Source of the DNA: Terriglobia bacterium
GTDB lineage: Bacteria > Acidobacteriota > Terriglobia > Terriglobales > Acidobacteriaceae
Reading direction: 5' to 3'
Length of the DNA stretch: 64,000 nt
Assembly (NCBI GenBank): GCA_020073665.1
Contig: JAIQEU010000014.1
Location: 105,432-169,431 of the forward strand
Part shown: piece after piece, positions 1 to 64,000 of the stretch
Layout: the number at the start of each line of letters is the position of its first letter
How positions within the stretch are numbered: position 1 is the first letter of the stretch
Made by a program: the position numbers and the translations under genes
The notes under the pieces: model-generated
What the model was told of the DNA's origin: nothing
Databases searched by the model: none
What the model saw: the letters and a program-made list of their open reading frames with translations, nothing else

Positions 1-67
1 GTCATTCGGGGCCTGTGTATCTAGATTACTCCGCTGGCTCATCGGGTTCGAGATCGATTCGTGTCAG

Positions 68-87
68 GGCATGCCTTCAGGCATGCC
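68..87. repeat. 20-bp palindrome, CTTCAG centre
   Basis: A perfect GC-rich inverted repeat (GGCATGCCTTCAGGCATGCC) lies downstream of ileS. It belongs to a family of 20-bp palindromes with CTTCAG, CTGAAG or CTAAAG centres that recurs at 42943, 43501, 57217, 57269 and 57417. A second small hairpin, GCGCCTTTAGGCGC, lies at 108-121 just before the ileS stop codon side. There is no T tract, so neither is a standard intrinsic terminator. Confidence 0.7.
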
Positions 88-127
88 ACTCGTCCTGCGT
101 CTTGATCGCGCCTTTAGGCGCTGAATT

Positions 128-3001
<2,874 letters not shown>

Positions 3002-3222
3002 TATAGGGAGCCGGGAAACGAACGTCCATTAGCTCCCCGAAAGACACCAAAGTGTTATGGCCCAGGGACTTGGAAAAGCACTGTTAGAAAGCAGAAAAAA
3101 GCGTGTACAATTTTCAGCAAAGATGACGTTTCGAGCATCCAAGCATCTAACGACATAGAGTTGTCATCTTGTGGTGTCGGGCCAGGGTACGCGACTGACG
3201 GCGTCATTGGGGTGTTAAACAA

Positions 3223-3239
3223 TTGGCACAGTATGTGCT
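3223..3239 (+). promoter_or_regulatory. predicted sigma-54 (-24/-12) promoter
   Basis: TTGGCACAGTATGTGCT matches the sigma-54 consensus YTGGCACGRNNNTTGCW at 15 of 17 positions and keeps the required GG-N10-GC spacing (GG 3225-3226, GC 3237-3238). Transcription would begin near 3250, giving a 5' leader of about 45 bases for the tonB-like gene. Seen by eye only. No activator site was identified, although the A/T-rich 3080-3220 spacer has room for one. Confidence 0.6.
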
Positions 3240-3292
3240 AATCAGTTTGGGAGAGGGTTGCAAGGCCCCCTCAGAGGAGCGCTAGGCTAGAA

Positions 3293-4303
3293 GTGGTTTC
3301 CAATATGGCAACACAACAAATCAATCCGCTCGCCCAGCCGGAGCCGCAACTCAATCTCCTGCTGCCCAAGGAAACTCTGGAACAGCCCTTGTGGAAGTCG
3401 CTGTTTCAGGGTCTGGACGAACTTCTCTTTCCCAAAAAGCAAGCCCCCCTGGTTCTGACTTCGAAGCCGATCCCGGTAAAAGACATCTGGGGCTTCTACA
3501 ACTACAAGAAGAATGGCGCCCTGTATTCAACCTTGGTGCACATGCTGGCGCTGGCCTCCATCATCGGCGGCACCATCCTGGCCGGCCGCGTCGTGACCCA
3601 GGTCATCAAGCCGGGCCCGGTCATGTCGATTATTGCGCCCGAAGACATTCCGCCGTTACCGGTCTCAAAAACGATTGCGGGCGGTGGCGGTGGCGGCGGC
3701 GATCGCGACAAGCTGCAGGCCTCCAAGGGTCGGCTGCCGAAAGCCGCAATGGAGCAGTTCACTCCGCCCATGGTGGTAGTGCGCAACGATCATCCCAAGC
3801 TGGCGGTCGAACCCACGGTAGTCATTCCGCCGCAGATACAACTGGCCCAGAACAATCTGCCTAACCTGGGCGACCCCATGTCCCATCTGCCCTCCGGCCC
3901 GCCCTCGAATGGCACCGGCTCTGGAGGCGGCATCGGCTCTGGCAACGGAGGCGGTGTAGGTAGCGGGGAAGGACCGGGCGTTGGTCCGGGTCATGGCGGC
4001 GGCATCGGTGGTGGGGCGTTTCACGTAGGCGGCGGAGTGTCAGCGCCCAAAGCGGTCTACGCTCCCGATCCGGAATACTCCGAGGAAGCGCGTAAGGCGA
4101 AGTACACCGGAACCTGCGTCCTCTGGCTAGTGGTCGGGCCGGATGGTCGCCCGCGCGACATCAGGGTTGCTCGCAGCCTGGGTCTTGGCCTCGATGAGAA
4201 GGCCATCGAAGCCGTGAGGAGTTGGAAGTTCGAGCCCGCCATGAAAGATGGTAAGCCGGTGGCGGTGCAGATCAACGTGGAAGTGAGTTTCCGCTTATAC
4301 TAA
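3293..4303 (+). CDS. TonB-like energy transducer
   Basis: Probable inner-membrane TonB-family protein coupling the proton-motive force to outer-membrane transport. The 336 residues show a cytoplasmic N-terminus of about 80 residues, one transmembrane segment near residues 80-105, glycine-rich linkers (GGGGGGGD near 130 and a long Gly/Ser repeat near 205-250), and a C-terminal TonB domain (about 255-336) containing YPDPEYS-like and SWKFEPA motifs. The N-terminus is longer than in classical TonB and the linker is Gly-rich rather than Pro-Lys. The start is GTG 3293, behind AGAGGAG at 3273-3279; ATG at 3305 is the alternative. It has its own terminator and a predicted sigma-54 promoter, so it looks monocistronic. 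No exbBD is nearby. Confidence 0.85.
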   Translation: MVSNMATQQINPLAQPEPQLNLLLPKETLEQPLWKSLFQGLDELLFPKKQAPLVLTSKPIPVKDIWGFYNYKKNGALYSTLVHMLALASIIGGTILAGRVVTQVIKPGPVMSIIAPEDIPPLPVSKTIAGGGGGGGDRDKLQASKGRLPKAAMEQFTPPMVVVRNDHPKLAVEPTVVIPPQIQLAQNNLPNLGDPMSHLPSGPPSNGTGSGGGIGSGNGGGVGSGEGPGVGPGHGGGIGGGAFHVGGGVSAPKAVYAPDPEYSEEARKAKYTGTCVLWLVVGPDGRPRDIRVARSLGLGLDEKAIEAVRSWKFEPAMKDGKPVAVQINVEVSFRLY

Positions 4304-4324
4304 CCACTTCGTTTTATTAACAGA

Positions 4325-4354
4325 ACGGCCGCCCAGCGCGGCCGTTTTTGTTTT
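4325..4354 (+). terminator. intrinsic terminator of tonB-like gene
   Basis: Perfect 8-bp stem ACGGCCGC/GCGGCCGT (4325-4332 and 4338-4345) with a 5-base loop, followed by TTTTGTTTT. It sits 22 bases after the stop codon. Confidence 0.9.
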
Positions 4355-4427
4355 GCGCGTGAGTAGGGACAGTCGCCTCGGCTGGCTCGTGGGGCGCAGC
4401 CCCAAGAGTTTCCTTCCGGATGGGTCG

Positions 4428-4808
4428 TCAATCTCTTCCCCGAAACTGGATGATTCTCCGCCGATCGCGCTTTGAAGGCTTGCCTGCGGGTAACTGTTCG
4501 AACTGCTTCATCGCTCTACGCTCCGCTGCCACCTTCAGACGCAGTTCCCGGCTCGCTTCCGTCTCCCGGTAGAGTGTTTGCGCGACCGAAGCCGGACCGC
4601 GCACCTCGCTCAGCAGCAAGACTTCCACCTCAAAGTCGCCACCGTCGTTGGTCACTCGCAACATGTCTCCAATCCGGACCTCGCGCGCAGCTTTGGCGGG
4701 CTGCCCGTTGGATTGGATCCTGCCAAGTTCACAAGCCCGGGCGGCTAGTGATCGCGTCTTGAAAAACCTGGCGGCCCAAAGCCATTTATCAATTCGCGCG
4801 CCAAGCAT
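4428..4808 (-). CDS. S4-domain RNA-binding protein, Hsp15-like
   Basis: Small basic protein of 126 residues. An N-terminal S4 domain (RIDKWLWAARFFKTRSLA, residues 5-22, then the GRIQSNGQPAKAAREVRIGD core) is followed by a charged C-terminal tail rich in Lys/Arg. This matches the Hsp15/HslR family, which binds 50S subunits carrying nascent chains and helps recycle stalled ribosomes. It starts 10 bases after the murI stop on the same strand, so the two are probably cotranscribed. Confidence 0.88.
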   Translation of the reverse strand: MLGARIDKWLWAARFFKTRSLAARACELGRIQSNGQPAKAAREVRIGDMLRVTNDGGDFEVEVLLLSEVRGPASVAQTLYRETEASRELRLKVAAERRAMKQFEQLPAGKPSKRDRRRIIQFRGRD

Positions 4809-4818
4809 GGCCTGTACG

Positions 4819-5643
4819 CTACTCCTTCAAATCTACGTGCACCACATCCTCGATCGGGTGCCCCAAGAATCTCGGTCCCAGCCGCCGGAATTTCTCCACC
4901 GAATCAGTAGCAAAGAACTTCAGCCGCGGAGCCTGTCGCCGCTCGTCTGACTCGGGAACGTTGATCGGAGAGATCCCCAATACCTTGCTAACCACCATTG
5001 CGGTGGACTCCGCGGAATCCACAATGGTCACATGCGGTGGGGCCACCCGATGCAGCAACGGCTTGATCAACGGGTAGTGGGTGCATCCCAACACTAGCGC
5101 GTCGGCCGACTCGAACCCATTCGCGAAAGCCTCGTTCAAATAGATACGCGCCACCTGCTCGGTCACCGGATGCTCCACCCAACCCTCTTCCACCAGCGGC
5201 ACCAGCAGCGGACAAGCTTTCTCCCGCGCCTGCACCCCGCGCGCATCCAGCGCCTTCAGGTAAGCATGGCTCGTCACGGTAGCTTCGGTCCCAATGACCA
5301 CGACTTTGCGATTCTTGCTGGCGACCGAAGCCCGCTGTGCTCCCGGTTCCACCACGCCCTCCACGGGAATATGTGCCGCTGCACGGATCTGGTCCAGCGC
5401 CAGGGCGGTGGCGGTATTGCAAGCCACCACCAGCATGCGCGCCCCATGCTCCTCCAGGTAATGTGCTGCCCCGACCGCGTACTTGGCCACGGTTTCTGCC
5501 GACTTGGAGCCATAGGGAAGGCGAGCCGTATCGCCAAAGTAGATGTAGTCGGCGTCGGGTATCAGCGCGACCAGCTCCTTCAGCACCGTGAGGCCGCCGA
5601 AGCCGGAATCAAATACGCCGATGCAAGGTCGTCGCGTAGTCAT
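4819..5643 (-). CDS. murI: glutamate racemase
   Basis: Interconverts L- and D-glutamate and so supplies D-Glu for peptidoglycan. The 274-residue product has the family signatures: GVFDSGFGGLTVLKEL at the N-terminus with the proton-handling Asp/Ser, the first catalytic Cys in VVACNTATALA, and the second in LVLGCTHYPLI. The start is ATG at 5643. A TATGAT -10-like hexamer lies on the same strand at 5661-5666. It is the first gene of a probable two-gene unit with the S4-domain gene. Confidence 0.97.
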   Translation of the reverse strand: MTTRRPCIGVFDSGFGGLTVLKELVALIPDADYIYFGDTARLPYGSKSAETVAKYAVGAAHYLEEHGARMLVVACNTATALALDQIRAAAHIPVEGVVEPGAQRASVASKNRKVVVIGTEATVTSHAYLKALDARGVQAREKACPLLVPLVEEGWVEHPVTEQVARIYLNEAFANGFESADALVLGCTHYPLIKPLLHRVAPPHVTIVDSAESTAMVVSKVLGISPINVPESDERRQAPRLKFFATDSVEKFRRLGPRFLGHPIEDVVHVDLKE

Positions 5644-5782
5644 GAATCAGGATGCAATCCATCATACCGGACACTTGCGCGGGAGTCGGTTATGCCCATG
5701 GTTCTGTGGAACTCGTGGCCGTTGCCCTGTGCGTTTCCGAACAGCCCGTTCTCAGTTCCGAACACAAACTCCCGCATCGATT

Positions 5783-5806
5783 CTTGATTAACCCCATCTA
5801 ATCAAG
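5783..5806. promoter_or_regulatory. inverted repeat upstream of ADOP permease
   Basis: Perfect 8-bp arms CTTGATTA and TAATCAAG (5783-5790, 5799-5806) around an 8-base spacer, about 90 bases before the permease start. It could be an operator; permeases of this type are often controlled by PadR-family repressors, but none is encoded next to it here. Confidence 0.35.
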
Positions 5807-5896
5807 CACTTTCAAGTGACCGGGAGAGGCAGCCGGTTTGCACTTGAGCATGCGGCAATCCCTGCCCGATTCTCTGGGACTCGAAAAGGCGGCTCG

Positions 5897-8323
5897 ATGG
5901 AAACCTTGTGGCAAGATTTGCGATACGGCGCCCGCAGTCTGCGGAGGTCGCCCGGCTTCACCTTGATGGCGGTGCTGGTGGTCACTCTCGGCATCGGTGC
6001 CAATACTGCCATCTTCAGCGTGGTTCATGCCGTCTTGTTGCAACAACTGCCGTTCAAAGATCCCAGCCAACTGGTCACGATCTATTCCAAGCGCACCGAC
6101 GTGGAGCGCTACCCGAGTTCTATTCCTGATTTCCAGGATTTTCAAAATCAGAGCCAGTCGTTTGACGGGATGGCGGCCCTCGCTTTCTCCCCGGCTAGCG
6201 TAACCGGGCAAGGCGAACCTGAGCGCCTTCAGGAAGCGAGGGTCTCCGCCAACTATTTTCAAGTCACCGGCACGTCCGCATATCTGGGACGCACGCTAAT
6301 CCCTGACGACGACAACCCCGGCAGCGCCCACGTCGTAGTTTTGAATTACGGACTGTGGCAGCGCCGCTTCGGTGGAGACCGCGCCGTGGTAGGCAAGAGC
6401 ATCGAACTCAACGGAGAGGCCCACACCATCGTCGGCGTCTTGCCCGAGCAGTTTTTCTTTCCAATTCGTGCCGCCGAGATGGCTGTCCCCTTAAGTCCCC
6501 AAACCGATCCCCGCCGCGCCAATCGTCAGGACCACTTCCTGAACACTCTGGGACGCCTGAAACCTGGCGTTACCGCCGGCCAAGCCGCGGCTGAACTGAA
6601 TGCCATCGCACAACATCTGCAGCAGCAATATCCACAAACCAACGGAAAGAATTCGGGCGTCACCATCGTCAGTCTCTACGACGAAGTCGTAGGCGAATTT
6701 CGCTCCGGCCTGCTGATCCTGCAAGGTGCGGTCGCCCTGTTATTGCTCATCGCCTGTTCGAGTCTGGCGAATCTGCTGTTGGCCCGCGGTTCGGCCCGCA
6801 CCCGTGAAATCGCCATCCGCACCGCGCTTGGCGGAGACCGCAAACGCATCATCCGCCAACTGGTCACAGAGACCGTACTTCTCGCCAGCATCGGAGGTGT
6901 CTGCGGAATTCTGCTCGCCGCCTGGGGAGTTCACCTGCTGGTCGCCCTCAGTCCCGCCGGCCTGCCTCGCTCCTCCGACATTACGGTCGACGCCACCGTC
7001 CTGGCCTTCGCCGCCGGTCTGTCTGTTATCGCCGGCCTGGTCTTCGGAGTCGTCCCCGCGCTCCAGTGCACCGACTCCAACTTCGATCACCTGCGATCGT
7101 CCGGCGCATCGGGAGCCGCAGGAGGTGGTAGCAAAGCCCGCGCTTTCATCGTCGCCGCCCAGGTTGCGCTGTCGCTGGTATTGCTGGTCGCATCCGGTCT
7201 GCTGCTGAAGAGTTTCGCCCGCCTGCAATCGGTCAGCCCCGGCTTTGATCCCGAGCACGCGCTCTCACTGCGCCTGTCGCTCCCCGCCACGGCTTTCCCC
7301 GATGGGAATTCCATCGCGAATTTCTATTCTGAAATGCAGCGCCGCATTCAGACTCTGCCCGGCGTAAGCTCCGTTGGCGCGGTATCGATTCTCCCAACCT
7401 CCGGCGCCCTCGCAGAAATGGACTTCACCGTCGTCGGCCATCCCCCCGATTCCCGCGATCACATGCCCACAGCCCAATATCGCGTCACTGGCGAAGGATA
7501 TTTTCGCGCCATGTCCATCCCGCTGCTTCAGGGAAGGGAACTCGCCGCCAGCGACACCTCTGACTCTGCCAAAGTCGCGGTAGTAAACGAAACTCTCGCC
7601 CGGCGACATTTCGCCAATGTTAGTCAGGCAATCGGCGCGCACCTCCACCTCGAAGACGGCAACGAAGTCGAGATCGTAGGTGTCGTGCCCGACATCAAGC
7701 AGTTCACCCTCGACGAAGATCCGCAGCCCGACATCTACGTCCCCTACCCGCAGGTCGGCAAAAATGTAATGGTCTACCTGCGCAGCAACATGTTCTGCGT
7801 AGTGCGCACCACCGGAGATCCCGCCGCGCTCGCCGCTGCGGCCAAGCACGAAATCCGTTCCGTGCAGGGCGATGTCGCAATCTCCCGCATACTTCCCATG
7901 ACCGATTACCTCGCCGCGACGGTGGCGCCCCGCCGATTCAATCTTCTGTTGGTAGTCATGTTCGGAGCCGTGGCCCTGCTGATTGCCATGGTCGGAGTCT
8001 ACGGCGTGATCTCCTATTCGGTGAGCCGCAGGACGCGAGAGTTCGGCGTGCGCATGGCGCTAGGAGCAGGCCAGGGCAACGTGATCGGGGTAGTCCTGGC
8101 GCAGGCTGGCCGCCTTGTGGGAGCCGGGATCATAGTCGGCCTGATAGGCTCCATCTTCTGCACCCGCCTGCTATCCGGCCTGCTGTTCCGAGTAAAGCCC
8201 ACAGACATAGCCACGTTCAGCGCAGTAGTCGGAGCAATGCTCGTTGTGGCCACGCTAGCCTGCCTAATCCCAGCTCGCCGCGCCGCAAGGGTAGATCCGC
8301 TAGAAGCCCTCCGCTACGAATAG
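5897..8323 (+). CDS. ADOP/MacB-type ABC permease
   Basis: Large inner-membrane permease of 808 residues. The start ATG 5897 gives METLWQDLRYGARSLRR, the typical beginning of the duplicated acidobacterial permease (ADOP) group, and has AAGG at proper distance; the upstream in-frame codons are probably not translated. One TM lies near residues 20-45, then a periplasmic MacB-type domain, three TMs around 265-400, a second periplasmic domain, and three C-terminal TMs ending in RAARVDPLEALRYE. No ATPase gene is adjacent, so it would rely on one elsewhere. Substrate unknown; the family is linked to efflux of small molecules or lipids. Confidence 0.9.
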   Translation: METLWQDLRYGARSLRRSPGFTLMAVLVVTLGIGANTAIFSVVHAVLLQQLPFKDPSQLVTIYSKRTDVERYPSSIPDFQDFQNQSQSFDGMAALAFSPASVTGQGEPERLQEARVSANYFQVTGTSAYLGRTLIPDDDNPGSAHVVVLNYGLWQRRFGGDRAVVGKSIELNGEAHTIVGVLPEQFFFPIRAAEMAVPLSPQTDPRRANRQDHFLNTLGRLKPGVTAGQAAAELNAIAQHLQQQYPQTNGKNSGVTIVSLYDEVVGEFRSGLLILQGAVALLLLIACSSLANLLLARGSARTREIAIRTALGGDRKRIIRQLVTETVLLASIGGVCGILLAAWGVHLLVALSPAGLPRSSDITVDATVLAFAAGLSVIAGLVFGVVPALQCTDSNFDHLRSSGASGAAGGGSKARAFIVAAQVALSLVLLVASGLLLKSFARLQSVSPGFDPEHALSLRLSLPATAFPDGNSIANFYSEMQRRIQTLPGVSSVGAVSILPTSGALAEMDFTVVGHPPDSRDHMPTAQYRVTGEGYFRAMSIPLLQGRELAASDTSDSAKVAVVNETLARRHFANVSQAIGAHLHLEDGNEVEIVGVVPDIKQFTLDEDPQPDIYVPYPQVGKNVMVYLRSNMFCVVRTTGDPAALAAAAKHEIRSVQGDVAISRILPMTDYLAATVAPRRFNLLLVVMFGAVALLIAMVGVYGVISYSVSRRTREFGVRMALGAGQGNVIGVVLAQAGRLVGAGIIVGLIGSIFCTRLLSGLLFRVKPTDIATFSAVVGAMLVVATLACLIPARRAARVDPLEALRYE

Positions 8324-8417
8324 GGGATGTTACAACAGCTATCGCCAGTCGCAGCCCGAGTCGCTGTGCGGTGGGGAATGTGTGTTGGAGCGAAGCCGGT
8401 AACCCACGGGGAGGGAC

Positions 8418-8990
8418 TCAGCTTTTGCCTTTTTGGACGAGTTCCACCGGCATGTGGCTCAGCTTGGCATAAATCCGGCCCCGTCGCAGGAGAGGCCACC
8501 AATCGTAAAGATAGATCTGCATCGGTCGCCACATCGCGACCCATCCGGCAATCGTAAGGCTCTCCCGCACGACGGCAGCCCAAGCGCCCGCCTCATGACC
8601 TAACAACATCTGGCTGAGGAGTAGACAAGCAGCCAAGAACAGCAGCCCGATGAAAAGACTGGTACGGCCTTGCCGCAGGAGCCGCTTGAACTCCAAGTCA
8701 GTAATTTGGGCGCTGTGAGCAAAGTGATTGTGGACGGCCGTCCTGATCAGTTCTTTGGGGTCTTCGGCCGGCCACTGGTCCAGGTAGACGCGCAATTTGA
8801 GCGGTGCGTTAGGGGGAAATTCTTGGGCCCAGCTCACGATGAACTCTTCGGCGTCGTCGTCGAGATCCTTTTCAATGAATGGGGAAGGGTCCATCGAATT
8901 GAAGAGTTGGCCCATGTCGCGTAGTTTCAGACTTATGGTGTGCGCATGCCCCCGGTCCGTAGCGGCAGCGTATGGTAATGAAAAACGCAT
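8418..8990 (-). CDS. unrecognised two-TM membrane protein
   Basis: I do not recognise a named family. The 190-residue product has a soluble acidic N-terminal half (residues 30-95, containing DLDDDAEEFIVSW) and two hydrophobic segments near 110-130 and 138-158, followed by a basic C-terminus (LLRRGRIYAKLSHMP). A shorter start at M27 (8912) is possible. Codon use resembles the flanking genes, and the ORF is clean over its length, which supports a real gene. It stands alone between the permease and the accessory region. Confidence 0.55.
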   Translation of the reverse strand: MRFSLPYAAATDRGHAHTISLKLRDMGQLFNSMDPSPFIEKDLDDDAEEFIVSWAQEFPPNAPLKLRVYLDQWPAEDPKELIRTAVHNHFAHSAQITDLEFKRLLRQGRTSLFIGLLFLAACLLLSQMLLGHEAGAWAAVVRESLTIAGWVAMWRPMQIYLYDWWPLLRRGRIYAKLSHMPVELVQKGKS

Positions 8991-9077
8991 ACGAAATCTC
9001 TGCTATCTTCGGTTCTACCAAATATCGGCTCTGTGCACCAAGGGAGTGGTTCCCAGTTGGGATTGGGGCGCGCACCA

Positions 9078-9127
9078 CATTACACTCGCAACCAGGTCAA
9101 TGAGTGTAATGGCGATATTACGCCAAC
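9078..9127. repeat. TTACACT/AGTGTAA palindromic repeat, copy A
   Basis: In the 313-bp gene-free stretch 8991-9303. Arms CATTACACTC (9078-9087) and GAGTGTAATG (9102-9111) are exact inverted repeats. The unit 9095-9127 (starting GGTCAATGAG) is repeated with 27/33 identity at 9713-9745, and its first 15 bases recur exactly, in inverted orientation, at 13272-13286. Nothing else was recognised in this stretch. Confidence 0.55.
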
Positions 9128-9303
9128 GATCGATTATCCGCGCGGGCTCCGTGGGAACAAGGCCAGATAGATCAGCAGCTTGGCAGTTCAATCGATGGTC
9201 ACAACTGGATGGTGACCGCCGTACTTTGCGCAGGATGACAGGGATAACCTAGCCTCGGTCAGATCAGCTGGGAGGCACGACCATTCCATCGTCAGCAAAA
9301 TTA

Positions 9304-9639
9304 ATGACTACTGCTCGTAATCCAATCGCCAAGCGCCGTAGTGGCCGGATGGCCCTGAAGGCTGCTGTAGGGTTGACGGGCGAAGACCGCCAGAAGTGTT
9401 CCTTCACGATGCCCGCTAGAGCAACCAAACTGAATCGATACGGAGCTGCCATCCAATTAAATCGAGACCTGTTGGTCGGATCCACCGTTATCGTGCGAAA
9501 CAAGCGTGGTATTCAGGTTTCCGCCCGCGTCGTTGCGCAGCTAGGCGCAGTGGAAGGTCTCCGCACATACGGAATCGAGTTTGTCGAGCAGGATGACCGG
9601 GCGATGAATTTTTGGGGAATCACCTTCCCGACGACGTAG
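9304..9639 (+). CDS. PilZ-domain protein
   Basis: A 111-residue single-domain protein. Residues 10-20 (KRRSGRMALK) supply the basic RxxR-like stretch and LNRYGAAIQLNR (42-53) corresponds to the (D/N)xSxxG-type loop of PilZ, followed by beta-strand-rich sequence to the end. Canonical PilZ domains bind cyclic-di-GMP, but both motifs are degenerate here, so ligand binding is uncertain. No good Shine-Dalgarno lies close to the ATG (a GGAGG-like run is about 25 bases upstream). It lies between two copies of the GGTCAATGAG repeat. Confidence 0.65.
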   Translation: MTTARNPIAKRRSGRMALKAAVGLTGEDRQKCSFTMPARATKLNRYGAAIQLNRDLLVGSTVIVRNKRGIQVSARVVAQLGAVEGLRTYGIEFVEQDDRAMNFWGITFPTT

Positions 9640-9712
9640 TTGCCGCTCTCGCAAGCCGATCATTGTCGCTGTGCTCCATTGTCAACGGGAAAGGTCCTAG
9701 TCCCGTGGCCCG

Positions 9713-9778
9713 GGTCAATGAGCGCTATCGCGATGTTACGTCAACTGAGAACTTCGGCAACCAAAAGGTAGACACCAC
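9713..9778 (+). pseudogene. repeat copy B and fragment of an NFGNQ-type domain
   Basis: 9713-9745 is a diverged copy of the 33-bp repeat at 9095. It runs into an open stretch that reads NFGNQKVDTTNNSKTV (from about 9750), which resembles the start of the choice-of-anchor/ASPM-SPD-2-Hydin beta-sandwich repeats common in secreted acidobacterial proteins. It is too short to be a gene. A related, frameshifted fragment lies at 12589-12618, on the other side of the YVTN gene. Confidence 0.4.
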
Positions 9779-9810
9779 GAACAATTCGAAAACGGTGATG
9801 ATATTAGGCC

Positions 9811-12414
9811 CTATTTTTCGACGGTAAATACCGCGGAGCCGATCGGGCTGACCACGGGCGAGTTCGCTACCGGATTGCCGGTGGCCAGTCCCGCCTGCAC
9901 CGAGGCGAGGTCGCCATCCCCGGCGAAGAAGTATAGGATGTGGCGCCCTGTGGTTTGCGTGGACAGCTTGATCTTCGCGCTTGAAGTCTGGCTGCCGGGC
10001 TTGGCCGTGAGGGTGACAGCCTTCCATGTCCCCTGCCAGCCGTCCACCTGGTAGAAACCATGCTTCGGCACCATGTCTGGAGATGTGTTGCCGGAACTGT
10101 TGGTTGCCGCCAGGGAGAACCTGGGCGTGGGGTTGCGGGTACGGAAGATGGGCTTGGTGGTAATGGTCAGGCTGTCGACCACACCCTTTTCCGTAACCGT
10201 GGCCTCGAAAGGCGTTGCCGCCCCAACATCGGTTGTCGGGAAGAAAAGATTGGTGTAGCTGTAGCCGGTGCTGGCGAGCAGACCGTTGCCCAGGTCCACG
10301 GCCAGGGCATGGGATGCAACATCAAAAAGCGGAGCGATCCCGGAGACGGTCTTGGTGCGCTCGTCGATGGCAGCGATCATCGCGGTGCTGGTACCGGAGT
10401 CACTCCCCACGTATACACTATCGGTCAGCGGATTGGCCCGAATGTCCGACACACCGGTGATGACAGGGTAGACGGCGCTGGAGAAGTCGGTGAGCAGCGC
10501 ATTGGTCGCACTGTACTCGTATACGTGGAACGCGGTTCCGTTTACGCCGACGTAGAAGTTGCCGCTGACGGGATTCACGGCGATGGACTGCCCCACGTTC
10601 GGCAGCGTGATCGTGGTCATCACGGTATTGGTGCTGGTGTCGATCACTGCCACATTCAGGCCGGTGATCACATAGAGACGGCTGCGCGCGGGGTTGAGCG
10701 CCGAACCAAGAGGCTGGCCGCTGATGCCAATCGTGGTCACGACTGTGCCCGCCGCCGGATCCACAACGTAGACGGCCCCTGAAACCGGCGCATACACGAG
10801 ATTGCGCGCCGGATCTAGCTGCAGGGTAGTGAGAGCGGAGCTGGCGATGGGAACGGTTTTCAGCAGCGCATCGGTGGAGCCGTCGAGCACATATAGCGCG
10901 GCGCCGGAATAGTCCCAGGCGATGACTTGGTTGGTGGCGTTGTCCACCACCAGGGAACGTACGTCCGCGTTCGAGGGAACCGAGGTGAGCAGAGTCGCGA
11001 CGTTGGTCTGCCCATCGACGGAGTACATGTTGCCGACGCTGTCTCCGACGTAAATCTTGTTGGTGGCGGCGTTCACCGCCACGGCCCCCGAGTATACGCT
11101 GGCCAGCGGAATGGTCGTAACTCCGGAGTTGTTTTGCGGCAGGCCAGTGTCGCCAGCTCCGGCCGCCGCCTCGTTGGTGGCAAACAGATTGTTGACACGC
11201 AAGGTATAGACGGTGCCGGTGGCCGGATTGGTGTCGATGTAGTTGTAGCTGATGCTGTTGCCGCCGTGGTCTCCTTCATAGGCGTCGACCAGTTCGCGCG
11301 GGCTGATGTCGAAGACGCTCACCGTCTTGTCGGTGGAGTTGGTGACGAACAGCCTGTGAGTGAGCGGGTCAAAGGCAACGCCGGCCACGACGTTCCCCGC
11401 GGTCAACTCGTGGTAATTCTGTGTAAACAACGGGTTGAGAAGATCGATGAGATAAACAACATCGGTGTTGCTGTAGAGTGTCGCCATCTGATTGGTGGTT
11501 GGGTTGACCGCGATCCCTGCTCCGCCCAACAGGTTGGTCACGAAGGCGTTGCCCAGCGTGAACAACCCGGTAGCGCCGTCGGCAAATCCGATCACGGTGC
11601 TGGAAGACTCGGTCACGTAGAAGAGGCCCGTGGCATAGGCTGAGCCCAGAGGGCCGCTGAGGGTTTCAGTCTGTACGCCGTACCCACTCGCCGCATAGAT
11701 CGCGCTATGCGTATTGGTGGACGGGCTTTCCACCACCACAACATTGGTAACCGGGTCCACGGAAATCGAGGTGCTGCCGGCAGCCACCGCGACCGTGGTC
11801 GCGACCTGATTCTTGGTTCCGTCGATGACCACCACGGAACCCGAAGAGCCGCTGCAGGCCACGAACACCGCGTGGGTTGCTATATTGAGCGCCATCGCCT
11901 TCGGAGTCAGCGTCGTGGACAGGGTAGCGAGCAAGGCGCCGGTGGTGGCGTTGAGAACCTCGACCTGGTTGCGGGAGGTGTCCATTACATAGAGCTGGTT
12001 GAGCACGGAATCGACGACTAGGGCGGAGGGCGTGCCGCCGACAGTCCACGTAGCGAGGACGGTGGTCCCGCTGATGGCAGTTACCGTTCCCACACCAGTG
12101 TTCGCCACGTAGGCTTCATTGCTGACCGGATTCACGGCGATCCCCGCCGGCGCAGTGCCCACGGTCAAGGTTGCCTTGACCTTCAATTGCGCCGTGTCGA
12201 TGACCGACACGCTATTGCCGCCCTGATTGACGACGTAAGCAAGGTGGCCGGAGGGGTTGACCACGATCTGGCCGGGATTGGCGCCTACCGAGATCGTTTT
12301 GAGCAAGGTATCGGCGTTTGCAGAGACCGGGAGCAGTAGGGCCAGCATGACCAAGAGAGCCCAGGATTTCGCGACGAGTGAAAGCGGCGGTTGAGGTCTT
12401 TGGGGTTTCGACAT
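9811..12414 (-). CDS. secreted YVTN/NHL-type beta-propeller protein
   Basis: An 867-residue exported protein. A signal peptide (SWALLVMLALLLPVSANA) is followed by repeated units of the type NPSGHLAYVVNQGGNSVSVID and NPVSNEAYVANTG, i.e. YVTN-like blades of about 40 residues, continuing to near residue 730. The last ~110 residues look like an Ig-like beta-sandwich (GRHILYFFAGDGD). Likely periplasmic or surface binding scaffold; no catalytic residues are evident. ATG 12414 is preferred; a GTG lies five codons upstream. It stands alone, between repeat copies and an integrase remnant. Confidence 0.8.
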   Translation of the reverse strand: MSKPQRPQPPLSLVAKSWALLVMLALLLPVSANADTLLKTISVGANPGQIVVNPSGHLAYVVNQGGNSVSVIDTAQLKVKATLTVGTAPAGIAVNPVSNEAYVANTGVGTVTAISGTTVLATWTVGGTPSALVVDSVLNQLYVMDTSRNQVEVLNATTGALLATLSTTLTPKAMALNIATHAVFVACSGSSGSVVVIDGTKNQVATTVAVAAGSTSISVDPVTNVVVVESPSTNTHSAIYAASGYGVQTETLSGPLGSAYATGLFYVTESSSTVIGFADGATGLFTLGNAFVTNLLGGAGIAVNPTTNQMATLYSNTDVVYLIDLLNPLFTQNYHELTAGNVVAGVAFDPLTHRLFVTNSTDKTVSVFDISPRELVDAYEGDHGGNSISYNYIDTNPATGTVYTLRVNNLFATNEAAAGAGDTGLPQNNSGVTTIPLASVYSGAVAVNAATNKIYVGDSVGNMYSVDGQTNVATLLTSVPSNADVRSLVVDNATNQVIAWDYSGAALYVLDGSTDALLKTVPIASSALTTLQLDPARNLVYAPVSGAVYVVDPAAGTVVTTIGISGQPLGSALNPARSRLYVITGLNVAVIDTSTNTVMTTITLPNVGQSIAVNPVSGNFYVGVNGTAFHVYEYSATNALLTDFSSAVYPVITGVSDIRANPLTDSVYVGSDSGTSTAMIAAIDERTKTVSGIAPLFDVASHALAVDLGNGLLASTGYSYTNLFFPTTDVGAATPFEATVTEKGVVDSLTITTKPIFRTRNPTPRFSLAATNSSGNTSPDMVPKHGFYQVDGWQGTWKAVTLTAKPGSQTSSAKIKLSTQTTGRHILYFFAGDGDLASVQAGLATGNPVANSPVVSPIGSAVFTVEK

Positions 12415-12588
12415 AGATTCGATGGACACCTACGGGCTTGAAAGTGGCCAACGAGAGTACGCCAGGAGCGGGTTGAAAGCAAGGTCCAAATCACGAATCT
12501 CCTTCTCTACCCCAATTTTCATACGGACTGGCGCCTACGGTCCGAAGAACGGTCGGGGCACGTTCCTTAAGATTTCACCTGCGACGCT

Positions 12589-12618
12589 GAACTTCGGAAA
12601 CCGAAAGTTGGCACCACC
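12589..12618 (+). pseudogene. fragment of NFGN-type domain, frameshifted
   Basis: The bases encode ISPATLNFGNRKL just upstream and in this segment, similar to the first strand of choice-of-anchor-type beta-sandwich repeats, then lose frame one base later relative to the fragment at 9749-9778. The surrounding open frame (about 12422-12754) has no other recognisable content. Confidence 0.35.
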
Positions 12619-12620
12619 AG

Positions 12621-13064
12621 CGACCCGGCGAGATACAGGGACTACTGTGGGAGAACTACCGGGACGGAAAGCCCCTGGCGCTCGGCAGCGTACTCAACCG
12701 CGTCATCTTCCCAGCACTGAATCGCTGCGAGGCGTGCGGAAAAACAGAGTCTGATCACGTGACTGCAGACCACCCGTACAAGCGTGACGATCGCATCCCA
12801 GAGTGGCACGGATGGCACGCGGCGCGACGGGGTCTAGGAAGCAATCTGTACCGATTGGGTGTGCCGGACATGGTGATCCAGCGAATCCTGAGGCACGCCA
12901 ACGTTAGCACGACAGCAACGTATTACATCAAGACGGCCACAGATGATGTTCGGAATGCGATGACCAAACTGGAGAGCCATATCGCGGACACTCCCCAGAG
13001 CCAAAATCGTTTCGGGGCTGCGGGAGCGAACCCTCGAACACTGGAAGGGTCCTCCATCCAATAG
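12621..13064 (+). pseudogene. tyrosine recombinase (phage-type integrase), 5'-truncated
   Basis: The catalytic C-terminal half of a tyrosine integrase. In one frame, from 12621, it reads RPGEIQGLLWENYRDGK, then CEACGKTESDHV, then HGWHAARRGL, RILRHANVSTTATYYIKT and a short tail. The Arg of RPGE stands at the position of catalytic Arg I; HxxR (HAAR), the second His (LRHAN) and the Tyr (TYYIK) are all kept. The N-terminal core-binding domain and any start codon are missing, and upstream the sequence changes to unrelated NFGN-type repeat sequence. So this is a remnant, probably of an element that once occupied part of 9.1-13.3 kb. An alternative is expression of a short protein from ATG-less start codons such as GTG at 12759. 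Confidence 0.8.
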
Positions 13065-13118
13065 CGGTCACCATAATTGAGCCGTAACCGCGCTGGCGGG
13101 AATGGTCGTTAGACGAAC

Positions 13119-13145
13119 GCCCCTGAACTCACCGAGTTCCGGGGC
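13119..13145. terminator. hairpin after integrase remnant
   Basis: A 12-bp stem with one mismatch, GCCCCTGAACTC/GAGTTCCGGGGC, and a 3-base loop. No T tract follows, so it may be a terminator relic or a recombination-site arm. It lies in the 383-bp gene-free stretch 13065-13447. Confidence 0.4.
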
Positions 13146-13209
13146 GGTTCCCGTTTCTTGGGCCTTAGGGACTGTCTAAAGGGTTTGTTGGAACTCACAA
13201 GCCGGGTTA

Positions 13210-13288
13210 AGTGTAATGGGGATCTATCAACAACTACCTGACCAGTAGCTATGATTGTTGAAAACAGGCGTTTACACTCATTGACCCC
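13210..13288. repeat. TTACACT/AGTGTAA repeat, copy C
   Basis: AGTGTAATGG at 13210-13219 and TTACACTCATTGACC at 13272-13286. The latter is the exact reverse complement of the first 15 bases of copy A (9095-9109), so copies A and C bracket the accessory stretch as inverted repeats about 4.2 kb apart. A 15-base match can occur by chance in 64 kb; the additional shared CATTACACT arm makes relatedness more likely. Confidence 0.45.
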
Positions 13289-13447
13289 TGCTGAGCGATT
13301 TTGGGAGCTTCGAAGCTTCACTGCCAACGGAAAAAATGGCAGCCAACAAGGCCCACTTTTTCATCGAACCTGTCGGCTACCTCGCTATTCCCGAAGCAAC
13401 CGGCCCAATTAACACTTCCCAACGGCTTTAGCCACTGAGGTTTCGCT

Positions 13448-14671
13448 CTACACCGAGCGCACCGATGTCGAATCCACCGTCCGCACCTGGGCCCCCGCCT
13501 TGCAACAAGCTCCCGGCGGTATCGGCGACCCATGCGGACAAGTCCGCGGATGCCCCAAAAACGTACAAATCTTCTCCGTCGCCTCATGCGACAAAATATG
13601 CTCGAACTTGCAAGCCTGCTGTTCAATCTCTGATTCGCTGTCCAGGGCCAGGCTGTCGGTAAACAGCCGCTCGGCCAGCCGGTGCCGTCGGATAATATCT
13701 GCCGCGCGCTGCCGCCCGCGCTCCGTAAGCTCCACAATCATGCTCCCGTCGCCAACCGACACCCCCGCGGGCTTCAAAGCATCATGACAGGGATTCACAA
13801 ACGGCTTGTGATCATGCGCCTCCGGAGGATGCGGCGTCGCCGTGACCAACTCCAACGCCACCATCTTTTCCACGGCAATACTCACTGGCAGCGCGCCATG
13901 CACTTCCATGCGCCCAATCTCTGCCAGCTCGCCATGCTCCTCCAGCGCCCACAACTCTTCCAGCACTTCGTCGAACTGCTCCTCATCGGCCATGGAGAAA
14001 ACTTCCTGCGCCGCAATCTTGCCGTGATGCAACTCAATCCGCCGGTCCGCCAGCCGCGCCACCACCGGATCGTGGGTTACCATGACGATGGTCCGCCCCT
14101 GCTGGTGCAGTTCGCGTAACAGCCGCAACACAATTTCTTCGTTCTGCGCATCCAGGTTACCCGTAGGCTCATCTGCCAGCACGATCCGAGGATCATTGAT
14201 CAGCGCCCGCGCAATGCATACTCGCTGCTGTTCGCCGCCCGAAAGCTGAGAAGGAATGTGATGCGCCCGCGTCTTCAGCCCCACCCGCTCCAACGCATCC
14301 AGCGCTTCGTTCTGGTCCGTCATACTATGGAAATACTGCGCCAGCATGACGTTCTCCACCGCCGTGAGGTAAGGAATCAGATGAAACTGCTGGAACACAA
14401 ACCCGATCTTCTCCGCTCGCACCCGGTTCAAGTCCGTGGCCGAGAGCTTGGCAACATTCTCATTGTCCAGCCAGATCTCGCCCTCATCCGGACGATCCAG
14501 ACACCCAATCAGATTCACCAGCGTAGATTTCCCCGAGCCCGAAGGGCCCATGATTGCCACCCACTCGCCGGGATCCACGGTGAGGGTGAAATTATCGAGA
14601 GCGCGGATGACGCCGCCATTGTGTTCGGCCCGGGCCGGATACAGCCGGCTGACATTCTTCAGCTTGATCAT
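13448..14671 (-). CDS. ABC ATPase fused to a DtxR-type metalloregulator
   Basis: A 407-residue fusion. Residues 1-226 are a LolD/MacB-type ATPase: Walker A GPSGSGKST (42-50), Q-loop FQQ near 93, signature LSGGEQQR (143-150), Walker B IVLADEPT (163-170), switch His200. Residues 227-385 are a DtxR/MntR-like repressor: a winged-helix-like region (232-275), TERGRQRAADIIRRHRLAER (316-335), the CxxEH ligand set (C354, E357, H358), H330/E334 of the second metal site, and the PHGSPIP end motif (379-385). A Cys-rich tail follows. It is the last gene of the iron operon, 2 bases after the preceding permease. The junction is continuous in frame, with no stop. M227 has its own Shine-Dalgarno (see 14002-14007), so a free 181-residue regulator may also be made. 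Inference: ATPase of an iron transporter with built-in metal sensing. Confidence 0.9.
   Translation of the reverse strand: MIKLKNVSRLYPARAEHNGGVIRALDNFTLTVDPGEWVAIMGPSGSGKSTLVNLIGCLDRPDEGEIWLDNENVAKLSATDLNRVRAEKIGFVFQQFHLIPYLTAVENVMLAQYFHSMTDQNEALDALERVGLKTRAHHIPSQLSGGEQQRVCIARALINDPRIVLADEPTGNLDAQNEEIVLRLLRELHQQGRTIVMVTHDPVVARLADRRIELHHGKIAAQEVFSMADEEQFDEVLEELWALEEHGELAEIGRMEVHGALPVSIAVEKMVALELVTATPHPPEAHDHKPFVNPCHDALKPAGVSVGDGSMIVELTERGRQRAADIIRRHRLAERLFTDSLALDSESEIEQQACKFEHILSHEATEKICTFLGHPRTCPHGSPIPPGACCKAGAQVRTVDSTSVRSV
13991..14007 (-). promoter_or_regulatory. internal Shine-Dalgarno and ATG at the DtxR boundary
   Basis: On the minus strand AGGAAG (14002-14007), an 8-base spacer, then ATG (13993-13991), which is codon 227 of the fusion and begins MADEEQFDEV. 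Position coincides exactly with the end of the ATPase domain and the first helix of the regulator. This would allow internal initiation and production of a stand-alone regulator. Confidence 0.5.
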
Positions 14672-14672
14672 C

Positions 14673-15836
14673 TCACTCCCCTCGCAGAATCATAGCGGGT
14701 TGCACCCGCCGCAGCAGCGAAATCGGCAATACCGACGAGAGCAGCGCCACTGCCACGCTCCCCACCAGAACGATCGGCAGTACCCCGAAGCGCGGCACTA
14801 CCGGCGCATGAAAGTTCGCCCGCCCAATCCACGCCGCCACTCCGATGCCAACTCCAAAACCGATGACCGCTCCTACCGCGCCCAGCGCCGCCGCCTCCGC
14901 CGCAAAGAATCCGTTGAGCAGCCGTTCCGACGCCCCCAGCGCTTTCATGATGGCAAAATCGCGCCGCCGGTCAAACACCCAGCCGACCAGCGTGGACAGA
15001 ACACATAACGCAGCGGTCAGAATGATTAGTGTCGCCGCCGCCAGCAGCGTCGACCGCGTCTTGCCCAGCACGCGCGCCTCGCCTTCCACAATCTGCCGTA
15101 TCGGACGCACCTCAGCTGTTGGAAGGGCCTGCCCCAGCTTGTGAATCATGGCATCAACTTCGTCCGCCGAACCCGAAACCGCGATCTCGATGGTGGACGC
15201 GGGCACTCCCGCCCAAGCTTCGAAATCCTTCGCCGACAGATACACGCGGCTATCTTCAGCCGCTCCGGTCTGCAAAGTTCCGGCCGGATTCACGTGAACC
15301 GCACGTCCCTGAAAACTCAACTCAAAGGGCTTGCCCTGGGGACTGACCACGGTCGCTGCCCGGATTCCGATCAGCGCCTCCTGCGGTTGGCTCGGCCACG
15401 CGCTCACCGACCACCAGCGATCCAGTTGTCGCACCTGCTCCAGATCAGTTCCTGCGACCACCACCGACTGGCCATCGCCAGTGCGAGCCACCACGTAGGC
15501 AAAGGGAACCGCCAAGCCTCGCCCCGCCAGTGTCGTTTCGACCTTACCCAGCGAATCCGCAGGCAGCGTCTGCCCCTCCTTGGCCACGACCACCACGTTA
15601 GCTCCGTAGTTGCGGAACTCCTTGCCCAGCTTGGCCTGCACGTCGACGTACAGATTCAGCATGGCCGTCGCCACCGCCGCCGCTACCACCATGGCCAGTA
15701 GAGCCGAGACTGCACGTCCGCGCCGCAACACCGCCGCCCGAACCAGCATGCGTACGAACATGGAAGTATGCGGCGCCGCCGCTCGACGCCGCGCCAGATC
15801 TTCACCGCCCGGAGGCTGCATCGGAAGAAAGCTCAT
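14673..15836 (-). CDS. FtsX/MacB-type ABC permease (iron operon, second)
   Basis: A 387-residue inner-membrane permease: one TM near residues 40-62, a periplasmic domain beginning NYGANVVVVAKEGQ, and three C-terminal TMs (about 262-285, 308-330, 348-372) ending RRVQPAMILRGE. The first 25 residues are a soluble extension. Its ATG overlaps the stop of the upstream permease (ATGA, 15833-15836), which indicates translational coupling. It pairs with that permease and with the downstream ATPase. The arrangement resembles the FtsX-like pair of the Campylobacter p19 locus (Cj1661/Cj1662), a comparison from general knowledge. Confidence 0.9.
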   Translation of the reverse strand: MSFLPMQPPGGEDLARRRAAAPHTSMFVRMLVRAAVLRRGRAVSALLAMVVAAAVATAMLNLYVDVQAKLGKEFRNYGANVVVVAKEGQTLPADSLGKVETTLAGRGLAVPFAYVVARTGDGQSVVVAGTDLEQVRQLDRWWSVSAWPSQPQEALIGIRAATVVSPQGKPFELSFQGRAVHVNPAGTLQTGAAEDSRVYLSAKDFEAWAGVPASTIEIAVSGSADEVDAMIHKLGQALPTAEVRPIRQIVEGEARVLGKTRSTLLAAATLIILTAALCVLSTLVGWVFDRRRDFAIMKALGASERLLNGFFAAEAAALGAVGAVIGFGVGIGVAAWIGRANFHAPVVPRFGVLPIVLVGSVAVALLSSVLPISLLRRVQPAMILRGE

Positions 15837-17080
15837 GCTTCACCCCGCAGCGCATACACCGGGTCAAACTTCACTGCCCGCCGAATGGCGGCGGCACTAC
15901 CCGTAAAGGTCACCACCACTGCGACCGCTAGGATGATAGGGAACAGCACGGGTTCGATAGTGATCTGGGAGTCGAAAATAGACCGCCCGATCTGCCGCGC
16001 CAGCAGGGCTCCCGCGGCAAATCCCGCGACCCCGCTCATCAAGGCCAGCAGCGTGGCCTCGGTGAAAAACACCGCCGCGATGGAGGCGTTCCCCGCCCCC
16101 AGTGCCTTCATCAGGCCAACTTCGCCCCTCCGCTCAAAGATCGCCGTCGCCATGGCGGCCGACACTGCCAGCGCCGAAGCAAACAGCGCCGCCAGCGTCA
16201 CCAGCAGCATCAACCCCTGGATGCGCGCCAGCACCGTACCCTCGTTCTGCGCCACCTGGCGAAGCTGCTCCGCATGCGAGTGCGGAATCGCTTCCTGCAG
16301 TTGGTATGCGATCGACTGCACATACGGCGAGCAGTACCAGCGCTCGTACGTCTCCGGCGTCATGGTCTTGGGATCCCGCCGCGCCAGCGCGTCCTCGGGT
16401 TTTGTAAGCGCACTCACGTAGATGCGGCGCACCGCGCCCGGCTTGCCCAGAATCTGCTGCGCCACTGCAATCGGCGCCATGATCTGATCATCTTCGGCGC
16501 CACCGGTCGAAAGAATGCCGGAAATAGCATGCGGCTGGCCCGCGATATCGAGGTGGTCTCCCGCCCTGCGCCCCAGCTTGGAGGCCAAACGCTCCCCCAG
16601 CAGCACCTCCTGAGAATTGTCGTCAGGCCACGCCCCCGCCACCTTCCACCAGGGATGCGTAATCCGCACCCCGGTGACAAAGTCTTCCTTGCCGAACTTC
16701 AGCTGCTTGGAGAAATAGGTTCCCAGCACCGTCAGGTTCTGATCACTCAGCTTCACCGGCAGCATGGGCGAGAATCCCACGATGTTGTGATGCCAGAAGG
16801 TGCCGCGAATCCTGGGCAGATCGGCCTCGTTCAGATACGCGCCGTCGCTCGGAGGCCGCAGGTCCACCCCGCCAATTTCCAGGTTTAAGGTGTCTTCTTG
16901 CGGAGTTACTACCAGGTTCGCACCGTAGCTGCGCAGTTCACGGTTAATCTTGTCCCCGATGTCGGTCGCCACCGCAATCATCGCCGTGGCCACGCCCACG
17001 CCCAGGGTGATGGCCACTCCCGCAAGCAGTTTGCGCCGCTTCTGCCGCCGGAACGATTCGTAAACGAGCCGGACGAACAT
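15833..17080 (-). CDS. FtsX/MacB-type ABC permease (iron operon, first)
   Basis: A 415-residue permease with the same layout as its neighbour: TM near residues 18-40, periplasmic domain starting SYGANLVVTPQED, and three C-terminal TMs (about 285-310, 335-360, 375-400) ending FDPVYALRGEA. It starts 4 bases after the FTR1-DUF2318 stop. The shared GAN(L/V)VV motif shows both permeases derive from one duplication. Together with the ATPase it would form a heterodimeric transporter; the transported species is not evident from sequence, but the operon context points to iron or to redox support of iron uptake. Confidence 0.9.
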   Translation of the reverse strand: MFVRLVYESFRRQKRRKLLAGVAITLGVGVATAMIAVATDIGDKINRELRSYGANLVVTPQEDTLNLEIGGVDLRPPSDGAYLNEADLPRIRGTFWHHNIVGFSPMLPVKLSDQNLTVLGTYFSKQLKFGKEDFVTGVRITHPWWKVAGAWPDDNSQEVLLGERLASKLGRRAGDHLDIAGQPHAISGILSTGGAEDDQIMAPIAVAQQILGKPGAVRRIYVSALTKPEDALARRDPKTMTPETYERWYCSPYVQSIAYQLQEAIPHSHAEQLRQVAQNEGTVLARIQGLMLLVTLAALFASALAVSAAMATAIFERRGEVGLMKALGAGNASIAAVFFTEATLLALMSGVAGFAAGALLARQIGRSIFDSQITIEPVLFPIILAVAVVVTFTGSAAAIRRAVKFDPVYALRGEA

Positions 17081-17084
17081 AGGC

Positions 17085-18335
17085 CTAGGGCTGCTGGAAG
17101 TAGTGGGCCCCGCCCGCTACTTCCGCCTCCGTGATGATGACCGCGTCGCTGGTGACCGTGGCCTTCAACGGAATCGGATTGCAGCCACCGGCGATGCCCA
17201 CCGACTGCGGATTGATAGGAGCCGCACAGTTCTTGCAGACCACGCCATTCGGTCCCTTATAGAAACCCACCGGCCCGCAAATCTCACAAGCGTCAAGCAG
17301 GGTGGCAATCTTGCCGTCAGGCTTCTGATAAATCCAGAAACGCACCGTGGTACCGTTTTCATTGGCGGAGAAGCGATGCAGGTCGCCGTCATACACCTGG
17401 TTCAAGGGAATGCTGACCTGGCCGTTCACAAAGGTGACCTCGGTGGCCGGGGACAACTTGCTGGCGCTCTTGGCGTAAACAAATTCTGCGGTCACCATAA
17501 CGATAAACAGAAACGAACTGGCATACACCGAGGCCATCCACAGCCGCTCCCGGCGCGCCGTCCACATAACCTTTCGGCGCTCCGCTGGGGATGCCGGCAC
17601 CACCGCCGGTTCGCGCCGCTTGATCTCCAGCAGCACCATGAACGCGGCCAGCGCAAATATGGTCACGAAGAAGAAAATGTCATTGCGCACGATGGGCCCA
17701 ATGATGGCCATCTCTTGCTTGGAAGAGGGAAGTACGCCGTTTTCCGAAAGTTCGTGCAGGCCGGTGATCACCAGCTGTCCCGCCACAAAAAACAGGATCA
17801 CGGTCGTGACCTTGAAGAATTTCTGCAGGTTGATTCGCACCGTGCCCTTGACGAACACCACTCCGAACAGGATGGCCACCGCCACGCCCAGCACCGTCCC
17901 GATCATGCTCAGCAATTCGGTCGAATTCAGAGACACCACCGAGAGGAACAGGACCGTCTCGACCCCCTCGCGCAGCACCAGCAGGAACACGAAAACGAAC
18001 AACCCGAACCAGGCGTCCTGACCGGCCAGCAAGCCCACCTTGCCTTCGATCTCGCCCTTGAGCTTCCGCCCGGTCCGCATCATGAACACGATCATGGTGA
18101 CCACGAAGAACGCCCCGGCCAGCATGATCCAGCCTTCGAAGATGTCCTGGTTCCATTGGGTACGGGACAGCAGGATGGCCACCCCGATGCTGCCGACAAA
18201 CGCTGCCCCCAAGGCGGCATAGACCGACTGGCGCAGTTCGGGGCGGTTGATTTTGGCCAGGTAGGCCAGGGTGATGCCCACAATCAGGGCCGCTTCCACT
18301 CCCTCCCGCAAGGTAATAATGAACGCCTCAAGCAT
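17085..18335 (-). CDS. FTR1-family iron permease fused to DUF2318 domain
   Basis: A 416-residue membrane protein. The FTR1 part (residues 1-240) carries the two REGxE iron-translocation motifs, REGVEA (10-15) and REGVET (about 122-127), in the first and a later TM. A further TM near residue 275-295 leads to an extracytoplasmic DUF2318-type domain with two CxxC pairs (CEIC and CKNC near 350-375) and a Gly-Cys-Asn-Pro end motif (GGCNPIP). In other bacteria FTR1 and DUF2318 are often separate adjacent genes; here they are joined. First gene of the operon, 24 bases downstream of a Fur-like box. No P19-type or EfeO-type iron-binding protein is encoded in the operon. Confidence 0.9.
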   Translation of the reverse strand: MLEAFIITLREGVEAALIVGITLAYLAKINRPELRQSVYAALGAAFVGSIGVAILLSRTQWNQDIFEGWIMLAGAFFVVTMIVFMMRTGRKLKGEIEGKVGLLAGQDAWFGLFVFVFLLVLREGVETVLFLSVVSLNSTELLSMIGTVLGVAVAILFGVVFVKGTVRINLQKFFKVTTVILFFVAGQLVITGLHELSENGVLPSSKQEMAIIGPIVRNDIFFFVTIFALAAFMVLLEIKRREPAVVPASPAERRKVMWTARRERLWMASVYASSFLFIVMVTAEFVYAKSASKLSPATEVTFVNGQVSIPLNQVYDGDLHRFSANENGTTVRFWIYQKPDGKIATLLDACEICGPVGFYKGPNGVVCKNCAAPINPQSVGIAGGCNPIPLKATVTSDAVIITEAEVAGGAHYFQQP

Positions 18336-18357
18336 GAAAATCAGGCCCCTATGATTT

Positions 18358-18377
18358 TGAAAATGAATTTCAATTTC
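18358..18377 (-). promoter_or_regulatory. Fur-like box upstream of FTR1 operon
   Basis: On the minus strand GAAATTGAAATTCATTTTC (18377-18359) matches the 19-bp Fur consensus at 14 positions, and TGAAATTCATTTTCA is a near-perfect 7-1-7 inverted repeat. The box lies about 22 bases before the start codon and so would overlap the promoter or leader. A DtxR-type protein could equally be the ligand-binding regulator here, given the fusion in the operon. Confidence 0.65.
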
Positions 18378-18602
18378 AACTAGTTAAGGATAGCCTTCCC
18401 CCGCCGCGGGCGTCAACGCGCGAAGTCACGAATGGATGTGATTTGCATCACACGGCGAAAAGCAGCATTGAGCGGTTCGCAGGCGGCATTCTGCCCCGTG
18501 GGTTCTTGCCGGCGAAACGCAAGCCTCAGGTCAGCGCCCGAGGCTAAGCCCCAATGGCGCACCGGGACAGCGCAAGCGGGCCAGTGCCCTGAACGCGAAG
18601 AG

Positions 18603-19307
18603 CTAAAAGCTAAGAGCTAATAGCTTTTCTTTCAAAAACCTCCGCGCTTCCTCCAGCCGTGGGAATAGCATCTCCTCCGCCTGGAACTCCGTCGAGTGCA
18701 CGCAGCGCCGGCTGCCCCGCAGTTTCACCGGATGCTTCAGGTGCAGCATCTCGTGATACACGATGTACTCCACCGCATAGCTCGGCACCCGGGGATGGTC
18801 AAAAACTCGGCTGACCACGATGGCATTGTGGGCGGGATCGTAATGCCCCAGCCGGTGGCGGGCGTGGTCGCGGCTCCAGGTCATTTGCGGACGCGCCAGC
18901 AGGCCGTGAAAGAAGCGCGCATTCAGTTGGTCAAAGATGGATTCCAGATTGTAGGCGTGCCCTTGGGCTGAAGCGATGCGTTTGCGTCCCCGCACTTGCC
19001 GCACCAGGTGCGCTTTGGTCACCAGATCGTGGCTGGAGAGATACCGCCGGTAGCGCGCGGAATGCGCCCGTTCAATCGGCTTGCGGTACATCTTGGCCAG
19101 CAGGATGTGGGCCAGGGCGCGCAGCACTGGTTCGGGGGCGCCTTCCAGCAGGTCCGACAGCCGCACCCACAGCTTTCCTTCCCGCAGCCGGATGGTGTTG
19201 TTGATGTTGGCGTAGGCAAAAAACTCTACCGCGAGATCCGGGATCGGCGTTCGCGGACGCAATTCGCGATAGGTTTCCTGAAAAATTGGCAGCAGACGCT
19301 CTCTCAC
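18603..19307 (-). CDS. SprT-like zinc metallopeptidase
   Basis: A 234-residue cytoplasmic protein. The HExxH metal site is YHEMLHLKHP near residue 180, with a downstream His (CVHSTEFQAEE) that would be the third ligand, as in the SprT/Spartan-like group and the YgjP-type hydrolases. The central part is basic (RGRKRIASAQGHAYNLE), which suits nucleic-acid contact. No signal peptide. It is alone on its strand and is followed by an AGCTAAAAGCT-rich spacer. Function is inferred from the motif only. Confidence 0.75.
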   Translation of the reverse strand: MRERLLPIFQETYRELRPRTPIPDLAVEFFAYANINNTIRLREGKLWVRLSDLLEGAPEPVLRALAHILLAKMYRKPIERAHSARYRRYLSSHDLVTKAHLVRQVRGRKRIASAQGHAYNLESIFDQLNARFFHGLLARPQMTWSRDHARHRLGHYDPAHNAIVVSRVFDHPRVPSYAVEYIVYHEMLHLKHPVKLRGSRRCVHSTEFQAEEMLFPRLEEARRFLKEKLLALSF

Positions 19308-19395
19308 CTTAGCGCCAGAGTAGCACGAAAAAAACCGCGGAGTGCAAGCTCGAAATGCCGGGCGCCAGCCCGGTCAACAGAAAGCCACACTGACC

Positions 19396-19932
19396 TCAAT
19401 CCGGTTTCACCAGTTTCTTGTGCTTGGCCGCTTCCTCCTGCTCCGCCACGAGTTCACGGTGGTCGTGGGCGGCAGTATCCACCGCCTCCAGGACATCGGC
19501 GAGCAGCAGATCATATTCTTTGATGTCCTTCTGGGTGTCGGCCGAATCCTTGAGCGCCCGCAGTTTGGCTTGGAACTCGGTGTCGGCCTCAATGATCAAC
19601 TTCAACGATTTGCGGATGTCATCTTTGCGGTCCGCAAAGGTATCGACATTTTCGTCCAGCTCGTCATAAACATCGAGGAAATCCTGCAGACGGTCGCGGG
19701 TTGCCTGCGTGCGGTCCTTCACCTCGGGATCGGTACGCGCTTTCTGTAGCGAATCGAGACGCGCGCGGGCAAACTTAACGAACAATTTAAGCCGCTCGTC
19801 AGGCTCCTGGGCAGTGTCGCGCAACTGGTCAATTTCCAATTGGGTCAGCGGATCGCGGCGGCGTTCGGCCCAGGCGCTGGCAAGCAAAAGCAACGCCAGG
19901 AAGGGAAGTGCAACTCGGCGGAGCGCCGTCAT
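19396..19932 (-). CDS. exported alpha-helical protein, function unknown
   Basis: A 178-residue protein with an N-terminal signal peptide (ALPFLALLLLASAWA) and a mature part that is almost wholly charged and helical (coiled-coil-like DELDENVDTFADRKDD). I recognise no domain. Its ATG overlaps the stop of the upstream small gene (ATGA at 19929-19932), so it is coupled to it; both follow an exported TPR protein. The three probably work together in the periplasm. Confidence 0.7.
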   Translation of the reverse strand: MTALRRVALPFLALLLLASAWAERRRDPLTQLEIDQLRDTAQEPDERLKLFVKFARARLDSLQKARTDPEVKDRTQATRDRLQDFLDVYDELDENVDTFADRKDDIRKSLKLIIEADTEFQAKLRALKDSADTQKDIKEYDLLLADVLEAVDTAAHDHRELVAEQEEAAKHKKLVKPD

Positions 19933-20375
19933 CGTTTGTCACCCTTGCTGCCGAACATGTGGGCCTGCAGGTCGGTGCGCAAAGTTTCCAGGTGCTCGAT
20001 GGCAGCCTGCACCGGCGGCTGATCGTCGAAGGCCAAGCCACGCTTGACGTCGCGCAATTTCGCAGCCATCTTGCGCACCGAGATTTCCGTTTGCTTGAGC
20101 TTCTTGCCAGTCTTGACGGCCGCATCGCGAGCTTTGTCCGAGTACTTGATCACGTCTTGGACCGCCGCGCTTGCCTCCTCCGCCTTGCCGGCCGCGTACA
20201 GCTGGTCGGCAGAGGCCACCTGGCGCTCGGCGATTTCGGTGTAGAGCGCCGGCTGGTCCTGGGGCTTGGCTGATTCCGCCCGGGCAATCAGCCCCTGCAG
20301 GCTCTCTTCCTTGCCTCCAAAGGCTGCCAGCGACGTGGTAAACAGCAGGGCGGCGACGATGAGCGTGCTGCGCAT
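19929..20375 (-). CDS. small exported helical protein
   Basis: A 148-residue product from ATG 20375, with signal peptide MRSTLIVAALLFTTSLAAFG. The mature part is helical and contains several Ala/Lys-rich repeats of about 35 residues that look like half-TPR helices. The start lies 5 bases after the TPR-gene stop, and an upstream in-frame ATG (20426) would lie inside that gene and is less likely. No named family recognised. Confidence 0.7.
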   Translation of the reverse strand: MRSTLIVAALLFTTSLAAFGGKEESLQGLIARAESAKPQDQPALYTEIAERQVASADQLYAAGKAEEASAAVQDVIKYSDKARDAAVKTGKKLKQTEISVRKMAAKLRDVKRGLAFDDQPPVQAAIEHLETLRTDLQAHMFGSKGDKR

Positions 20376-20380
20376 GGCGG

Positions 20381-21694
20381 TTATTTCTTCGGCTCGATTG
20401 CGATCAGGCGATGGCGGGCCTGCCACTCCTGATCAGAGAACTGACCGTTGGCCACTTCAAGGAAGCGATGATAATTCTCCGCTGCCCGCTTGTAGTCGCG
20501 CAAGTGGTCGTACGCGGTGGCGCGAACAAAGTAACCGATGGGAATTTCCGGCAGGAATTTGGCCCGCGCGTCGAGCGCCTTGATGGCCAGCTCATAGTTC
20601 TTGTTCTCATTGGCTGCAACCGCCAGGTTACCGTAAGCCACGCCGAAATCCGGTTTCAGATTCACCGCCTGCAGAAACTCCTGCTGCGCCTCGGGAAATT
20701 TCCTTTGTTTCAACAGCGCTTGCCCCAGCCCGTGATGCAGTTCGGCGTCCTTAGGGCTGGCCGTCAGCAGGGAACGGTATTGCGCTTCCGCCAGGTCGTA
20801 CTTCCCGGAAGTAACGTACAAGTCGGCCAGGTCGCGTTGCACCCCGGCGTCTCCGGGAGCCAGTTTCAACGCGGTTTGCAATTCTGCGATGGCGTCATCG
20901 TATTGTTCGGACGCGGCCAGCATGCGGCCCAGCTGCATGTGCGCGCCGGCGTCGTTGGGATGCAGACCCACCAACTGGTGCAGGATCTCCTCCGCCTGGG
21001 TAAACCGGTGCCCGCGCATGTAGATGTTTGCCATGCCGGTCAAAGCGTCGGCGGATTTCGGATCGATGGCCAGCGCCAGTTTGTATTCCTGCTCCGCATC
21101 TGCAAACTGGTTTTGCTTCTCCAGAAGCCCGCCAGCGGCCAGATGAGGCTCCGGATCTCTTGGTTGCAGGGCGCCGGCCTCGCGATAAGCTGCGATAGCT
21201 TCGTCGGGCTTGCTGGCTTGCAGTATGTGGGCCAGCGACAACCACGCCCGCGCCCGGCCTTCCTCGACCTGGGCCGTGGGTGTCAGCTTGGTCGCCGCCC
21301 GCAAGAACTGCTCAGCGTCGGGCTTTCCGGCCTGCGCAAGCATAAGTCCCAGGTTCAAGTTGGATTCGAACACGTCGGGTTTGGCCTCGACCGCTTTGCG
21401 GTACGCTGCAATGGAGTCGTCATTTTTTCCCAGCCCATGGCGGACGAATCCCAGGTCGAACCAGGCGGCGTAGTTCGCCGGCTCGGCCGCTACCACTTTC
21501 AGCAACAGCGGTTCCGCAGTCGCAAAATCCTTTTTCTGGATGGCCGCTTCGGCCTGCGTCAGTTCCGGAGACTCCGCCGGGCCTTCTGCGACTCGGTGAT
21601 GCCGCACCGTCTTGCCCGTGGTCTGCGCAGACAGGCCCCCCGTGACCGAGAATGCCAGCGCGAGCACCGCGACCAGTGGTTTACTTGCGGCCAT
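20381..21694 (-). CDS. exported TPR-repeat protein
   Basis: A 437-residue protein with a signal peptide (VAVLALAFSVTGGLSAQ) and about ten 34-residue tetratricopeptide repeats from residue 45 to 420, with typical motifs such as NYAAWFDLGFVRHGLGK and GMANIYMRGHRFTQAEE. TPRs mediate protein-protein contact. It overlaps the 3' end of uvrA by 14 bases but is unlikely to share a function with it. It heads a coupled trio with two small exported helical proteins. Confidence 0.88.
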   Translation of the reverse strand: MAASKPLVAVLALAFSVTGGLSAQTTGKTVRHHRVAEGPAESPELTQAEAAIQKKDFATAEPLLLKVVAAEPANYAAWFDLGFVRHGLGKNDDSIAAYRKAVEAKPDVFESNLNLGLMLAQAGKPDAEQFLRAATKLTPTAQVEEGRARAWLSLAHILQASKPDEAIAAYREAGALQPRDPEPHLAAGGLLEKQNQFADAEQEYKLALAIDPKSADALTGMANIYMRGHRFTQAEEILHQLVGLHPNDAGAHMQLGRMLAASEQYDDAIAELQTALKLAPGDAGVQRDLADLYVTSGKYDLAEAQYRSLLTASPKDAELHHGLGQALLKQRKFPEAQQEFLQAVNLKPDFGVAYGNLAVAANENKNYELAIKALDARAKFLPEIPIGYFVRATAYDHLRDYKRAAENYHRFLEVANGQFSDQEWQARHRLIAIEPKK

Positions 21695-24626
21695 TTGTGC
21701 GTGCAGCCCCGTTTCCGTTCAAAACCCGTGCCAAAAATTTTCCGGTATAAGAACCCGGCAGCTTAGCGATGGCCTCCGGCGCGCCCACCCCCACCACGTA
21801 CCCGCCGCGCTCGCCGCCTTCCGGCCCCAGATCAATCACCCAGTCCGCGGTCTTGATGACTTCCAGGTTGTGCTCAATCACCAGGATGGAGCCCCCTGCA
21901 TCGATTAGACGGCGAAATGCGGAAAGGAGTTTGCTGACGTCATCGAAATGCAGGCCCGTCGTGGGCTCATCGAAAATGTAAAGAATGCGGTTACGCCGCC
22001 GCCCGCCTTCCTCCGCGTTTGACGGACGCCCCAGCCCGCGCGTCGCCGGCTGCAGGTGCGCCGCCAGCTTCATGCGTTGTGCCTCGCCACCCGACAACGT
22101 GGTTGCCGACTGCCCCAGCCGCAAGTATCCCAGACCAACTTCTTCCAGCGGGCGCAGCTTGTCCGTCACCTTGGGCACGCTGGCGAAGAACTGCAACGCT
22201 TCTTTCACCGTCAGGTTCAGCACTTCATGGATGTTCTTGCCGCGATAGCGCACGTCCAGCACTTGCGGTTTGTAGCGCGTCCCTTTGCACTCTTCGCAGA
22301 TGAGTTCCACATCCGCTAGAAACTGCATTTCCACCGTGACCGTGCCGTCGCCCTGGCAGGTTTCGCAGCGTCCCCCGGGGATGTTGAACGAGAAGTGCCC
22401 AGCGGCGAAGCCCCGCTTCTGCGCTTCCGGCAAGGAAGCAAACAGATCGCGGATGCCGTCGAACGCCTTGCTGTAGGTCACCGGGTTCGACCGTGGCGTG
22501 CGGCCGATCGGAGACTGATCCACCAATACCACTTCGTCGATGAATTCATCTCCTTCCAGTCGATCCCACGACGCGCTCGCCGCGGTCGAGCCAACCGCCT
22601 GCTTCTTGGCCGCGCACAAAGCCTGGTACACCACATCGTGCAGCAGGGTGGACTTGCCCGACCCCGATACCCCAGTGATGGCCACAATCATCCTCAGCGG
22701 AATGGCAAGGTCCACGTTTTTCAAGTTGTGTGCCCGTGCCCCAAAAATCCCGATCTGCTGCGCGGTCGGTTTGCGCCGCGCCGTCGGCAACTGGATTCGC
22801 AGCTCTCGCGACAAGTATCGCCCGGTCAGCGAACCCGGAATATGCTGGATTTCATCGTAGGTTCCCGCGGCGATGACCTTGCCGCCGTTCTCCCCGGCGC
22901 CCGGGCCAAGATCGAGAATGCGGTCCGAGGCCTGCATCACATCGGGATCGTGCTCTACCACCAGGATGGTGTTTCCCAGGTCCCGCAGGTCGTGAAGAAT
23001 CTTGATCAGGCGATGGGTATCGCGGCTGTGCAGCCCGATAGAAGGCTCATCCAGAACGTAAAGCGTTCCCACCAGGCGCGAACCGAGTGACGTCGCCAAT
23101 TGAATTCGCTGCGCCTCTCCCCCCGACAACGTTGAAGCCAGGCGATCCAGCGTCAGGTATTCCAACCCGACATCATTCAAAAAGCGCAGCCGTTCCTGGA
23201 TCTCCTGCAGCAACTTCTCGGCAATGGCAGCCTGCTGCTCGGTCAGTTCCACCTGCCCGAAGAATTTCCCGGCGTCTTCGACCGTCATGCTGCAGACTTC
23301 GCAGATGTTCTTGCCCGCAATCTTCACTTGCCGCGCTTCCGGACGCAGCCGCGTTCCGCCGCAGGTTGAGCAGGTCGAATACCCGCGGTAGCGGCTCAGA
23401 AAGACACGCACGTGGAGCTTGTATTTCTTGCGCTCCAGGTGATTGAAGAATCCGCGCACCCCCAGGAAGCGGCCTTCTCCCTCGACAATCAGCTGCTGCT
23501 GTTCCGTGGTGAGTTTATTCCAGGGCACGTCGGCAGGAATTTCCGCCTGCCGCGCAAAGCGCTTCAACTCGGTAAACAGCGGACGATACTTGGGCTTGGT
23601 CCAGGGTTCAATCGCACCCTCGTTCAGTGTCTTGGATTTGTCTGGAATGACCAGGTCCAGATCAAAGTCGATGGTGTTCCCAAATCCCTGGCACCGAGGG
23701 CATGCCCCATAAGGATTGTTGAACGAGAACAGCCGCGGCTCCGGTTCTTCATAGCGAAGGTTGCAGTGCTTGCATTCGAAACGCTGCGAAAAACGAAAAT
23801 ACTGTGGAGATTCACCGTCACCTGGAGCCGTTTCAAAGATGACCTCGCTGCCTTCGCGATAGCTGATCTCGACCGCGTCCACGATGCGCGCTCGCGCTTC
23901 CGCGGACACCACCAGCCGATCCACCAGCAGAAACACCGGTCGCCCAAAATCCACCTCTAAGAGAGACTCCGGGCTGGAGAACTCGAAAATCCGGCCGCCC
24001 TGGTAAAGGCGATTGAAGCCCCGCTTGCGCAATTCAAACAAGCGAAGCTTGAGCGCGTCCGATACCGCATTCACGCTAATCGTCCGCGCGTCCGAGCCGG
24101 CTTTTTTCGCCCGGCCCTTCCCCTTGACCGGTTCCACAGCGACCGTCCCGTGAGCCTGCAAAGGGAACAGCACATTCAGCCGCGTGCCTTCACCCATGGC
24201 AAGCACGGCGCTGGCAACCTCGTCCACGGTATCTTTCTTGACCTCGGCCCCGCACTGCAGGCAATAGGTGCGCCCAATGCGGGCAAACACCAGGCGCAGG
24301 TAGTCGAAAATCTCGGTCGCCGTGGCTACGGTCGATCGCGGGTTTCGCGTGGTATTTTTCTGCCGGATGGCCACCGCCGGAGCAATGCCGTCGATGACGT
24401 CGACGTCGGGCTTCTCGATGCGCTCCAGGAACTGCCGCGCATAGGCCGAAAGCGATTCCACGTACCGCCGCTGCCCTTCGGCATAGATCGTATCGAAGGC
24501 AAGGGAAGACTTGCCCGATCCTGACACACCGGTAACCACCGTCAGCGAATTGTGCGGGATTTCAAAATCAATGTTCTTGAGGTTATGAACCCGCGCCCCG
24601 CGCACCACTATGGTTTCCGTGGACAT
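21681..24626 (-). CDS. uvrA: excinuclease ABC subunit A
   Basis: DNA-damage recognition ATPase of nucleotide-excision repair. ATG 24626 gives [20 protein letters not shown], the canonical start (981 residues); the 54 codons upstream are not typical. Two ABC modules: Walker [15 protein letters not shown] near residue 30 and [14 protein letters not shown] near 660, signatures [12 protein letters not shown] and [12 protein letters not shown], zinc-finger Cys pairs FECKHC/ACPRC and RCETC/CEEC. A Lys-rich insertion (KGKGRAKK) near residue 165 makes it a little longer than E. coli UvrA. A TATAAT hexamer lies upstream at 24732-24727; no LexA box was recognised. Confidence 0.98.
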
Positions 24627-24726
24627 CAGTAAAAGGGACCGCCGCAGCCGCTTCCTGCCGCCTGTTTGGCTAGTTTGCACGTTGCCGGGTGCTCTGGCAG
24701 CGTCAGCACGGTTGCAGAATCCCTCT

Positions 24727-24732
24727 ATTATA
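24727..24732 (-). promoter_or_regulatory. TATAAT -10 element upstream of uvrA
   Basis: The minus strand shows TTTATAATAG about 100 bases before the uvrA start. No convincing -35 hexamer stands 17 bases upstream, so this is only a probable promoter. Confidence 0.4.
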
Positions 24733-24786
24733 AAGCAGGTTGGAAGTGCGCGGCGGCGTTCGGACCTGGGCCAGTTTTCGCCCCGC

Positions 24787-24814
24787 AAAAAGAAGGACCG
24801 CCTCGCGGCGGCCC
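24787..24814 (-). terminator. intrinsic terminator of cytochrome oxidase operon
   Basis: On the minus strand a GGGCCGCC/GGCGGTCC stem with a GCGA loop (one G-T pair) is followed by TTCTTTTT. It lies 68 bases after the last gene of the oxidase operon. Confidence 0.8.
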
Positions 24815-24881
24815 GTTCAGGTCTACTACTTAGGATAACGGTGAGATGCCAACCACGCCTATGCCGTTGCCCGGGAGAAGG

Positions 24882-25130
24882 CTATTCCAAGAAATCGTCT
24901 TCGGATTGCTCTTTGTCCCGCCGCTTGCTATACCGCAAAGCCATCCCCGCCCCCAAAGTCATGAATCCAACCGGCGGAAGCAACAGAATCATCACCCCGT
25001 TGCTGATGGCCCGCTGCCCATCTTTCGTAGTTCCGGCCGCATTGCTGTAACACATGGCACAGCCCTGGGCAAAGGCGGGAGCCGCCCACAGTGCCACCAG
25101 CAACCCGAGCGCCGCCCAACGCCGCTTCAT
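24882..25130 (-). CDS. small CxxC membrane protein of oxidase operon
   Basis: An 82-residue protein from ATG 25130, whose ATG overlaps the upstream stop (ATGA, 25127-25130). A signal-like first TM (WAALGLLVALWAAPAFA) is followed by QGCAMCYSNAAGT, then a second TM (VMILLLPPVGFMTLGAG) and a charged tail. The CAMC pair is exposed next to the membrane on the periplasmic side. The position suggests an assembly or thiol role in the oxidase, but I know no characterised family. Confidence 0.75.
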   Translation of the reverse strand: MKRRWAALGLLVALWAAPAFAQGCAMCYSNAAGTTKDGQRAISNGVMILLLPPVGFMTLGAGMALRYSKRRDKEQSEDDFLE

Positions 25131-25465
25131 CGCACTCCTAAGTGCAGGATGCGGAACGCATCCGGAAAGAACACCATCATCATGCACAGGCAGAAAATCA
25201 GCGAGCACATGGTCAGCCACTTCATGGTCGACGCCTCGAATTTCATGTGCATGAAATACGCGATGATCAATGCCGATTTGACCACCGACAATCCCATCAG
25301 CATCGACAGCATTTTCACCGGCTCCATGTTCTGGTAGCCCAGGTAAACCTCAATCGCGGTCAACACCAAGAGCCCGCCCCAAACATAGAAGAACTGCGAT
25401 TTGCCATGGTGGCGGTGCTGGTCGGCTACCCGCTGCACAATTACGTCTTGCTCAATCGATTCCAT
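25127..25465 (-). CDS. cytochrome c oxidase subunit IV
   Basis: A 112-residue protein with three TMs (about 28-48, 57-77, 85-105), matching the caa3-type subunit IV (CtaF/CoxD-like) in size and topology, with the YLGYQNMEP loop and KSALIIAYFMHMKFE segment typical of the family. It has no cofactor and acts as a structural subunit in the inner membrane. It is coupled to the CxxC protein by an overlap and follows subunit III. Confidence 0.85.
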   Translation of the reverse strand: MESIEQDVIVQRVADQHRHHGKSQFFYVWGGLLVLTAIEVYLGYQNMEPVKMLSMLMGLSVVKSALIIAYFMHMKFEASTMKWLTMCSLIFCLCMMMVFFPDAFRILHLGVR

Positions 25466-25481
25466 GTGGTCTCTCGATCTC

Positions 25482-26279
25482 CTAAACGATCCTGGTGGAC
25501 ATCAAGTACACCAGCGGGAAGATGAACATCCACACCAGGTCGACAAAGTGCCAGTACAACCCGGCCACCTCGACATCAGCCGAGTCGTAAATCTTTGGCC
25601 TCAACCACAGAATGACGCTGATCACAACCGCGGCCACCAGCAGCACGTGTACCGCGTAGTGGAAAGGGCTGTAGGCAGGGATCAACAAGTACCCTACCAG
25701 CCAGCACAGCAGCAGAACGGGGATGAACTTCTTGCGCAGCGCCACCACGCCCAGGTAAATCACCCCCAGCGTGACGTGTAGCATGTGCATACCGGTCAGG
25801 CCGAAGAACGTGGCCGGAAATTGCGGGACGTTCTGCGATACGTTGGCAAACTCCGCACTGGCCTCGTGCCCCGGAACTGCAGGGAACACCGGCAAGGTCA
25901 AACCTTCGGAAATCAGGTTCCCCCATTCCCGCCCGTGCAGGATGATGAACGCCGTGCCGCACACCATGGTGGCGATCAACCATCCTCGCAGCGCGCTGGC
26001 TTTGCCGTTGGCCGCCGCGTTCACCGCCAGCACCATGGTCAGCGAACTGGTCAGCAGGAAGCCGGTCATCAGGGTGGCGTTAATGATGCTGGCCGAATGA
26101 AACGGCGTTGGCCAGTTCGGCGTGGAAATGCGCCCGTAGCTGTAGGCATAGAGCAGCGCTCCGAAGGTCAGCGAGTCGCTGAGCAGGAACAGCCACATGC
26201 CAATCTTCTTCGAGTAGGTGCCAAACACCGACGGCTCGTAAGCTCCCGCCACCCCGTGTTGCACCGCGACATCAGACAT
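25482..26279 (-). CDS. cytochrome c oxidase subunit III
   Basis: A 265-residue membrane protein with about seven TMs and the family motifs GMWLFLLSDSLTFGALLY (TM1-2), GREWGNLI and HMLHVTLGVIYLG, ending in FHYAVHVLLVAAVVISVILWL and the YWHFVDLVWMFIFPLVYL segment. Subunit III stabilises the core oxidase and may guide protons or O2. It lies 54 bases downstream of a second, divergent subunit III gene. Confidence 0.92.
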   Translation of the reverse strand: MSDVAVQHGVAGAYEPSVFGTYSKKIGMWLFLLSDSLTFGALLYAYSYGRISTPNWPTPFHSASIINATLMTGFLLTSSLTMVLAVNAAANGKASALRGWLIATMVCGTAFIILHGREWGNLISEGLTLPVFPAVPGHEASAEFANVSQNVPQFPATFFGLTGMHMLHVTLGVIYLGVVALRKKFIPVLLLCWLVGYLLIPAYSPFHYAVHVLLVAAVVISVILWLRPKIYDSADVEVAGLYWHFVDLVWMFIFPLVYLMSTRIV

Positions 26280-26333
26280 GTTTTCGGTCTCCTCAGTTTG
26301 TGTGGAGCGGACACCCCTGTCCGCTTCTTTCCG

Positions 26334-27074
26334 CTATCGCAAGAACCACATCAACCCAAAAATGTAGATCCACAGCAAAGCCATGAAGTGCCAATACCAG
26401 GCTGTCACATCCACCGCAATCCGCCGCGCTTCCACCGGACGCCGCAGCAGGGAGGTCCCCGCAGCCCACAGCAACCCAATGATCCCGCCCATCAAGTGCA
26501 CTGCATGCGTTCCCGTCAGCAGATACACAAACGAACTGCTCGTTGGAGTGGACAGGTGAAAACCCCGGTTGGCCAGTTCGCGCCATGCCATCCATTGCCC
26601 GGTAAGGAAGCCCAACCCCAGCACCACCGTGACACCTAGCCAGGGAAACTCGCGTTCATCGCCAACTGAGACACCCGGAATGGAACGCACCGGCGCCAAC
26701 GCCGCCTGCCGCGTAATCTGCCGCCGCGCCAGCTCCATGGTGATGCTGCTCGCCAACAGCACAAAAGTATTTACTAGCAGAATCGTGACCGGAAGATTCA
26801 CCGACAACCAGTCGCGCACGTACTTGCCGGTCGGCTCGTCGAAGGTGGGCAGCCCCTGCCGCACCACGTAGGCGCTGGTGAAAGATACGAAGAGCATCGT
26901 GATTGGAGTCAGCGCCACCGCCATCCCCAACCGCGCGCGCCGCAGCCGTTCCACGTAATTTGGCGAGCCGCCGGAGTTTCCGTCACCGCCGCCCCCGAAA
27001 GCAGGCGGCTGCGTCCCGCCATCGTGGCCGGTTCTCGGGTCCTTAATGCTGAGTGTGGGAGTCAATGTCGCCAT
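26334..27074 (-). CDS. second subunit III-like protein of cytochrome oxidase
   Basis: A 246-residue membrane protein: soluble Gly-rich N-terminus (residues 1-45), five TMs from about 50 to 245, with LLTGTHAVHLMGGIIGLLW and AWYWHFMALLWIYIFGLMW, the counterparts of conserved subunit III helices VI-VII. It is only distantly similar to the neighbouring subunit III. Two copies in one operon is a recurrent arrangement in caa3-type operons. It follows subunit I by 8 bases. Confidence 0.88.
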   Translation of the reverse strand: MATLTPTLSIKDPRTGHDGGTQPPAFGGGGDGNSGGSPNYVERLRRARLGMAVALTPITMLFVSFTSAYVVRQGLPTFDEPTGKYVRDWLSVNLPVTILLVNTFVLLASSITMELARRQITRQAALAPVRSIPGVSVGDEREFPWLGVTVVLGLGFLTGQWMAWRELANRGFHLSTPTSSSFVYLLTGTHAVHLMGGIIGLLWAAGTSLLRRPVEARRIAVDVTAWYWHFMALLWIYIFGLMWFLR

Positions 27075-27082
27075 GCCTGTGT

Positions 27083-28819
27083 CTAGTGTGCCGCCGTCCC
27101 CATCCCTGGATCGTTCTGCATGATGTAGTCCCGCGGCGCGCCCGGCACGCTGTACTCGTACGGACCGTTATTCACCACCGGAGTATGCCCGCCGAAATTG
27201 TCGTGTGGAGGAGGAGTAGCTGTGGTCCATTCCAGGGTCGTGGCTTCCCACGGGTTATCGCTCGCCTTCGGTCCCCTGAAGATGCTCCAGAATAGGTTGA
27301 CCAGGAAGATGAACTGACCGGCGATCGTGACCATGGCCATGTAGGTGATGAACCGGTTGAGTGGCAACAGGTGCTGCAGGTAAGCCAGTTCGGTGAACTG
27401 TGAGTAGCGCCGGGGCTGGGCCGCCAAGCCTAGGTAGTGCATCGGCATGAAGATGCAGTAGGTCCCGATTAACGTGATGAAGAAGTGGACCTTGCCCCAG
27501 GTCTCGTTCATCATGCGCCCGAACATCTTGGGCACCCAGTAATAGGTCGCCGCGAAAATCCCGAAGATTGCCGCCACGCCCATGATCAGGTGGAAGTGCG
27601 CCACCACAAAGGCTGTATCGTGCAGCGGAATGTCCAGCACCGGCTGCGCCAGGAACGGCCCGCTCAAACCGCCCGACACAAACAGCGAAACGAATCCGAT
27701 GGCAAACAACATCGGCGTATGGAACCGCACCCGCCCTTTGTAGATCGTTCCCAGCCAGTTGAACGTCTTGATGGCCGAGGGCACGCCGATACACATGGTC
27801 ATCAGCGAAAACGCAAATGCCGAGTAGGGGCTCATGCCGCTCATGAACATGTGATGGCCCCACACCATGAATCCCAGGAAGCCGATGGACATCATGGCGT
27901 ACACCATCGCCTTGTAGCCGAAGATGGGCTTGCGCGAGAAAGTCGAAAGCAGCTGCGACGCCACGCCCATGCCGGGCAGGATGGCGATGTACACCTCCGG
28001 GTGTCCGAAGAACCAGAACAGGTGCTGCCACAGCAGCGGCGAACCGCCCTTGTGTCCCATCACCTGCCCATTCACCACTACCAACGGAACATAGAAGCTG
28101 GTACCGAGATTGCGATCGAGCAGCAGCAGAATACCGGCGGAGAGCAGTACGCCGAAGGCCAGTAGTCCAAGGATCGCCGTGATGAACCACGACCACACCG
28201 TCAGCGGCATGCGCATCAGCGTCATGCCCTTCGCTCGCAGGTCGAGCGTGGTGGTGATGAAGTTTAGCGCCCCCATCAGCGACGCTAAACAGAAGATCGC
28301 AATGCTGGTGATCCACAAGTCCGCGCCCAGCTGCTCACCCGGGCCGCTGTTGGTCAAAGCGCTGAGGGGCGCGTAGCCCGTCCACCCATGCAGCGGGGCC
28401 CCGCCAGTCACGAAGAACGCCGCAATAATCACCACGAAGCCGACAAAGGTCGTCCAGAACGAGAGCATGTTCAGGACCGGGAATGCCATGTCGGGTGCGC
28501 CGATCTGGATGGGCAGGAAGTAATTGCCGAACCCACCTTGCGGGGCGGTGGTCAGCACGAAGAACACCATGATCGTGCCGTGCATGGTCAGCAGGCTGAG
28601 GTAGGTCTCGGGCTTGATCTCGCCCACCAGCGGCAAAACCGCCGTGGGCCAGATCATGTGAACGCGCATCAGCAGTGAAAGAAACATGCCGACGAACACC
28701 GCCGTGAGCGCCAGGAAGAAATACTGGATCCCGATGACCTTGTGGTCCAGACTGAAAATGTATTTGCGAATAAAGCCTTGAGGGGCTGCGTGTGCGTGGA
28801 CATGAGACGTGGTTGCCAT
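27083..28819 (-). CDS. ctaD: cytochrome c oxidase subunit I
   Basis: The catalytic subunit, 578 residues, about 12 TMs. Heme a, heme a3 and CuB ligand motifs are in place: MHGTIMVFFV (low-spin heme His), WFFGHPEVYIAILPG (CuB/Tyr pair of HPEVY), VWGHHMFMSG (CuB His pair) and TAFVVAHFHLIMG (heme ligands). HPEVY is the mark of an A-type oxidase with the Tyr cross-linked to His. It directly abuts the subunit II gene (28819/28820). Confidence 0.97.
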   Translation of the reverse strand: MATTSHVHAHAAPQGFIRKYIFSLDHKVIGIQYFFLALTAVFVGMFLSLLMRVHMIWPTAVLPLVGEIKPETYLSLLTMHGTIMVFFVLTTAPQGGFGNYFLPIQIGAPDMAFPVLNMLSFWTTFVGFVVIIAAFFVTGGAPLHGWTGYAPLSALTNSGPGEQLGADLWITSIAIFCLASLMGALNFITTTLDLRAKGMTLMRMPLTVWSWFITAILGLLAFGVLLSAGILLLLDRNLGTSFYVPLVVVNGQVMGHKGGSPLLWQHLFWFFGHPEVYIAILPGMGVASQLLSTFSRKPIFGYKAMVYAMMSIGFLGFMVWGHHMFMSGMSPYSAFAFSLMTMCIGVPSAIKTFNWLGTIYKGRVRFHTPMLFAIGFVSLFVSGGLSGPFLAQPVLDIPLHDTAFVVAHFHLIMGVAAIFGIFAATYYWVPKMFGRMMNETWGKVHFFITLIGTYCIFMPMHYLGLAAQPRRYSQFTELAYLQHLLPLNRFITYMAMVTIAGQFIFLVNLFWSIFRGPKASDNPWEATTLEWTTATPPPHDNFGGHTPVVNNGPYEYSVPGAPRDYIMQNDPGMGTAAH

Positions 28820-29629
28820 TTACTGTTTCTCCGCCTCCCGGGTCGCTAACCATTTGTCGAAGTCTTCCTGACTCACCACCTTCAGCATGCCGTGCATCTT
28901 GTAATGCCCCAGGCCGCAAAGCTCGGCACAGGCAATTTCATAATCGCCGACCTGGGTGGGCGTGAAGTGCATATGAATCGCCAGCCCGGGAACCGCATCC
29001 TGCTTGAAGCGCATGCTGGGCACAAAGAAGCTGTGAATCACATCAATGGCCCGCAGCGTCAGATCCACCTGGCGATTGACCGGAAGGTACATCGTCCCGG
29101 TCACCACGTCGTCTTTCGAAGCAGGGTCGTTGGTATCCAGGCCGATCGCAGCCTCGTTGCCGGAAGATGGATCAATCAGCTTGGGATTGGTCGCGCCGAA
29201 CTTCCCGTCGAGACCCGGATAGCGGAAATACCAGGCAAACTGCATGCCTGTCACCTCCACCGGAACTGCGCCCGACTCGGCTGGTGCAAACCGCTCCGCC
29301 GCCCAGATGGTACTTCCCATTAGGTTCAACCCGATAAACAGCACCGCCGTGAGCGTGGTCCACACCAACTCCAGCTTGAGGTTGCCGTGGGAATAGTCCA
29401 CCTTCTCCGAGGCTTGGCCGCGGTCGCGATATTTCCACACCACGTAGCCCAGCGCACATTGTGCCAGCACGAACACAATGCCCATCGAGACGAACGTATT
29501 GGTGAACTGCCGGTCGATGGCCGGCGCCGCCGCCGACATTCCTGCCGGCAACCACCAGGTTTGGGCTATGAAAAAGTAGGTGCTGACGAAGGTGATCAGC
29601 CAGATAATCGCCAGAAGAGCAAGGCCCAT
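28820..29629 (-). CDS. ctaC: cytochrome c oxidase subunit II
   Basis: A 269-residue protein with an N-terminal TM, a second TM pair (about 47-68 and 82-105) and a periplasmic cupredoxin domain. The CuA site is complete: the His in VIHSFFVPSMRFKQD and CAELCGLGHYKM (two Cys, Glu, His, Met) near the C-terminus. There is no fused cytochrome c domain, so electrons come from a separate c-type cytochrome. First gene of the operon II-I-III-like-III-IV-CxxC protein. Confidence 0.96.
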   Translation of the reverse strand: MGLALLAIIWLITFVSTYFFIAQTWWLPAGMSAAAPAIDRQFTNTFVSMGIVFVLAQCALGYVVWKYRDRGQASEKVDYSHGNLKLELVWTTLTAVLFIGLNLMGSTIWAAERFAPAESGAVPVEVTGMQFAWYFRYPGLDGKFGATNPKLIDPSSGNEAAIGLDTNDPASKDDVVTGTMYLPVNRQVDLTLRAIDVIHSFFVPSMRFKQDAVPGLAIHMHFTPTQVGDYEIACAELCGLGHYKMHGMLKVVSQEDFDKWLATREAEKQ

Positions 29630-29714
29630 CTACGAGGCCCTCCAAGGGTCGTTAGGTTTCGGACGTTTCCCACATCGCCGCCACATCGCGGAACTGCGGT
29701 TGGTCGGGAAGTTT

Positions 29715-29732
29715 ATCACAGCGGTCTGTGAT
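29715..29732. promoter_or_regulatory. perfect inverted repeat ATCACAG-CGGT-CTGTGAT
   Basis: Arms of 7 bp around a 4-base centre, in the divergent spacer between the oxidase operon (start 29629) and the methyltransferase gene. It could be an operator for a CRP/FNR-family regulator, although the orientation of the half sites is opposite to the classical TGTGA-N6-TCACA palindrome. A further CTTGTGAT half copy is at about 29744. Confidence 0.35.
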
Positions 29733-29809
29733 GGACGCAAGCTCTTGTGATAAGAAAGGTTGCGCAACCAGAGTCGTTGTGGATTTCAACAGTTGGAAGA
29801 GGAAAAATC

Positions 29810-30388
29810 TTGACGCAGGAAGAACGCCAGCACTGGGATCGAAAGTACCGCCACGGCTCGCATGCTTCGCAAGAGCCTGACCCGCTGCTGCCTAACGCGT
29901 ATGAGGAATTCATCCAGCCACTGTTTCCCGCGGGAGGCACCGCCCTCGACGTGGCCGGTGGAGCGGGTCGTCACGCCATCTGGGTGGCGCAGCACGGCTG
30001 GCACGTCACCCTGGTGGATCTTTCCGAAGTTGGCGTCGCCAAGGCCCGCGAAAATGCCGGAGAACTCGCAGGGCGCATCGACTTTCAAGTTCGTGATCTG
30101 ACGAATTCAACCCTGGGGCCCGCGCAGTACGACCTGGTCATGGTGTTCTTCTATCTGGAACGCACCATCAACGCGGAAGTGATGCAGGCTGTGCGTCCCG
30201 GGGGTTTACTGGTGTACAAGACCTACACCAGCCGCACACCCCAGTTCGGCCAGGGGCCCACCCACCCCGAGTACCTGCTGGAAGAGAACGAGCTATTGCA
30301 GGCGTTTTCCGGGATGACCGTCCTGCACTACCAGGAAACCCTTCGGGATCGCGGCATAGCCGAACTGGTGGCCAGGAAAAAAGCCTGA
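29810..30388 (+). CDS. class I SAM-dependent methyltransferase (TehB-like)
   Basis: A 192-residue cytosolic methyltransferase. The SAM-binding motif is ALDVAGGAGRHAIWVAQHGWHVTLVDLS (motif I and following Asp) near residue 45-70, with RDLTNSTLGPAQYDLVMVFFYLERT as motif III/IV. TehB-type tellurite/thiol methyltransferases share this outline, but substrate is not predictable. TTG 29810 is preferred as start because GGAAGAGGA (29795-29803) stands in front of it; a GTG at 29747 would give 21 extra residues. Confidence 0.85.
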   Translation: MTQEERQHWDRKYRHGSHASQEPDPLLPNAYEEFIQPLFPAGGTALDVAGGAGRHAIWVAQHGWHVTLVDLSEVGVAKARENAGELAGRIDFQVRDLTNSTLGPAQYDLVMVFFYLERTINAEVMQAVRPGGLLVYKTYTSRTPQFGQGPTHPEYLLEENELLQAFSGMTVLHYQETLRDRGIAELVARKKA

Positions 30389-30515
30389 ACCACAGAGGAT
30401 ACAGAGAGCGCTAAGAAAACGGGTCTCCACTCCCCTCGTTTGTCATCCTGAGCGAAGCGACGGACCTGCTGTTCCTCCGCGTCCTCTGTGTCCCCTGTGG
30501 TGAAATTTATTTTTG

Positions 30516-33500
30516 CTACTGCCATTCCGGCAAGCGCCCCGGAGTCCAAGGTGCTCCCGCCGCCTCCATATCTTTCTCCAGTTTCGCCAAATCCACTTGA
30601 ATCAAGCTCCGCAGCTTGCTGAGTTGTTGCGCAAACTCGTCCGCCGCAATAGCGTAGCCATCCATATGAGTCTGCGTCGGACGCGCAATGGCGAAGCGTT
30701 CTCCTTCCATGATGCTATTCACGCGGTCATTGATGGAGGTAGGAACGTTTTCACTGCGGGCGGCGAGAGCAATATCGCCACGCAAAGCGCGCAGGATTTC
30801 GTTATTACGCTGCTGGATGGCATCTGCCGCCGCCGTCAGGGAATCCGCTGAAGGCGTGTCCGCCAGTGCCTTGCGTATCTGTTTCAGCCGCGCGTCCACA
30901 TCATCGGCAGTGTTGATCGCGCCCGAGACCGCGCGATACAGCCGCGACACCTTCCGCTGGAACTCTTCCTGGACGGCACGGTCTGCCGGGCTCAGCTCTG
31001 ACCTGCCATCGGCAACCACGGTGAACGACTGTGGCCCCGCCAACTCGGTCACGGTGCCATCCACCCGCTTGAACAATCGCACCGAGTACTTGCCCGGCAA
31101 TACCAGCGGACCCATCGAGCCAGCGCTGGCGAAACTGAACTCCGCCTCACTCTCGGTAATGGATGGCGCGAAGTACCGCAGGTCCCAACTCGTGCGGTGG
31201 AAACCTTCGCCCAGGTCTCCTGGCACCCGGCGAATGGGCGCCCCCGATTCGTCGTACACCATGAAATACACTTCCGGCTTGGGAGCCTCGGCTTCCGCAC
31301 GCAACTGGTCGTTCGTAGGATAGGTAATCGGCTTGCCGTCTTTTTCGGCTTTCTTCTCCGTCTCCTGGCGTTGTTCCTTCTTGTTCTTGAGCTTTTCCTT
31401 CAAGTAATACGTGAAGGTCGCGCCGAACGGCGGATTGGCGGCGGAGTAGTACGTATCCCCCTGGAAGCCATTGTTCACCCAGCCCAGCGGCACGCGCTGC
31501 ACGTAAAGCAGCGGGTCTTTAACTGGGAACAAGGCCGACTCCTGCTGCAGCGTTTCTGCCTTCATCTGTCGCAGCGGCGTGATGTCGTCAAGGATGTAAA
31601 CCCCGCGCCCGAAAGTGGCCAGGACTAGGTCCTTCTCCCGCGCCTGGATTACCATGTCGCGCACCGCAACGGTGGGCAGGCCGCCTTTCAGCTGGATCCA
31701 CTTCTTGCCCCCGTCAATGCTGAAGAACGCACCAAACTCCGTGCCTGCGAACAGCAGGTTGGGATTCACCGGATCCTCCACAAACGCCAGCACCGGGCCG
31801 TTCTCCGGCAGGTCCCCGGTGATCGAGACCCAGGTCTTTCCTTTGTCAGTTGATTTCAGCAGGTAAGGCTTGAAGTCCTCATTCTTATGATTATCGAAAG
31901 CCGCGTACACCGTACCGGCATCGTGACTCGAAGCCGCCAGCCGGCTCACGTACGTCGTGTCCGGCACGCCCGGGAACTTGTCGTACTTGGTCCAGGTGGC
32001 CGCGTCCTCGCTGACCTGGACGAGCCCATCGTCGGTGCCCACGTAGAGCAGGTTCTGCTGCTTCGGCGATTCCGACAAGGCTACGATATTTCCGTAGAAC
32101 GATGTCGATTGATTCTTCGCCACCGCATCCGGTCCCCACACCTTGCCCATGACCGGAAGCTGGTTGCGATCGATCTGCCGGGTCAGGTCGGGGCTGATCG
32201 CCTTCCAGGTGTCCCCCCGATCGTCGCTGCGGAACAGGCGGTTGGCGGCAAAATAAACTCGCGTGTGCGAGTTCGGGCTGATGATCAGCGGCGAATCCCA
32301 GTTCCAGCGTAGCGGCGGCTCGCCCTTGCCCTCGGCGGGCTGAATCACAATATTTTCTCCAGTCCGCTTGTCATAGCGCACCAGCACCCCGTACTGCGAT
32401 TCCGCATAAACCGTGTTGGGATCTTCCGGATCGACTTGCGCCCGGAAGCCGTCACCGCTGGTGGTGACGTACCAGTCCGCGTTCGAAATGCCGTGCAGGT
32501 TGCGGGTGCGGGACGGCCCGCACCAGGAGAAATTGTCCTGGGTGCCGCCGCACACATGGTAGAAGGGAAGCGCGTTGTCGGCGGTTATGTCGTAGAACTG
32601 CACCGTCGGCAGGTTGGCCTTGAACTGCCAGCTCTTGAACTCGTCGAAGGTCTCGTACACGCCGCCGTCGGAACCTACCATCATGTGCTTGGTATTGTCC
32701 GGATCGATCCACATGGCGTGATTGTCAATGTGGTGGTTCACTTCGTTGATCTTGTGCAGCGTCTTGCCGCCGTCGTCGGAGGCGCGCAGGAACACGCTCA
32801 TCACGTAGATCTTGTCCACATTCTTGGGATCGGGGAAAATGCGCGCGTAGTACATCGCGCCCGTATCGAACTCGTTGCGGCGCTCCCAGGTGGCACCCTT
32901 GTCGGTGGAGCGGAAGATGCCGCCCTTACCGTTCGCCGCCTCCACGGTGGCGTAAACCACGTTCGGATCCACCGGTGACACCGCTAGCCCGATGCGGCCC
33001 ATATCTTCGGTCGGCAACCCGGACTTCAGTTTGTTCCAGGTCGCGCCCGCGTCCGTGGACTTGTAGATGGCGCTTTCCGGGCCGCCATCGACGAACGTGA
33101 AAACATGCCGCCGCCGCTGGTACGCCGCTGCGTAGAGCGTATCCGGATCGGAAGGGTCAATGGCCACATCCACCACGCCGGTGTTCTCGCTGATGCTGAG
33201 AACAGCCTTCCAGTTCTTGCCGCCGTCCGTGGTCTTGTAGAGGCCGCGATCGCCCCCCGGCCCCCACAGCGGGCCTTCCGCCGCCACGTACACCACCTTG
33301 CCGTCGCGGGGATCGACCACAATGCGCCCAATGTGCTCCGACTTCTTCAACCCCAGGTTCTTCCAACTCTTGCCGCCATCGTCCGAGCGATAGACACCGT
33401 CCCCGTAACCTACACTGCGCTGGCTGTTGCTCTCGCCCGCGCCCACCCAAACAATCGAGGGATCGTTGGGATCAAGCGTGACATACCCGATCGAGTACGA

Positions 33501-33896
33501 ACCTTCGCCGTCGAACACCGGGGTCCAGGTGGTGCCGTTATTGGTGGTCTTCCACACTCCGCCCGAAGCCACCGCCACGTAGTACTCGTATTTATTCTTG
33601 GGATTCACCGCAAACGCAGCCACGCGCCCGGAAGCGACCGCCGGGCCGATCAGGCGAAATTGCAGACCGCTGAATGTGCCCGAAACCAGCCCGCCCTTTT
33701 TCTCTTCTTCGGCCGGCTTCGCCGGCTCAGGCTTCTTCTCCTTCTGCTCCTTCTTCTCGGTCTTTTTCGCTTTCTGCGCAGTCGGCTCGTCCTTCTTGGA
33801 TAGTCGATTAGCGGGCTGATCGTTCTGCGAGAACAGCGACGTGGAAAAACTGAGCAGTAGAGTCACGAAAAGCGCGAACCGCCGGTAAGAGTTCAA
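30516..33896 (-). CDS. secreted BNR/VPS10-type propeller protein
   Basis: A 1126-residue exported protein. TTG 33896 with AGGAGAT at 6-base spacing gives a leader LNSYRRFALFVTLLLSFSTSLFSQ; an upstream in-frame ATG (34346) would overlap a neighbour on the opposite strand and is unlikely. A Lys-rich stretch (QKAKKTEKKEQKEKKPE) follows, then many BNR/sortilin-type blades with Asp-box-like repeats (SDDGGKSWKN, STDKGATWERR, TTNNGTTWTP) over residues 110-800, and a C-terminal beta-rich domain with an alpha-helical end. BNR blades belong to sialidase-like and sortilin-like folds; no sialidase catalytic set was identified. Glycoside hydrolase activity is not proven. Confidence 0.85.
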   Translation of the reverse strand: MNSYRRFALFVTLLLSFSTSLFSQNDQPANRLSKKDEPTAQKAKKTEKKEQKEKKPEPAKPAEEEKKGGLVSGTFSGLQFRLIGPAVASGRVAAFAVNPKNKYEYYVAVASGGVWKTTNNGTTWTPVFDGEGSYSIGYVTLDPNDPSIVWVGAGESNSQRSVGYGDGVYRSDDGGKSWKNLGLKKSEHIGRIVVDPRDGKVVYVAAEGPLWGPGGDRGLYKTTDGGKNWKAVLSISENTGVVDVAIDPSDPDTLYAAAYQRRRHVFTFVDGGPESAIYKSTDAGATWNKLKSGLPTEDMGRIGLAVSPVDPNVVYATVEAANGKGGIFRSTDKGATWERRNEFDTGAMYYARIFPDPKNVDKIYVMSVFLRASDDGGKTLHKINEVNHHIDNHAMWIDPDNTKHMMVGSDGGVYETFDEFKSWQFKANLPTVQFYDITADNALPFYHVCGGTQDNFSWCGPSRTRNLHGISNADWYVTTSGDGFRAQVDPEDPNTVYAESQYGVLVRYDKRTGENIVIQPAEGKGEPPLRWNWDSPLIISPNSHTRVYFAANRLFRSDDRGDTWKAISPDLTRQIDRNQLPVMGKVWGPDAVAKNQSTSFYGNIVALSESPKQQNLLYVGTDDGLVQVSEDAATWTKYDKFPGVPDTTYVSRLAASSHDAGTVYAAFDNHKNEDFKPYLLKSTDKGKTWVSITGDLPENGPVLAFVEDPVNPNLLFAGTEFGAFFSIDGGKKWIQLKGGLPTVAVRDMVIQAREKDLVLATFGRGVYILDDITPLRQMKAETLQQESALFPVKDPLLYVQRVPLGWVNNGFQGDTYYSAANPPFGATFTYYLKEKLKNKKEQRQETEKKAEKDGKPITYPTNDQLRAEAEAPKPEVYFMVYDESGAPIRRVPGDLGEGFHRTSWDLRYFAPSITESEAEFSFASAGSMGPLVLPGKYSVRLFKRVDGTVTELAGPQSFTVVADGRSELSPADRAVQEEFQRKVSRLYRAVSGAINTADDVDARLKQIRKALADTPSADSLTAAADAIQQRNNEILRALRGDIALAARSENVPTSINDRVNSIMEGERFAIARPTQTHMDGYAIAADEFAQQLSKLRSLIQVDLAKLEKDMEAAGAPWTPGRLPEWQ

Positions 33897-34094
33897 TGGA
33901 ATCTCCTGATTGCGCCACCGAGACGCGGATGACGGAGAAGCGAAACAATCGCTCCTGGCGGCCTGGCCGCGCTCGGCGCTTGATTTTTCCCCGGATGTAA
34001 GAACCGACTGTTTATACAGGATTCTGCGCTCAGATTGAAAGGATGAGACGTGGCTTGCAGCGTTTAGTGAGCGGCAGGATAGAATCTTTGCCAT

Positions 34095-34565
34095 ATGCCG
34101 AAGAAAGCGCACGGCCGCGGGCACGGTACCCAGTTCGTCCGCATGCAAAAAAACTACTGCTTTGCCTGCGGCAAGAACAATCCCGAAGGCATGCGCCTTA
34201 AGTTCGCCTACGACGAAGACCGCGACTGCTTCGTCTCCCGCTTCCGCTTGGGCAAACGCTACACCGGTCCCCCCGGCCACTGCCACGGCGGAATCATCGC
34301 CACCATCCTTGACGAGGCCATGGGCAAAGTGAACAAGCTCCGCCACGTCGTCGCCCTGACTTCAGAAATCACCGTGAAATACCTAAAACCAGTGCCCCTG
34401 AACAAGCCCTTGCGGGTCGAGTCGCGCGAGGTAAGCATGCGCGGCCGCCGTCACATCAACATGGCGGAAATCTTCAACCAAAAGGGAGAACTTCTGGCGC
34501 GCAGCCGTGGAACCTTCATTGCCATCGATCCCCACCGCATGTTTGCCAGGTTCGTTGACCGGTAG
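34095..34565 (+). CDS. hotdog-fold thioesterase (PaaI-like)
   Basis: A 156-residue cytoplasmic protein. Residues 18-30 carry YCFACGKNNPEGM, then a hotdog core with GHCHGGIIATILDEAMG (family motif HGG...LDEAMG). The Asp/Glu in DEAMG is the probable catalytic acid. Substrate is an acyl-CoA or similar thioester; which one is not clear. The start could be M17 instead of M1. Divergent from the BNR gene with a 198-bp spacer. Confidence 0.85.
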   Translation: MPKKAHGRGHGTQFVRMQKNYCFACGKNNPEGMRLKFAYDEDRDCFVSRFRLGKRYTGPPGHCHGGIIATILDEAMGKVNKLRHVVALTSEITVKYLKPVPLNKPLRVESREVSMRGRRHINMAEIFNQKGELLARSRGTFIAIDPHRMFARFVDR

Positions 34566-34589
34566 TCGCTCTAGCACGCGCGCCGGACT

Positions 34590-37049
34590 TTACCGTTTGC
34601 TAGTCGAGGTCTTATCCGAGAGAACCCACATCTCCGGGTCCAGTTCCACTCTCTCAGGCGCCTGCGGCAACCGGATATTGATGGGAGTGTGGGCCCCCAG
34701 CACTGCCACCGTGCCCCGCGAAATCTTCCCCCCGTGAAAATGCACCACCAGGGGAAGCGGCATGAACCAGGTCTCGCCTGCCGGCAGCCCCGTCTGGGTT
34801 AGCTCGCCCTTCAGAATCGCAGTGCCTCCTGCTTCCGCTTCGATGTGGTAGGAAAGTTCGTACGATGGCAAATCGGTTTGGGTGACCCACTGCCGGTAGA
34901 ACCAGTTCAGGTCTTTGTAGCCGTACTTCTGGGCAAGCGGTGTGTTCTTCAGGTGCTCATTCGCCACCGCAAAGAATTGCTCGGTGCTTGCCGTGCGGCC
35001 CTTATAGCGCTCCACAAAGTCGTGCATCATGTCAAAGAAGGGCTTGCCGTCGCCGGTTTGCGGGTCGGTAAACAAGAAGTGCATCATCCGAAGCACCAGC
35101 GCGCCCTTTTCATAAATCAGCGCCTGGTACGCTCCGCCGGTCTCGCGGCTCTCCACGCGGTGGCCCATGATCAGCGGCCCCACGTCCACCAGTCGCCCAT
35201 GACCGATCCCCGTAAGATTACGCGGAGGCATTTTCAGCTCCTCCCGGGCGTGCTCGATCAACTCTTTTTCCGAGGAACTCTTGTCGCGCAGTTGCGCGTA
35301 CAGCATCCCCGAATACTCCGCAAATCCTTCGCTGAGCCACTGATCGCGATAGGAACGCCACAGCACCATGTCGCCCCACCACTGGTGCGAAGTCTCATGG
35401 GCGATAAACGAGTACGTATTGTAGTTAGCCTGGTCGGCAGCCGGGATCATGATGGTAGTAGCAAAACCCTGCCCAAAATTAAAGGGATGGAAGACACCGC
35501 GAAACAACGGATAGGGATATTCGCCGAACATTTGGCTGAAAAACCGCACACTGTTGTTCATCTCGGCGAGAATAAAGTCTTCCTTGATTGCCGCCCGGCT
35601 CCCCGGCATGGAATAAAACTCAATCGGCAGTGTCTTGCCGTTGTCCTCCTTGGCGGTATCTTTGTGAATTTCGTACGGCCCTACGGCAAACGTCGCCAAT
35701 CCTACGGGTTGCTCCATGCGGAATTCCGTAAGCACACTGTCCTTCGTCCCCGGTGCAGGACCCTCGTGGACGAACTCGCCAATACTTACGACGTGGTCTT
35801 TCTTGCGATGAATCATGCTGATATCGAACTTTGAGCGGGCTAGATAGCCGTGGCGCGGATACCAGGTTTCCGCGCTGCGCGGGAAGTACGTTTGCGGCAC
35901 GATGTCCGACTCCAGCATGAAATCGCCCTTCAAATCCAGGCTCACCAGCAGATGCTCGCCCGCCGCCGTTGCCTTGGGTAGAACCACACTGAACCCGCCT
36001 TCCCAGGGCTCCTGGAAGAAGGCCAGATCCGTACCGTCGGAAAGGTGAGCTCCCAGAATATGCAGCTGTTTCTTACGGCGTTCGTCGTCGGCAATACTCA
36101 GGGACTCCCCCACGGCAAACGGAATCAACCGCAGCCTTGCTACACGGCATACAAGATCTAACTTCGCGTTGAGGCCCAGGACCTTCTTGGGATCCAGTAG
36201 ATCTAGCGTTAGCGTATATCTCTCAGTATCGACCAGGTTATAAGAATCCGAATACGGTGCTAGTCCCGTCGCATAGTCCCCGTTGGCGTGGAATGCCATC
36301 CAAACGTCGTTGCCGCGCAAGGTTTCGTCGTAAGCAAAAATGAGCCCTTTCTCTCCCGCATTGATTCCGAAACTGGTCACGGGAATGTGCGCCTGCGGAT
36401 CAAACAGATAGGTAAAGCGTCCGTGCTTCCCGCCATCCATCTGGATTAGAAACACCCCCGGCGTTTCCTGATTCAGGATGGATTCCATTTGCCGAGCCGA
36501 GATATTCATTCCGGTTTCTTTCAGCAGGCTCGGCCCCAGCTCGGCAGCAAGATGTCCGGCTTGTTCTGAAACGGCTCCGCCCTGCAGAAAGCCGGTCTTG
36601 AGGAGTTCGCTGGCTGTGTCGTCGGTGAACCGCAGGACCGCGGTCTTGAAGTCTACTGAGACACTATCGGACTTCAGGAGGCGGCGGACATTGTCTTGCT
36701 CGAATACAACCGGCGGCGGAGTTGCCTCCAGCATCCCCGACCCGATGAACACTGCTGCACGAATCGCGCCCTCAGCTGGCGAAGAAAAATAGACCATGCC
36801 ATTCGCAAACGTGATCTTAACGCGGTCCCGTTGGAGAACCACATTCTCCAGGTGTGCGCTTTTCTCTATGGCCGATGAGTTCTGCAATTGCTGATACAGC
36901 GTGGCGGGCGCCCCCAGTTGCTGTGGCGTCTGGGCCACCAGCGTTGAAAGCGAACCCAACAGGAACATCAACATCAGTCGGGCATAGCGGATCAAGATAG
37001 GCGGGCACGCCAAGCGGCTAGTTAGCACAGATACCTCGCCAGCAAGCAC
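34590..37049 (-). CDS. M1-family metallopeptidase, exported
   Basis: An 819-residue zinc peptidase of the gluzincin M1 group. HETSHQWWGD near residue 555 is the HExxH helix and the Glu of WLSEGFAEYSG some 19 residues later is the third zinc ligand. A hydrophobic segment (LMLMFLLGSLSTLVAQ) near residues 25-42 would be a signal peptide, so the actual start is uncertain: GTG at 37049, or an ATG at 36974. The usual GAMEN-like exopeptidase motif is degenerate (a VGPYEIHKDTAKEDN-type region), so activity as an aminopeptidase is only probable. The C-terminal region contains an ERAP-like helical part. Confidence 0.85.
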   Translation of the reverse strand: MLAGEVSVLTSRLACPPILIRYARLMLMFLLGSLSTLVAQTPQQLGAPATLYQQLQNSSAIEKSAHLENVVLQRDRVKITFANGMVYFSSPAEGAIRAAVFIGSGMLEATPPPVVFEQDNVRRLLKSDSVSVDFKTAVLRFTDDTASELLKTGFLQGGAVSEQAGHLAAELGPSLLKETGMNISARQMESILNQETPGVFLIQMDGGKHGRFTYLFDPQAHIPVTSFGINAGEKGLIFAYDETLRGNDVWMAFHANGDYATGLAPYSDSYNLVDTERYTLTLDLLDPKKVLGLNAKLDLVCRVARLRLIPFAVGESLSIADDERRKKQLHILGAHLSDGTDLAFFQEPWEGGFSVVLPKATAAGEHLLVSLDLKGDFMLESDIVPQTYFPRSAETWYPRHGYLARSKFDISMIHRKKDHVVSIGEFVHEGPAPGTKDSVLTEFRMEQPVGLATFAVGPYEIHKDTAKEDNGKTLPIEFYSMPGSRAAIKEDFILAEMNNSVRFFSQMFGEYPYPLFRGVFHPFNFGQGFATTIMIPAADQANYNTYSFIAHETSHQWWGDMVLWRSYRDQWLSEGFAEYSGMLYAQLRDKSSSEKELIEHAREELKMPPRNLTGIGHGRLVDVGPLIMGHRVESRETGGAYQALIYEKGALVLRMMHFLFTDPQTGDGKPFFDMMHDFVERYKGRTASTEQFFAVANEHLKNTPLAQKYGYKDLNWFYRQWVTQTDLPSYELSYHIEAEAGGTAILKGELTQTGLPAGETWFMPLPLVVHFHGGKISRGTVAVLGAHTPINIRLPQAPERVELDPEMWVLSDKTSTSKR

Positions 37050-37138
37050 TCTAACTCTTGTCTAAAGGCTCTATCAGCATAGACTACCTGTCAAAGCATG
37101 GGTGAATTAGGAGTGAGTTACGCAGCGTGGTTCAGCTC

Positions 37139-38644
37139 TTAGGCCGCCTGCAAGCATCGCTTCACGATCAAGCTGAGTTCGCGAATGCCTTTGCGGATGA
37201 CCGGCTTGGAGAAGCCGGCAAAACCCAGCAGCAGGCCCGCTCGTTCCAGTGGACTGATGGCAAAGGCCGAAACCGGCATCACGTGCAACCCCGCAATGGC
37301 AGCCGCACGCGAGATCCGGGCGTCATCGGCGCCGGGCGGCAACCAGGCCACAAAATGCATGCCGGCCTCGGTGTCTTGCACTTCGAGCAGGCCCGGAAGT
37401 TCTTCCTCAATCATGCGTTTCATGAAGTCCCGGCGCTCCATGTAGAGCGAACGCATACGCCGGATATGGCTGGCCAGGTGTCCTTCGGAAATGAATTCCG
37501 CCAGCGCCGCCTGCTCCACCTGCGGCGATGAGAGATCGGTCAGTGCGCGCGCGGCGACAAACGGCTGCACCAGGTCCTCGGGCACAATCATGTAGCCGAA
37601 ACGAATCGCGGGAAACAGCACTTTGCTCAGCGTGCCCACGTAGATGACCCGGCCCTCCTGGTCGAGTCCCTGCAGCGCCGGAATCGGGCGGCTCTCGTAG
37701 CGGTACTCGCTGTCGTAGTCGTCCTCAAAGATCCAGGTTCCACGACGGGCAGCCCAGTCGAGCAGTTCCAAACGCCGGGCAAGGCTCAACACCACTCCCA
37801 GCGGAAACTGGTGCGAGGGTGTCACGTACACCAGTTTCGCGTTGGGCCGCCGCCGCTTCAGCACTGGCATGGCCAAGCCTTCCCGATCCACCGGGACAGG
37901 GAACAGCCGGATGCCCGCGGCCAGCAACGCGGAACGCGCTCCCAGGTAGCCGGGGTTCTCCACCACGGCGCAGTCTCCGGGATCGAGCAACACCCGGGCG
38001 GCCAGATCGATGGCCTGCTGCGATCCGTTCACCACGATCACCTGGCTGGGGTTGCAACGTACGCCGCGCGCTACTCCCACGTACGAGGCGATGGCCTCAC
38101 GCAGACTCCACAGACCGGCAGAATCGCCGTGTCCCAGCAAGTCCCTTGTCGCCTTGCGGAAGTGCCGCGCTACCAGCCGTCCCCAAAGTTCCAGGGGCAA
38201 CTCGTCGAGCGCCGGCAGTCCATACTGAAAGGGCGCCAGGCGGGCAGCCGGCGCCAGCGCTTGGACGGACGCAGTCAGGCCGCTGATTTTTTCTCCCCGC
38301 TTCGACAGTGGCTTGCGCTTGGGCGATGGACGCTCCTGTGTGCTGCGCCGCCCCACGTGCAGAAGTTCTTCCGGCATGGTCTTGGCGACCGACGTTCCCG
38401 CTCCGGTTCTTGCTTCCAGGTACCCCTCGGCCAGGAGTTGTTCGAAGGCCAGCACCACGATGTTGCGCGACACTCCCAGTTCCTGTGCCAGTAGCCGCGT
38501 CGAAGGCAGCCGCAGCCCCCGCCGCAGTCTGCCGTCTAGAATCGCTTCGCGAATGGCGTCGTAGATCTGCCGGTACAGGGGCAGATTTGAAGTCCGCTCC
38601 ACCGCGATGGGCAGCGAAAAGACAGCGTTGGGGTGTTTTGCCAT
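37139..38644 (-). CDS. MocR-family regulator, PdxR-like
   Basis: A 501-residue regulator with an N-terminal GntR winged helix (QIYDAIREAILDGRLRRGLR near residues 25-45) and a C-terminal aminotransferase-I fold (residues 130-490) that includes the PLP-binding Lys in GTLSKVLFPAIRFG and the NGSQQAIDL region. MocR proteins sense PLP and regulate vitamin B6 synthesis or salvage. This one is divergent from a dehydrogenase and lies 1.3 kb from pdxS-pdxT, which suits the PdxR role. ATG 38644 with GGAAG is preferred over 38659. Two direct repeats of TAATGGTACT lie just upstream. Confidence 0.88.
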   Translation of the reverse strand: MAKHPNAVFSLPIAVERTSNLPLYRQIYDAIREAILDGRLRRGLRLPSTRLLAQELGVSRNIVVLAFEQLLAEGYLEARTGAGTSVAKTMPEELLHVGRRSTQERPSPKRKPLSKRGEKISGLTASVQALAPAARLAPFQYGLPALDELPLELWGRLVARHFRKATRDLLGHGDSAGLWSLREAIASYVGVARGVRCNPSQVIVVNGSQQAIDLAARVLLDPGDCAVVENPGYLGARSALLAAGIRLFPVPVDREGLAMPVLKRRRPNAKLVYVTPSHQFPLGVVLSLARRLELLDWAARRGTWIFEDDYDSEYRYESRPIPALQGLDQEGRVIYVGTLSKVLFPAIRFGYMIVPEDLVQPFVAARALTDLSSPQVEQAALAEFISEGHLASHIRRMRSLYMERRDFMKRMIEEELPGLLEVQDTEAGMHFVAWLPPGADDARISRAAAIAGLHVMPVSAFAISPLERAGLLLGFAGFSKPVIRKGIRELSLIVKRCLQAA

Positions 38645-38658
38645 ACTTCGGTCTTCCA

Positions 38659-38691
38659 TAATGGTACTATGCCGACTTCATTAATGGTACT
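38659..38691. promoter_or_regulatory. candidate PdxR/MocR operator, direct repeats
   Basis: TAATGGTACT occurs at 38659-38668 and 38682-38691, start to start 23 bp (about two helical turns), in the divergent spacer between the MocR gene and the dehydrogenase gene. MocR-family dimers often bind direct repeats. The copies lie 15 and 38 bp upstream of the MocR start (38644). Confidence 0.5.
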
Positions 38692-38765
38692 TGCTATGGA
38701 ACCACTGCCAGGGCCATTCTGGGACTGTCAGATTTCGCGAGCTTGCCGGCGGAAAGGACAGTCGC

Positions 38766-39809
38766 GTGAACGTAAGCGAAATTCAGGTGGATGGGTATGA
38801 GCGGGTAGTCGCTGGAAGCGAGCCCGAAAGCGGCTACCGGGGCATCATCGCGGTTCACAGTACCGTTCTCGGTCCGGGTACCGGGGGCACGCGCTTCTGG
38901 AACTACGCCAGCCAGGACGAAGCCCTGCGCGACGCGCTGCGCTTGGCCCGCGGCATGACCTACAAAAGTTCTCTGGCCGGCATGCCGCTCGGTGGAGGCA
39001 AGTCGGTCATCCTCGGCGACAACAGGACCAAAGACCGCGAGAAGATATTCCGCGCTCACGGGCGCCTGGTCGAAACCTTGAAAGGAAAATACATTGCCGC
39101 CGAAGACGTGGGTACCAGCCCCGCCGACATTGAGATAGTAAGCCGTGAGACCCGGCACGTCGGCGGCCTGGCGGGTAAATCAGGCGACCCCTCGCCGGTG
39201 ACTGCCCGTGGCGTGTTCCACGCCATGCGGGCCGCCGCCAAGTACCGCTGGGGTTCCGACCGCCTTTCCGGAAAGACAGTCGCCATTCAAGGTCTCGGCC
39301 ACGTGGGCTACACTCTAGCCGAGCACCTGCGCGATGCCGGCGCAAACCTGATCGTCAGCGATGTAGACGATGAAAAGGTCAACCGCGCTGTCGAGAAGCT
39401 GGGTGCCACCCGAGTGAGCTCATCCGAGATCTTCGCGGTGACCGCCGACATCTTCGCCCCCTGTGCGCTGGGCGCGATCCTCAATGACCAGACCATCCCC
39501 CAGTTGCGCGTGCAAATCGTAGTCGGCGCCGCCAACAACCAGTTGCTCGACGAGCGCCATGGCGACCTGTTGAAGAAACGAAATATTCTGTACGCGCCCG
39601 ACTACGCCGCCAATGCCGGGGGTATCATCAGCTTTGGCATCGAGTGCTTGCACTGGGACCGGGAGTTCATGCTCACGAAAGTGGACGCGATCTACGACAC
39701 CCTGCTCCACATTTTTGAAATCGCAGAGCGGGAGGGCGTAGCCACCAACGTGGCTGCCGACCGCCTTGCCGAAGAACGCTTGCAGCAACACGCCCAAGCG
39801 GCCGACTAG
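38766..39809 (+). CDS. Glu/Leu/Phe/Val dehydrogenase family protein
   Basis: A 347-residue NAD-dependent amino-acid dehydrogenase, similar in length to leucine dehydrogenase. The catalytic lysines are visible (K67 in GMTYKSSL, K79 in LGGGKSVI), together with GTGGTRFW, the Rossmann motif VAIQGLGHVG and NAGGIISFGIE. GTG 38766 is chosen because GGAAAGGA (38751-38758) stands 7 bases in front; this start lies inside the MocR-proximal spacer. It oxidatively deaminates branched-chain or aromatic amino acids and its likely physiological direction is not evident. Possibly coexpressed with pdxS-pdxT. Confidence 0.9.
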   Translation: MNVSEIQVDGYERVVAGSEPESGYRGIIAVHSTVLGPGTGGTRFWNYASQDEALRDALRLARGMTYKSSLAGMPLGGGKSVILGDNRTKDREKIFRAHGRLVETLKGKYIAAEDVGTSPADIEIVSRETRHVGGLAGKSGDPSPVTARGVFHAMRAAAKYRWGSDRLSGKTVAIQGLGHVGYTLAEHLRDAGANLIVSDVDDEKVNRAVEKLGATRVSSSEIFAVTADIFAPCALGAILNDQTIPQLRVQIVVGAANNQLLDERHGDLLKKRNILYAPDYAANAGGIISFGIECLHWDREFMLTKVDAIYDTLLHIFEIAEREGVATNVAADRLAEERLQQHAQAAD

Positions 39810-39930
39810 TGGGCAAGACAGCCGCGAAGCGGCGCAAGATTGAAGCCCACCGAGCAAGCCGTGGGTAAAGGCGAAAACGACCAAGCCCCGAAGGGGCGAA
39901 AGAAGATCAACGCTGGAGCACGGATCGGGC
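39810..39930. repeat. spacer with GC-rich repeat modules
   Basis: The 159-bp spacer between the dehydrogenase and pdxS contains short hairpin modules: AGCCGCGAAGCGGCG near 39821-39836 and AGCCCCGAAGGGGCGAAAG near 39882-39900, with a CGAAG centre. Modules of this type are dispersed in several acidobacterial genomes. No promoter was identified with confidence. Confidence 0.4.
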
Positions 39931-39968
39931 CCAGTCACTAACAATAACGATCCAGAAAAGAGCCCCAC

Positions 39969-40889
39969 ATGTCCCAGAACAATGGAAGTTCCACCAGCCT
40001 CCGCCTGAAAATCGGCCTCGCCGAAATGCTCAAAGGCGGCGTCATCATGGATGTCACCGACTACAAACAGGCCGAGATCGCCGAAAAGGCCGGTGCGGTC
40101 GCGGTGATGGCTCTCGAGCGCGTGCCCGCCCAAATCCGCGCCGAAGGCGGCGTCGCCCGCATGGCCTCGCCCAAAAAAATTCGCGAGATCATGAAAGCCG
40201 TTTCCATCCCGGTGATGGCCAAGTGCCGCATCGGCCATTTCGCCGAGGCCCAGATCCTCCAGGAACTCGGCGTCGACTACATTGACGAGTCCGAAGTGCT
40301 GACCCCCGCCGACGAAGCCCATCACGTCGATAAACATCAGTTCAAAACGCCCTTCGTCTGCGGAGCTCGCAACCTCGGCGAGGCCCTGCGCCGGATCGCC
40401 GAAGGCGCCGCCATGATCCGCACCAAGGGAGAGGCCGGCACCGGCGACGTGGTCCACGCCGTGAAGCACATGCGCCAGATCGTCCAGGAAATGAAGATCC
40501 TCACCGTGCTCAGCGAAGAAGAACTCTACGCCAAGGCCAAAGAGCACCAGGCCCCGTACGAACTGGTCCGCATGGTCGCCAAAGCCGGAAAGCTTCCAGT
40601 CCCGAATTTCTCCGCCGGAGGCATCGCCACCCCCGCCGACGCTTCGCTGGTCATGCAACTGGGCGCCGAGTCAGTCTTCGTAGGCTCCGGTATTTTCATG
40701 AAAAATTCGACGGAGTTTGCCGATCCGGAAGAGGCTGAGAAGCGCGCGCGCGCCATCGTGAAGGCGACCACGCACTACCTAGACGCTAAAGTATTACTTG
40801 AAGTCAGCGAGGACCTGGCTGGCGCAATGAAGGGCCTGGCCATATCGGGCATAGACGAAGCCCACATGCTGCAGACCAGGGGTTGGTAG
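39969..40889 (+). CDS. pdxS: pyridoxal 5'-phosphate synthase, PdxS subunit
   Basis: Condenses ribose-5-P (or ribulose-5-P), glyceraldehyde-3-P and ammonia to PLP. The 306-residue product shows the Pdx1 signatures: [20 protein letters not shown] with D28, the substrate-binding Lys in [10 protein letters not shown] (K85), and [15 protein letters not shown] with the second catalytic Lys. It works with PdxT in a 12+12 complex. Followed by pdxT after a 76-bp spacer that contains a GACGACG-repeat hairpin-like sequence. Confidence 0.98.
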
Positions 40890-40965
40890 AAAGGCAGTCG
40901 TCGCTCGTCAGTCATCAGCTGGGATGGGTTTGGCTGACGACGGACGACGGACGACGGATGACTGA
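40890..40965. repeat. GACGACG-type short repeats in pdxS-pdxT spacer
   Basis: CAGTCGTCGCTCGTC (40898-40912) and the imperfect tandem ACGACGGACGACGGACGACGG (about 40937-40957) are partly complementary and could fold. They might tune the translation of pdxT. No Shine-Dalgarno stands out before the pdxT ATG at 40966. Confidence 0.4.
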
Positions 40966-41529
40966 ATGAAGATTGGCGTTCTAGCCCTGCAGGGCGATTT
41001 CGATGCTCACCGCAAACGGCTCGAGGAGCTGGGTGCTGAAGTTGTGCTCGTCAAAAAGCCGGAGCAACTCGATGGTATCGACGGACTGGTGATTCCCGGC
41101 GGGGAATCGGGGACGTTCCTCAATCTCCTCGGCGATGCCGGATTCGAAAAACTGAAGCAGTTCGTGCGCGTGAAGCCCACGTTCGGCACTTGCGCCGGCG
41201 CCATTCTTCTCGCGACCGAAGTCGAGAATCCCAAGCAAGTCGGGCTGGGCGCGCTCGATATCCGCATCCGCCGCAACGCCTACGGCCGCCAGATTGACAG
41301 CTCGATTCGCGAAGGCAGCTTCAGCGGATCCCCTCTTGAAATGGTTTTTATTCGCGCCCCGAAGATCGAACGCCTCGGACCGGGCGTGGAAGTGATCGGG
41401 ACAGAAGGGAAGGACCCGGTGGCTGTTCGCCAGGGCAAAGTCATGGCCGCCACATTCCATCCCGAACTCTCCACCGACTCGCGTGTGCACCGCGCGTTTC
41501 TTGAGCTGGTTAGCAATGGCACGCGCTAA
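40966..41529 (+). CDS. pdxT: PLP synthase glutaminase subunit PdxT
   Basis: Hydrolyses glutamine and delivers ammonia to PdxS. The 187-residue class I glutaminase has catalytic Cys76 in PTFGTCAGAILLA, His165 and Glu167 in AATFHPELST, and the oxyanion segment PGGESGT (45-51). Translation starts at ATG 40966, 76 bp after the pdxS stop. Together these two genes make the deoxyxylulose-5-phosphate-independent PLP route. Confidence 0.98.
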   Translation: MKIGVLALQGDFDAHRKRLEELGAEVVLVKKPEQLDGIDGLVIPGGESGTFLNLLGDAGFEKLKQFVRVKPTFGTCAGAILLATEVENPKQVGLGALDIRIRRNAYGRQIDSSIREGSFSGSPLEMVFIRAPKIERLGPGVEVIGTEGKDPVAVRQGKVMAATFHPELSTDSRVHRAFLELVSNGTR

Positions 41530-41561
41530 CGTGTGTTAATTATTTGTTGGAGTCATTCCGC

Positions 41562-41840
41562 ATGTGCCGAAACATCAAGACTCTCTTCAACTTCGATCCT
41601 CCCGTCACCGACGATGAGGTCCGCGCCGCCTCGCTGCAGTTTGTGAGAAAGATCAGCGGCTTCACCAAGCCCTCGAAAGCCAACGAGGCCGCCTTTCATG
41701 CGGCCATCGAGGACGTCGCCGCCGTCTCCCTCCGTCTTCTGCGCGCGCTCGAAACCACCGCGCCGCCCAAGAACCGCGAAGAGGAGTCCGCCAAAGCCAA
41801 GGCCCGTGGCGCCGCCCGGTTCGGTGGATCCGCCGCCTAG
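41562..41840 (+). CDS. DUF2277 family protein
   Basis: A 92-residue protein starting MCRNIKTLFNFDPP, the conserved start of the DUF2277 family; the body QFVRKISGFTKPSKANEAAF is also diagnostic. ATG 41562 (the family Met) is preferred; an upstream in-frame start at 41544 is ignored. The Ala/Lys-rich C-terminus may be disordered. Function unknown. It follows pdxT by 32 bases and may be cotranscribed. Confidence 0.9.
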   Translation: MCRNIKTLFNFDPPVTDDEVRAASLQFVRKISGFTKPSKANEAAFHAAIEDVAAVSLRLLRALETTAPPKNREEESAKAKARGAARFGGSAA

Positions 41841-41923
41841 CCCGAGTGCCCCACCCTTGTCTCTCCTTATCTTGCAGAGACAGGCTGGGTTTTTCTGACG
41901 ACCGCGGGCCCATCACTTTTTCC

Positions 41924-41961
41924 TTGACAGCGGCCAATCCGTAACCCTATAGTTACACATT
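41924..41961 (+). promoter_or_regulatory. sigma-70 promoter and operator of ArsR gene
   Basis: TTGACA (41924-41929) and TATAGT (41948-41953) are spaced 18 bp. The perfect inverted repeat GTAAC-CCTATA-GTTAC (41941-41956) overlaps the -10 hexamer, as expected of an autorepressor operator. Transcription would start near 41960, only about 2 bases before the ATG at 41962, and there is no Shine-Dalgarno, so the mRNA is probably leaderless. A second GGTTACAT motif follows at 41978-41985. Confidence 0.65.
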
Positions 41962-42345
41962 ATGCGGAACCGTTCGGTTACATATTCGGCGGAGAGCACC
42001 TTCCACGCCCTGGCCGATCCCACCCGCCGCGCCGTGCTCGACTTGCTGCGCCGCGGCGGCCAGCCCGCCGGACAGATTGCCCGCGCCTTCCCGATCTCCC
42101 GGCCCGCCATTTCCAAGCATCTGCGCCTGCTGCGCCGCGCCCACCTGGTCGAGGAGCGCCGCCAGGGCCGCCACCGCGTCTACCAGCTCAATCCCGAACC
42201 GCTGAAAGCGGTCGATTCCTGGCTGGAGCACTACCGCGGCTTCTGGCGCTCCAACCTGGCCAGCTTGAAGACCTTTGTCGAGTCCGAATACGCCAAAGAA
42301 ACCGCGGCCCGTCCCAGTAAACGATCGCCGCGAAAAGTTGAATAG
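41962..42345 (+). CDS. ArsR-family transcriptional regulator
   Basis: A 127-residue winged-helix repressor: HALADPTRRAVLDLLRRG (15-32) and the recognition helix in PAISKHLRLLRRAHLVEERRQGRHRVYQL (48-76). No Cys-rich metal site is visible, so it belongs to the SRPBCC-associated (SdpR-like) subgroup that typically accompanies small exported and SRPBCC proteins. The gene follows a leaderless promoter and is likely cotranscribed with the two downstream genes, which start within 53 and 100 bp of the previous stop. Confidence 0.93.
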   Translation: MRNRSVTYSAESTFHALADPTRRAVLDLLRRGGQPAGQIARAFPISRPAISKHLRLLRRAHLVEERRQGRHRVYQLNPEPLKAVDSWLEHYRGFWRSNLASLKTFVESEYAKETAARPSKRSPRKVE

Positions 42346-42397
42346 AACTAACGAGCCGGCCCCGTCCGGCACAATTTCAAATTCGAGAGGAACCCAC

Positions 42398-42886
42398 ATG
42401 AAGAACGCTCTACGCATCGCCGCGTCTCTGGCCGTCATCCTGGCCGCCACTTTTGCCGCCGCCCAATCCGACGCCCAAAAAACTTTCGACCGCCTGAAAT
42501 CGCTGGCCGGCACCTGGGAAGGGAAGGGCCCCAACGGCCAGCCCGGCCAAGTGACCTACACCGTCATCTCCGGAGGCTCCGCCGTCATGAGCCAGCTCAG
42601 CGAGAACTCGATGGTGACCATGTACACGGTTGACGGCACCCGGCTGCTGATGACCCACTACTGCGGCGCCGGCAACCAGCCGCGCATGGTTGGAACCATG
42701 TCGCCGGACGGCAAGACGCTGACCTTTAATTTTCTCGATGTCGGCAATCTGGCCAGCCCGGCTGCCGGACATATGCATCACGCGGTATTCACTTTCGCCG
42801 ACGCCGATCATTATTCGGAGCAGTGGACCTGGCTGCAAGATGGGACTGAACAAGTCGAAAGCTTCGCCCTGCAGCGCAAGAAATGA
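42398..42886 (+). CDS. exported protein, lipocalin-like beta-barrel
   Basis: A 162-residue product from ATG 42398, preceded by GAGAGGAACCCACATG (good Shine-Dalgarno AGAGGAA). Signal peptide MKNALRIAASLAVILAATFAAAQ. The mature part begins TFDRLKSLAGTWEGKGPNG, with beta-rich sequence (VMSQLSENSMVTMYTVDGTRL) consistent with the DUF1579/lipocalin-like group. Role unknown. It is probably part of the ArsR operon. Confidence 0.8.
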   Translation: MKNALRIAASLAVILAATFAAAQSDAQKTFDRLKSLAGTWEGKGPNGQPGQVTYTVISGGSAVMSQLSENSMVTMYTVDGTRLLMTHYCGAGNQPRMVGTMSPDGKTLTFNFLDVGNLASPAAGHMHHAVFTFADADHYSEQWTWLQDGTEQVESFALQRKK

Positions 42887-42942
42887 ATTGCGGACGCCGC
42901 AGCCCGCAAGGGCTAAAGCTCGCATTCTTATTGGCCGCTAGC

Positions 42943-42962
42943 GGCGCGACTAAAGTCGCGCC
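42943..42962. repeat. 20-bp palindrome, CTAAAG centre
   Basis: GGCGCGACTAAAGTCGCGCC, a perfect inverted repeat between the exported protein and the SRPBCC gene, 24 bases before its ATG. It belongs to the same hairpin family as 68-87 and 57417-57436. Confidence 0.7.
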
Positions 42963-42985
42963 CTTTCAAAGCCAGGAGGCACATC

Positions 42986-43474
42986 ATGGCAGCAGCATTC
43001 ATCACTCCCGATCTCGACGCAGTGGTCAGCGAAATTGAAGTCGCCGCCCCGCCGCAACGCGTCTTCGACGCCCTGACTCAGCCCGACCAACTCCTGCAAT
43101 GGTGGGGCGGCGACGAATCTTGCCCCACCACGCTGCTCGAGTTCGACCCCCGCAAGGGCGGCAAATGGCGCATGATATGCGGCAAGCCCGACGGCAAACA
43201 CGTGGTCAACGGCTTCCGCGTCTTCAAGCACGACGGCGAGATCCTCGAGTTTGACCCGCCCCGCGCCCTGGCCTACACCTGGATCACCAACTTCCACCAG
43301 GACCCGTCGCGCAAAACCGTCGTCCGCTGGGAGCTCACGCCCACCAAGCTGGGCACCAAGGTCAAGGTCACGCACAGCGGCCTGGCTGACGAGAACATCG
43401 TCCGCAAGGACTACGCCGGAGGCTGGCCCGGCGTGCTCGGCGCGCTCAAGAAATTTGCGGAGAAAACGAACTAG
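42986..43474 (+). CDS. SRPBCC/AHSA1-type ligand-binding protein
   Basis: A 162-residue protein of the START/Bet v 1-like fold: IEVAAPPQRVFDALTQPDQLLQWWGGDES near residues 15-45, and the RALAYTWITNFHQDPSRKTVVRWELTP strand region. Members often sit beside SdpR-like ArsR regulators, as here. The pocket ligand is unknown. Gene order ArsR - exported - SRPBCC. A hairpin (GGCACGGCTTCAGCCGTGCC, 43501-43520) follows, lacking a T tract. Confidence 0.9.
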   Translation: MAAAFITPDLDAVVSEIEVAAPPQRVFDALTQPDQLLQWWGGDESCPTTLLEFDPRKGGKWRMICGKPDGKHVVNGFRVFKHDGEILEFDPPRALAYTWITNFHQDPSRKTVVRWELTPTKLGTKVKVTHSGLADENIVRKDYAGGWPGVLGALKKFAEKTN

Positions 43475-43500
43475 GGCCGTCTGAGACTTTGCTTTGAAAG

Positions 43501-43520
43501 GGCACGGCTTCAGCCGTGCC
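43501..43520. repeat. 20-bp palindrome, CTTCAG centre
   Basis: GGCACGGCTTCAGCCGTGCC. It lies 26 bases after the SRPBCC stop and belongs to the same family as 68-87. A second stem CCCACCTTTC/GAAAGGTGGG (43610-43638) follows in the 43475-43734 spacer, where no gene was seen. Confidence 0.65.
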
Positions 43521-43734
43521 GCTCAAGCCGGAAAAATGCGGGGCTTCAGTCCCTGAGGCTCTGACCTTGCCCTGAGACCTCGCACCACCAGATCTCGAGG
43601 GCGTCTGGCCCACCTTTCCCGGTTTTCGAAAGGTGGGATTCGGAACTGCCCTGCGCTCCGAACTCCCACCTTTGCAAGGAACGCAAAGGTAGCCCACCCG
43701 CCGTTAAACAACCTGCGCCACCTCGCCCCTGCAT

Positions 43735-44571
43735 TCACTTCTGCGTTCTTTCCCGGATCAGATCCTCAACATCGCTAATCTTGTCGCCCAGCAGATTCAT
43801 TTTTCGTGCCAAGCCCTGGATCTCAGCCTCCGCGCGCCGGTTGACTTCGTAGTCGAGCTCGCCCCGCAAGCGGTCTTTCGTGTCCTGGCGGTTCTGGCTC
43901 ATCATAATCACCGGCGCCTGAATCGCCGCCAGCATCGACAGGAACAGATTCAGCAGGATGAACGGATACGGATCCCAAGCCGAGCCCCGCAGCACGGAGT
44001 TGGTTCCGGTGTAGATACATAGCACCATGGCAAACAGGATGATGAACGTCCAGGAGCCGCCAAAGCGGGCGACTCCGTCGGCGATGCGCTCGCCCACCGT
44101 GGCTTCGGTCTCGATCACTTCGTTGGGGTTGCGTGTAGCCCGTAGCCGCACCAACTGTTGCGAGGCATGGAACTGGCGCCCCAGCACCGCCAGCATGTCC
44201 ATGCCGGCATGCGGCTTGCGCTGCAGCAGGATGGCAATGTCATCCCGGTCCACTTCAATGCACGAGGTTTCTTCGGCGGCAATGGCATTGGTTTGATGCG
44301 GCGTCCCATCCAGCATGGAAGCGAAACCAAAAAACTCGCCGGCCGACGGCTGGTCGACAATCACCTCCTGGTGGTCCTCGTCCACCGTGGTCACGCGCAC
44401 CGATCCCGTCACCATGACGTAGGCTCGTCCGCCCGGATCGCCGATCTTGTAAATGCGCTGCCGCGGGGTAAATTCCTTGAGCTCGACTTGTCCGGCCAGG
44501 ATTGCCGTCTCGTCTTCATCCAGCAGAGCAAACAGCGGCACCTTCTGCAACACTTCCGGATTGCACCCCAT
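43735..44571 (-). CDS. cNMP-binding plus DUF1003 membrane protein
   Basis: A 278-residue protein. Residues 1-130 form a cyclic-nucleotide-binding domain (PLFALLDEDETAILAGQ, SVRVTTVDEDHQEVIVDQPSAGEFFGFASMLDG), without the typical second Arg of the cAMP pocket, so the ligand is unclear. Residues 140-240 are the DUF1003 membrane region: two TMs (about 172-194 and 208-230) with PYPFILLNLFLSMLAAIQAPVIMMSQNRQ. A coiled-coil C-terminus ends in Arg/Glu. Probably a membrane-bound sensor; no partner is adjacent. Confidence 0.85.
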   Translation of the reverse strand: MGCNPEVLQKVPLFALLDEDETAILAGQVELKEFTPRQRIYKIGDPGGRAYVMVTGSVRVTTVDEDHQEVIVDQPSAGEFFGFASMLDGTPHQTNAIAAEETSCIEVDRDDIAILLQRKPHAGMDMLAVLGRQFHASQQLVRLRATRNPNEVIETEATVGERIADGVARFGGSWTFIILFAMVLCIYTGTNSVLRGSAWDPYPFILLNLFLSMLAAIQAPVIMMSQNRQDTKDRLRGELDYEVNRRAEAEIQGLARKMNLLGDKISDVEDLIRERTQK

Positions 44572-44718
44572 CGGTCACCTCAGTTGGCAGGAGTCTTCAC
44601 ATTCGCCACCGAGGATTTCACAACTGAGCCGGAGACAACAACCGAATTGCGCTTCGTACACTCTTCGCCGGTGGCGCGGTCAAAGCGTCCTCAGGTCGCC
44701 TCGGTGATGACTGACATA

Positions 44719-44750
44719 CCCGCCCAAGCGGAGCTTGGACAGGGCACCCT
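44719..44750. repeat. REP-like palindrome, copy 1
   Basis: About 32 bp, CCCGCCCAAGCGGAGCTTGGACAGGGC..., stem CCAAGC/GCTTGG with extension. Copies are at 47664, 48301 and 48961. Copies 1 and 3 share one orientation; copies 2 and 4 the other. Likely the target class of the RAYT encoded at 47652-48236. The spacer 44572-44862 has no gene. Confidence 0.75.
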
Positions 44751-44906
44751 CGAGACCTCGAGAACCCTCGAGAGCAGGGAAGAGGCGGTCCGCCCAAAAT
44801 CTTGTCAAGCCCCCCGCGCACCCCGTTTCCCCCTAACCCCCACATTCCATTCAGAAAATAAAGGCACTAATTACCATGACTAACCAACATGTGCTAAGTT
44901 GTTGGA

Positions 44907-45668
44907 ATGGCGAAGCAATGCCTATTTTGCCCGCAACCCGCTAATAGTGCCGAAGATGTGTGGTCATCATGGATTCTAGAAGACCTCGAATCAAACGAGC
45001 CGATGCGGATCACGCGGGGAAAGATTAAAAGTGAATGGATCGACAATTCGAGAGTGCGAGTCAAGGCTGTCTGCAAAAAGTGCAACAACGGATGGATGAG
45101 CGATATTGAAGGCGAAAACAAGCCGCACATGTTCGCGATGATGAACGACAAGCGCACCGTTCTAGAACCAGTGGCACAGAAATTACTGACTAGATGGGCG
45201 ATATTGAAGGCAATGGTCATTGATGGGTCATCCCCTGTAAAGCGAACGCCCTTTTACAGTGAATGTGAAAGAACCAACATGAGGCCACCATTACGCGCCC
45301 TTCCTATTGGTACGCTTGTTTGGCTTGGGCGAATTCCGGTCAGGTCTCTTCATGTCGGATTGGGTGATACCTTCGGAGAGATAAGCAACGTTCCTAAAGC
45401 ATTTCACAATTGCATTACAACAATTGTTGTCGGTCATCTCGTGATTCAAGTTCTCACCATGCACGTCTTGCCCATGTTTGCCACTACGAGAATCAAGCCG
45501 ATATGTAAGCCCGGCGCATGGGACGTAAACCTGCTCGACATCTGGCCCGCGTTCGGTAACAAGACGTGGCCTCCGGCTTTTTCCCTTATTCTTAAGGGAC
45601 CGCCGTGGGAGCACCACGTCGGTGGACTCATCACCAGATGGAGTATCGGGGAAGACATCACGAAATGA
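44907..45668 (+). CDS. zinc-ribbon passenger protein of IS1595 element
   Basis: A 253-residue protein of lower GC content than neighbours. N-terminal CxxC pairs (CLFC at residues 5-8 and CKKCNNGWM near 56-64) frame an HNH-like arrangement with EDVWSSWILEDLE. The C-terminal region is hydrophobic-patched with PWEHHVGG near the end. I recognise the general type found as a passenger in IS1595-family elements, but not a characterised function. Starts with ATG 21 bases inside the left terminal repeat; the element's own promoter is not obvious. Confidence 0.75.
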   Translation: MAKQCLFCPQPANSAEDVWSSWILEDLESNEPMRITRGKIKSEWIDNSRVRVKAVCKKCNNGWMSDIEGENKPHMFAMMNDKRTVLEPVAQKLLTRWAILKAMVIDGSSPVKRTPFYSECERTNMRPPLRALPIGTLVWLGRIPVRSLHVGLGDTFGEISNVPKAFHNCITTIVVGHLVIQVLTMHVLPMFATTRIKPICKPGAWDVNLLDIWPAFGNKTWPPAFSLILKGPPWEHHVGGLITRWSIGEDITK

Positions 45669-45728
45669 CACACTTCCGTCTTTTCTGGCATCGTGCTAAT
45701 CTGATGCCAGAAGGACGGGCATACGCTA

Positions 45729-45905
45729 GTGAGCCGCCAAGCAAACAAGAGCGAACAACCCGATGAATACAGTAATTTTGAAAGAGCTTTGAAAAAAGTT
45801 CTGTCTGTCTCGCACGATGAAATGAAAGTCAGACTCGCCGACGCGAAGCGTGCGAGACAGCGGCAGAAACGGGCTTCGGGCCGCGCTTCCCGCGCAAAGG
45901 GTTAG
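45729..45905 (+). CDS. small passenger protein of IS1595 element
   Basis: A 58-residue basic protein from GTG 45729, with AAGGACGG upstream. Sequence includes DEYSNFERALKKVLSVSHDEM and a Lys/Arg/Ala-rich tail. Short proteins of this type are common beside transposases of the family; function unknown. It ends overlapping the transposase 3' end by 4 bases on the opposite strand. Confidence 0.65.
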   Translation: MSRQANKSEQPDEYSNFERALKKVLSVSHDEMKVRLADAKRARQRQKRASGRASRAKG

Positions 45906-46873
45906 AACGCCTCACTTTCTCCCACCTTGCCAGTCACCTCCGCAAAGGTTAACCGCTTTCCCGCGATCTGCGATAAAGCTAATTCAAATCTAGCTGCGTC
46001 GTCTAGTTTTCTGCCGTTGGCATCCTTGCGATGGTTGAATCTGAAAGCCTGCTCATCGACGTAGCGGAACAGGTGAAACGGCTCAACGGCAATGTACGTT
46101 CCATTCAATCCACGCTTGAGACATGACCAGAAATTCTCGATGCCATTCGTATGGACGTTCTCTTTCACGTACCCCTCAAGATGATTGATGACTTTGTGAA
46201 TGTAGCCATCGCTCAATTTGTAATAGCCCTGAAACTCATCAGTGTGAACTTCTGTACCTGGTTCCACCAATTCGCGGACAATGTTCTCTGTGATGTTGTG
46301 CTTGCGGTGTGGGATTACAGCAGTCACAACTCTCCCGCCGCGCTCTAACATTCCCATCACAACGGCTTTGCCGCTTCCGCCTTGCAGTCCACCATTACGG
46401 CTCATGCGCTCGCGTCTCTCACGGTGCATGAATCTGGCCTTGCCGCCGATGAAAGTCTCATCCGCTTCCACTGGAGTGCCGTTACCTCCGAGTTTAGTAA
46501 GGCTTTTATTCTGCAATGCGAGTCTCAGGCGCTGAAGCATAAACCAGCCAGCCTTCTGGCTTACCCCCAGATCACGAGCAATTTCATAGCTGCTTACACC
46601 GTTGCGGCAATTGACCAGCATCCACAAAGCGGGGAGCCACTTTTGCAGTGGAATCGGAGAATCCTCGAAAATGGTTCCGAGCTTCACAGTGAACTGCTTG
46701 TAGCATTCTTTGCACTTCCACCGCTTCTGAGTCTTGAGGTAGTAATGCTCTTTATGGCCGCAAGCTGGACACTCGGGGCCATTCGGCCAACGCATCTTTG
46801 CGACCGCATCAATACACACCTGCTCATCTGAGAAGTGCTGGACTGCACGCTGGAGCGTTTTTGGTGTTCCCAT
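45902..46873 (-). CDS. IS1595-family (ISXO2-like) transposase
   Basis: A 323-residue DDE transposase. Zinc ribbon CPACGHKEHYYLKTQKRWKCKEC near residues 35-57, helix-turn-helix EIARDLGVSQKAGWFMLQRL (about 98-117), and the DDE set in VEADETFIGGK, VHTDEFQGYYKL and NGIENFWSCLKR. No frameshift or stop. Starts 25 bases inside the right terminal repeat. Confidence 0.97.
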   Translation of the reverse strand: MGTPKTLQRAVQHFSDEQVCIDAVAKMRWPNGPECPACGHKEHYYLKTQKRWKCKECYKQFTVKLGTIFEDSPIPLQKWLPALWMLVNCRNGVSSYEIARDLGVSQKAGWFMLQRLRLALQNKSLTKLGGNGTPVEADETFIGGKARFMHRERRERMSRNGGLQGGSGKAVVMGMLERGGRVVTAVIPHRKHNITENIVRELVEPGTEVHTDEFQGYYKLSDGYIHKVINHLEGYVKENVHTNGIENFWSCLKRGLNGTYIAVEPFHLFRYVDEQAFRFNHRKDANGRKLDDAARFELALSQIAGKRLTFAEVTGKVGESEAF

Positions 46874-46963
46874 GCAAATAAGGTACTACAATAACCATGG
46901 TTAATCAAGGTAATTGTTGCCAAAATAAAGTTCAAAACCGTGGCGGGAAAGCTATATGAAATG

Positions 46964-46972
46964 TGATATGAT
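46964..46972 (+). promoter_or_regulatory. extended -10 promoter element
   Basis: TGATATGAT gives an extended -10 (TG-N-TATGAT) upstream of the PD-(D/E)XK gene. Transcription would start near 46979. It lies 43 bases from the right end of the IS1595 element, which therefore inserted just upstream. Confidence 0.4.
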
Positions 46973-46995
46973 ATGTGTATAGCTAGAAGAGAACA

Positions 46996-47022
46996 GGCGC
47001 GGCCTTACGGTCGCGCCTTTTT
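46996..47022 (+). terminator. terminator-like hairpin 1 in leader
   Basis: Stem GGCGCGGCC/GGTCGCGCC with a TTAC loop and five T's (47018-47022), lying in the leader between the promoter and the PD-(D/E)XK start. Confidence 0.7.
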
Positions 47023-47052
47023 CTATGTTCATCCCAATAAAGGAGTCCCTCA

Positions 47053-47080
47053 GGCGCAGCTTTCGGGCTGCGCCTTTTTT
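47053..47080 (+). terminator. terminator-like hairpin 2, abutting start codon
   Basis: Perfect stem GGCGCAGC/GCTGCGCC with a TTTCGG loop and six T's, only 3 bases before the ATG at 47084. The nearest Shine-Dalgarno (AAAGGAG, 47038-47044) lies upstream of the hairpin, so the structure would both stop transcription and separate the ribosome site from the start codon. Confidence 0.75.
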
Positions 47081-47083
47081 ATT

Positions 47084-47638
47084 ATGCGTTCCCAGCACAA
47101 CAATTCGGCCACTCGCAACCGTCGCACTCACATCCCGCTTCCCGGACAGGTCCCCGAAATCGACGCCGTCGGCCTCGTCACCCGCAAAAGCCGCGGCGAA
47201 GCCGCCGAGGCCGCCTTCCTGGCCAAAGCCGCCAGCCTCGGCTTCGGCATCGCCAAACCCTGGGGCGACAGCGAACGCTACGACTTCATCCTCGACTCCG
47301 GACGCCAGTTCTGGCGGGTGCAGGTCAAATCCACCGAGTGCCACGCCGATTCCCGCTACTGCGTCAAAGCCGCCGGATGCAACACCCGCTACACCGCTGA
47401 CGAGATCGACTTCCTCGTCGCCTTCATCGTCCCCGAGAACCTCTGGTACATCATCCCGGTGAGCGAAGCCGCCGCCCACCACGTCCTTCGCTTCTATCCC
47501 GCCAACGGCCAACGCTCCCTGATGGAAAAGTACCGCGAAGCCTGGTGCCAGATGGCCTGCCGCCGAAAATCCAAAGGCCCCAACCTGATTAAAGTCGAAC
47601 CAGGATGCCAGCAGGGAAGACCCTGCCCACGAAAATAG
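47084..47638 (+). CDS. PD-(D/E)XK endonuclease-like protein
   Basis: A 184-residue protein from ATG 47084, resembling the group I intron-type PD-(D/E)XK endonucleases: SRGEAAEAAFLAKAASLGFGIAKPWGDSERYDFILDSGRQFWRVQVKS has the YDF Asp and the QVK (in place of ExK) of the variant active site. The open frame continues upstream to 46973 through two hairpins, but an initiator there would precede the predicted transcription start, so the later start is preferred. It lies outside the IS1595 element, 160 bp from its right end. Confidence 0.7.
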   Translation: MRSQHNNSATRNRRTHIPLPGQVPEIDAVGLVTRKSRGEAAEAAFLAKAASLGFGIAKPWGDSERYDFILDSGRQFWRVQVKSTECHADSRYCVKAAGCNTRYTADEIDFLVAFIVPENLWYIIPVSEAAAHHVLRFYPANGQRSLMEKYREAWCQMACRRKSKGPNLIKVEPGCQQGRPCPRK

Positions 47639-47651
47639 AATTTTCGCCCTA

Positions 47652-48236
47652 TTACGAATCCCGAGGGTGCCCCGTCCAAGCTCTGCTTGGGCGGGGGTTT
47701 TCTGCCGGCTCCCGCACCGGCATAGTGGGACATATCCCGGCGCGCTCCCGTTTCCGGGCAGTCCATTGAGACTCGATCTCGACCCGGCCCGTTTCACCGC
47801 TTATGTAGTGACGGAAGCTGCTCCACTCCCAATCCTCGGGATGCGCGACTAGTCCGCGTGCTACCGGATTGCGATGGATGTAGCGCAGCTTCTCCACAAA
47901 CTTGTGCTCGCTCCAGACGTTGAAGTCGTAGTAGCGGGCTTCCCAGAAGGGCTTATCCGCACGCAACGCGAGGGTTCGCGCAACCCCTTGTTTCAGCGAC
48001 TGCATTGCCGTGGCCGGGGCGCCGCGATCCGGCTCGCTGACCAGCATGTGGATGTGCTCCGGCATCACGACGTATCCGAAGACGTAGAGTTCGTGCTTCT
48101 GTCGGACACGTTCCAGGGCGGATTCGAAGACGATTCGATGGCTTGGATTGGCGAATTTCGGTTGCCTGCGGTAACAGCTGAAAGTGAGGAAGTGAGACTG
48201 GCGGGACTCCTGGAAGTGCTTCAGTCCCCAGGGCAT
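47652..48236 (-). CDS. REP-associated tyrosine transposase (RAYT)
   Basis: A 194-residue Y1-type HUH transposase. HUH motif EHIHMLVSEP with His61 and His63, and the conserved YYDFNVWSEHKFVEKLRYIHRNPV segment holding the catalytic Tyr (102 or 103). RAYTs mobilise REP palindromes. This one is flanked by inverted REP-like copies 2 (47664) and 3 (48301). The last 15 or so residues (NPRPSRAWTGHPRDS) are encoded by REP copy 2 itself, so the gene end is embedded in the repeat. Confidence 0.93.
   Translation of the reverse strand: MPWGLKHFQESRQSHFLTFSCYRRQPKFANPSHRIVFESALERVRQKHELYVFGYVVMPEHIHMLVSEPDRGAPATAMQSLKQGVARTLALRADKPFWEARYYDFNVWSEHKFVEKLRYIHRNPVARGLVAHPEDWEWSSFRHYISGETGRVEIESQWTARKRERAGICPTMPVREPAENPRPSRAWTGHPRDS
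47664..47702. repeat. REP-like palindrome, copy 2
   Basis: AGGGTGCCCCGTCCAAGCTC... with stem CCCGTCCAAGC/GCTTGGGCGGG (11 bp, one G-T) and TCT loop, followed by GGGGTTTT. Encodes the C-terminus of the RAYT. Confidence 0.85.
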
Positions 48237-48300
48237 GAGACGACACTACTTTCGAGCCTCGAGTGAGTCTGTGACAGGTGAACATCACTCCAGGAGAATC

Positions 48301-48332
48301 CCCGCCCAAGCAGAGCTTGGACGGGGCACCCT
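48301..48332. repeat. REP-like palindrome, copy 3
   Basis: CCCGCCCAAGCAGAGCTTGG..., reverse orientation of copy 2. It lies 65 bases upstream of the RAYT start. Confidence 0.85.
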
Positions 48333-48346
48333 TGAGAATTGAGGAG

Positions 48347-48883
48347 CTACTTCACCCCTTTCTCCGGGTCCCAAGACCCTTGCTCTTTGCGGATGATGAC
48401 GATCTGTCCAATGTGGTAGGCGTTGTGGGTGCCGACATGCGCGATGGTCGAAGCCGCTGACTCGAGCTTCTTTTCATCGGCCGCTTCGACCGCCTTCTCC
48501 CAATCCGTCATGACCTGGTCGAGTTGCTGCACCGTGGCCGCCCACTTCTTGGCATCAAAGGCGTTGAAGGTTTCGTCGTTGTTGCCGCTGAACTTGGCCG
48601 GGGTCTCGCCCTTGAACTCGGCCAGCGCCCGCTGGTTCCAGAACACCAGGTGATTCGCCAGCTGTCCAACCGAGTGGTTGCCGGCGGAATCTTTCCAGCT
48701 GGCCTGCTCCGCCGTGATTCCAGACACCGCGGTGTTGGCATCCACAAACCAGTCCTTGTTGTTGTGAGTGGTGCGTAACTGCTCCAGCAGGATGCTCCGG
48801 AGAGTGACCGGCTTTTGATCTTTGTCCTGGGCCTGGGCGAACAGAGATAACGTCAGAACCAGAAAGGCAACGATGGATTTCAT
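48347..48883 (-). CDS. exported DinB-like protein
   Basis: A 178-residue protein with a signal peptide (VAFLVLTLSLFAQAQ) and a DinB/YfiT-like four-helix bundle: NHLVFWNQRALAEFKGETP and the terminal HNAYHIGQIVIIRKEQGSWDP, which carries the His pair expected at the metal site of this fold. Third His would lie in GNHSVGQLANHL. Often such proteins act as metal-dependent thiol transferases in the cytoplasm; secretion here is unusual. Lies between REP copies 3 and 4. Confidence 0.88.
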   Translation of the reverse strand: MKSIVAFLVLTLSLFAQAQDKDQKPVTLRSILLEQLRTTHNNKDWFVDANTAVSGITAEQASWKDSAGNHSVGQLANHLVFWNQRALAEFKGETPAKFSGNNDETFNAFDAKKWAATVQQLDQVMTDWEKAVEAADEKKLESAASTIAHVGTHNAYHIGQIVIIRKEQGSWDPEKGVK

Positions 48884-48960
48884 GTGGAATGGTCTCCTAT
48901 GGGGAATGGGTCAAAGAAGTATAGACGTGACCACACCGCCTTTGGCTAGCACGGCTCCCC

Positions 48961-48998
48961 AGGGTGCCCCGTCCAAGCTCCGCTTGGGCGGGGGTTTT
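48961..48998. repeat. REP-like palindrome, copy 4
   Basis: AGGGTGCCCCGTCCAAGCTC..., same orientation as copy 2, directly upstream of miaB (ATG 49018). Confidence 0.85.
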
Positions 48999-49017
48999 CG
49001 ATATACTGAATCCTTGT

Positions 49018-50337
49018 ATGCCGTCCCACCCGCCAAAGACGTTCTACCTTGAAACCTTCGGCTGCCAGATGAACGTCCATGACTCCGAAAAGGTCATTGG
49101 GACGCTGGTTTCCGAGGGATACCGCCAGGTCCAGACCGTCGAGGAGGCCGGCCTCGTCCTCTATAACACCTGTTCGATTCGCGACAAGGCCGAGCAGAAA
49201 GTCTTCAACCGCCTGTCCGACTACAAGAAGTACCAGAAGCAGGGCAAAAAGTTCGCCGTGCTGGGCTGCGTCGCCCAGCAGGAAGGCGCCAGGATTTTCG
49301 AGCGCGCGCCCTATGTCTCGATGGTCTGCGGATCGGCCTCCTACCGCAACTTGCCCGAAATGCTGGTGCAGATCGAAGCAGGAAACCAGCGGGTAACCGG
49401 CCTGGACGATCGCGAAACCGACAAGTGCTTTGAGACCGAATTCACCTCGCGCACCAACCCGCACCGCGGATACATAACCATTATCGAAGGCTGCGACAAG
49501 TTCTGCTCCTACTGCGTAGTGCCCTTTACCCGAGGAAAAGAACGCAGCCGGACATCTGACTCAGTCCTCGCCGAAGCCCGCCAGATGGCCGACTTGGGCT
49601 ACACCGAAATCCAGTTGCTGGGACAGAACGTAAACTCGTTTAAGGACCCGGCAGGGAAGCACACCTTCGCCGAATTGCTGGCTGCCGTGGGACAGATTGA
49701 AGGCATCAAACGAGTACGCTTCACCACCTCGCATCCCCGGGACTTTGGCCGCGACATTGTGGAGGCGATTGACTCGGTCCCGACCTTGTGCGATCACGTG
49801 CATCTACCCGTACAAAGCGGATCGAATCGTGTGCTCGACGCCATGCAAAGGCTCTACACCCGCGAGCAATACCTGGAACGCATTGCCTGGATGAAAGCCG
49901 CCAGCCGCGAGATCAGCATCACCACGGACATAATCGTGGGCTTCCCCGGCGAGACCGAATCCGATTTTCAGCAGACTCTGTCCTTACTCGAGCAAGTCGA
50001 GTTCGACGCCGTATTCGGCTTCAAGTATTCCCCCCGTCCAAACACCCCGTCACTGAAACTGGAAGACGCCCTTCCCGACGAAGAGAAGGCCCGCCGCCTG
50101 GCCGTAGTGCTTGAAAAACAAAGAGATATCCAGAGGCGCCGCTACCAGAGACATCTCGGTCAAATCCTTGAAGTAATGGTTGAAGGCCGAAACGACCGCC
50201 ACCAGCAATGGACAGGCCGAACCACCCAGAACAAGGTAATCAATTTCACCGGCCCGGAAGTCTCCCCAGGAAGCTACGTTCCGGTCGTAACCACAGCCGC
50301 TTTTCCCAACAGCCTTGCAGGCCAAATGGTGATATAA
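49018..50337 (+). CDS. miaB: tRNA-2-methylthio-N6-dimethylallyladenosine synthase
   Basis: Adds a methylthio group to i6A37 of tRNAs. The 439-residue radical SAM methylthiotransferase has the auxiliary cluster Cys set C16 (FGCQMNVHD), C52 (NTCSIRDKAEQK) and C84 (LGCVAQQE), the radical SAM triad C159/C163/C166 in GCDKFCSYCVVPFTRGKE, and a C-terminal TRAM domain (SLAGQMV end). ATG 49018 is preferred; the longer frame from 48964 runs through REP copy 4. It is followed by the BFN gene after 24 bp. Confidence 0.97.
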   Translation: MPSHPPKTFYLETFGCQMNVHDSEKVIGTLVSEGYRQVQTVEEAGLVLYNTCSIRDKAEQKVFNRLSDYKKYQKQGKKFAVLGCVAQQEGARIFERAPYVSMVCGSASYRNLPEMLVQIEAGNQRVTGLDDRETDKCFETEFTSRTNPHRGYITIIEGCDKFCSYCVVPFTRGKERSRTSDSVLAEARQMADLGYTEIQLLGQNVNSFKDPAGKHTFAELLAAVGQIEGIKRVRFTTSHPRDFGRDIVEAIDSVPTLCDHVHLPVQSGSNRVLDAMQRLYTREQYLERIAWMKAASREISITTDIIVGFPGETESDFQQTLSLLEQVEFDAVFGFKYSPRPNTPSLKLEDALPDEEKARRLAVVLEKQRDIQRRRYQRHLGQILEVMVEGRNDRHQQWTGRTTQNKVINFTGPEVSPGSYVPVVTTAAFPNSLAGQMVI

Positions 50338-50361
50338 GGAGCGAGACCGGAGGGTGTCCCG

Positions 50362-50850
50362 ATGGAAGTAGAAATGAAAATCCGCGGCCTAATGATGGAT
50401 CCGGTGACGAATATGCCGATCGTGATCCTGAAGGATTCGGGGAGCGATACGGTGCTTCCGATTTGGGTGGGGATTTACGAGGCTAATGCGATCGCGCTGG
50501 AAATCGAGAAGGTGACGACGCCGCGGCCCATGACTCATGACCTGATCAAGAACGTGCTGGTGGGGCTGGATGCGAACGTCCATAAGGTGGTGGTGACTGA
50601 ACTCCGGGAAGATACGTTCTATGCGGTGATCTGGTTGGAGCGGCAGGGGCAGGTGATCAGCGTGGATTCCAGGCCTTCGGACGCACTGGCGCTGGCGTTG
50701 CGGGTGGATTGTCCCATCTACGTTGAGGATGAAGTGCTGAAGAACTCGAAGCAGGCCGCTAACAATGTTTCTGACCGGGTCACGACCGAAGAACTGCGCA
50801 AGTGGCTGGAGGGGCTCAATGACGAAGACCTGGGACGATACAAGATGTAG
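50362..50850 (+). CDS. bifunctional nuclease-family (DUF151) protein
   Basis: A 162-residue protein. The BFN core (residues 4-130) contains LKDSGSDTVLPIWVGIYEANAIALEIE and VDSRPSDALALALRVDCPIYVED, the motifs of DUF151/BFN proteins. The start is behind GGAGGGTGTCCCG. The plant and cyanobacterial relatives have DNase/RNase activity; bacterial function is not settled. It follows miaB by 24 bp and is probably cotranscribed. Confidence 0.9.
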   Translation: MEVEMKIRGLMMDPVTNMPIVILKDSGSDTVLPIWVGIYEANAIALEIEKVTTPRPMTHDLIKNVLVGLDANVHKVVVTELREDTFYAVIWLERQGQVISVDSRPSDALALALRVDCPIYVEDEVLKNSKQAANNVSDRVTTEELRKWLEGLNDEDLGRYKM

Positions 50851-50913
50851 GAATTGAATCATTGAGTGATTGAATCATCGAATCGATGAACCAATCCCGC
50901 AATGATTCAATTC
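50851..50913. repeat. 14-bp inverted repeat upstream of small gene
   Basis: GAATTGAATCATTG (50851-50864) and CAATGATTCAATTC (50900-50913), perfect inverted arms with an ATCATCGAATCGATG-rich centre, spanning the whole spacer between the BFN gene and the following small gene (ATG 50915). Confidence 0.55.
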
Positions 50914-50914
50914 T

Positions 50915-51223
50915 ATGCCTGATCCTGCCGCACAACTTCAAAGACTCTACCTAGCCGGGTTCGACCTTCAAACCTTCGAAAAGTTTCCCAAGTGCGTGGG
51001 AGCGGTGCGAGATAACTGCATCGCGATGCTGGTTCCATCGGTGGACGGGTTGCAGATTCTGGGTACACCGGGCTGGCGCATGGGGGAAGCGATCGGCGTG
51101 CTGGTGGAGATGGGAGGCCGCCAGGTCTTCCAAGCCAAGCAGGAGGTGGTGGAAGCCACCCCGGAAAGGCTGGCGACGCTCAGCCGCTTCCGGACTGACC
51201 TGCAAGAGCTGCTGCAGGGGTAA
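50915..51223 (+). CDS. small conserved protein, function unknown
   Basis: A 102-residue cytosolic protein with no recognised domain. Visible features: LYLAGFDLQTFEKFPKCVGAVRDN and the loop PGWRMGEAIGVLVEMGGRQVFQAKQ, with a helical C-terminus. Start ATG 50915 lies right after the inverted repeat, without a clear Shine-Dalgarno, so translation may depend on the upstream gene. Confidence 0.6.
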   Translation: MPDPAAQLQRLYLAGFDLQTFEKFPKCVGAVRDNCIAMLVPSVDGLQILGTPGWRMGEAIGVLVEMGGRQVFQAKQEVVEATPERLATLSRFRTDLQELLQG

Positions 51224-51245
51224 CGCCTAAGGGGCAATGGTCGGA

Positions 51246-51276
51246 TTGGCGCGGCATTTCGTAGACTTTACATAAT
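51246..51276 (+). promoter_or_regulatory. possible promoter upstream of activase genes
   Basis: TTGGCG (51246-51251) and TACATA (51269-51274, 17-bp spacer; or CATAAT at 51271 with 19 bp), upstream of the activase gene. The 407-bp spacer 51224-51630 also holds a 15-bp direct repeat (GTTATCGGACGTTAC at 51281-51295, GTTGTCGGATGTTAC at 51389-51403). No riboswitch fold was recognised. Confidence 0.3.
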
Positions 51277-51630
51277 ACCTGTTATCGGACGTTACAAACC
51301 AAAGTGCAGCTGAAACGGGTGTGGGCACTGGATCCGGACGGTTGTCATCGAATCAGGTTCGGGTTCCGAGTAGCCGGCCACTCGCCCAGTTGTCGGATGT
51401 TACGACAGCAACCCGGGTGGGCGTGGCGAGGGACACGGTATTGAGGCGCCGTGCTGGCGGGTGACCTCACAGTGGGCTGTCGTTCGCATTTATACGGACC
51501 ATCTGCTGGCTCAACGGATGTGACTCCCATCACTGACCGGCGAAGCCGATTTTGATAGAAGGTATCTGGTCCGATAGGTTCCCCGCAGGCCTCGCGTCGA
51601 GCACTCGTTTCCCCCAAAGGAGGCGCTCGC

Positions 51631-54600
51631 ATTAGTATCAGCATTGGTGTAGATGTGGGCGCCGTCAGCCTAAAGCTGGCGGCTCTGGGTGCGGTCGAAG
51701 ACGCTGCCTTGCTTGCCCGCCTGGTCGAGACGAACTCCTCGTTCTTTCGCCCTCAACTGACAAGAAGCAATGGGTTGAATGGGCGTGCGGTTGTGTTATC
51801 CGCTTACCGGCGCCTTCAGGGCAACCCACTGCAAGCCGTCTCAGACTTGCTGCGGGAGTTCTGCGCAGTTGTCCCGGAAGAAGCGATCGCAGGTTGCCGC
51901 TTCACCGGGTCGGGGGGACGGACGGTGGCCCGTGCCTTCGAGGCCGAGTTTGAAAACGAGTTTCGCGCGCTGGCCCGAAGCATGCATGCGCTGCATCCCC
52001 AGGTGCGCACCGTATTTGAGATGGGCGGGGAGACCGCGAAATATATCCGCCTGGGCGCAACGAACGGTGCAGACCATCTCGGAATTCTGGACTACCAATC
52101 CAGCACGGAGTGCGCTGCCGGGACGGGGTCATTTATTGATCAACAGGCTTCGCGGCTGCTCTATGAGGTAGAGGATGTGGGTGCGGCCGCCCGCGGCGCC
52201 AGCGGCGCCGCCCGGGTTGCGGGCCGCTGCTCGGTGTTTGCCAAGACGGACATGATCCACGCCCAGCAGAAGGGATACCCCGCGGACCAGATCCTGCGCG
52301 GGCTGTGCGAGGCGGTGGTGCGGAACTTCAAGTCCAGCATTGTCAAAGGAAGGCAGGTGCTTTCGCCGGTGGCATTTATTGGAGGCGTGGCGATGAATGC
52401 CGGAGTGCGCGACGCGCTCCGGGAGGCCTTCGGGCTGCCGGAAGCAGATTTTCTGGTTCCAGACCTGCAGTGCTGGATGAGCGCTCTGGGCGCCAGCCTG
52501 CTGGCGGCTGAAAAAAATGGAAATGGCCCCACCAGCGCATTCCGCTGCCTGCGAGGAGAGACCGCCGGCACGGAAGAGTTCCCTACCACCGAAGCACTCT
52601 CGCTTGACCGGGTGACGTTGTTACGGGACCGAGTCCCGCCGCTGCAAGTGCCGGAGGCAGGTCGCCGGATGGATACCTACCTCGGGATTGACGTGGGCTC
52701 GGTGAGCACGAACCTGGTAGTGATTGACGCGAAGGGCAATCTGCTGAAGGAGATTTACGTTCCCACCGCGGGTCGCCCGATCGAAGTAGTCTCTGCGGCA
52801 CTACGCGAGATCAAGGAGGAACTGGGTACACGGGTCAATATTCGCGGCGTAGGCACGACGGGTTCGGGGAGGGAGTTGATTGGCGAACTCACCGGAGCCG
52901 ACACCGTAAATGACGAGATCACCGCGCACAAAACTGGCGCCATGCATGTGTGCCGGCAACTGGAGATGCCGCTGGTGGACACCATCTTCGAGATTGGGGG
53001 GCAGGATTCGAAGTTCATTCGCATCCGCGACGGTGTGGTAGTGGACTTCGCCATGAACGAAGCTTGCGCCGCGGGGACTGGTTCGTTTCTGGAAGAGCAA
53101 GCGGAAAAGTTGGGGGTTGCGATCAAGGGGGAATTCGCGCAGCTGGCGTTATCGTCGCGCAACCCGGTCCGGCTGGGCGAGCGCTGCACTGTTTTCATGG
53201 CGAGGGATGTGAGCAGCCTGATGCTGAAGGGTGCGGCCGTCGGCGATCTGTGCGCGGGATTGGCCTATTCGGTGGCCTTGAATTACCTGAATCGGGTAGT
53301 GCGGGGACGGAACCTCGGGAATGTGATCTATTTCCAAGGCGGCACCGCCTATAACGATGCGGTTGCTTCCGCATTCTCGATCATTTTGAAGAAGCCCATC
53401 GTCGTTCCCCCGCATAACGGGGTCATTGGCGCGATCGGTATGGCGCTGATTGCACGCGATCGCATGCTGGCGCGCGGCGGAACCAGCAGGTTCCGCGGGT
53501 TTGACCTGAACCTGGTAAGTTTCACCCGGCGCGACTTCGTCTGCCGTGCCTGCTCCAATTACTGCGATATGAAGGAGTTTCTCATTGACGGTGAGAAGAG
53601 CTACTGGGGAGACCAGTGCTCCGACAAGTTCCGCAAGCGTTCGCGCACAGACCGCCAGCCGGTGATTGCAGATCTCCTGTCCTGCCGGGACAAGTCGCTG
53701 CAAGCGGAACTCGAGCCACCCAGAGAAGGACGAAAAACCGTCGGTATTCCCCGCGCCATGTTCTTCTACGATCGCTTCCCTTTCTGGTGTCGGTACCTGC
53801 AGGAACTGGGATACAACGTGGCGGTTTCACCTCCCACGGACGGGCACATCGCGGCCAACGGCGAAGAACTGGCCATTGCCCAGCCCTGTTTCCCGCTCCA
53901 GGTGGCGCACGGGCATGTGCATGCCCTGCTGCAGCAAGGAGTGGATTACATCCTGCTGCCCAACGCAGTGGACGCGGAGACACCGTTCATGCAGGCGGAG
54001 TCGAAGCTGTGCCCATGGAACCAGACCCTGCCGTTCGTGGTGCGCGCGGTTGAGAAACTGGAAACCGATGTGAACGGCAAGCTGCTGTGTCCGACCATCC
54101 ACTTCCGCCAGGGGCCCCGGAAGGTGCGCCAGGAGTTACGAATTCTGGCAAGCATGCTAGGCCGGAGCGCAGCCGCCAGCGACGCTGCAGTGGAAAATGC
54201 TTACCAGGCACAACGGAACTTTGTCGAGACCGTGAGGCGAGCCGGGGAGGACGCGCTGCAGGTGCTGCGCGCGACTCATGAGCCTGCGATTGTGCTGCTG
54301 GGCCGGCCTTACAACCTCTACGACCGGGCAGTGTGTTGCGACATTCCCCACAAGCTACGGAGGTTGTACGGTATCAACGTACTGCCGCTGGATTTCCTGC
54401 CGCTCGAGGGCGAAGATGTCTCGGCGCTCAACGACAACATGTACTGGCACTCCGGCCGGCTGATTCTGGCGGCGGCGCAGTTCACCAGGCGCAACCCCGG
54501 CCTACACCTGATTTACATCTCGAACTTCAAGTGCGGCCCGGACTCTTACCTCAAGTCCTTTCTCGAAGAGGCCTGCGGCAAGCCCAGCCTGGTGCTGCAG

Positions 54601-54702
54601 TTTGACGGACATTCGAACGACGCCGGTTACATCACCCGCTGTGAAGCTTATCTCGACAGCAAGGGGTTCTTGCGATGCCAATCCGCGAACATCGCTGCGT
54701 AA
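51631..54702 (+). CDS. tandem BadF/HgdC-type activase with DUF2229 domain
   Basis: A 1023-residue protein. Domain 1 (residues 1-300) and domain 2 (about 345-610) are ASKHA ATPase modules of the BadF/BcrA/HgdC family; domain 2 has GIDVGSVSTNLVVID, EIGGQDSKFI and the cluster-ligand Cys region (NEACAAGTGSF). Domain 3 (about 640-1010) is the DUF2229 activase-related part with CRACSNYCDMKEF, AQPCFPLQVAHGH and YISNFKCGPDS. The family uses ATP to drive low-potential electron transfer to a partner iron-sulfur protein. The DVGxxS motif needs codons upstream of GTG 51655; AUU 51631 lies 7 bases after AAAGGAGG (51616-51623) and fits best. It overlaps the next gene by 28 bases. Confidence 0.88.
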   Translation: MSISIGVDVGAVSLKLAALGAVEDAALLARLVETNSSFFRPQLTRSNGLNGRAVVLSAYRRLQGNPLQAVSDLLREFCAVVPEEAIAGCRFTGSGGRTVARAFEAEFENEFRALARSMHALHPQVRTVFEMGGETAKYIRLGATNGADHLGILDYQSSTECAAGTGSFIDQQASRLLYEVEDVGAAARGASGAARVAGRCSVFAKTDMIHAQQKGYPADQILRGLCEAVVRNFKSSIVKGRQVLSPVAFIGGVAMNAGVRDALREAFGLPEADFLVPDLQCWMSALGASLLAAEKNGNGPTSAFRCLRGETAGTEEFPTTEALSLDRVTLLRDRVPPLQVPEAGRRMDTYLGIDVGSVSTNLVVIDAKGNLLKEIYVPTAGRPIEVVSAALREIKEELGTRVNIRGVGTTGSGRELIGELTGADTVNDEITAHKTGAMHVCRQLEMPLVDTIFEIGGQDSKFIRIRDGVVVDFAMNEACAAGTGSFLEEQAEKLGVAIKGEFAQLALSSRNPVRLGERCTVFMARDVSSLMLKGAAVGDLCAGLAYSVALNYLNRVVRGRNLGNVIYFQGGTAYNDAVASAFSIILKKPIVVPPHNGVIGAIGMALIARDRMLARGGTSRFRGFDLNLVSFTRRDFVCRACSNYCDMKEFLIDGEKSYWGDQCSDKFRKRSRTDRQPVIADLLSCRDKSLQAELEPPREGRKTVGIPRAMFFYDRFPFWCRYLQELGYNVAVSPPTDGHIAANGEELAIAQPCFPLQVAHGHVHALLQQGVDYILLPNAVDAETPFMQAESKLCPWNQTLPFVVRAVEKLETDVNGKLLCPTIHFRQGPRKVRQELRILASMLGRSAAASDAAVENAYQAQRNFVETVRRAGEDALQVLRATHEPAIVLLGRPYNLYDRAVCCDIPHKLRRLYGINVLPLDFLPLEGEDVSALNDNMYWHSGRLILAAAQFTRRNPGLHLIYISNFKCGPDSYLKSFLEEACGKPSLVLQFDGHSNDAGYITRCEAYLDSKGFLRCQSANIAA

Positions 54703-56021
54703 CCCGGAAGGTTGGCGCCCATCATCCCCTGGCTGGGAAAACGGTGTACATCCCGGACATGGCCCAGGGCAGCGTCGAGGCACTGTGTGCGGTACTCCGC
54801 TGGATGGGGGTTGAGGCGCTTCCCACGCCGCCCTCGGATGCACACACGCTGGAATTGGGAGGCAAATGCACGAGCGGCGACGAATGCTTTCCCGCGAAAA
54901 TTACGACCGGGGATTTCCTGAAGATCGCCCAGCAGCCGGGGTTCGACGCCCGGCGCACGGTTTTCTTTATGGGAACTACCAACGGGCCCTGCCGCTTTGG
55001 CCAGTATGCCCCGTTTCTGCGCAAGGTTCTGCGGGAACAGGGTCACGGTGACATACAGGTTCTTTCTCCACACGGAGAACACGGCTACAGCGACTTCCAG
55101 GATTTTGACACTGCTTTCGTAAGGACGGCATGGCGGGCCTTGGTCTCGGCTGACATTCTGCGCAAACTCCTGCTGCAAACCCGGCCTTACGAAATGCTGC
55201 CGGGGATGGCCGACCGGGCTTTTCGCGCGTCGCTCGATGATTTCTGCGAGACCGTAGAACAGAGCTGTTCCGACTCCGCGTGCCAGATGCGCTCGCTGAG
55301 CGCGTCGTTGTTGCGGGCGAGGGCTCGTTTTCGTGCTGTGCCTGCACGCTTCGACGGCAGCCGGCCGCTAATCGGCATCGTGGGTGAGATTTTCTGCCGT
55401 CTCAACAATTTCAGCAACCAGGACCTGGTACGCCGGCTGGAAGCCCAGGGCGCGGAGTGCTGGATGTCCGATATCGCCGAGTGGATTGCCTACACCAACA
55501 TGGAAGAGGTGCGCAATCTGCGGCTGGCGGGCCAGTCCTGGTCCTGGGAGATGATGAAATCGAAGCTACGTGCTCGAATCCAGCACGCCGACGAACGCGC
55601 ACTGGGTTCGTTATTCGCCGAGGATTTCGCCGGCTACGAGGAACCTGACGTCGAGGAAGTGCTGAAGCTGGCCAGGCCCTACCTTCCCTTTCCCGGGGCC
55701 GAAGGCGAGACGGTCATCAGCGTGGGCAGGAGTGGCTATCTTGCCCTGCACGGAGCGGACGGGATTGTGGACATCAGCCCGTTCACCTGCATGAACGGAG
55801 TCGTGAGCGAAGCCATCTATCCCAAGCTTAGGCGGGATTACGGCGGCATTCCCATCCGCAACTTCTATTTTGACGGCCAGCAATCGGATCTCGACCGCGA
55901 CACCGCAATCTACCTCGAACTGGCGCAGTCGTACCGGAAGACAAAGCCCTATGAGCGCCTTTACCCTTCGCGGTTTTCACGGGGCAGCAGGACAAGCTCA
56001 ATGCAACCGGCGTTGCGCTAG
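54675..56021 (+). CDS. HgdB-like 2-hydroxyacyl-CoA dehydratase family protein
   Basis: A 448-residue protein with conserved Cys motifs of the dehydratase superfamily: GGKCTSGDECFPAK near residues 65-80, NGPCRFGQY near 105-113, and DISPFTCMNGVVSEAI near the C-terminus. These would hold a [4Fe-4S] (or double-cubane-like) cluster that receives electrons from the activase. It overlaps the activase gene, so the two are translationally coupled. Substrate unknown; classical dehydratase subunits with CoA-transferase partners are not adjacent. The final 20 residues are Arg/Ser-rich and unlike the family. Confidence 0.85.
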   Translation: MPIREHRCVTRKVGAHHPLAGKTVYIPDMAQGSVEALCAVLRWMGVEALPTPPSDAHTLELGGKCTSGDECFPAKITTGDFLKIAQQPGFDARRTVFFMGTTNGPCRFGQYAPFLRKVLREQGHGDIQVLSPHGEHGYSDFQDFDTAFVRTAWRALVSADILRKLLLQTRPYEMLPGMADRAFRASLDDFCETVEQSCSDSACQMRSLSASLLRARARFRAVPARFDGSRPLIGIVGEIFCRLNNFSNQDLVRRLEAQGAECWMSDIAEWIAYTNMEEVRNLRLAGQSWSWEMMKSKLRARIQHADERALGSLFAEDFAGYEEPDVEEVLKLARPYLPFPGAEGETVISVGRSGYLALHGADGIVDISPFTCMNGVVSEAIYPKLRRDYGGIPIRNFYFDGQQSDLDRDTAIYLELAQSYRKTKPYERLYPSRFSRGSRTSSMQPALR

Positions 56022-56305
56022 TGTCCAGAGTAGGCTCAACACTCACAATCCGGCTGATCGTGCGGAAGGACCAACCACGGTGACTAAAGCGGACCTTCCG
56101 TCCACGAATGACGGCGCGACGGAAGTCGTGTCCTTCCCAACACTGATGCTCTTCGCAAGACCAATGCCCTCCCCAGGTTTTGCCGGCCAGGATCCATGCG
56201 GATCGGAAGGCTGTGAAGGCTCGGCTCTCCAGAGCGAGGGCTGCTTGTTTCTTGGCTTGCCGGCTGCGGGCGTGGTGGCCGGGCGGGACGCGGGCGCTAC
56301 CAAGA

Positions 56306-57172
56306 TCACATCTGACGACGGGGGGTGTTGGAGCTGGCACTCGGGCACGCCTGGGATGAGTTTTCTTGCAGTTCGGCGATTAACTCCTGAAGGCGGCTGT
56401 GGCCGCCGCTGCTCATTCCGGTGAACTGAATGCCGATGCCGGGGTTTTCGTAGCGCGTGGGTAGACCTTCCCCGGCGCGACCCCACTGACTGTAGACAAC
56501 CTTGCCGGTGGCGCGGAGCGAGAGCCCGTTGACGCACAGCACAATCTCCACTCGCCGTCCGACGTCGAACGGCTGGTCCATCTCGGCGTAACATCCGCCC
56601 AGGCTGAGGTTGATGATTGTGGCCCTTTCCGGCGGGCCCACGAAGGGGATCCGCACTTCAGCTTCGCCGGCGCACTCGTAGCGCGGGCAGCGGCGGCGCT
56701 GGGAATCATTCTCATTGGCGGTCGGGGCTTCTGGCCCTGGTTGAGCGGCGCGCTCAGCGCCGGCGTCGAGTTCCATCCCCAGATACCGCCGCGACCAGTC
56801 TTCGATGTATTCCAAGGTGACCGCTTTCACCCGAGTCCAGCGATCCGGCGACGGCAGCAGGTAGCGATCCTGCAGTTCGATGCGGGCCTGGTGCAGGTCT
56901 ACACAGTAGTCCATGCCGGGCGGAGTTTTGTCGGGGTGGTTGCTACTCCTCAGCCAGACCAAGTAGTCGAGGAGCGAATCGCGGGTCTTGTTCGGGGTTC
57001 GTCCAAGCTGCTGGCAGATGGCGGCGAGGGCCAGGGTGGCGGCGTCGTGGGAAATGATGAGGTCACAGGCGACGCGCTGAGGGTGGTCTGACATGGGCGC
57101 GCAGGATGCGGCCCCGGTCAGCAGTTCCCGGCTCAGACGCAAGCGGTGGCGAACTGATTCGGTCACGCTCAT
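56306..57172 (-). CDS. PilZ-domain protein with N-terminal helical region
   Basis: A 288-residue cytosolic protein. Residues 30-145 are helical and of unknown type; residues 155-265 are a PilZ domain with RRRCPRYECAGEAEV (the RxxxR c-di-GMP motif) and NLSLGGCYAEMD (the (D/N)xSxxG motif). Both motifs are well kept, so c-di-GMP binding is plausible. It ends with a Ser/Ala-rich tail. The 284-bp spacer 56022-56305 shows no gene. Confidence 0.8.
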   Translation of the reverse strand: MSVTESVRHRLRLSRELLTGAASCAPMSDHPQRVACDLIISHDAATLALAAICQQLGRTPNKTRDSLLDYLVWLRSSNHPDKTPPGMDYCVDLHQARIELQDRYLLPSPDRWTRVKAVTLEYIEDWSRRYLGMELDAGAERAAQPGPEAPTANENDSQRRRCPRYECAGEAEVRIPFVGPPERATIINLSLGGCYAEMDQPFDVGRRVEIVLCVNGLSLRATGKVVYSQWGRAGEGLPTRYENPGIGIQFTGMSSGGHSRLQELIAELQENSSQACPSASSNTPRRQM

Positions 57173-57181
57173 CTAGAATCC

Positions 57182-57436
57182 AGCGCCTGAAGGCGCTCTC
57201 ATAACGCAGCTCTGGCGGCATGGCTGAAAGCATGCCCTGATACGAATTCTCCAGCGGACGGCGGTTGCGGCACGTCTGAAGTCGTGCCCTTCCCAAGCAC
57301 ACTCCGTTCCGCGGCGTTCAGTTGCTGCTAAGACATTCGTCGGCATCCTGGTTGAATTCTTGAGATCGCAAGAACCAACCCCCAGCGGCTAAAGCCGATT
57401 ACCCCACGACACCTAGGGCACGACTGAAGTCGTGCC
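57182..57436. repeat. cluster of 20-bp palindromes with CTGAAG centres
   Basis: Four hairpins lie within 255 bp: AGCGCCTGAAGGCGCT (57182-57197), GGCATGGCTGAAAGCATGCC (57217-57236), GGCACGTCTGAAGTCGTGCC (57269-57288) and the perfect GGCACGACTGAAGTCGTGCC (57417-57436). A short CGGCTAAAGCCG lies at 57385-57396. They occupy the 368-bp spacer 57173-57540 between the PilZ gene and truB, where no gene was seen. Confidence 0.7.
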
Positions 57437-57540
57437 CTTCCCAAACACGCTGCAGACACTGCGGACATTCAACCGCAGCGCATGGGTGCGTAGATAAGAT
57501 GTATGTCGTTTTACTGCAATCAGATACCGCGCTTCCCTGC

Positions 57541-58455
57541 TCATTTTCTTGCAGGTTTGGCCAGTTGTTGAGCGGAGTCTCCTGCCAGCACGATCTTGGG
57601 ATGGAATAGGGCTCCGGCGATGCGGGTGGCGATGGCAAGCAGTTCCCTTTGTCCGTAGAACACCTTGACCTGGCGGGCGCCGGAGAGTTCCATCAGGTTG
57701 ACGGCGCGTCCGCTGCGAATCAGGGCGGCGGCTTCTTCGCTGGCGGTGACGCACGGAATCTGGGGGAGCAGCTTGCGGGGATGGACCAGGACCTCTTCGG
57801 TTTGGCCGTTACGGGCGGCGGCGTCAACCTGCTCCAGGGTGTGGGCGTCGGCGGCGGTGAACTCGCCCAGGGCGGTGCGGCGCAGTGACTCGAGATGCGC
57901 GCCGCAGCCGATTTGTTGACCCATGTCGTGGGCTACGGAGCGCATGTAAGTTCCGGACGCGACCCTGGCCCGAAAGGCAACGCGATCGGCTTCCACGCGC
58001 AGGATTTCGAACTCCTTGATTTCTACCTGCACCGGCTGGAGCGGGACGTCCTGATGCTTGCGCGCCAGTTTGTACGCAGGGACACCCTTGATTTTCTTGG
58101 CGGAAAAGGGCGGTGGCATTTGTTCGATCACGCCGCGGAAGCGGGCGGCCACTTCCCTCACCTGCTGGTCCAGTAGGATTACGCTCCGGGCTGGACCGGC
58201 GGCCTCGCCTTCGGCGTCGTAGGTATCGGTTGCGAAGCCAAAGCGAATGACGCCTTCATAGGTCTTGTCGGACCCGGTGTAAAACTGGGCGAGGCGGGTG
58301 AGATTGCCGAGCACCAGGGGCAAAACCCCGGTCGCGCCGGGATCGAGTGTGCCGAGGTGTCCTACAGCTTTTTGCTGGAGGATGCGGCGGACACGGTTGA
58401 CCACGTCGTGCGAGGTCAGGCCTGCCGGCTTATCGATGATAAGGACACCGTTCAT
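57541..58455 (-). CDS. truB: tRNA pseudouridine(55) synthase
   Basis: Makes pseudouridine 55 in the T-loop of tRNAs. A 304-residue product from ATG 58455, with GVLIIDKPAGLTSHDVVNRVRR at the N-terminus and the catalytic Asp in GHLGTLDPGATGVLPLVLG. A PUA-like C-terminus is partly present. TTG at 58467 is an alternative start. Divergent from the rhomboid gene. Confidence 0.95.
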   Translation of the reverse strand: MNGVLIIDKPAGLTSHDVVNRVRRILQQKAVGHLGTLDPGATGVLPLVLGNLTRLAQFYTGSDKTYEGVIRFGFATDTYDAEGEAAGPARSVILLDQQVREVAARFRGVIEQMPPPFSAKKIKGVPAYKLARKHQDVPLQPVQVEIKEFEILRVEADRVAFRARVASGTYMRSVAHDMGQQIGCGAHLESLRRTALGEFTAADAHTLEQVDAAARNGQTEEVLVHPRKLLPQIPCVTASEEAAALIRSGRAVNLMELSGARQVKVFYGQRELLAIATRIAGALFHPKIVLAGDSAQQLAKPARK

Positions 58456-58471
58456 GGAATCGGGCAATTTT

Positions 58472-58627
58472 GTAATTGGGTAACCTGGAAATCAAGAACC
58501 TACAGTTCCAGCATCGTCGAGCCTCTCTCTGCTATTGTGGATGGCTGCGTGATTTCGTAATCGGGCATTGCGACATCCAGTGTAGCTCTTAAATTACCAA
58601 ATTACCCGATTACACAATTACCCGATT
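58472..58627. repeat. inverted and direct repeats in truB-rhomboid spacer
   Basis: GTAATTGGGTAA (58472-58483) is complementary, with one mismatch, to the two direct copies of AATTACCCGATT at 58600-58611 and 58616-58627. A further GTAATCGGGC lies at 58557-58566. The repeats flank the divergent promoters and could be a shared operator or a dispersed element. Confidence 0.5.
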
Positions 58628-58632
58628 CTCCC

Positions 58633-59331
58633 ATGATTCCTATTCGCGATGACCAACCCCGCTTCAGCGATCCTTTCGTGACCTATTTCCTGATCGCGAT
58701 CAACACGGTCATCTTCCTGCTGGAGTGGGCGCTGGATCCGTCGAGCCTAACGGGCCTGCTCTATGAGTTCGGGATGATTCCCTCGCATGTTGCCGGCCTG
58801 GTTTCGGGCGCCCATGGCATCAATCCAACGGTAGCCCTGGTGCCGATGTTCACTTCCATGTTTCTGCATGGCTCGTGGATGCACGTGATTGGGAACATGT
58901 GGTTCCTGTGGATTTTTGGGGACAACATCGAGGACTACCTGGGCCACTTCAAGTACCTGGCATTTTACCTGGGGAGCGGGGTGGCGGCGGCGCTGGCGCA
59001 GATCGTGGTGAATCCGTTCTCGACAGTGCCGAACGTCGGGGCCAGCGGAGCAATTGCGGGAGTGCTGGGGGCATACTTCATCCTGTATCCCAAGGCGCGG
59101 GTGCTCACCTGGTTCCCGCTATTTTTCTTCTTTCACCTGCCCGCATGGGTGATGTTGGGCTACTGGTTCGTTTACCAATTTCTGAGTGGCGCGGCCACGT
59201 CGATCACGCAAGCTGGCGAGAACAGCGGTGGCATTGCCTTCTGGGCCCACGTGGGTGGGTTTGTGGCGGGGATCGTGCTGATCAAGATTATTCCGGAGCG
59301 GCCTCGGCGATACCGGTATGGGGCGTGGTAA
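58633..59331 (+). CDS. rhomboid-family intramembrane serine protease
   Basis: A 232-residue protein with about six TMs. The catalytic Ser138 is in GASGAIAGVLGAYF and His206 is in FWAHVGGFVAGI; WMHVIGNMWFLWIFGDNIED (82-101) carries the HxxxN oxyanion motif. Cleaves single-pass membrane proteins; substrate unknown. No N-terminal cytosolic domain. It ends about 50 bp before the penicillin acylase gene. Confidence 0.95.
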   Translation: MIPIRDDQPRFSDPFVTYFLIAINTVIFLLEWALDPSSLTGLLYEFGMIPSHVAGLVSGAHGINPTVALVPMFTSMFLHGSWMHVIGNMWFLWIFGDNIEDYLGHFKYLAFYLGSGVAAALAQIVVNPFSTVPNVGASGAIAGVLGAYFILYPKARVLTWFPLFFFFHLPAWVMLGYWFVYQFLSGAATSITQAGENSGGIAFWAHVGGFVAGIVLIKIIPERPRRYRYGAW

Positions 59332-59380
59332 GACGGCTCGCAGCTTTTAGCTGTCAGCTCATAACGCTTGGCTCAAGACC

Positions 59381-61759
59381 ATGAAAACCAAACCTATCTT
59401 TTTTTCGATACTGATTCTCACGATGGCGGTGATTGCCAATGCGCAGAAGGCTCCGTTGGCACTTGAGGCTCGGGCAAAGGCGGCAGTCTCAACTAGTCGC
59501 GGAACATTGAAAGTTGCGGGACTTTCGCAGCCGGTCAATGTACTGCGCGATCGCTGGGGCGTAGCCCATATTTACGCTCAGAACCAGCACGACTTGTTTT
59601 TCGCCCAGGGATACGTGGCGTCGCAAGACCGGTTATTTCAGATGGAATTATGGAAGCGGTCGGGACAAGGGCGACTGGCGGAAGTTCTGGGCCCTTCGGC
59701 CCTGCTGCGCGACATTGATGCTCGGCTATTGCGGTATCGCGGGGACATGAAGGCGGAATATGAGAGCTACTCTCCGGACACCCGGGAGATTCTGCAGGCG
59801 TTTACGGACGGCATCAATGCCTATATTGACTCCGCGGGCGAGTCGCCTGCGTCCACCCCTGCGCAGGCTTTGCCGATTGAATTTCAGATTGCGGGGTTTC
59901 GGCCGGAACGCTGGGTACCAGAGGACTGCCTGAACCGAATGGCGGCGTTTTCCATGACTGGCAATTCCTTCAGTGAACTGGAGCATGCACAAGTGGTGGC
60001 GGCAATGGGAGCCGAGAAGGCGTCGCCGCTGTTCGAACTGGATCCGCCAGTGCCGCTGGACCCGGCGCCTGGCGCGGAACTGGCGGGGTTGTCGCCGGGG
60101 CTGCTGCGCGACCTGGTGGGGAGCGACGTGCGGATCGACTTCCCTACTTATGCGCTCGAGGGCAGCAATAACTGGACGGTTTCGGGGGCTTTGACGAAAA
60201 GTGGCAAGCCTCTGCTGGCTAACGATCCGCACCGCGTGATTGCTGAGCCTTCGCTGCGTTACCTCGTGCACCTGGTGGCTCCGGGATGGGATGTGATTGG
60301 AGCGGGCGAACCGGGACTGCCCGGGGTTGCGCTGGGGCACAACCAGAGCATCGCTTGGGGCTTCACCATCTTTGGGCTTGATCAGCAGGATCTTTACGTG
60401 GAGGAACTCAATCCGGCCGACCATTTGCAGTACAAGACGGAGAATGGTTGGGAGCGGATGCGGGTGGAGAAAGAAACGTTTGGCATTCGCGGCGGGCCGG
60501 CGGTGAGCGTTGATCTGAAGTTCACGCGTCACGGTCCAGTGCTTTGGGAGGACGGGAGACGGGCGCTGGCGTTGCGTTGGGTGGGTGCGGAACCGGGGAC
60601 GGCGGGATACCTGGGATCGCTGGCGGTGGATCGCGCCCAGAACTGGGCCCAGTTCGAGGGCGCCATGCCGCGGTGGAAGGTGCCGTCGGAGAACATCGTG
60701 TATGCCGATCGCGAAGGAAACATCGGTGAGCACTCCATCGGGCTGGCGCCGCTGCGCAAGAACTGGACGGGCCTGCTGCCGGTTCCGGGTGTGGGCGGAT
60801 ACGAGTGGGCGGGGTTTGTGCCCACAGTGGAGCTTCCGCATTCATTCAATCCGAAGGCGGGATTTATCGCGACGGCGAATCACAAGATGATTCCGGAGAA
60901 TTATCCCTACAAAGTGGGGTATGAGTGGGCGCCGCAGTTTCGCGTACGGCGAATTACCGAGGTGCTGGACCGGGCGCGGGACAGCGGAACAAAATTGGAC
61001 GTTGAAGACCTGGGGCGTTTGCAGAGTGACGTGGTGTCTCTGCCGGCGCGGGAATTGATCGGATTGTTGCGGCCGGCGGCGGGTGATGGTCCGGATTTCG
61101 CGGCGCAGATGATCCTGGGTTGGGACGGCACGGTCGGTCAGGACTCGGCAGCTGCGGCTTTGTACGAGCTATGGATCGGGGAGTTGACGGAGGCGGTGCT
61201 GCATCGGGCCGCACCGGAAAACGTCTGGAAGGTGCTGGACGACTGGACCCCGGCGCAGGTGCTGAAGTATTTGGCGCATCCGACAACGGAGGTGTTCGGG
61301 GCAAATCCAGAAGCGGAGCGCGACCGGTTACTGCGCGAGTCGCTGAAGGCAGCAGCCGCGAAACTGACCCAACTGGAAGGGCCCGATCCCGCGAAATGGG
61401 CGTGGGGGAAATTGCACGTGGTGCGGTTCCGGCATCCTTTGGATAAAGCACCCGAGGCCGAGGCATTAACGGATCTGGGGCCGGTGGCGCGTCCGGGAGA
61501 CGAGTACGTGGTGAATGCCACGGGATACTTTGGGGACTCGTTCGAGCAGGTGTCGGGCGCGAGTTACCGGGAGATTCTGGATACCGGCGATTGGGACCGA
61601 TCGGTGGCGGTGAATACTCCGGGGCAGAGCGGGCAGCCGGGGAGTGCGCACTATTCAGATCTGCTGCCTTTGTGGAGCACGGGGCAGTATTTTCCACTCG
61701 CCTATTCGCGCGAGGCTGTGGAGAAGGCTTCGACTGACCGGCTGGTTTTGACGCCTTAG
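59381..61759 (+). CDS. penicillin acylase family protein (S45)
   Basis: A 792-residue exported N-terminal nucleophile hydrolase. Signal peptide KPIFFSILILTMAVIANAQ, an alpha-subunit region (residues 45-250), a linker, then the autocleavage site with nucleophile Ser262 (ALEGSNNWTVSG), followed by the beta region (LANDPHRVI, GHNQSIAWGFTIFGLDQQDLYVEELNP). Processed in the periplasm by analogy with family members. Substrate could be an acylated amino acid, an N-acyl homoserine lactone or a beta-lactam; sequence does not decide. Confidence 0.93.
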   Translation: MKTKPIFFSILILTMAVIANAQKAPLALEARAKAAVSTSRGTLKVAGLSQPVNVLRDRWGVAHIYAQNQHDLFFAQGYVASQDRLFQMELWKRSGQGRLAEVLGPSALLRDIDARLLRYRGDMKAEYESYSPDTREILQAFTDGINAYIDSAGESPASTPAQALPIEFQIAGFRPERWVPEDCLNRMAAFSMTGNSFSELEHAQVVAAMGAEKASPLFELDPPVPLDPAPGAELAGLSPGLLRDLVGSDVRIDFPTYALEGSNNWTVSGALTKSGKPLLANDPHRVIAEPSLRYLVHLVAPGWDVIGAGEPGLPGVALGHNQSIAWGFTIFGLDQQDLYVEELNPADHLQYKTENGWERMRVEKETFGIRGGPAVSVDLKFTRHGPVLWEDGRRALALRWVGAEPGTAGYLGSLAVDRAQNWAQFEGAMPRWKVPSENIVYADREGNIGEHSIGLAPLRKNWTGLLPVPGVGGYEWAGFVPTVELPHSFNPKAGFIATANHKMIPENYPYKVGYEWAPQFRVRRITEVLDRARDSGTKLDVEDLGRLQSDVVSLPARELIGLLRPAAGDGPDFAAQMILGWDGTVGQDSAAAALYELWIGELTEAVLHRAAPENVWKVLDDWTPAQVLKYLAHPTTEVFGANPEAERDRLLRESLKAAAAKLTQLEGPDPAKWAWGKLHVVRFRHPLDKAPEAEALTDLGPVARPGDEYVVNATGYFGDSFEQVSGASYREILDTGDWDRSVAVNTPGQSGQPGSAHYSDLLPLWSTGQYFPLAYSREAVEKASTDRLVLTP

Positions 61760-61842
61760 TTCTAGCGGGGTGAGGGCGGGACGCCTTCACGACAGCCGGC
61801 GGGGCGCCGGGGCTACAGGTACACCGCGTACAATTGTTAAGT

Positions 61843-62520
61843 ATGAGCAGGACGGTTACGACAGTCTTCTTTGACGTGGGCAATACCCTTCTGTTTCCGG
61901 ACCGGAAACGTATTCTGGCTCCGCTCCACCAACGCCAGGTATCCCCCACTTTGGCGCAATGGCACGCGATCGAGCGGAAAACCAAGAAAGAGTTCGATGC
62001 CATGGTGGAAGGAGGCAATCCGGACCACGGATTCTGGTACCTGTTCTATACCCACCTGCTGGAGGAACTCGGCATTGGCGACGATGGGTTACGGGATGCG
62101 CTGGTGGAGGCGACTCGGATTTCGGACAACTGGGGAGATATCCGGCCGGGGACGCGGGCGGCCCTGGAGCGCATTGGTGGACGATTCCAGATCGGCGTGA
62201 TTTCGAACGCGGACGGCAAGATCGCGGCGCTGCTGGAACGGGACGGAATCGCCGATTGCTTTCGCAATATAACGGATTCCGGCTTGGTTGGAAAAGAAAA
62301 ACCGCATCCGGCGATTTTCGCGGCGGCGCTGGAGGCGATGCGCGTGCGTCCGGAAGAGAGTTTGTATGTGGGCGACGTCTATTCGGTTGACTACCAGGGC
62401 GCGACGCGGGCCGGCATGCAGGCTATGTTGTTTGACGTGTCGGGAGCGTACCGGGACACCGATCTCCCGCGGGTGGAGTCGCTGGAAGGCTTGGAGAAAG
62501 AAATCAGCGGCTGGCGATGA
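61843..62520 (+). CDS. HAD-superfamily hydrolase
   Basis: A 225-residue phosphatase-like protein. Motif I VFFDVGNTLLFP (Asp14 nucleophile, although the second Asp is replaced by Asn), motif II ISNADGKI, motif III GKEKPHP and motif IV VGDVYSVDYQGA. The N in place of D suggests altered catalysis, but many HAD proteins tolerate it. ATG 61843 is preferred over TTG 61834. It converges with the bshC-like gene, 9 bases between the stops. Confidence 0.88.
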   Translation: MSRTVTTVFFDVGNTLLFPDRKRILAPLHQRQVSPTLAQWHAIERKTKKEFDAMVEGGNPDHGFWYLFYTHLLEELGIGDDGLRDALVEATRISDNWGDIRPGTRAALERIGGRFQIGVISNADGKIAALLERDGIADCFRNITDSGLVGKEKPHPAIFAAALEAMRVRPEESLYVGDVYSVDYQGATRAGMQAMLFDVSGAYRDTDLPRVESLEGLEKEISGWR

Positions 62521-62529
62521 CTCCGTAAT

Positions 62530-63933
62530 TCAGTCCAGGCTGACAACCTGGTGATCGAGGCAGTCGGTGTGGATGGTGTCATAAAGCTGGTGCAGCAGGC
62601 CGGTGCCGTAGCGGGCGACGAAATAAATCCCGGCCACCTCCCTTTCTTGCAACGCCTTGTTGGGAAATAGATTATTGCTCAGCAACTCGGCGTGGCGCCC
62701 GAGGACTTCGCTTTGACGCAACTCTGCCCGTGCAGCGCGCGCGCGTAGTTCGGTCAGCTGGTGCTGCATCTTCGAGCCGGCACGCGAGGCAGCATCCACC
62801 AGTGTCACGTCCAGGCGGGCGAGAGCATCGCGGATCGCGGCGAGCGAATTTTCCAGAGAGGTGTTCGCCTGGCCGAAAGCTGTCTCCAGATCCCGCGGCA
62901 GAGTTCGTTCCCCGAGAAGCTCGCGGAGCGCGTCGGGGCCGTGAAAAAGATCCGGCAAGGCCAGACCGTAGCGCTCCAGCAGGGCTTGGGGCTTGGCTTC
63001 GACCACGGTCGCGGAGAAGCGTGGGATAACCGGGGTTACTCGTCCCAACAAGGCCTGGTATACAACGCCCGCCTGGGCGAAGTATGCGACTTCGGCGGCG
63101 CCGCCGGTGTAAGCCAGCGTGGGCAGCAGGTAGTCTTGCACCACCGGCCGCAGCAGAACGTTGGCGCTGAAATGATGCGGAGCGGCCGCGATCCGGCCCA
63201 CCATCTCGGCTTGAGGAATTCTCTCGTCTCCCACCAGAAAATCGATACTCGAATCGCCGTTGATGCGGCGATGGATGGGGACGCGTGCGCCATCGCGCAG
63301 AGTGAACAATAGAGTCGAAGAAGGGGTGACCTTGACCTGCTGATGGTAGCCCGCGGCTTCCAACGCCTGACCACGGGATAGCAATGCGTCGTCCAATTCG
63401 GGAGCACGTTCGATGGCTGCGCGGTAGATGGGCTCGGCTGCCTGGTGGAGCTCAGGGTCAGAAGCATCGAGCAGGATCACGCCCCAATCCGCAAAGAGTC
63501 GGGCAAACAGGCGAGCGAAGGCGCTGCCCATGGTTTCACCCGGACGGTAACACTGGCGCAGCAGCCGCGAGTGATCAGACTCCCCCAACAGGGCGAGTGC
63601 TTCTTCAACCAGCGGCTCAATCTCTGGGCCAAAAGTCACGGTACTGACCGGGGCCTCGGGCAGGCCTTGGGCCGAGGAGGTCAGACGAACCGGAGTCGCA
63701 TTGGCTCCCGGTAGCGACACGTGATTGATCTCAGCGAGATCATGGTCGGTGGTGGCGAGCCAGAATATGGGGACGCAGTCGACCCCGGCTCGGGTGGCCT
63801 CGTCAGCGAGTTTCACCGCGGTCAGAGCCTTGTAGAGCGCGAACGAAGGGCCACCAAAAAGACCGACTTGCTGCCCAGTAACCACGGCGGAGGCGCCAGC
63901 GCGCAGGCCCTCGATGCTCAAGGCCCGCCTCAT
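62530..63933 (-). CDS. bshC: bacillithiol biosynthesis BshC-like protein, N-terminally short
   Basis: BshC adds cysteine to GlcN-malate in the last step of bacillithiol synthesis. The 467-residue product begins MRRALSIEGLRAGASAVVTGQQVGLFGG, which corresponds to about residue 70 of full-length homologues (about 540 residues), so the N-terminal segment is missing. The remainder is present: FWLATTDHDLAEINHVSLPG, the Rossmann-like core, and the C-terminal coiled coil ending with NNLFPNKALQEREVAGIYF. Its ATG overlaps the stop of an upstream ABC gene (ATGA). No frameshift was seen inside. Possibly inactive. Confidence 0.85.
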   Translation of the reverse strand: MRRALSIEGLRAGASAVVTGQQVGLFGGPSFALYKALTAVKLADEATRAGVDCVPIFWLATTDHDLAEINHVSLPGANATPVRLTSSAQGLPEAPVSTVTFGPEIEPLVEEALALLGESDHSRLLRQCYRPGETMGSAFARLFARLFADWGVILLDASDPELHQAAEPIYRAAIERAPELDDALLSRGQALEAAGYHQQVKVTPSSTLLFTLRDGARVPIHRRINGDSSIDFLVGDERIPQAEMVGRIAAAPHHFSANVLLRPVVQDYLLPTLAYTGGAAEVAYFAQAGVVYQALLGRVTPVIPRFSATVVEAKPQALLERYGLALPDLFHGPDALRELLGERTLPRDLETAFGQANTSLENSLAAIRDALARLDVTLVDAASRAGSKMQHQLTELRARAARAELRQSEVLGRHAELLSNNLFPNKALQEREVAGIYFVARYGTGLLHQLYDTIHTDCLDHQVVSLD

Positions 63934-64000
63934 TCCTCGCGGAGATGTCTTCCCGTAAGACGCACAAAAACGTCTTCCAAACTTGCCTGGCGAGTGGTCA
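63930..64000 (-). CDS. ABC transporter ATP-binding protein, 3' end only
   Basis: Only the last 22 codons are in the window: TTRQASLEDVFVRLTGRHLREE and a stop. This is the typical C-terminus of a CcmA/DrrA-like ABC ATPase (SLEDVFxxLTGRxLR). Its stop overlaps the bshC start (ATGA at 63930-63933), so the two are translationally coupled. The rest of the gene lies beyond the window edge. Confidence 0.8.
   Translation of the reverse strand, partial: TTRQASLEDVFVRLTGRHLREE

Follow-up and report, generated by a model that had tools for sequence, protein, structure and literature searches.

In-frame fusion of an ABC ATPase and a diverged DtxR-type metal-binding module in an FTR1 iron-uptake operon of Acidobacteriota

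The fused gene and its operon

The window (the whole 64,000-nucleotide stretch of DNA analysed here, from a soil bacterium of the Terriglobia) encodes an ABC ATPase (residues 1–225) that continues in frame, with a near-absent linker, into a DtxR-family module (residues 227–390; Table 1). The first-pass annotation had proposed such a fusion as the last gene of an FTR1 operon, and both points were borne out: the open reading frame spans exactly 13448–14671 on the minus strand, contains both Pfam domains, and follows genes for FTR1-FtrD, permease A and permease B, in that order, with both permeases being FtsX-like. We predict, as a tentative reading given just under an even chance, that the module is a built-in iron sensor that restrains the transporter's own ATPase at high cytosolic Fe(II), and not a repressor of the operon.

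Table 1. Features of the fused gene, its operon and the upstream region in the window.
Feature	Coordinates	Strand	Evidence
Fused gene (ABC ATPase plus DtxR module), 407 aa	13448..14671	(-)	ORF, Pfam and locus comparison
ATPase half (residues 1-225), MacB/LolD-like, with the catalytic motifs	13997..14671	(-)	Pfam, structure comparison, motifs
Diverged winged-helix part, residues 229-315; carries E235/E238; net charge -15	13727..13987	(-)	no PF01325 match, model, alignment
His/Cys-rich insertion in the wing, residues 281-296	13784..13831	(-)	alignment
Metal-binding and dimerisation domain (Fe_dep_repr_C, PF02742), residues 316-385	13517..13726	(-)	Pfam, alignment, model
Cys-rich tail, residues 369-390 (C369, HP, CPH, IP, G, CC)	13502..13567	(-)	alignment
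FtsX-like permease B, 387 aa	14673..15836	(-)	Pfam
FtsX/MacB-like permease A, 415 aa	15833..17080	(-)	Pfam
FTR1 iron permease fused to FtrD-like (DUF2318) domain; REGVE twice; CxxC-x13-CxxC-x14-C	17085..18335	(-)	Pfam, motifs
Fur-like box TGAAATTGAAATTCATTTTCA	18358..18378	(-)	sole such site in own genome within 2 mismatches
Promoter-like TTGACG-N18-TATCCT	18387..18416	(-)	a form of it in 52/58 related operons

The ABC_tran profile covers residues 25–170 (128 bits), with the Walker A motif at position 42, LSGGE at 143, LADEP at 165 and VTHD (H-loop) at 198, and the structures nearest to residues 1–225 are MJ0796, MacB and LolD. The same Pfam search returned Fe_dep_repr_C (PF02742) in the second half of the protein at 92 bits, against a cut-off of 27. 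Because the best 50 Foldseek rows listed for the full-length model were ATPases, the DtxR half was modelled alone, which yielded a DtxR fold (pLDDT 85, pTM 0.81).

An assembly or sequencing artefact joining two genes, the risk flagged by the first-pass annotation, was ruled out and is given a practically negligible chance. The window ORF has no stop or frame change, and the two parts are fused in frame in 93 of the 95 loci holding both (from 80 named and 30 further loci; the 93 amount to 91 distinct sequences, among them the window's own copy, and two contigs came up twice). Nothing was found in favour of an artefact apart from the two out-of-frame loci, L077 and, at the end of a contig, L085. 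At least 6896 proteins match residues 221–407 at E ≤ 0.001 among 7998 scored candidates, and ABC_tran plus Fe_dep_repr_C occur in all 120 matches listed of the 6896. The operon recurred, as far as the contigs extend, across the 80 named loci (80 of 105 kept), all titled Acidobacteriota, Terriglobia or a member. The fusion is conserved in several families of the phylum Acidobacteriota. A literature search, with most subscription-journal papers outside its scope, found no published description of an ABC ATPase–DtxR fusion.

The FTR1-FtrD protein (PF03239, 128 bits; PF10080, 99 bits) matches the published Cys motif and places the operon beside the 1649–1656 system of Campylobacter jejuni, a FetMP-type FTR1 system, with which it shares FTR1, the DUF2318 domain with CxxC-x13-CxxC-x14-C, an upstream Fur box, and two permeases followed by one ATPase in the same order (PMC6083913). 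According to the available text of that paper, the C. jejuni genes lie downstream of a Fur box, deletion of 1651–1656 gives an iron-sensitive phenotype, and both the substrate and the direction of the FtsX-type ABC part are stated as unknown (PMC6083913). The available text speaks of a cytoplasmic ATPase and has no mention of DtxR or Acidobacteria (PMC6083913); here, in contrast, FTR1 and DUF2318 form one protein, the ATPase carries a DtxR module, and P19 (PF10634) has no match in the genome that the window comes from. The operon would thus work like an FTR1/P19 system, but we have not filed it as a member, given the unmatched P19. That genome (5.42 Mb, 62 contigs) contains no other FTR1 and three Fur proteins, and its FeoB_N matches score low (63 bits at best, in frames no longer than 623 aa, compared with 161 bits for the FeoB of locus L228), from which we read it as having no clear FeoB. 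Upstream of the operon lies an ORF with a HEMLH metalloprotease-like motif (18603–19307, minus strand), and a similar ORF is found upstream of FTR1 in L223.

Metal-binding domain and cysteine-rich tail

The second half had been described at first pass as a full DtxR-type metalloregulator, which holds for one part of it only. Like DtxR, IdeR and MntR, it has the metal-binding and dimerisation domain, the fold and the primary metal ligands; unlike them, it sits behind an ATPase, carries an extra Cys tail, has an unrecognisable DNA-binding domain (PF01325 unmatched), and gave no SH3/FeoA domain by Pfam at a limit of E 10. The residues highlighted in that description are in place (H330, E334, C354, E357 and H358, with PHGSPIP at 379–385). 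With the primary ligands of DtxR/IdeR presumed to be residue 10, C102, E105 and H106, the window protein has E235 in place of Met10 and keeps C354, E357 and H358.

Conservation was assessed over 45 fused sequences (the window's own and 44 that remained of the 93 after thinning at 88% identity and omission of one cut sequence) and 14 Feo-type relatives described below. E334, C354, E357, H358, C369, H374, C378, H380, C389 and C390 are invariant over both sets, and the tail (C369, HP, CPH, IP, G, CC) is invariant in 59/59 aligned module sequences. The Feo-type sequences were picked by a pattern requiring RLAE, EH and CPH or CPQ, so these letters are not independent evidence in that set; C369 and CC are. 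Within the fused set, E235 and E238 are each kept in 44/45 sequences and H330 in 42/45, the latter being replaced by Gln in three.

The cysteines leave room for another role, which we regard as quite unlikely: the Cys/His-rich half may receive or buffer imported iron, or may bind zinc or an Fe-S cluster through C369, C378, C389 and C390, delivering it or reporting Fe-S status instead of free Fe(II). Such a role would suit four extra cysteines that are invariant in every module sequence, while the five canonical regulators used for comparison have no C369, C378 or CC pair at the corresponding positions, and it would suit the His/Cys insertion in Terriglobia. Pfam, however, reported no cluster-binding family, and the DtxR ligand set is also kept, which points to Fe(II) sensing.

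The diverged winged helix

In the segment ahead of the metal-binding domain, no DNA-binding domain is recognised. PF01325 went unreported at a limit of E 10 in the window half and five other fused proteins, with HMMER filters dropping most matches above ~0.1. The fold there is still DtxR-like, with helix 2 of the HTH not formed in the model of the DtxR half, and the family profile has a three-residue gap relative to IdeR in the DNA-binding part. The segment is nearly invariant in close relatives and therefore does something. Loss of Gln43 was dropped as proof of lost DNA binding, since the IdeR Q43A variant binds DNA normally in the available text of PMC8464063; loss of base-contacting residues alone is, for the same reason, no proof. 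With the metal domain intact and the DNA-binding domain unrecognisable in sequence, we conclude that the regulator half is no repressor of the standard kind.

The winged-helix charge has a median of −9 (range −13 to +3) over the 93 fused sequences, −8 in the seven of 14 Feo-type sequences that could be parsed, and −3 in the five canonical regulators. Split by origin, it is −10 in 84 Terriglobia sequences and has a median of −2 (−4 to +3), like the canonical regulators, in the nine fused sequences of other classes, the segment measured being longer in Terriglobia (median 80 vs. 49 residues). Acidity as a general trait of the fused winged helix was therefore rejected, as it fails in those nine; because the charge splits by origin, it is a trait of the Terriglobia form, window included. 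This makes the sensor reading slightly less likely, and repression of the operon's own promoter slightly more so, than with acidity as a general trait. The insertion in the wing is nearly invariant in Terriglobia and gapped in the nine other-class fused and 14 Feo-type sequences.

Promoter region and transcriptional control

Of the 81 fused loci of the Terriglobia kind, 58 had readable DNA upstream of FTR1 (out-of-frame L077 is one of the 58), and 52 of the 58 carry a TTGAC..TAT(C/T)CT promoter. Boxes were scored against presumed Fur and DtxR consensus sequences. A Fur-like box (at least 14/19 consensus positions) occurs in 46/58 operons, compared with 4/580 shuffles, and falls below threshold in the other 12. 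Among 15 fused operons of other classes the box is seen in two, and a fur match on the same strand ends 6–110 bp before the FTR1 match in 11, with one more, L118, having it on the opposite strand; Pfam FUR was confirmed in the three fur genes tested. In 22 sister operons (L176–L195, L211 and L212; 21 distinct upstream regions) the ATPase lacks the DtxR module, and in 18 of the 22 the promoter region contains an IscR/Rrf2-like palindrome (for example GACCAATTTAGTC), with a Fur-like box in one; the absence of the module thus goes with a different promoter element.

The regulator half had been suggested to act on the operon's own promoter, a view that these data do not favour. No DtxR box reached threshold in any of the 58 fused Terriglobia, 22 unfused or 15 other-class upstream regions, which led us to reject autoregulation through such a box; the DNA-binding domain is unrecognisable, and a Fur-like box or an adjacent fur gene is found instead. 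Across 120 genomes of the family, the box is present in 67 and a reversed control in none, and box and fused gene (scored as a strong match to the DtxR half, E<1e-30, a few matches being cut by contig ends) occur together in 45, box only in 22, gene only in 13 and neither in 40 (Fisher p 3.7e-6). Two of the 22 box-only genomes, G456 and G466, carry contig-end fragments of the fused gene.

This association, and the single box of the own genome lying at this operon, are also what an autoregulator would give. We nevertheless consider it unlikely that the protein is bifunctional, with its metal-loaded DtxR half, within the transporter or freed from it, repressing the operon promoter. Such a role could draw on the retained DtxR fold, winged helix included, on a winged helix that is not acidic in the other-class fused proteins, on the conservation of the upstream box, and on the finding of no other PF02742 protein in the own genome. 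Against it stand not only the missing PF01325 match and DtxR-type box but the nature of the box itself: it is Fur-like, and it precedes a fur gene in L226 and lies at the start of feoA, then feoB, in L228 (G492), whose genome lacks the fused gene; both are places where a Fur site would be expected. Moreover, the unfused L179 keeps both box and operon, and three Fur proteins are on hand in the own genome.

Upstream of the −35 box, the window also contains a palindrome, TGTGATGCAAATCACA (18437–18452, minus strand), which we presume to be CRP/FNR-like. TGTGAN6TCACA is found in 15/58 fused Terriglobia operons and a relaxed form in 32/58, with both at 0/22 in unfused and 0/15 in other-class operons.

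Predicted mechanism

The operon encodes two different permeases and a single ATPase, and the transporter should therefore hold two ATPase copies, and hence two DtxR modules. When cytosolic iron suffices, binding of Fe(II), the presumed metal, would make the modules pair up and thereby lock both ATPase domains into an inactive geometry. This would be a trans-inhibition like that exerted by the substrate-binding tails of MetN and ModC, with Fur in charge of operon transcription. The least certain of these steps is the sign, which we take to be inhibition and not activation. In our reading, the module is an allosteric domain through which the transporter motor senses iron, comparable to those tails by analogy: a regulatory domain directly follows the ATPase, one per subunit, in both cases (PMC7367683). 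The tails of MetN and ModC are ferredoxin-like and TOBE domains on a classical importer, whereas here a metal sensor of a transcription-factor family is combined with FtsX-type permeases (PMC7367683). In the available text of PMC7367683, the general view of such C-terminal domains in ABC ATPases is that, on binding a ligand or a protein, they govern how the ATPase domains associate.

The same text describes in MlaF a tail handshake between ATPase subunits (PMC7367683), a precedent for the half being a structural handle that merely holds two ATPase subunits together, its metal site being structural. The dimerisation domain would serve this purpose, but a regulatory-type metal site is strictly conserved and the sister ATPases manage without the module, and we find this reading very unlikely.

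If the sensor reading is true, a sensor covalently attached to the motor of an iron importer would provide direct post-translational control of iron uptake, and the ATPase of the widespread FTR1/DUF2318/FtsX system, the substrate of which is stated to be unknown (PMC6083913, available text), would gain a link to metal sensing. The fusion suggests that a repressor fold has been reused without DNA binding. That transport energy and metal sensing are linked in one polypeptide, as was suggested at first pass, stands as anatomy, the ATPase being joined to a DtxR-type metal-binding module; the sensing itself is predicted.

Relatives and evolution

The DtxR half has matches in 230 of 396 Acidobacteriota genomes. 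Seven of these, from one family, match over nearly the whole half (59–100% identity) and the rest mainly over the metal-binding part; the partial matches include ABC fusions in other families, Feo-type proteins and canonical regulators (6/12 regions fetched). The Feo-type proteins, which combine DtxR_C and FeoA (Pfam), adjoin FeoB-like genes, recognised by motif and length only, in L125, L127, L128, L130 and L133, and have the same Cys-rich tail; the pair was not found in L126 and L132 by an ORF heuristic. Weak, sub-threshold PF01325 signals were seen in three of the five. As in the fused protein, a Cys-rich DtxR module thus lies beside an iron transporter, although here it is encoded separately and has FeoA at its C-terminus, and the DtxR_C + FeoA proteins make up an atypical DtxR subfamily associated with iron transporters. 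A broader proposal, which we hold as possible though somewhat short of even, is that iron-transport machines have taken over the DtxR repressor fold, once a DNA switch, as a gate operated by metal. On this view, one form is attached to the ATPase of FTR1/FtsX-type transporters and a sister form is combined with FeoA next to FeoB; through an added Cys cluster, the iron or Fe-S status of the cell would be able to halt uptake in a matter of seconds, with Fur handling the genes.

Among 53 full-length or nearly full-length FTR1-FtrD genes (a hand count, with G215 in two pieces), the ATPase ends in the DtxR module in 22 and plainly in 23, of which 21 belong to one heavily sampled genus; the remainder comprise one other Cys/His tail (G291), one degenerate DtxR-like tail (G200) and six contigs ending before the ATPase. 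In a tree of 44 ATPase domains (midpoint root, long branches), the unfused Terriglobia are sister to the fused Terriglobia and the other-class fused sequences lie outside, with three state changes. One early fusion with losses and two gains both fit this tree and cannot be told apart.

Two ATPase tails deserve mention. In L209 (4211–5242), the tail is degenerate and DtxR-like, with the His and C-x-x-E-H ligands replaced, and in an operon of the same type in L202 (119–1135, minus strand) the ATPase carries at its end a Cys/His tail (CPNCG..HEH) that is unrelated and may be a different metal sensor in this position.
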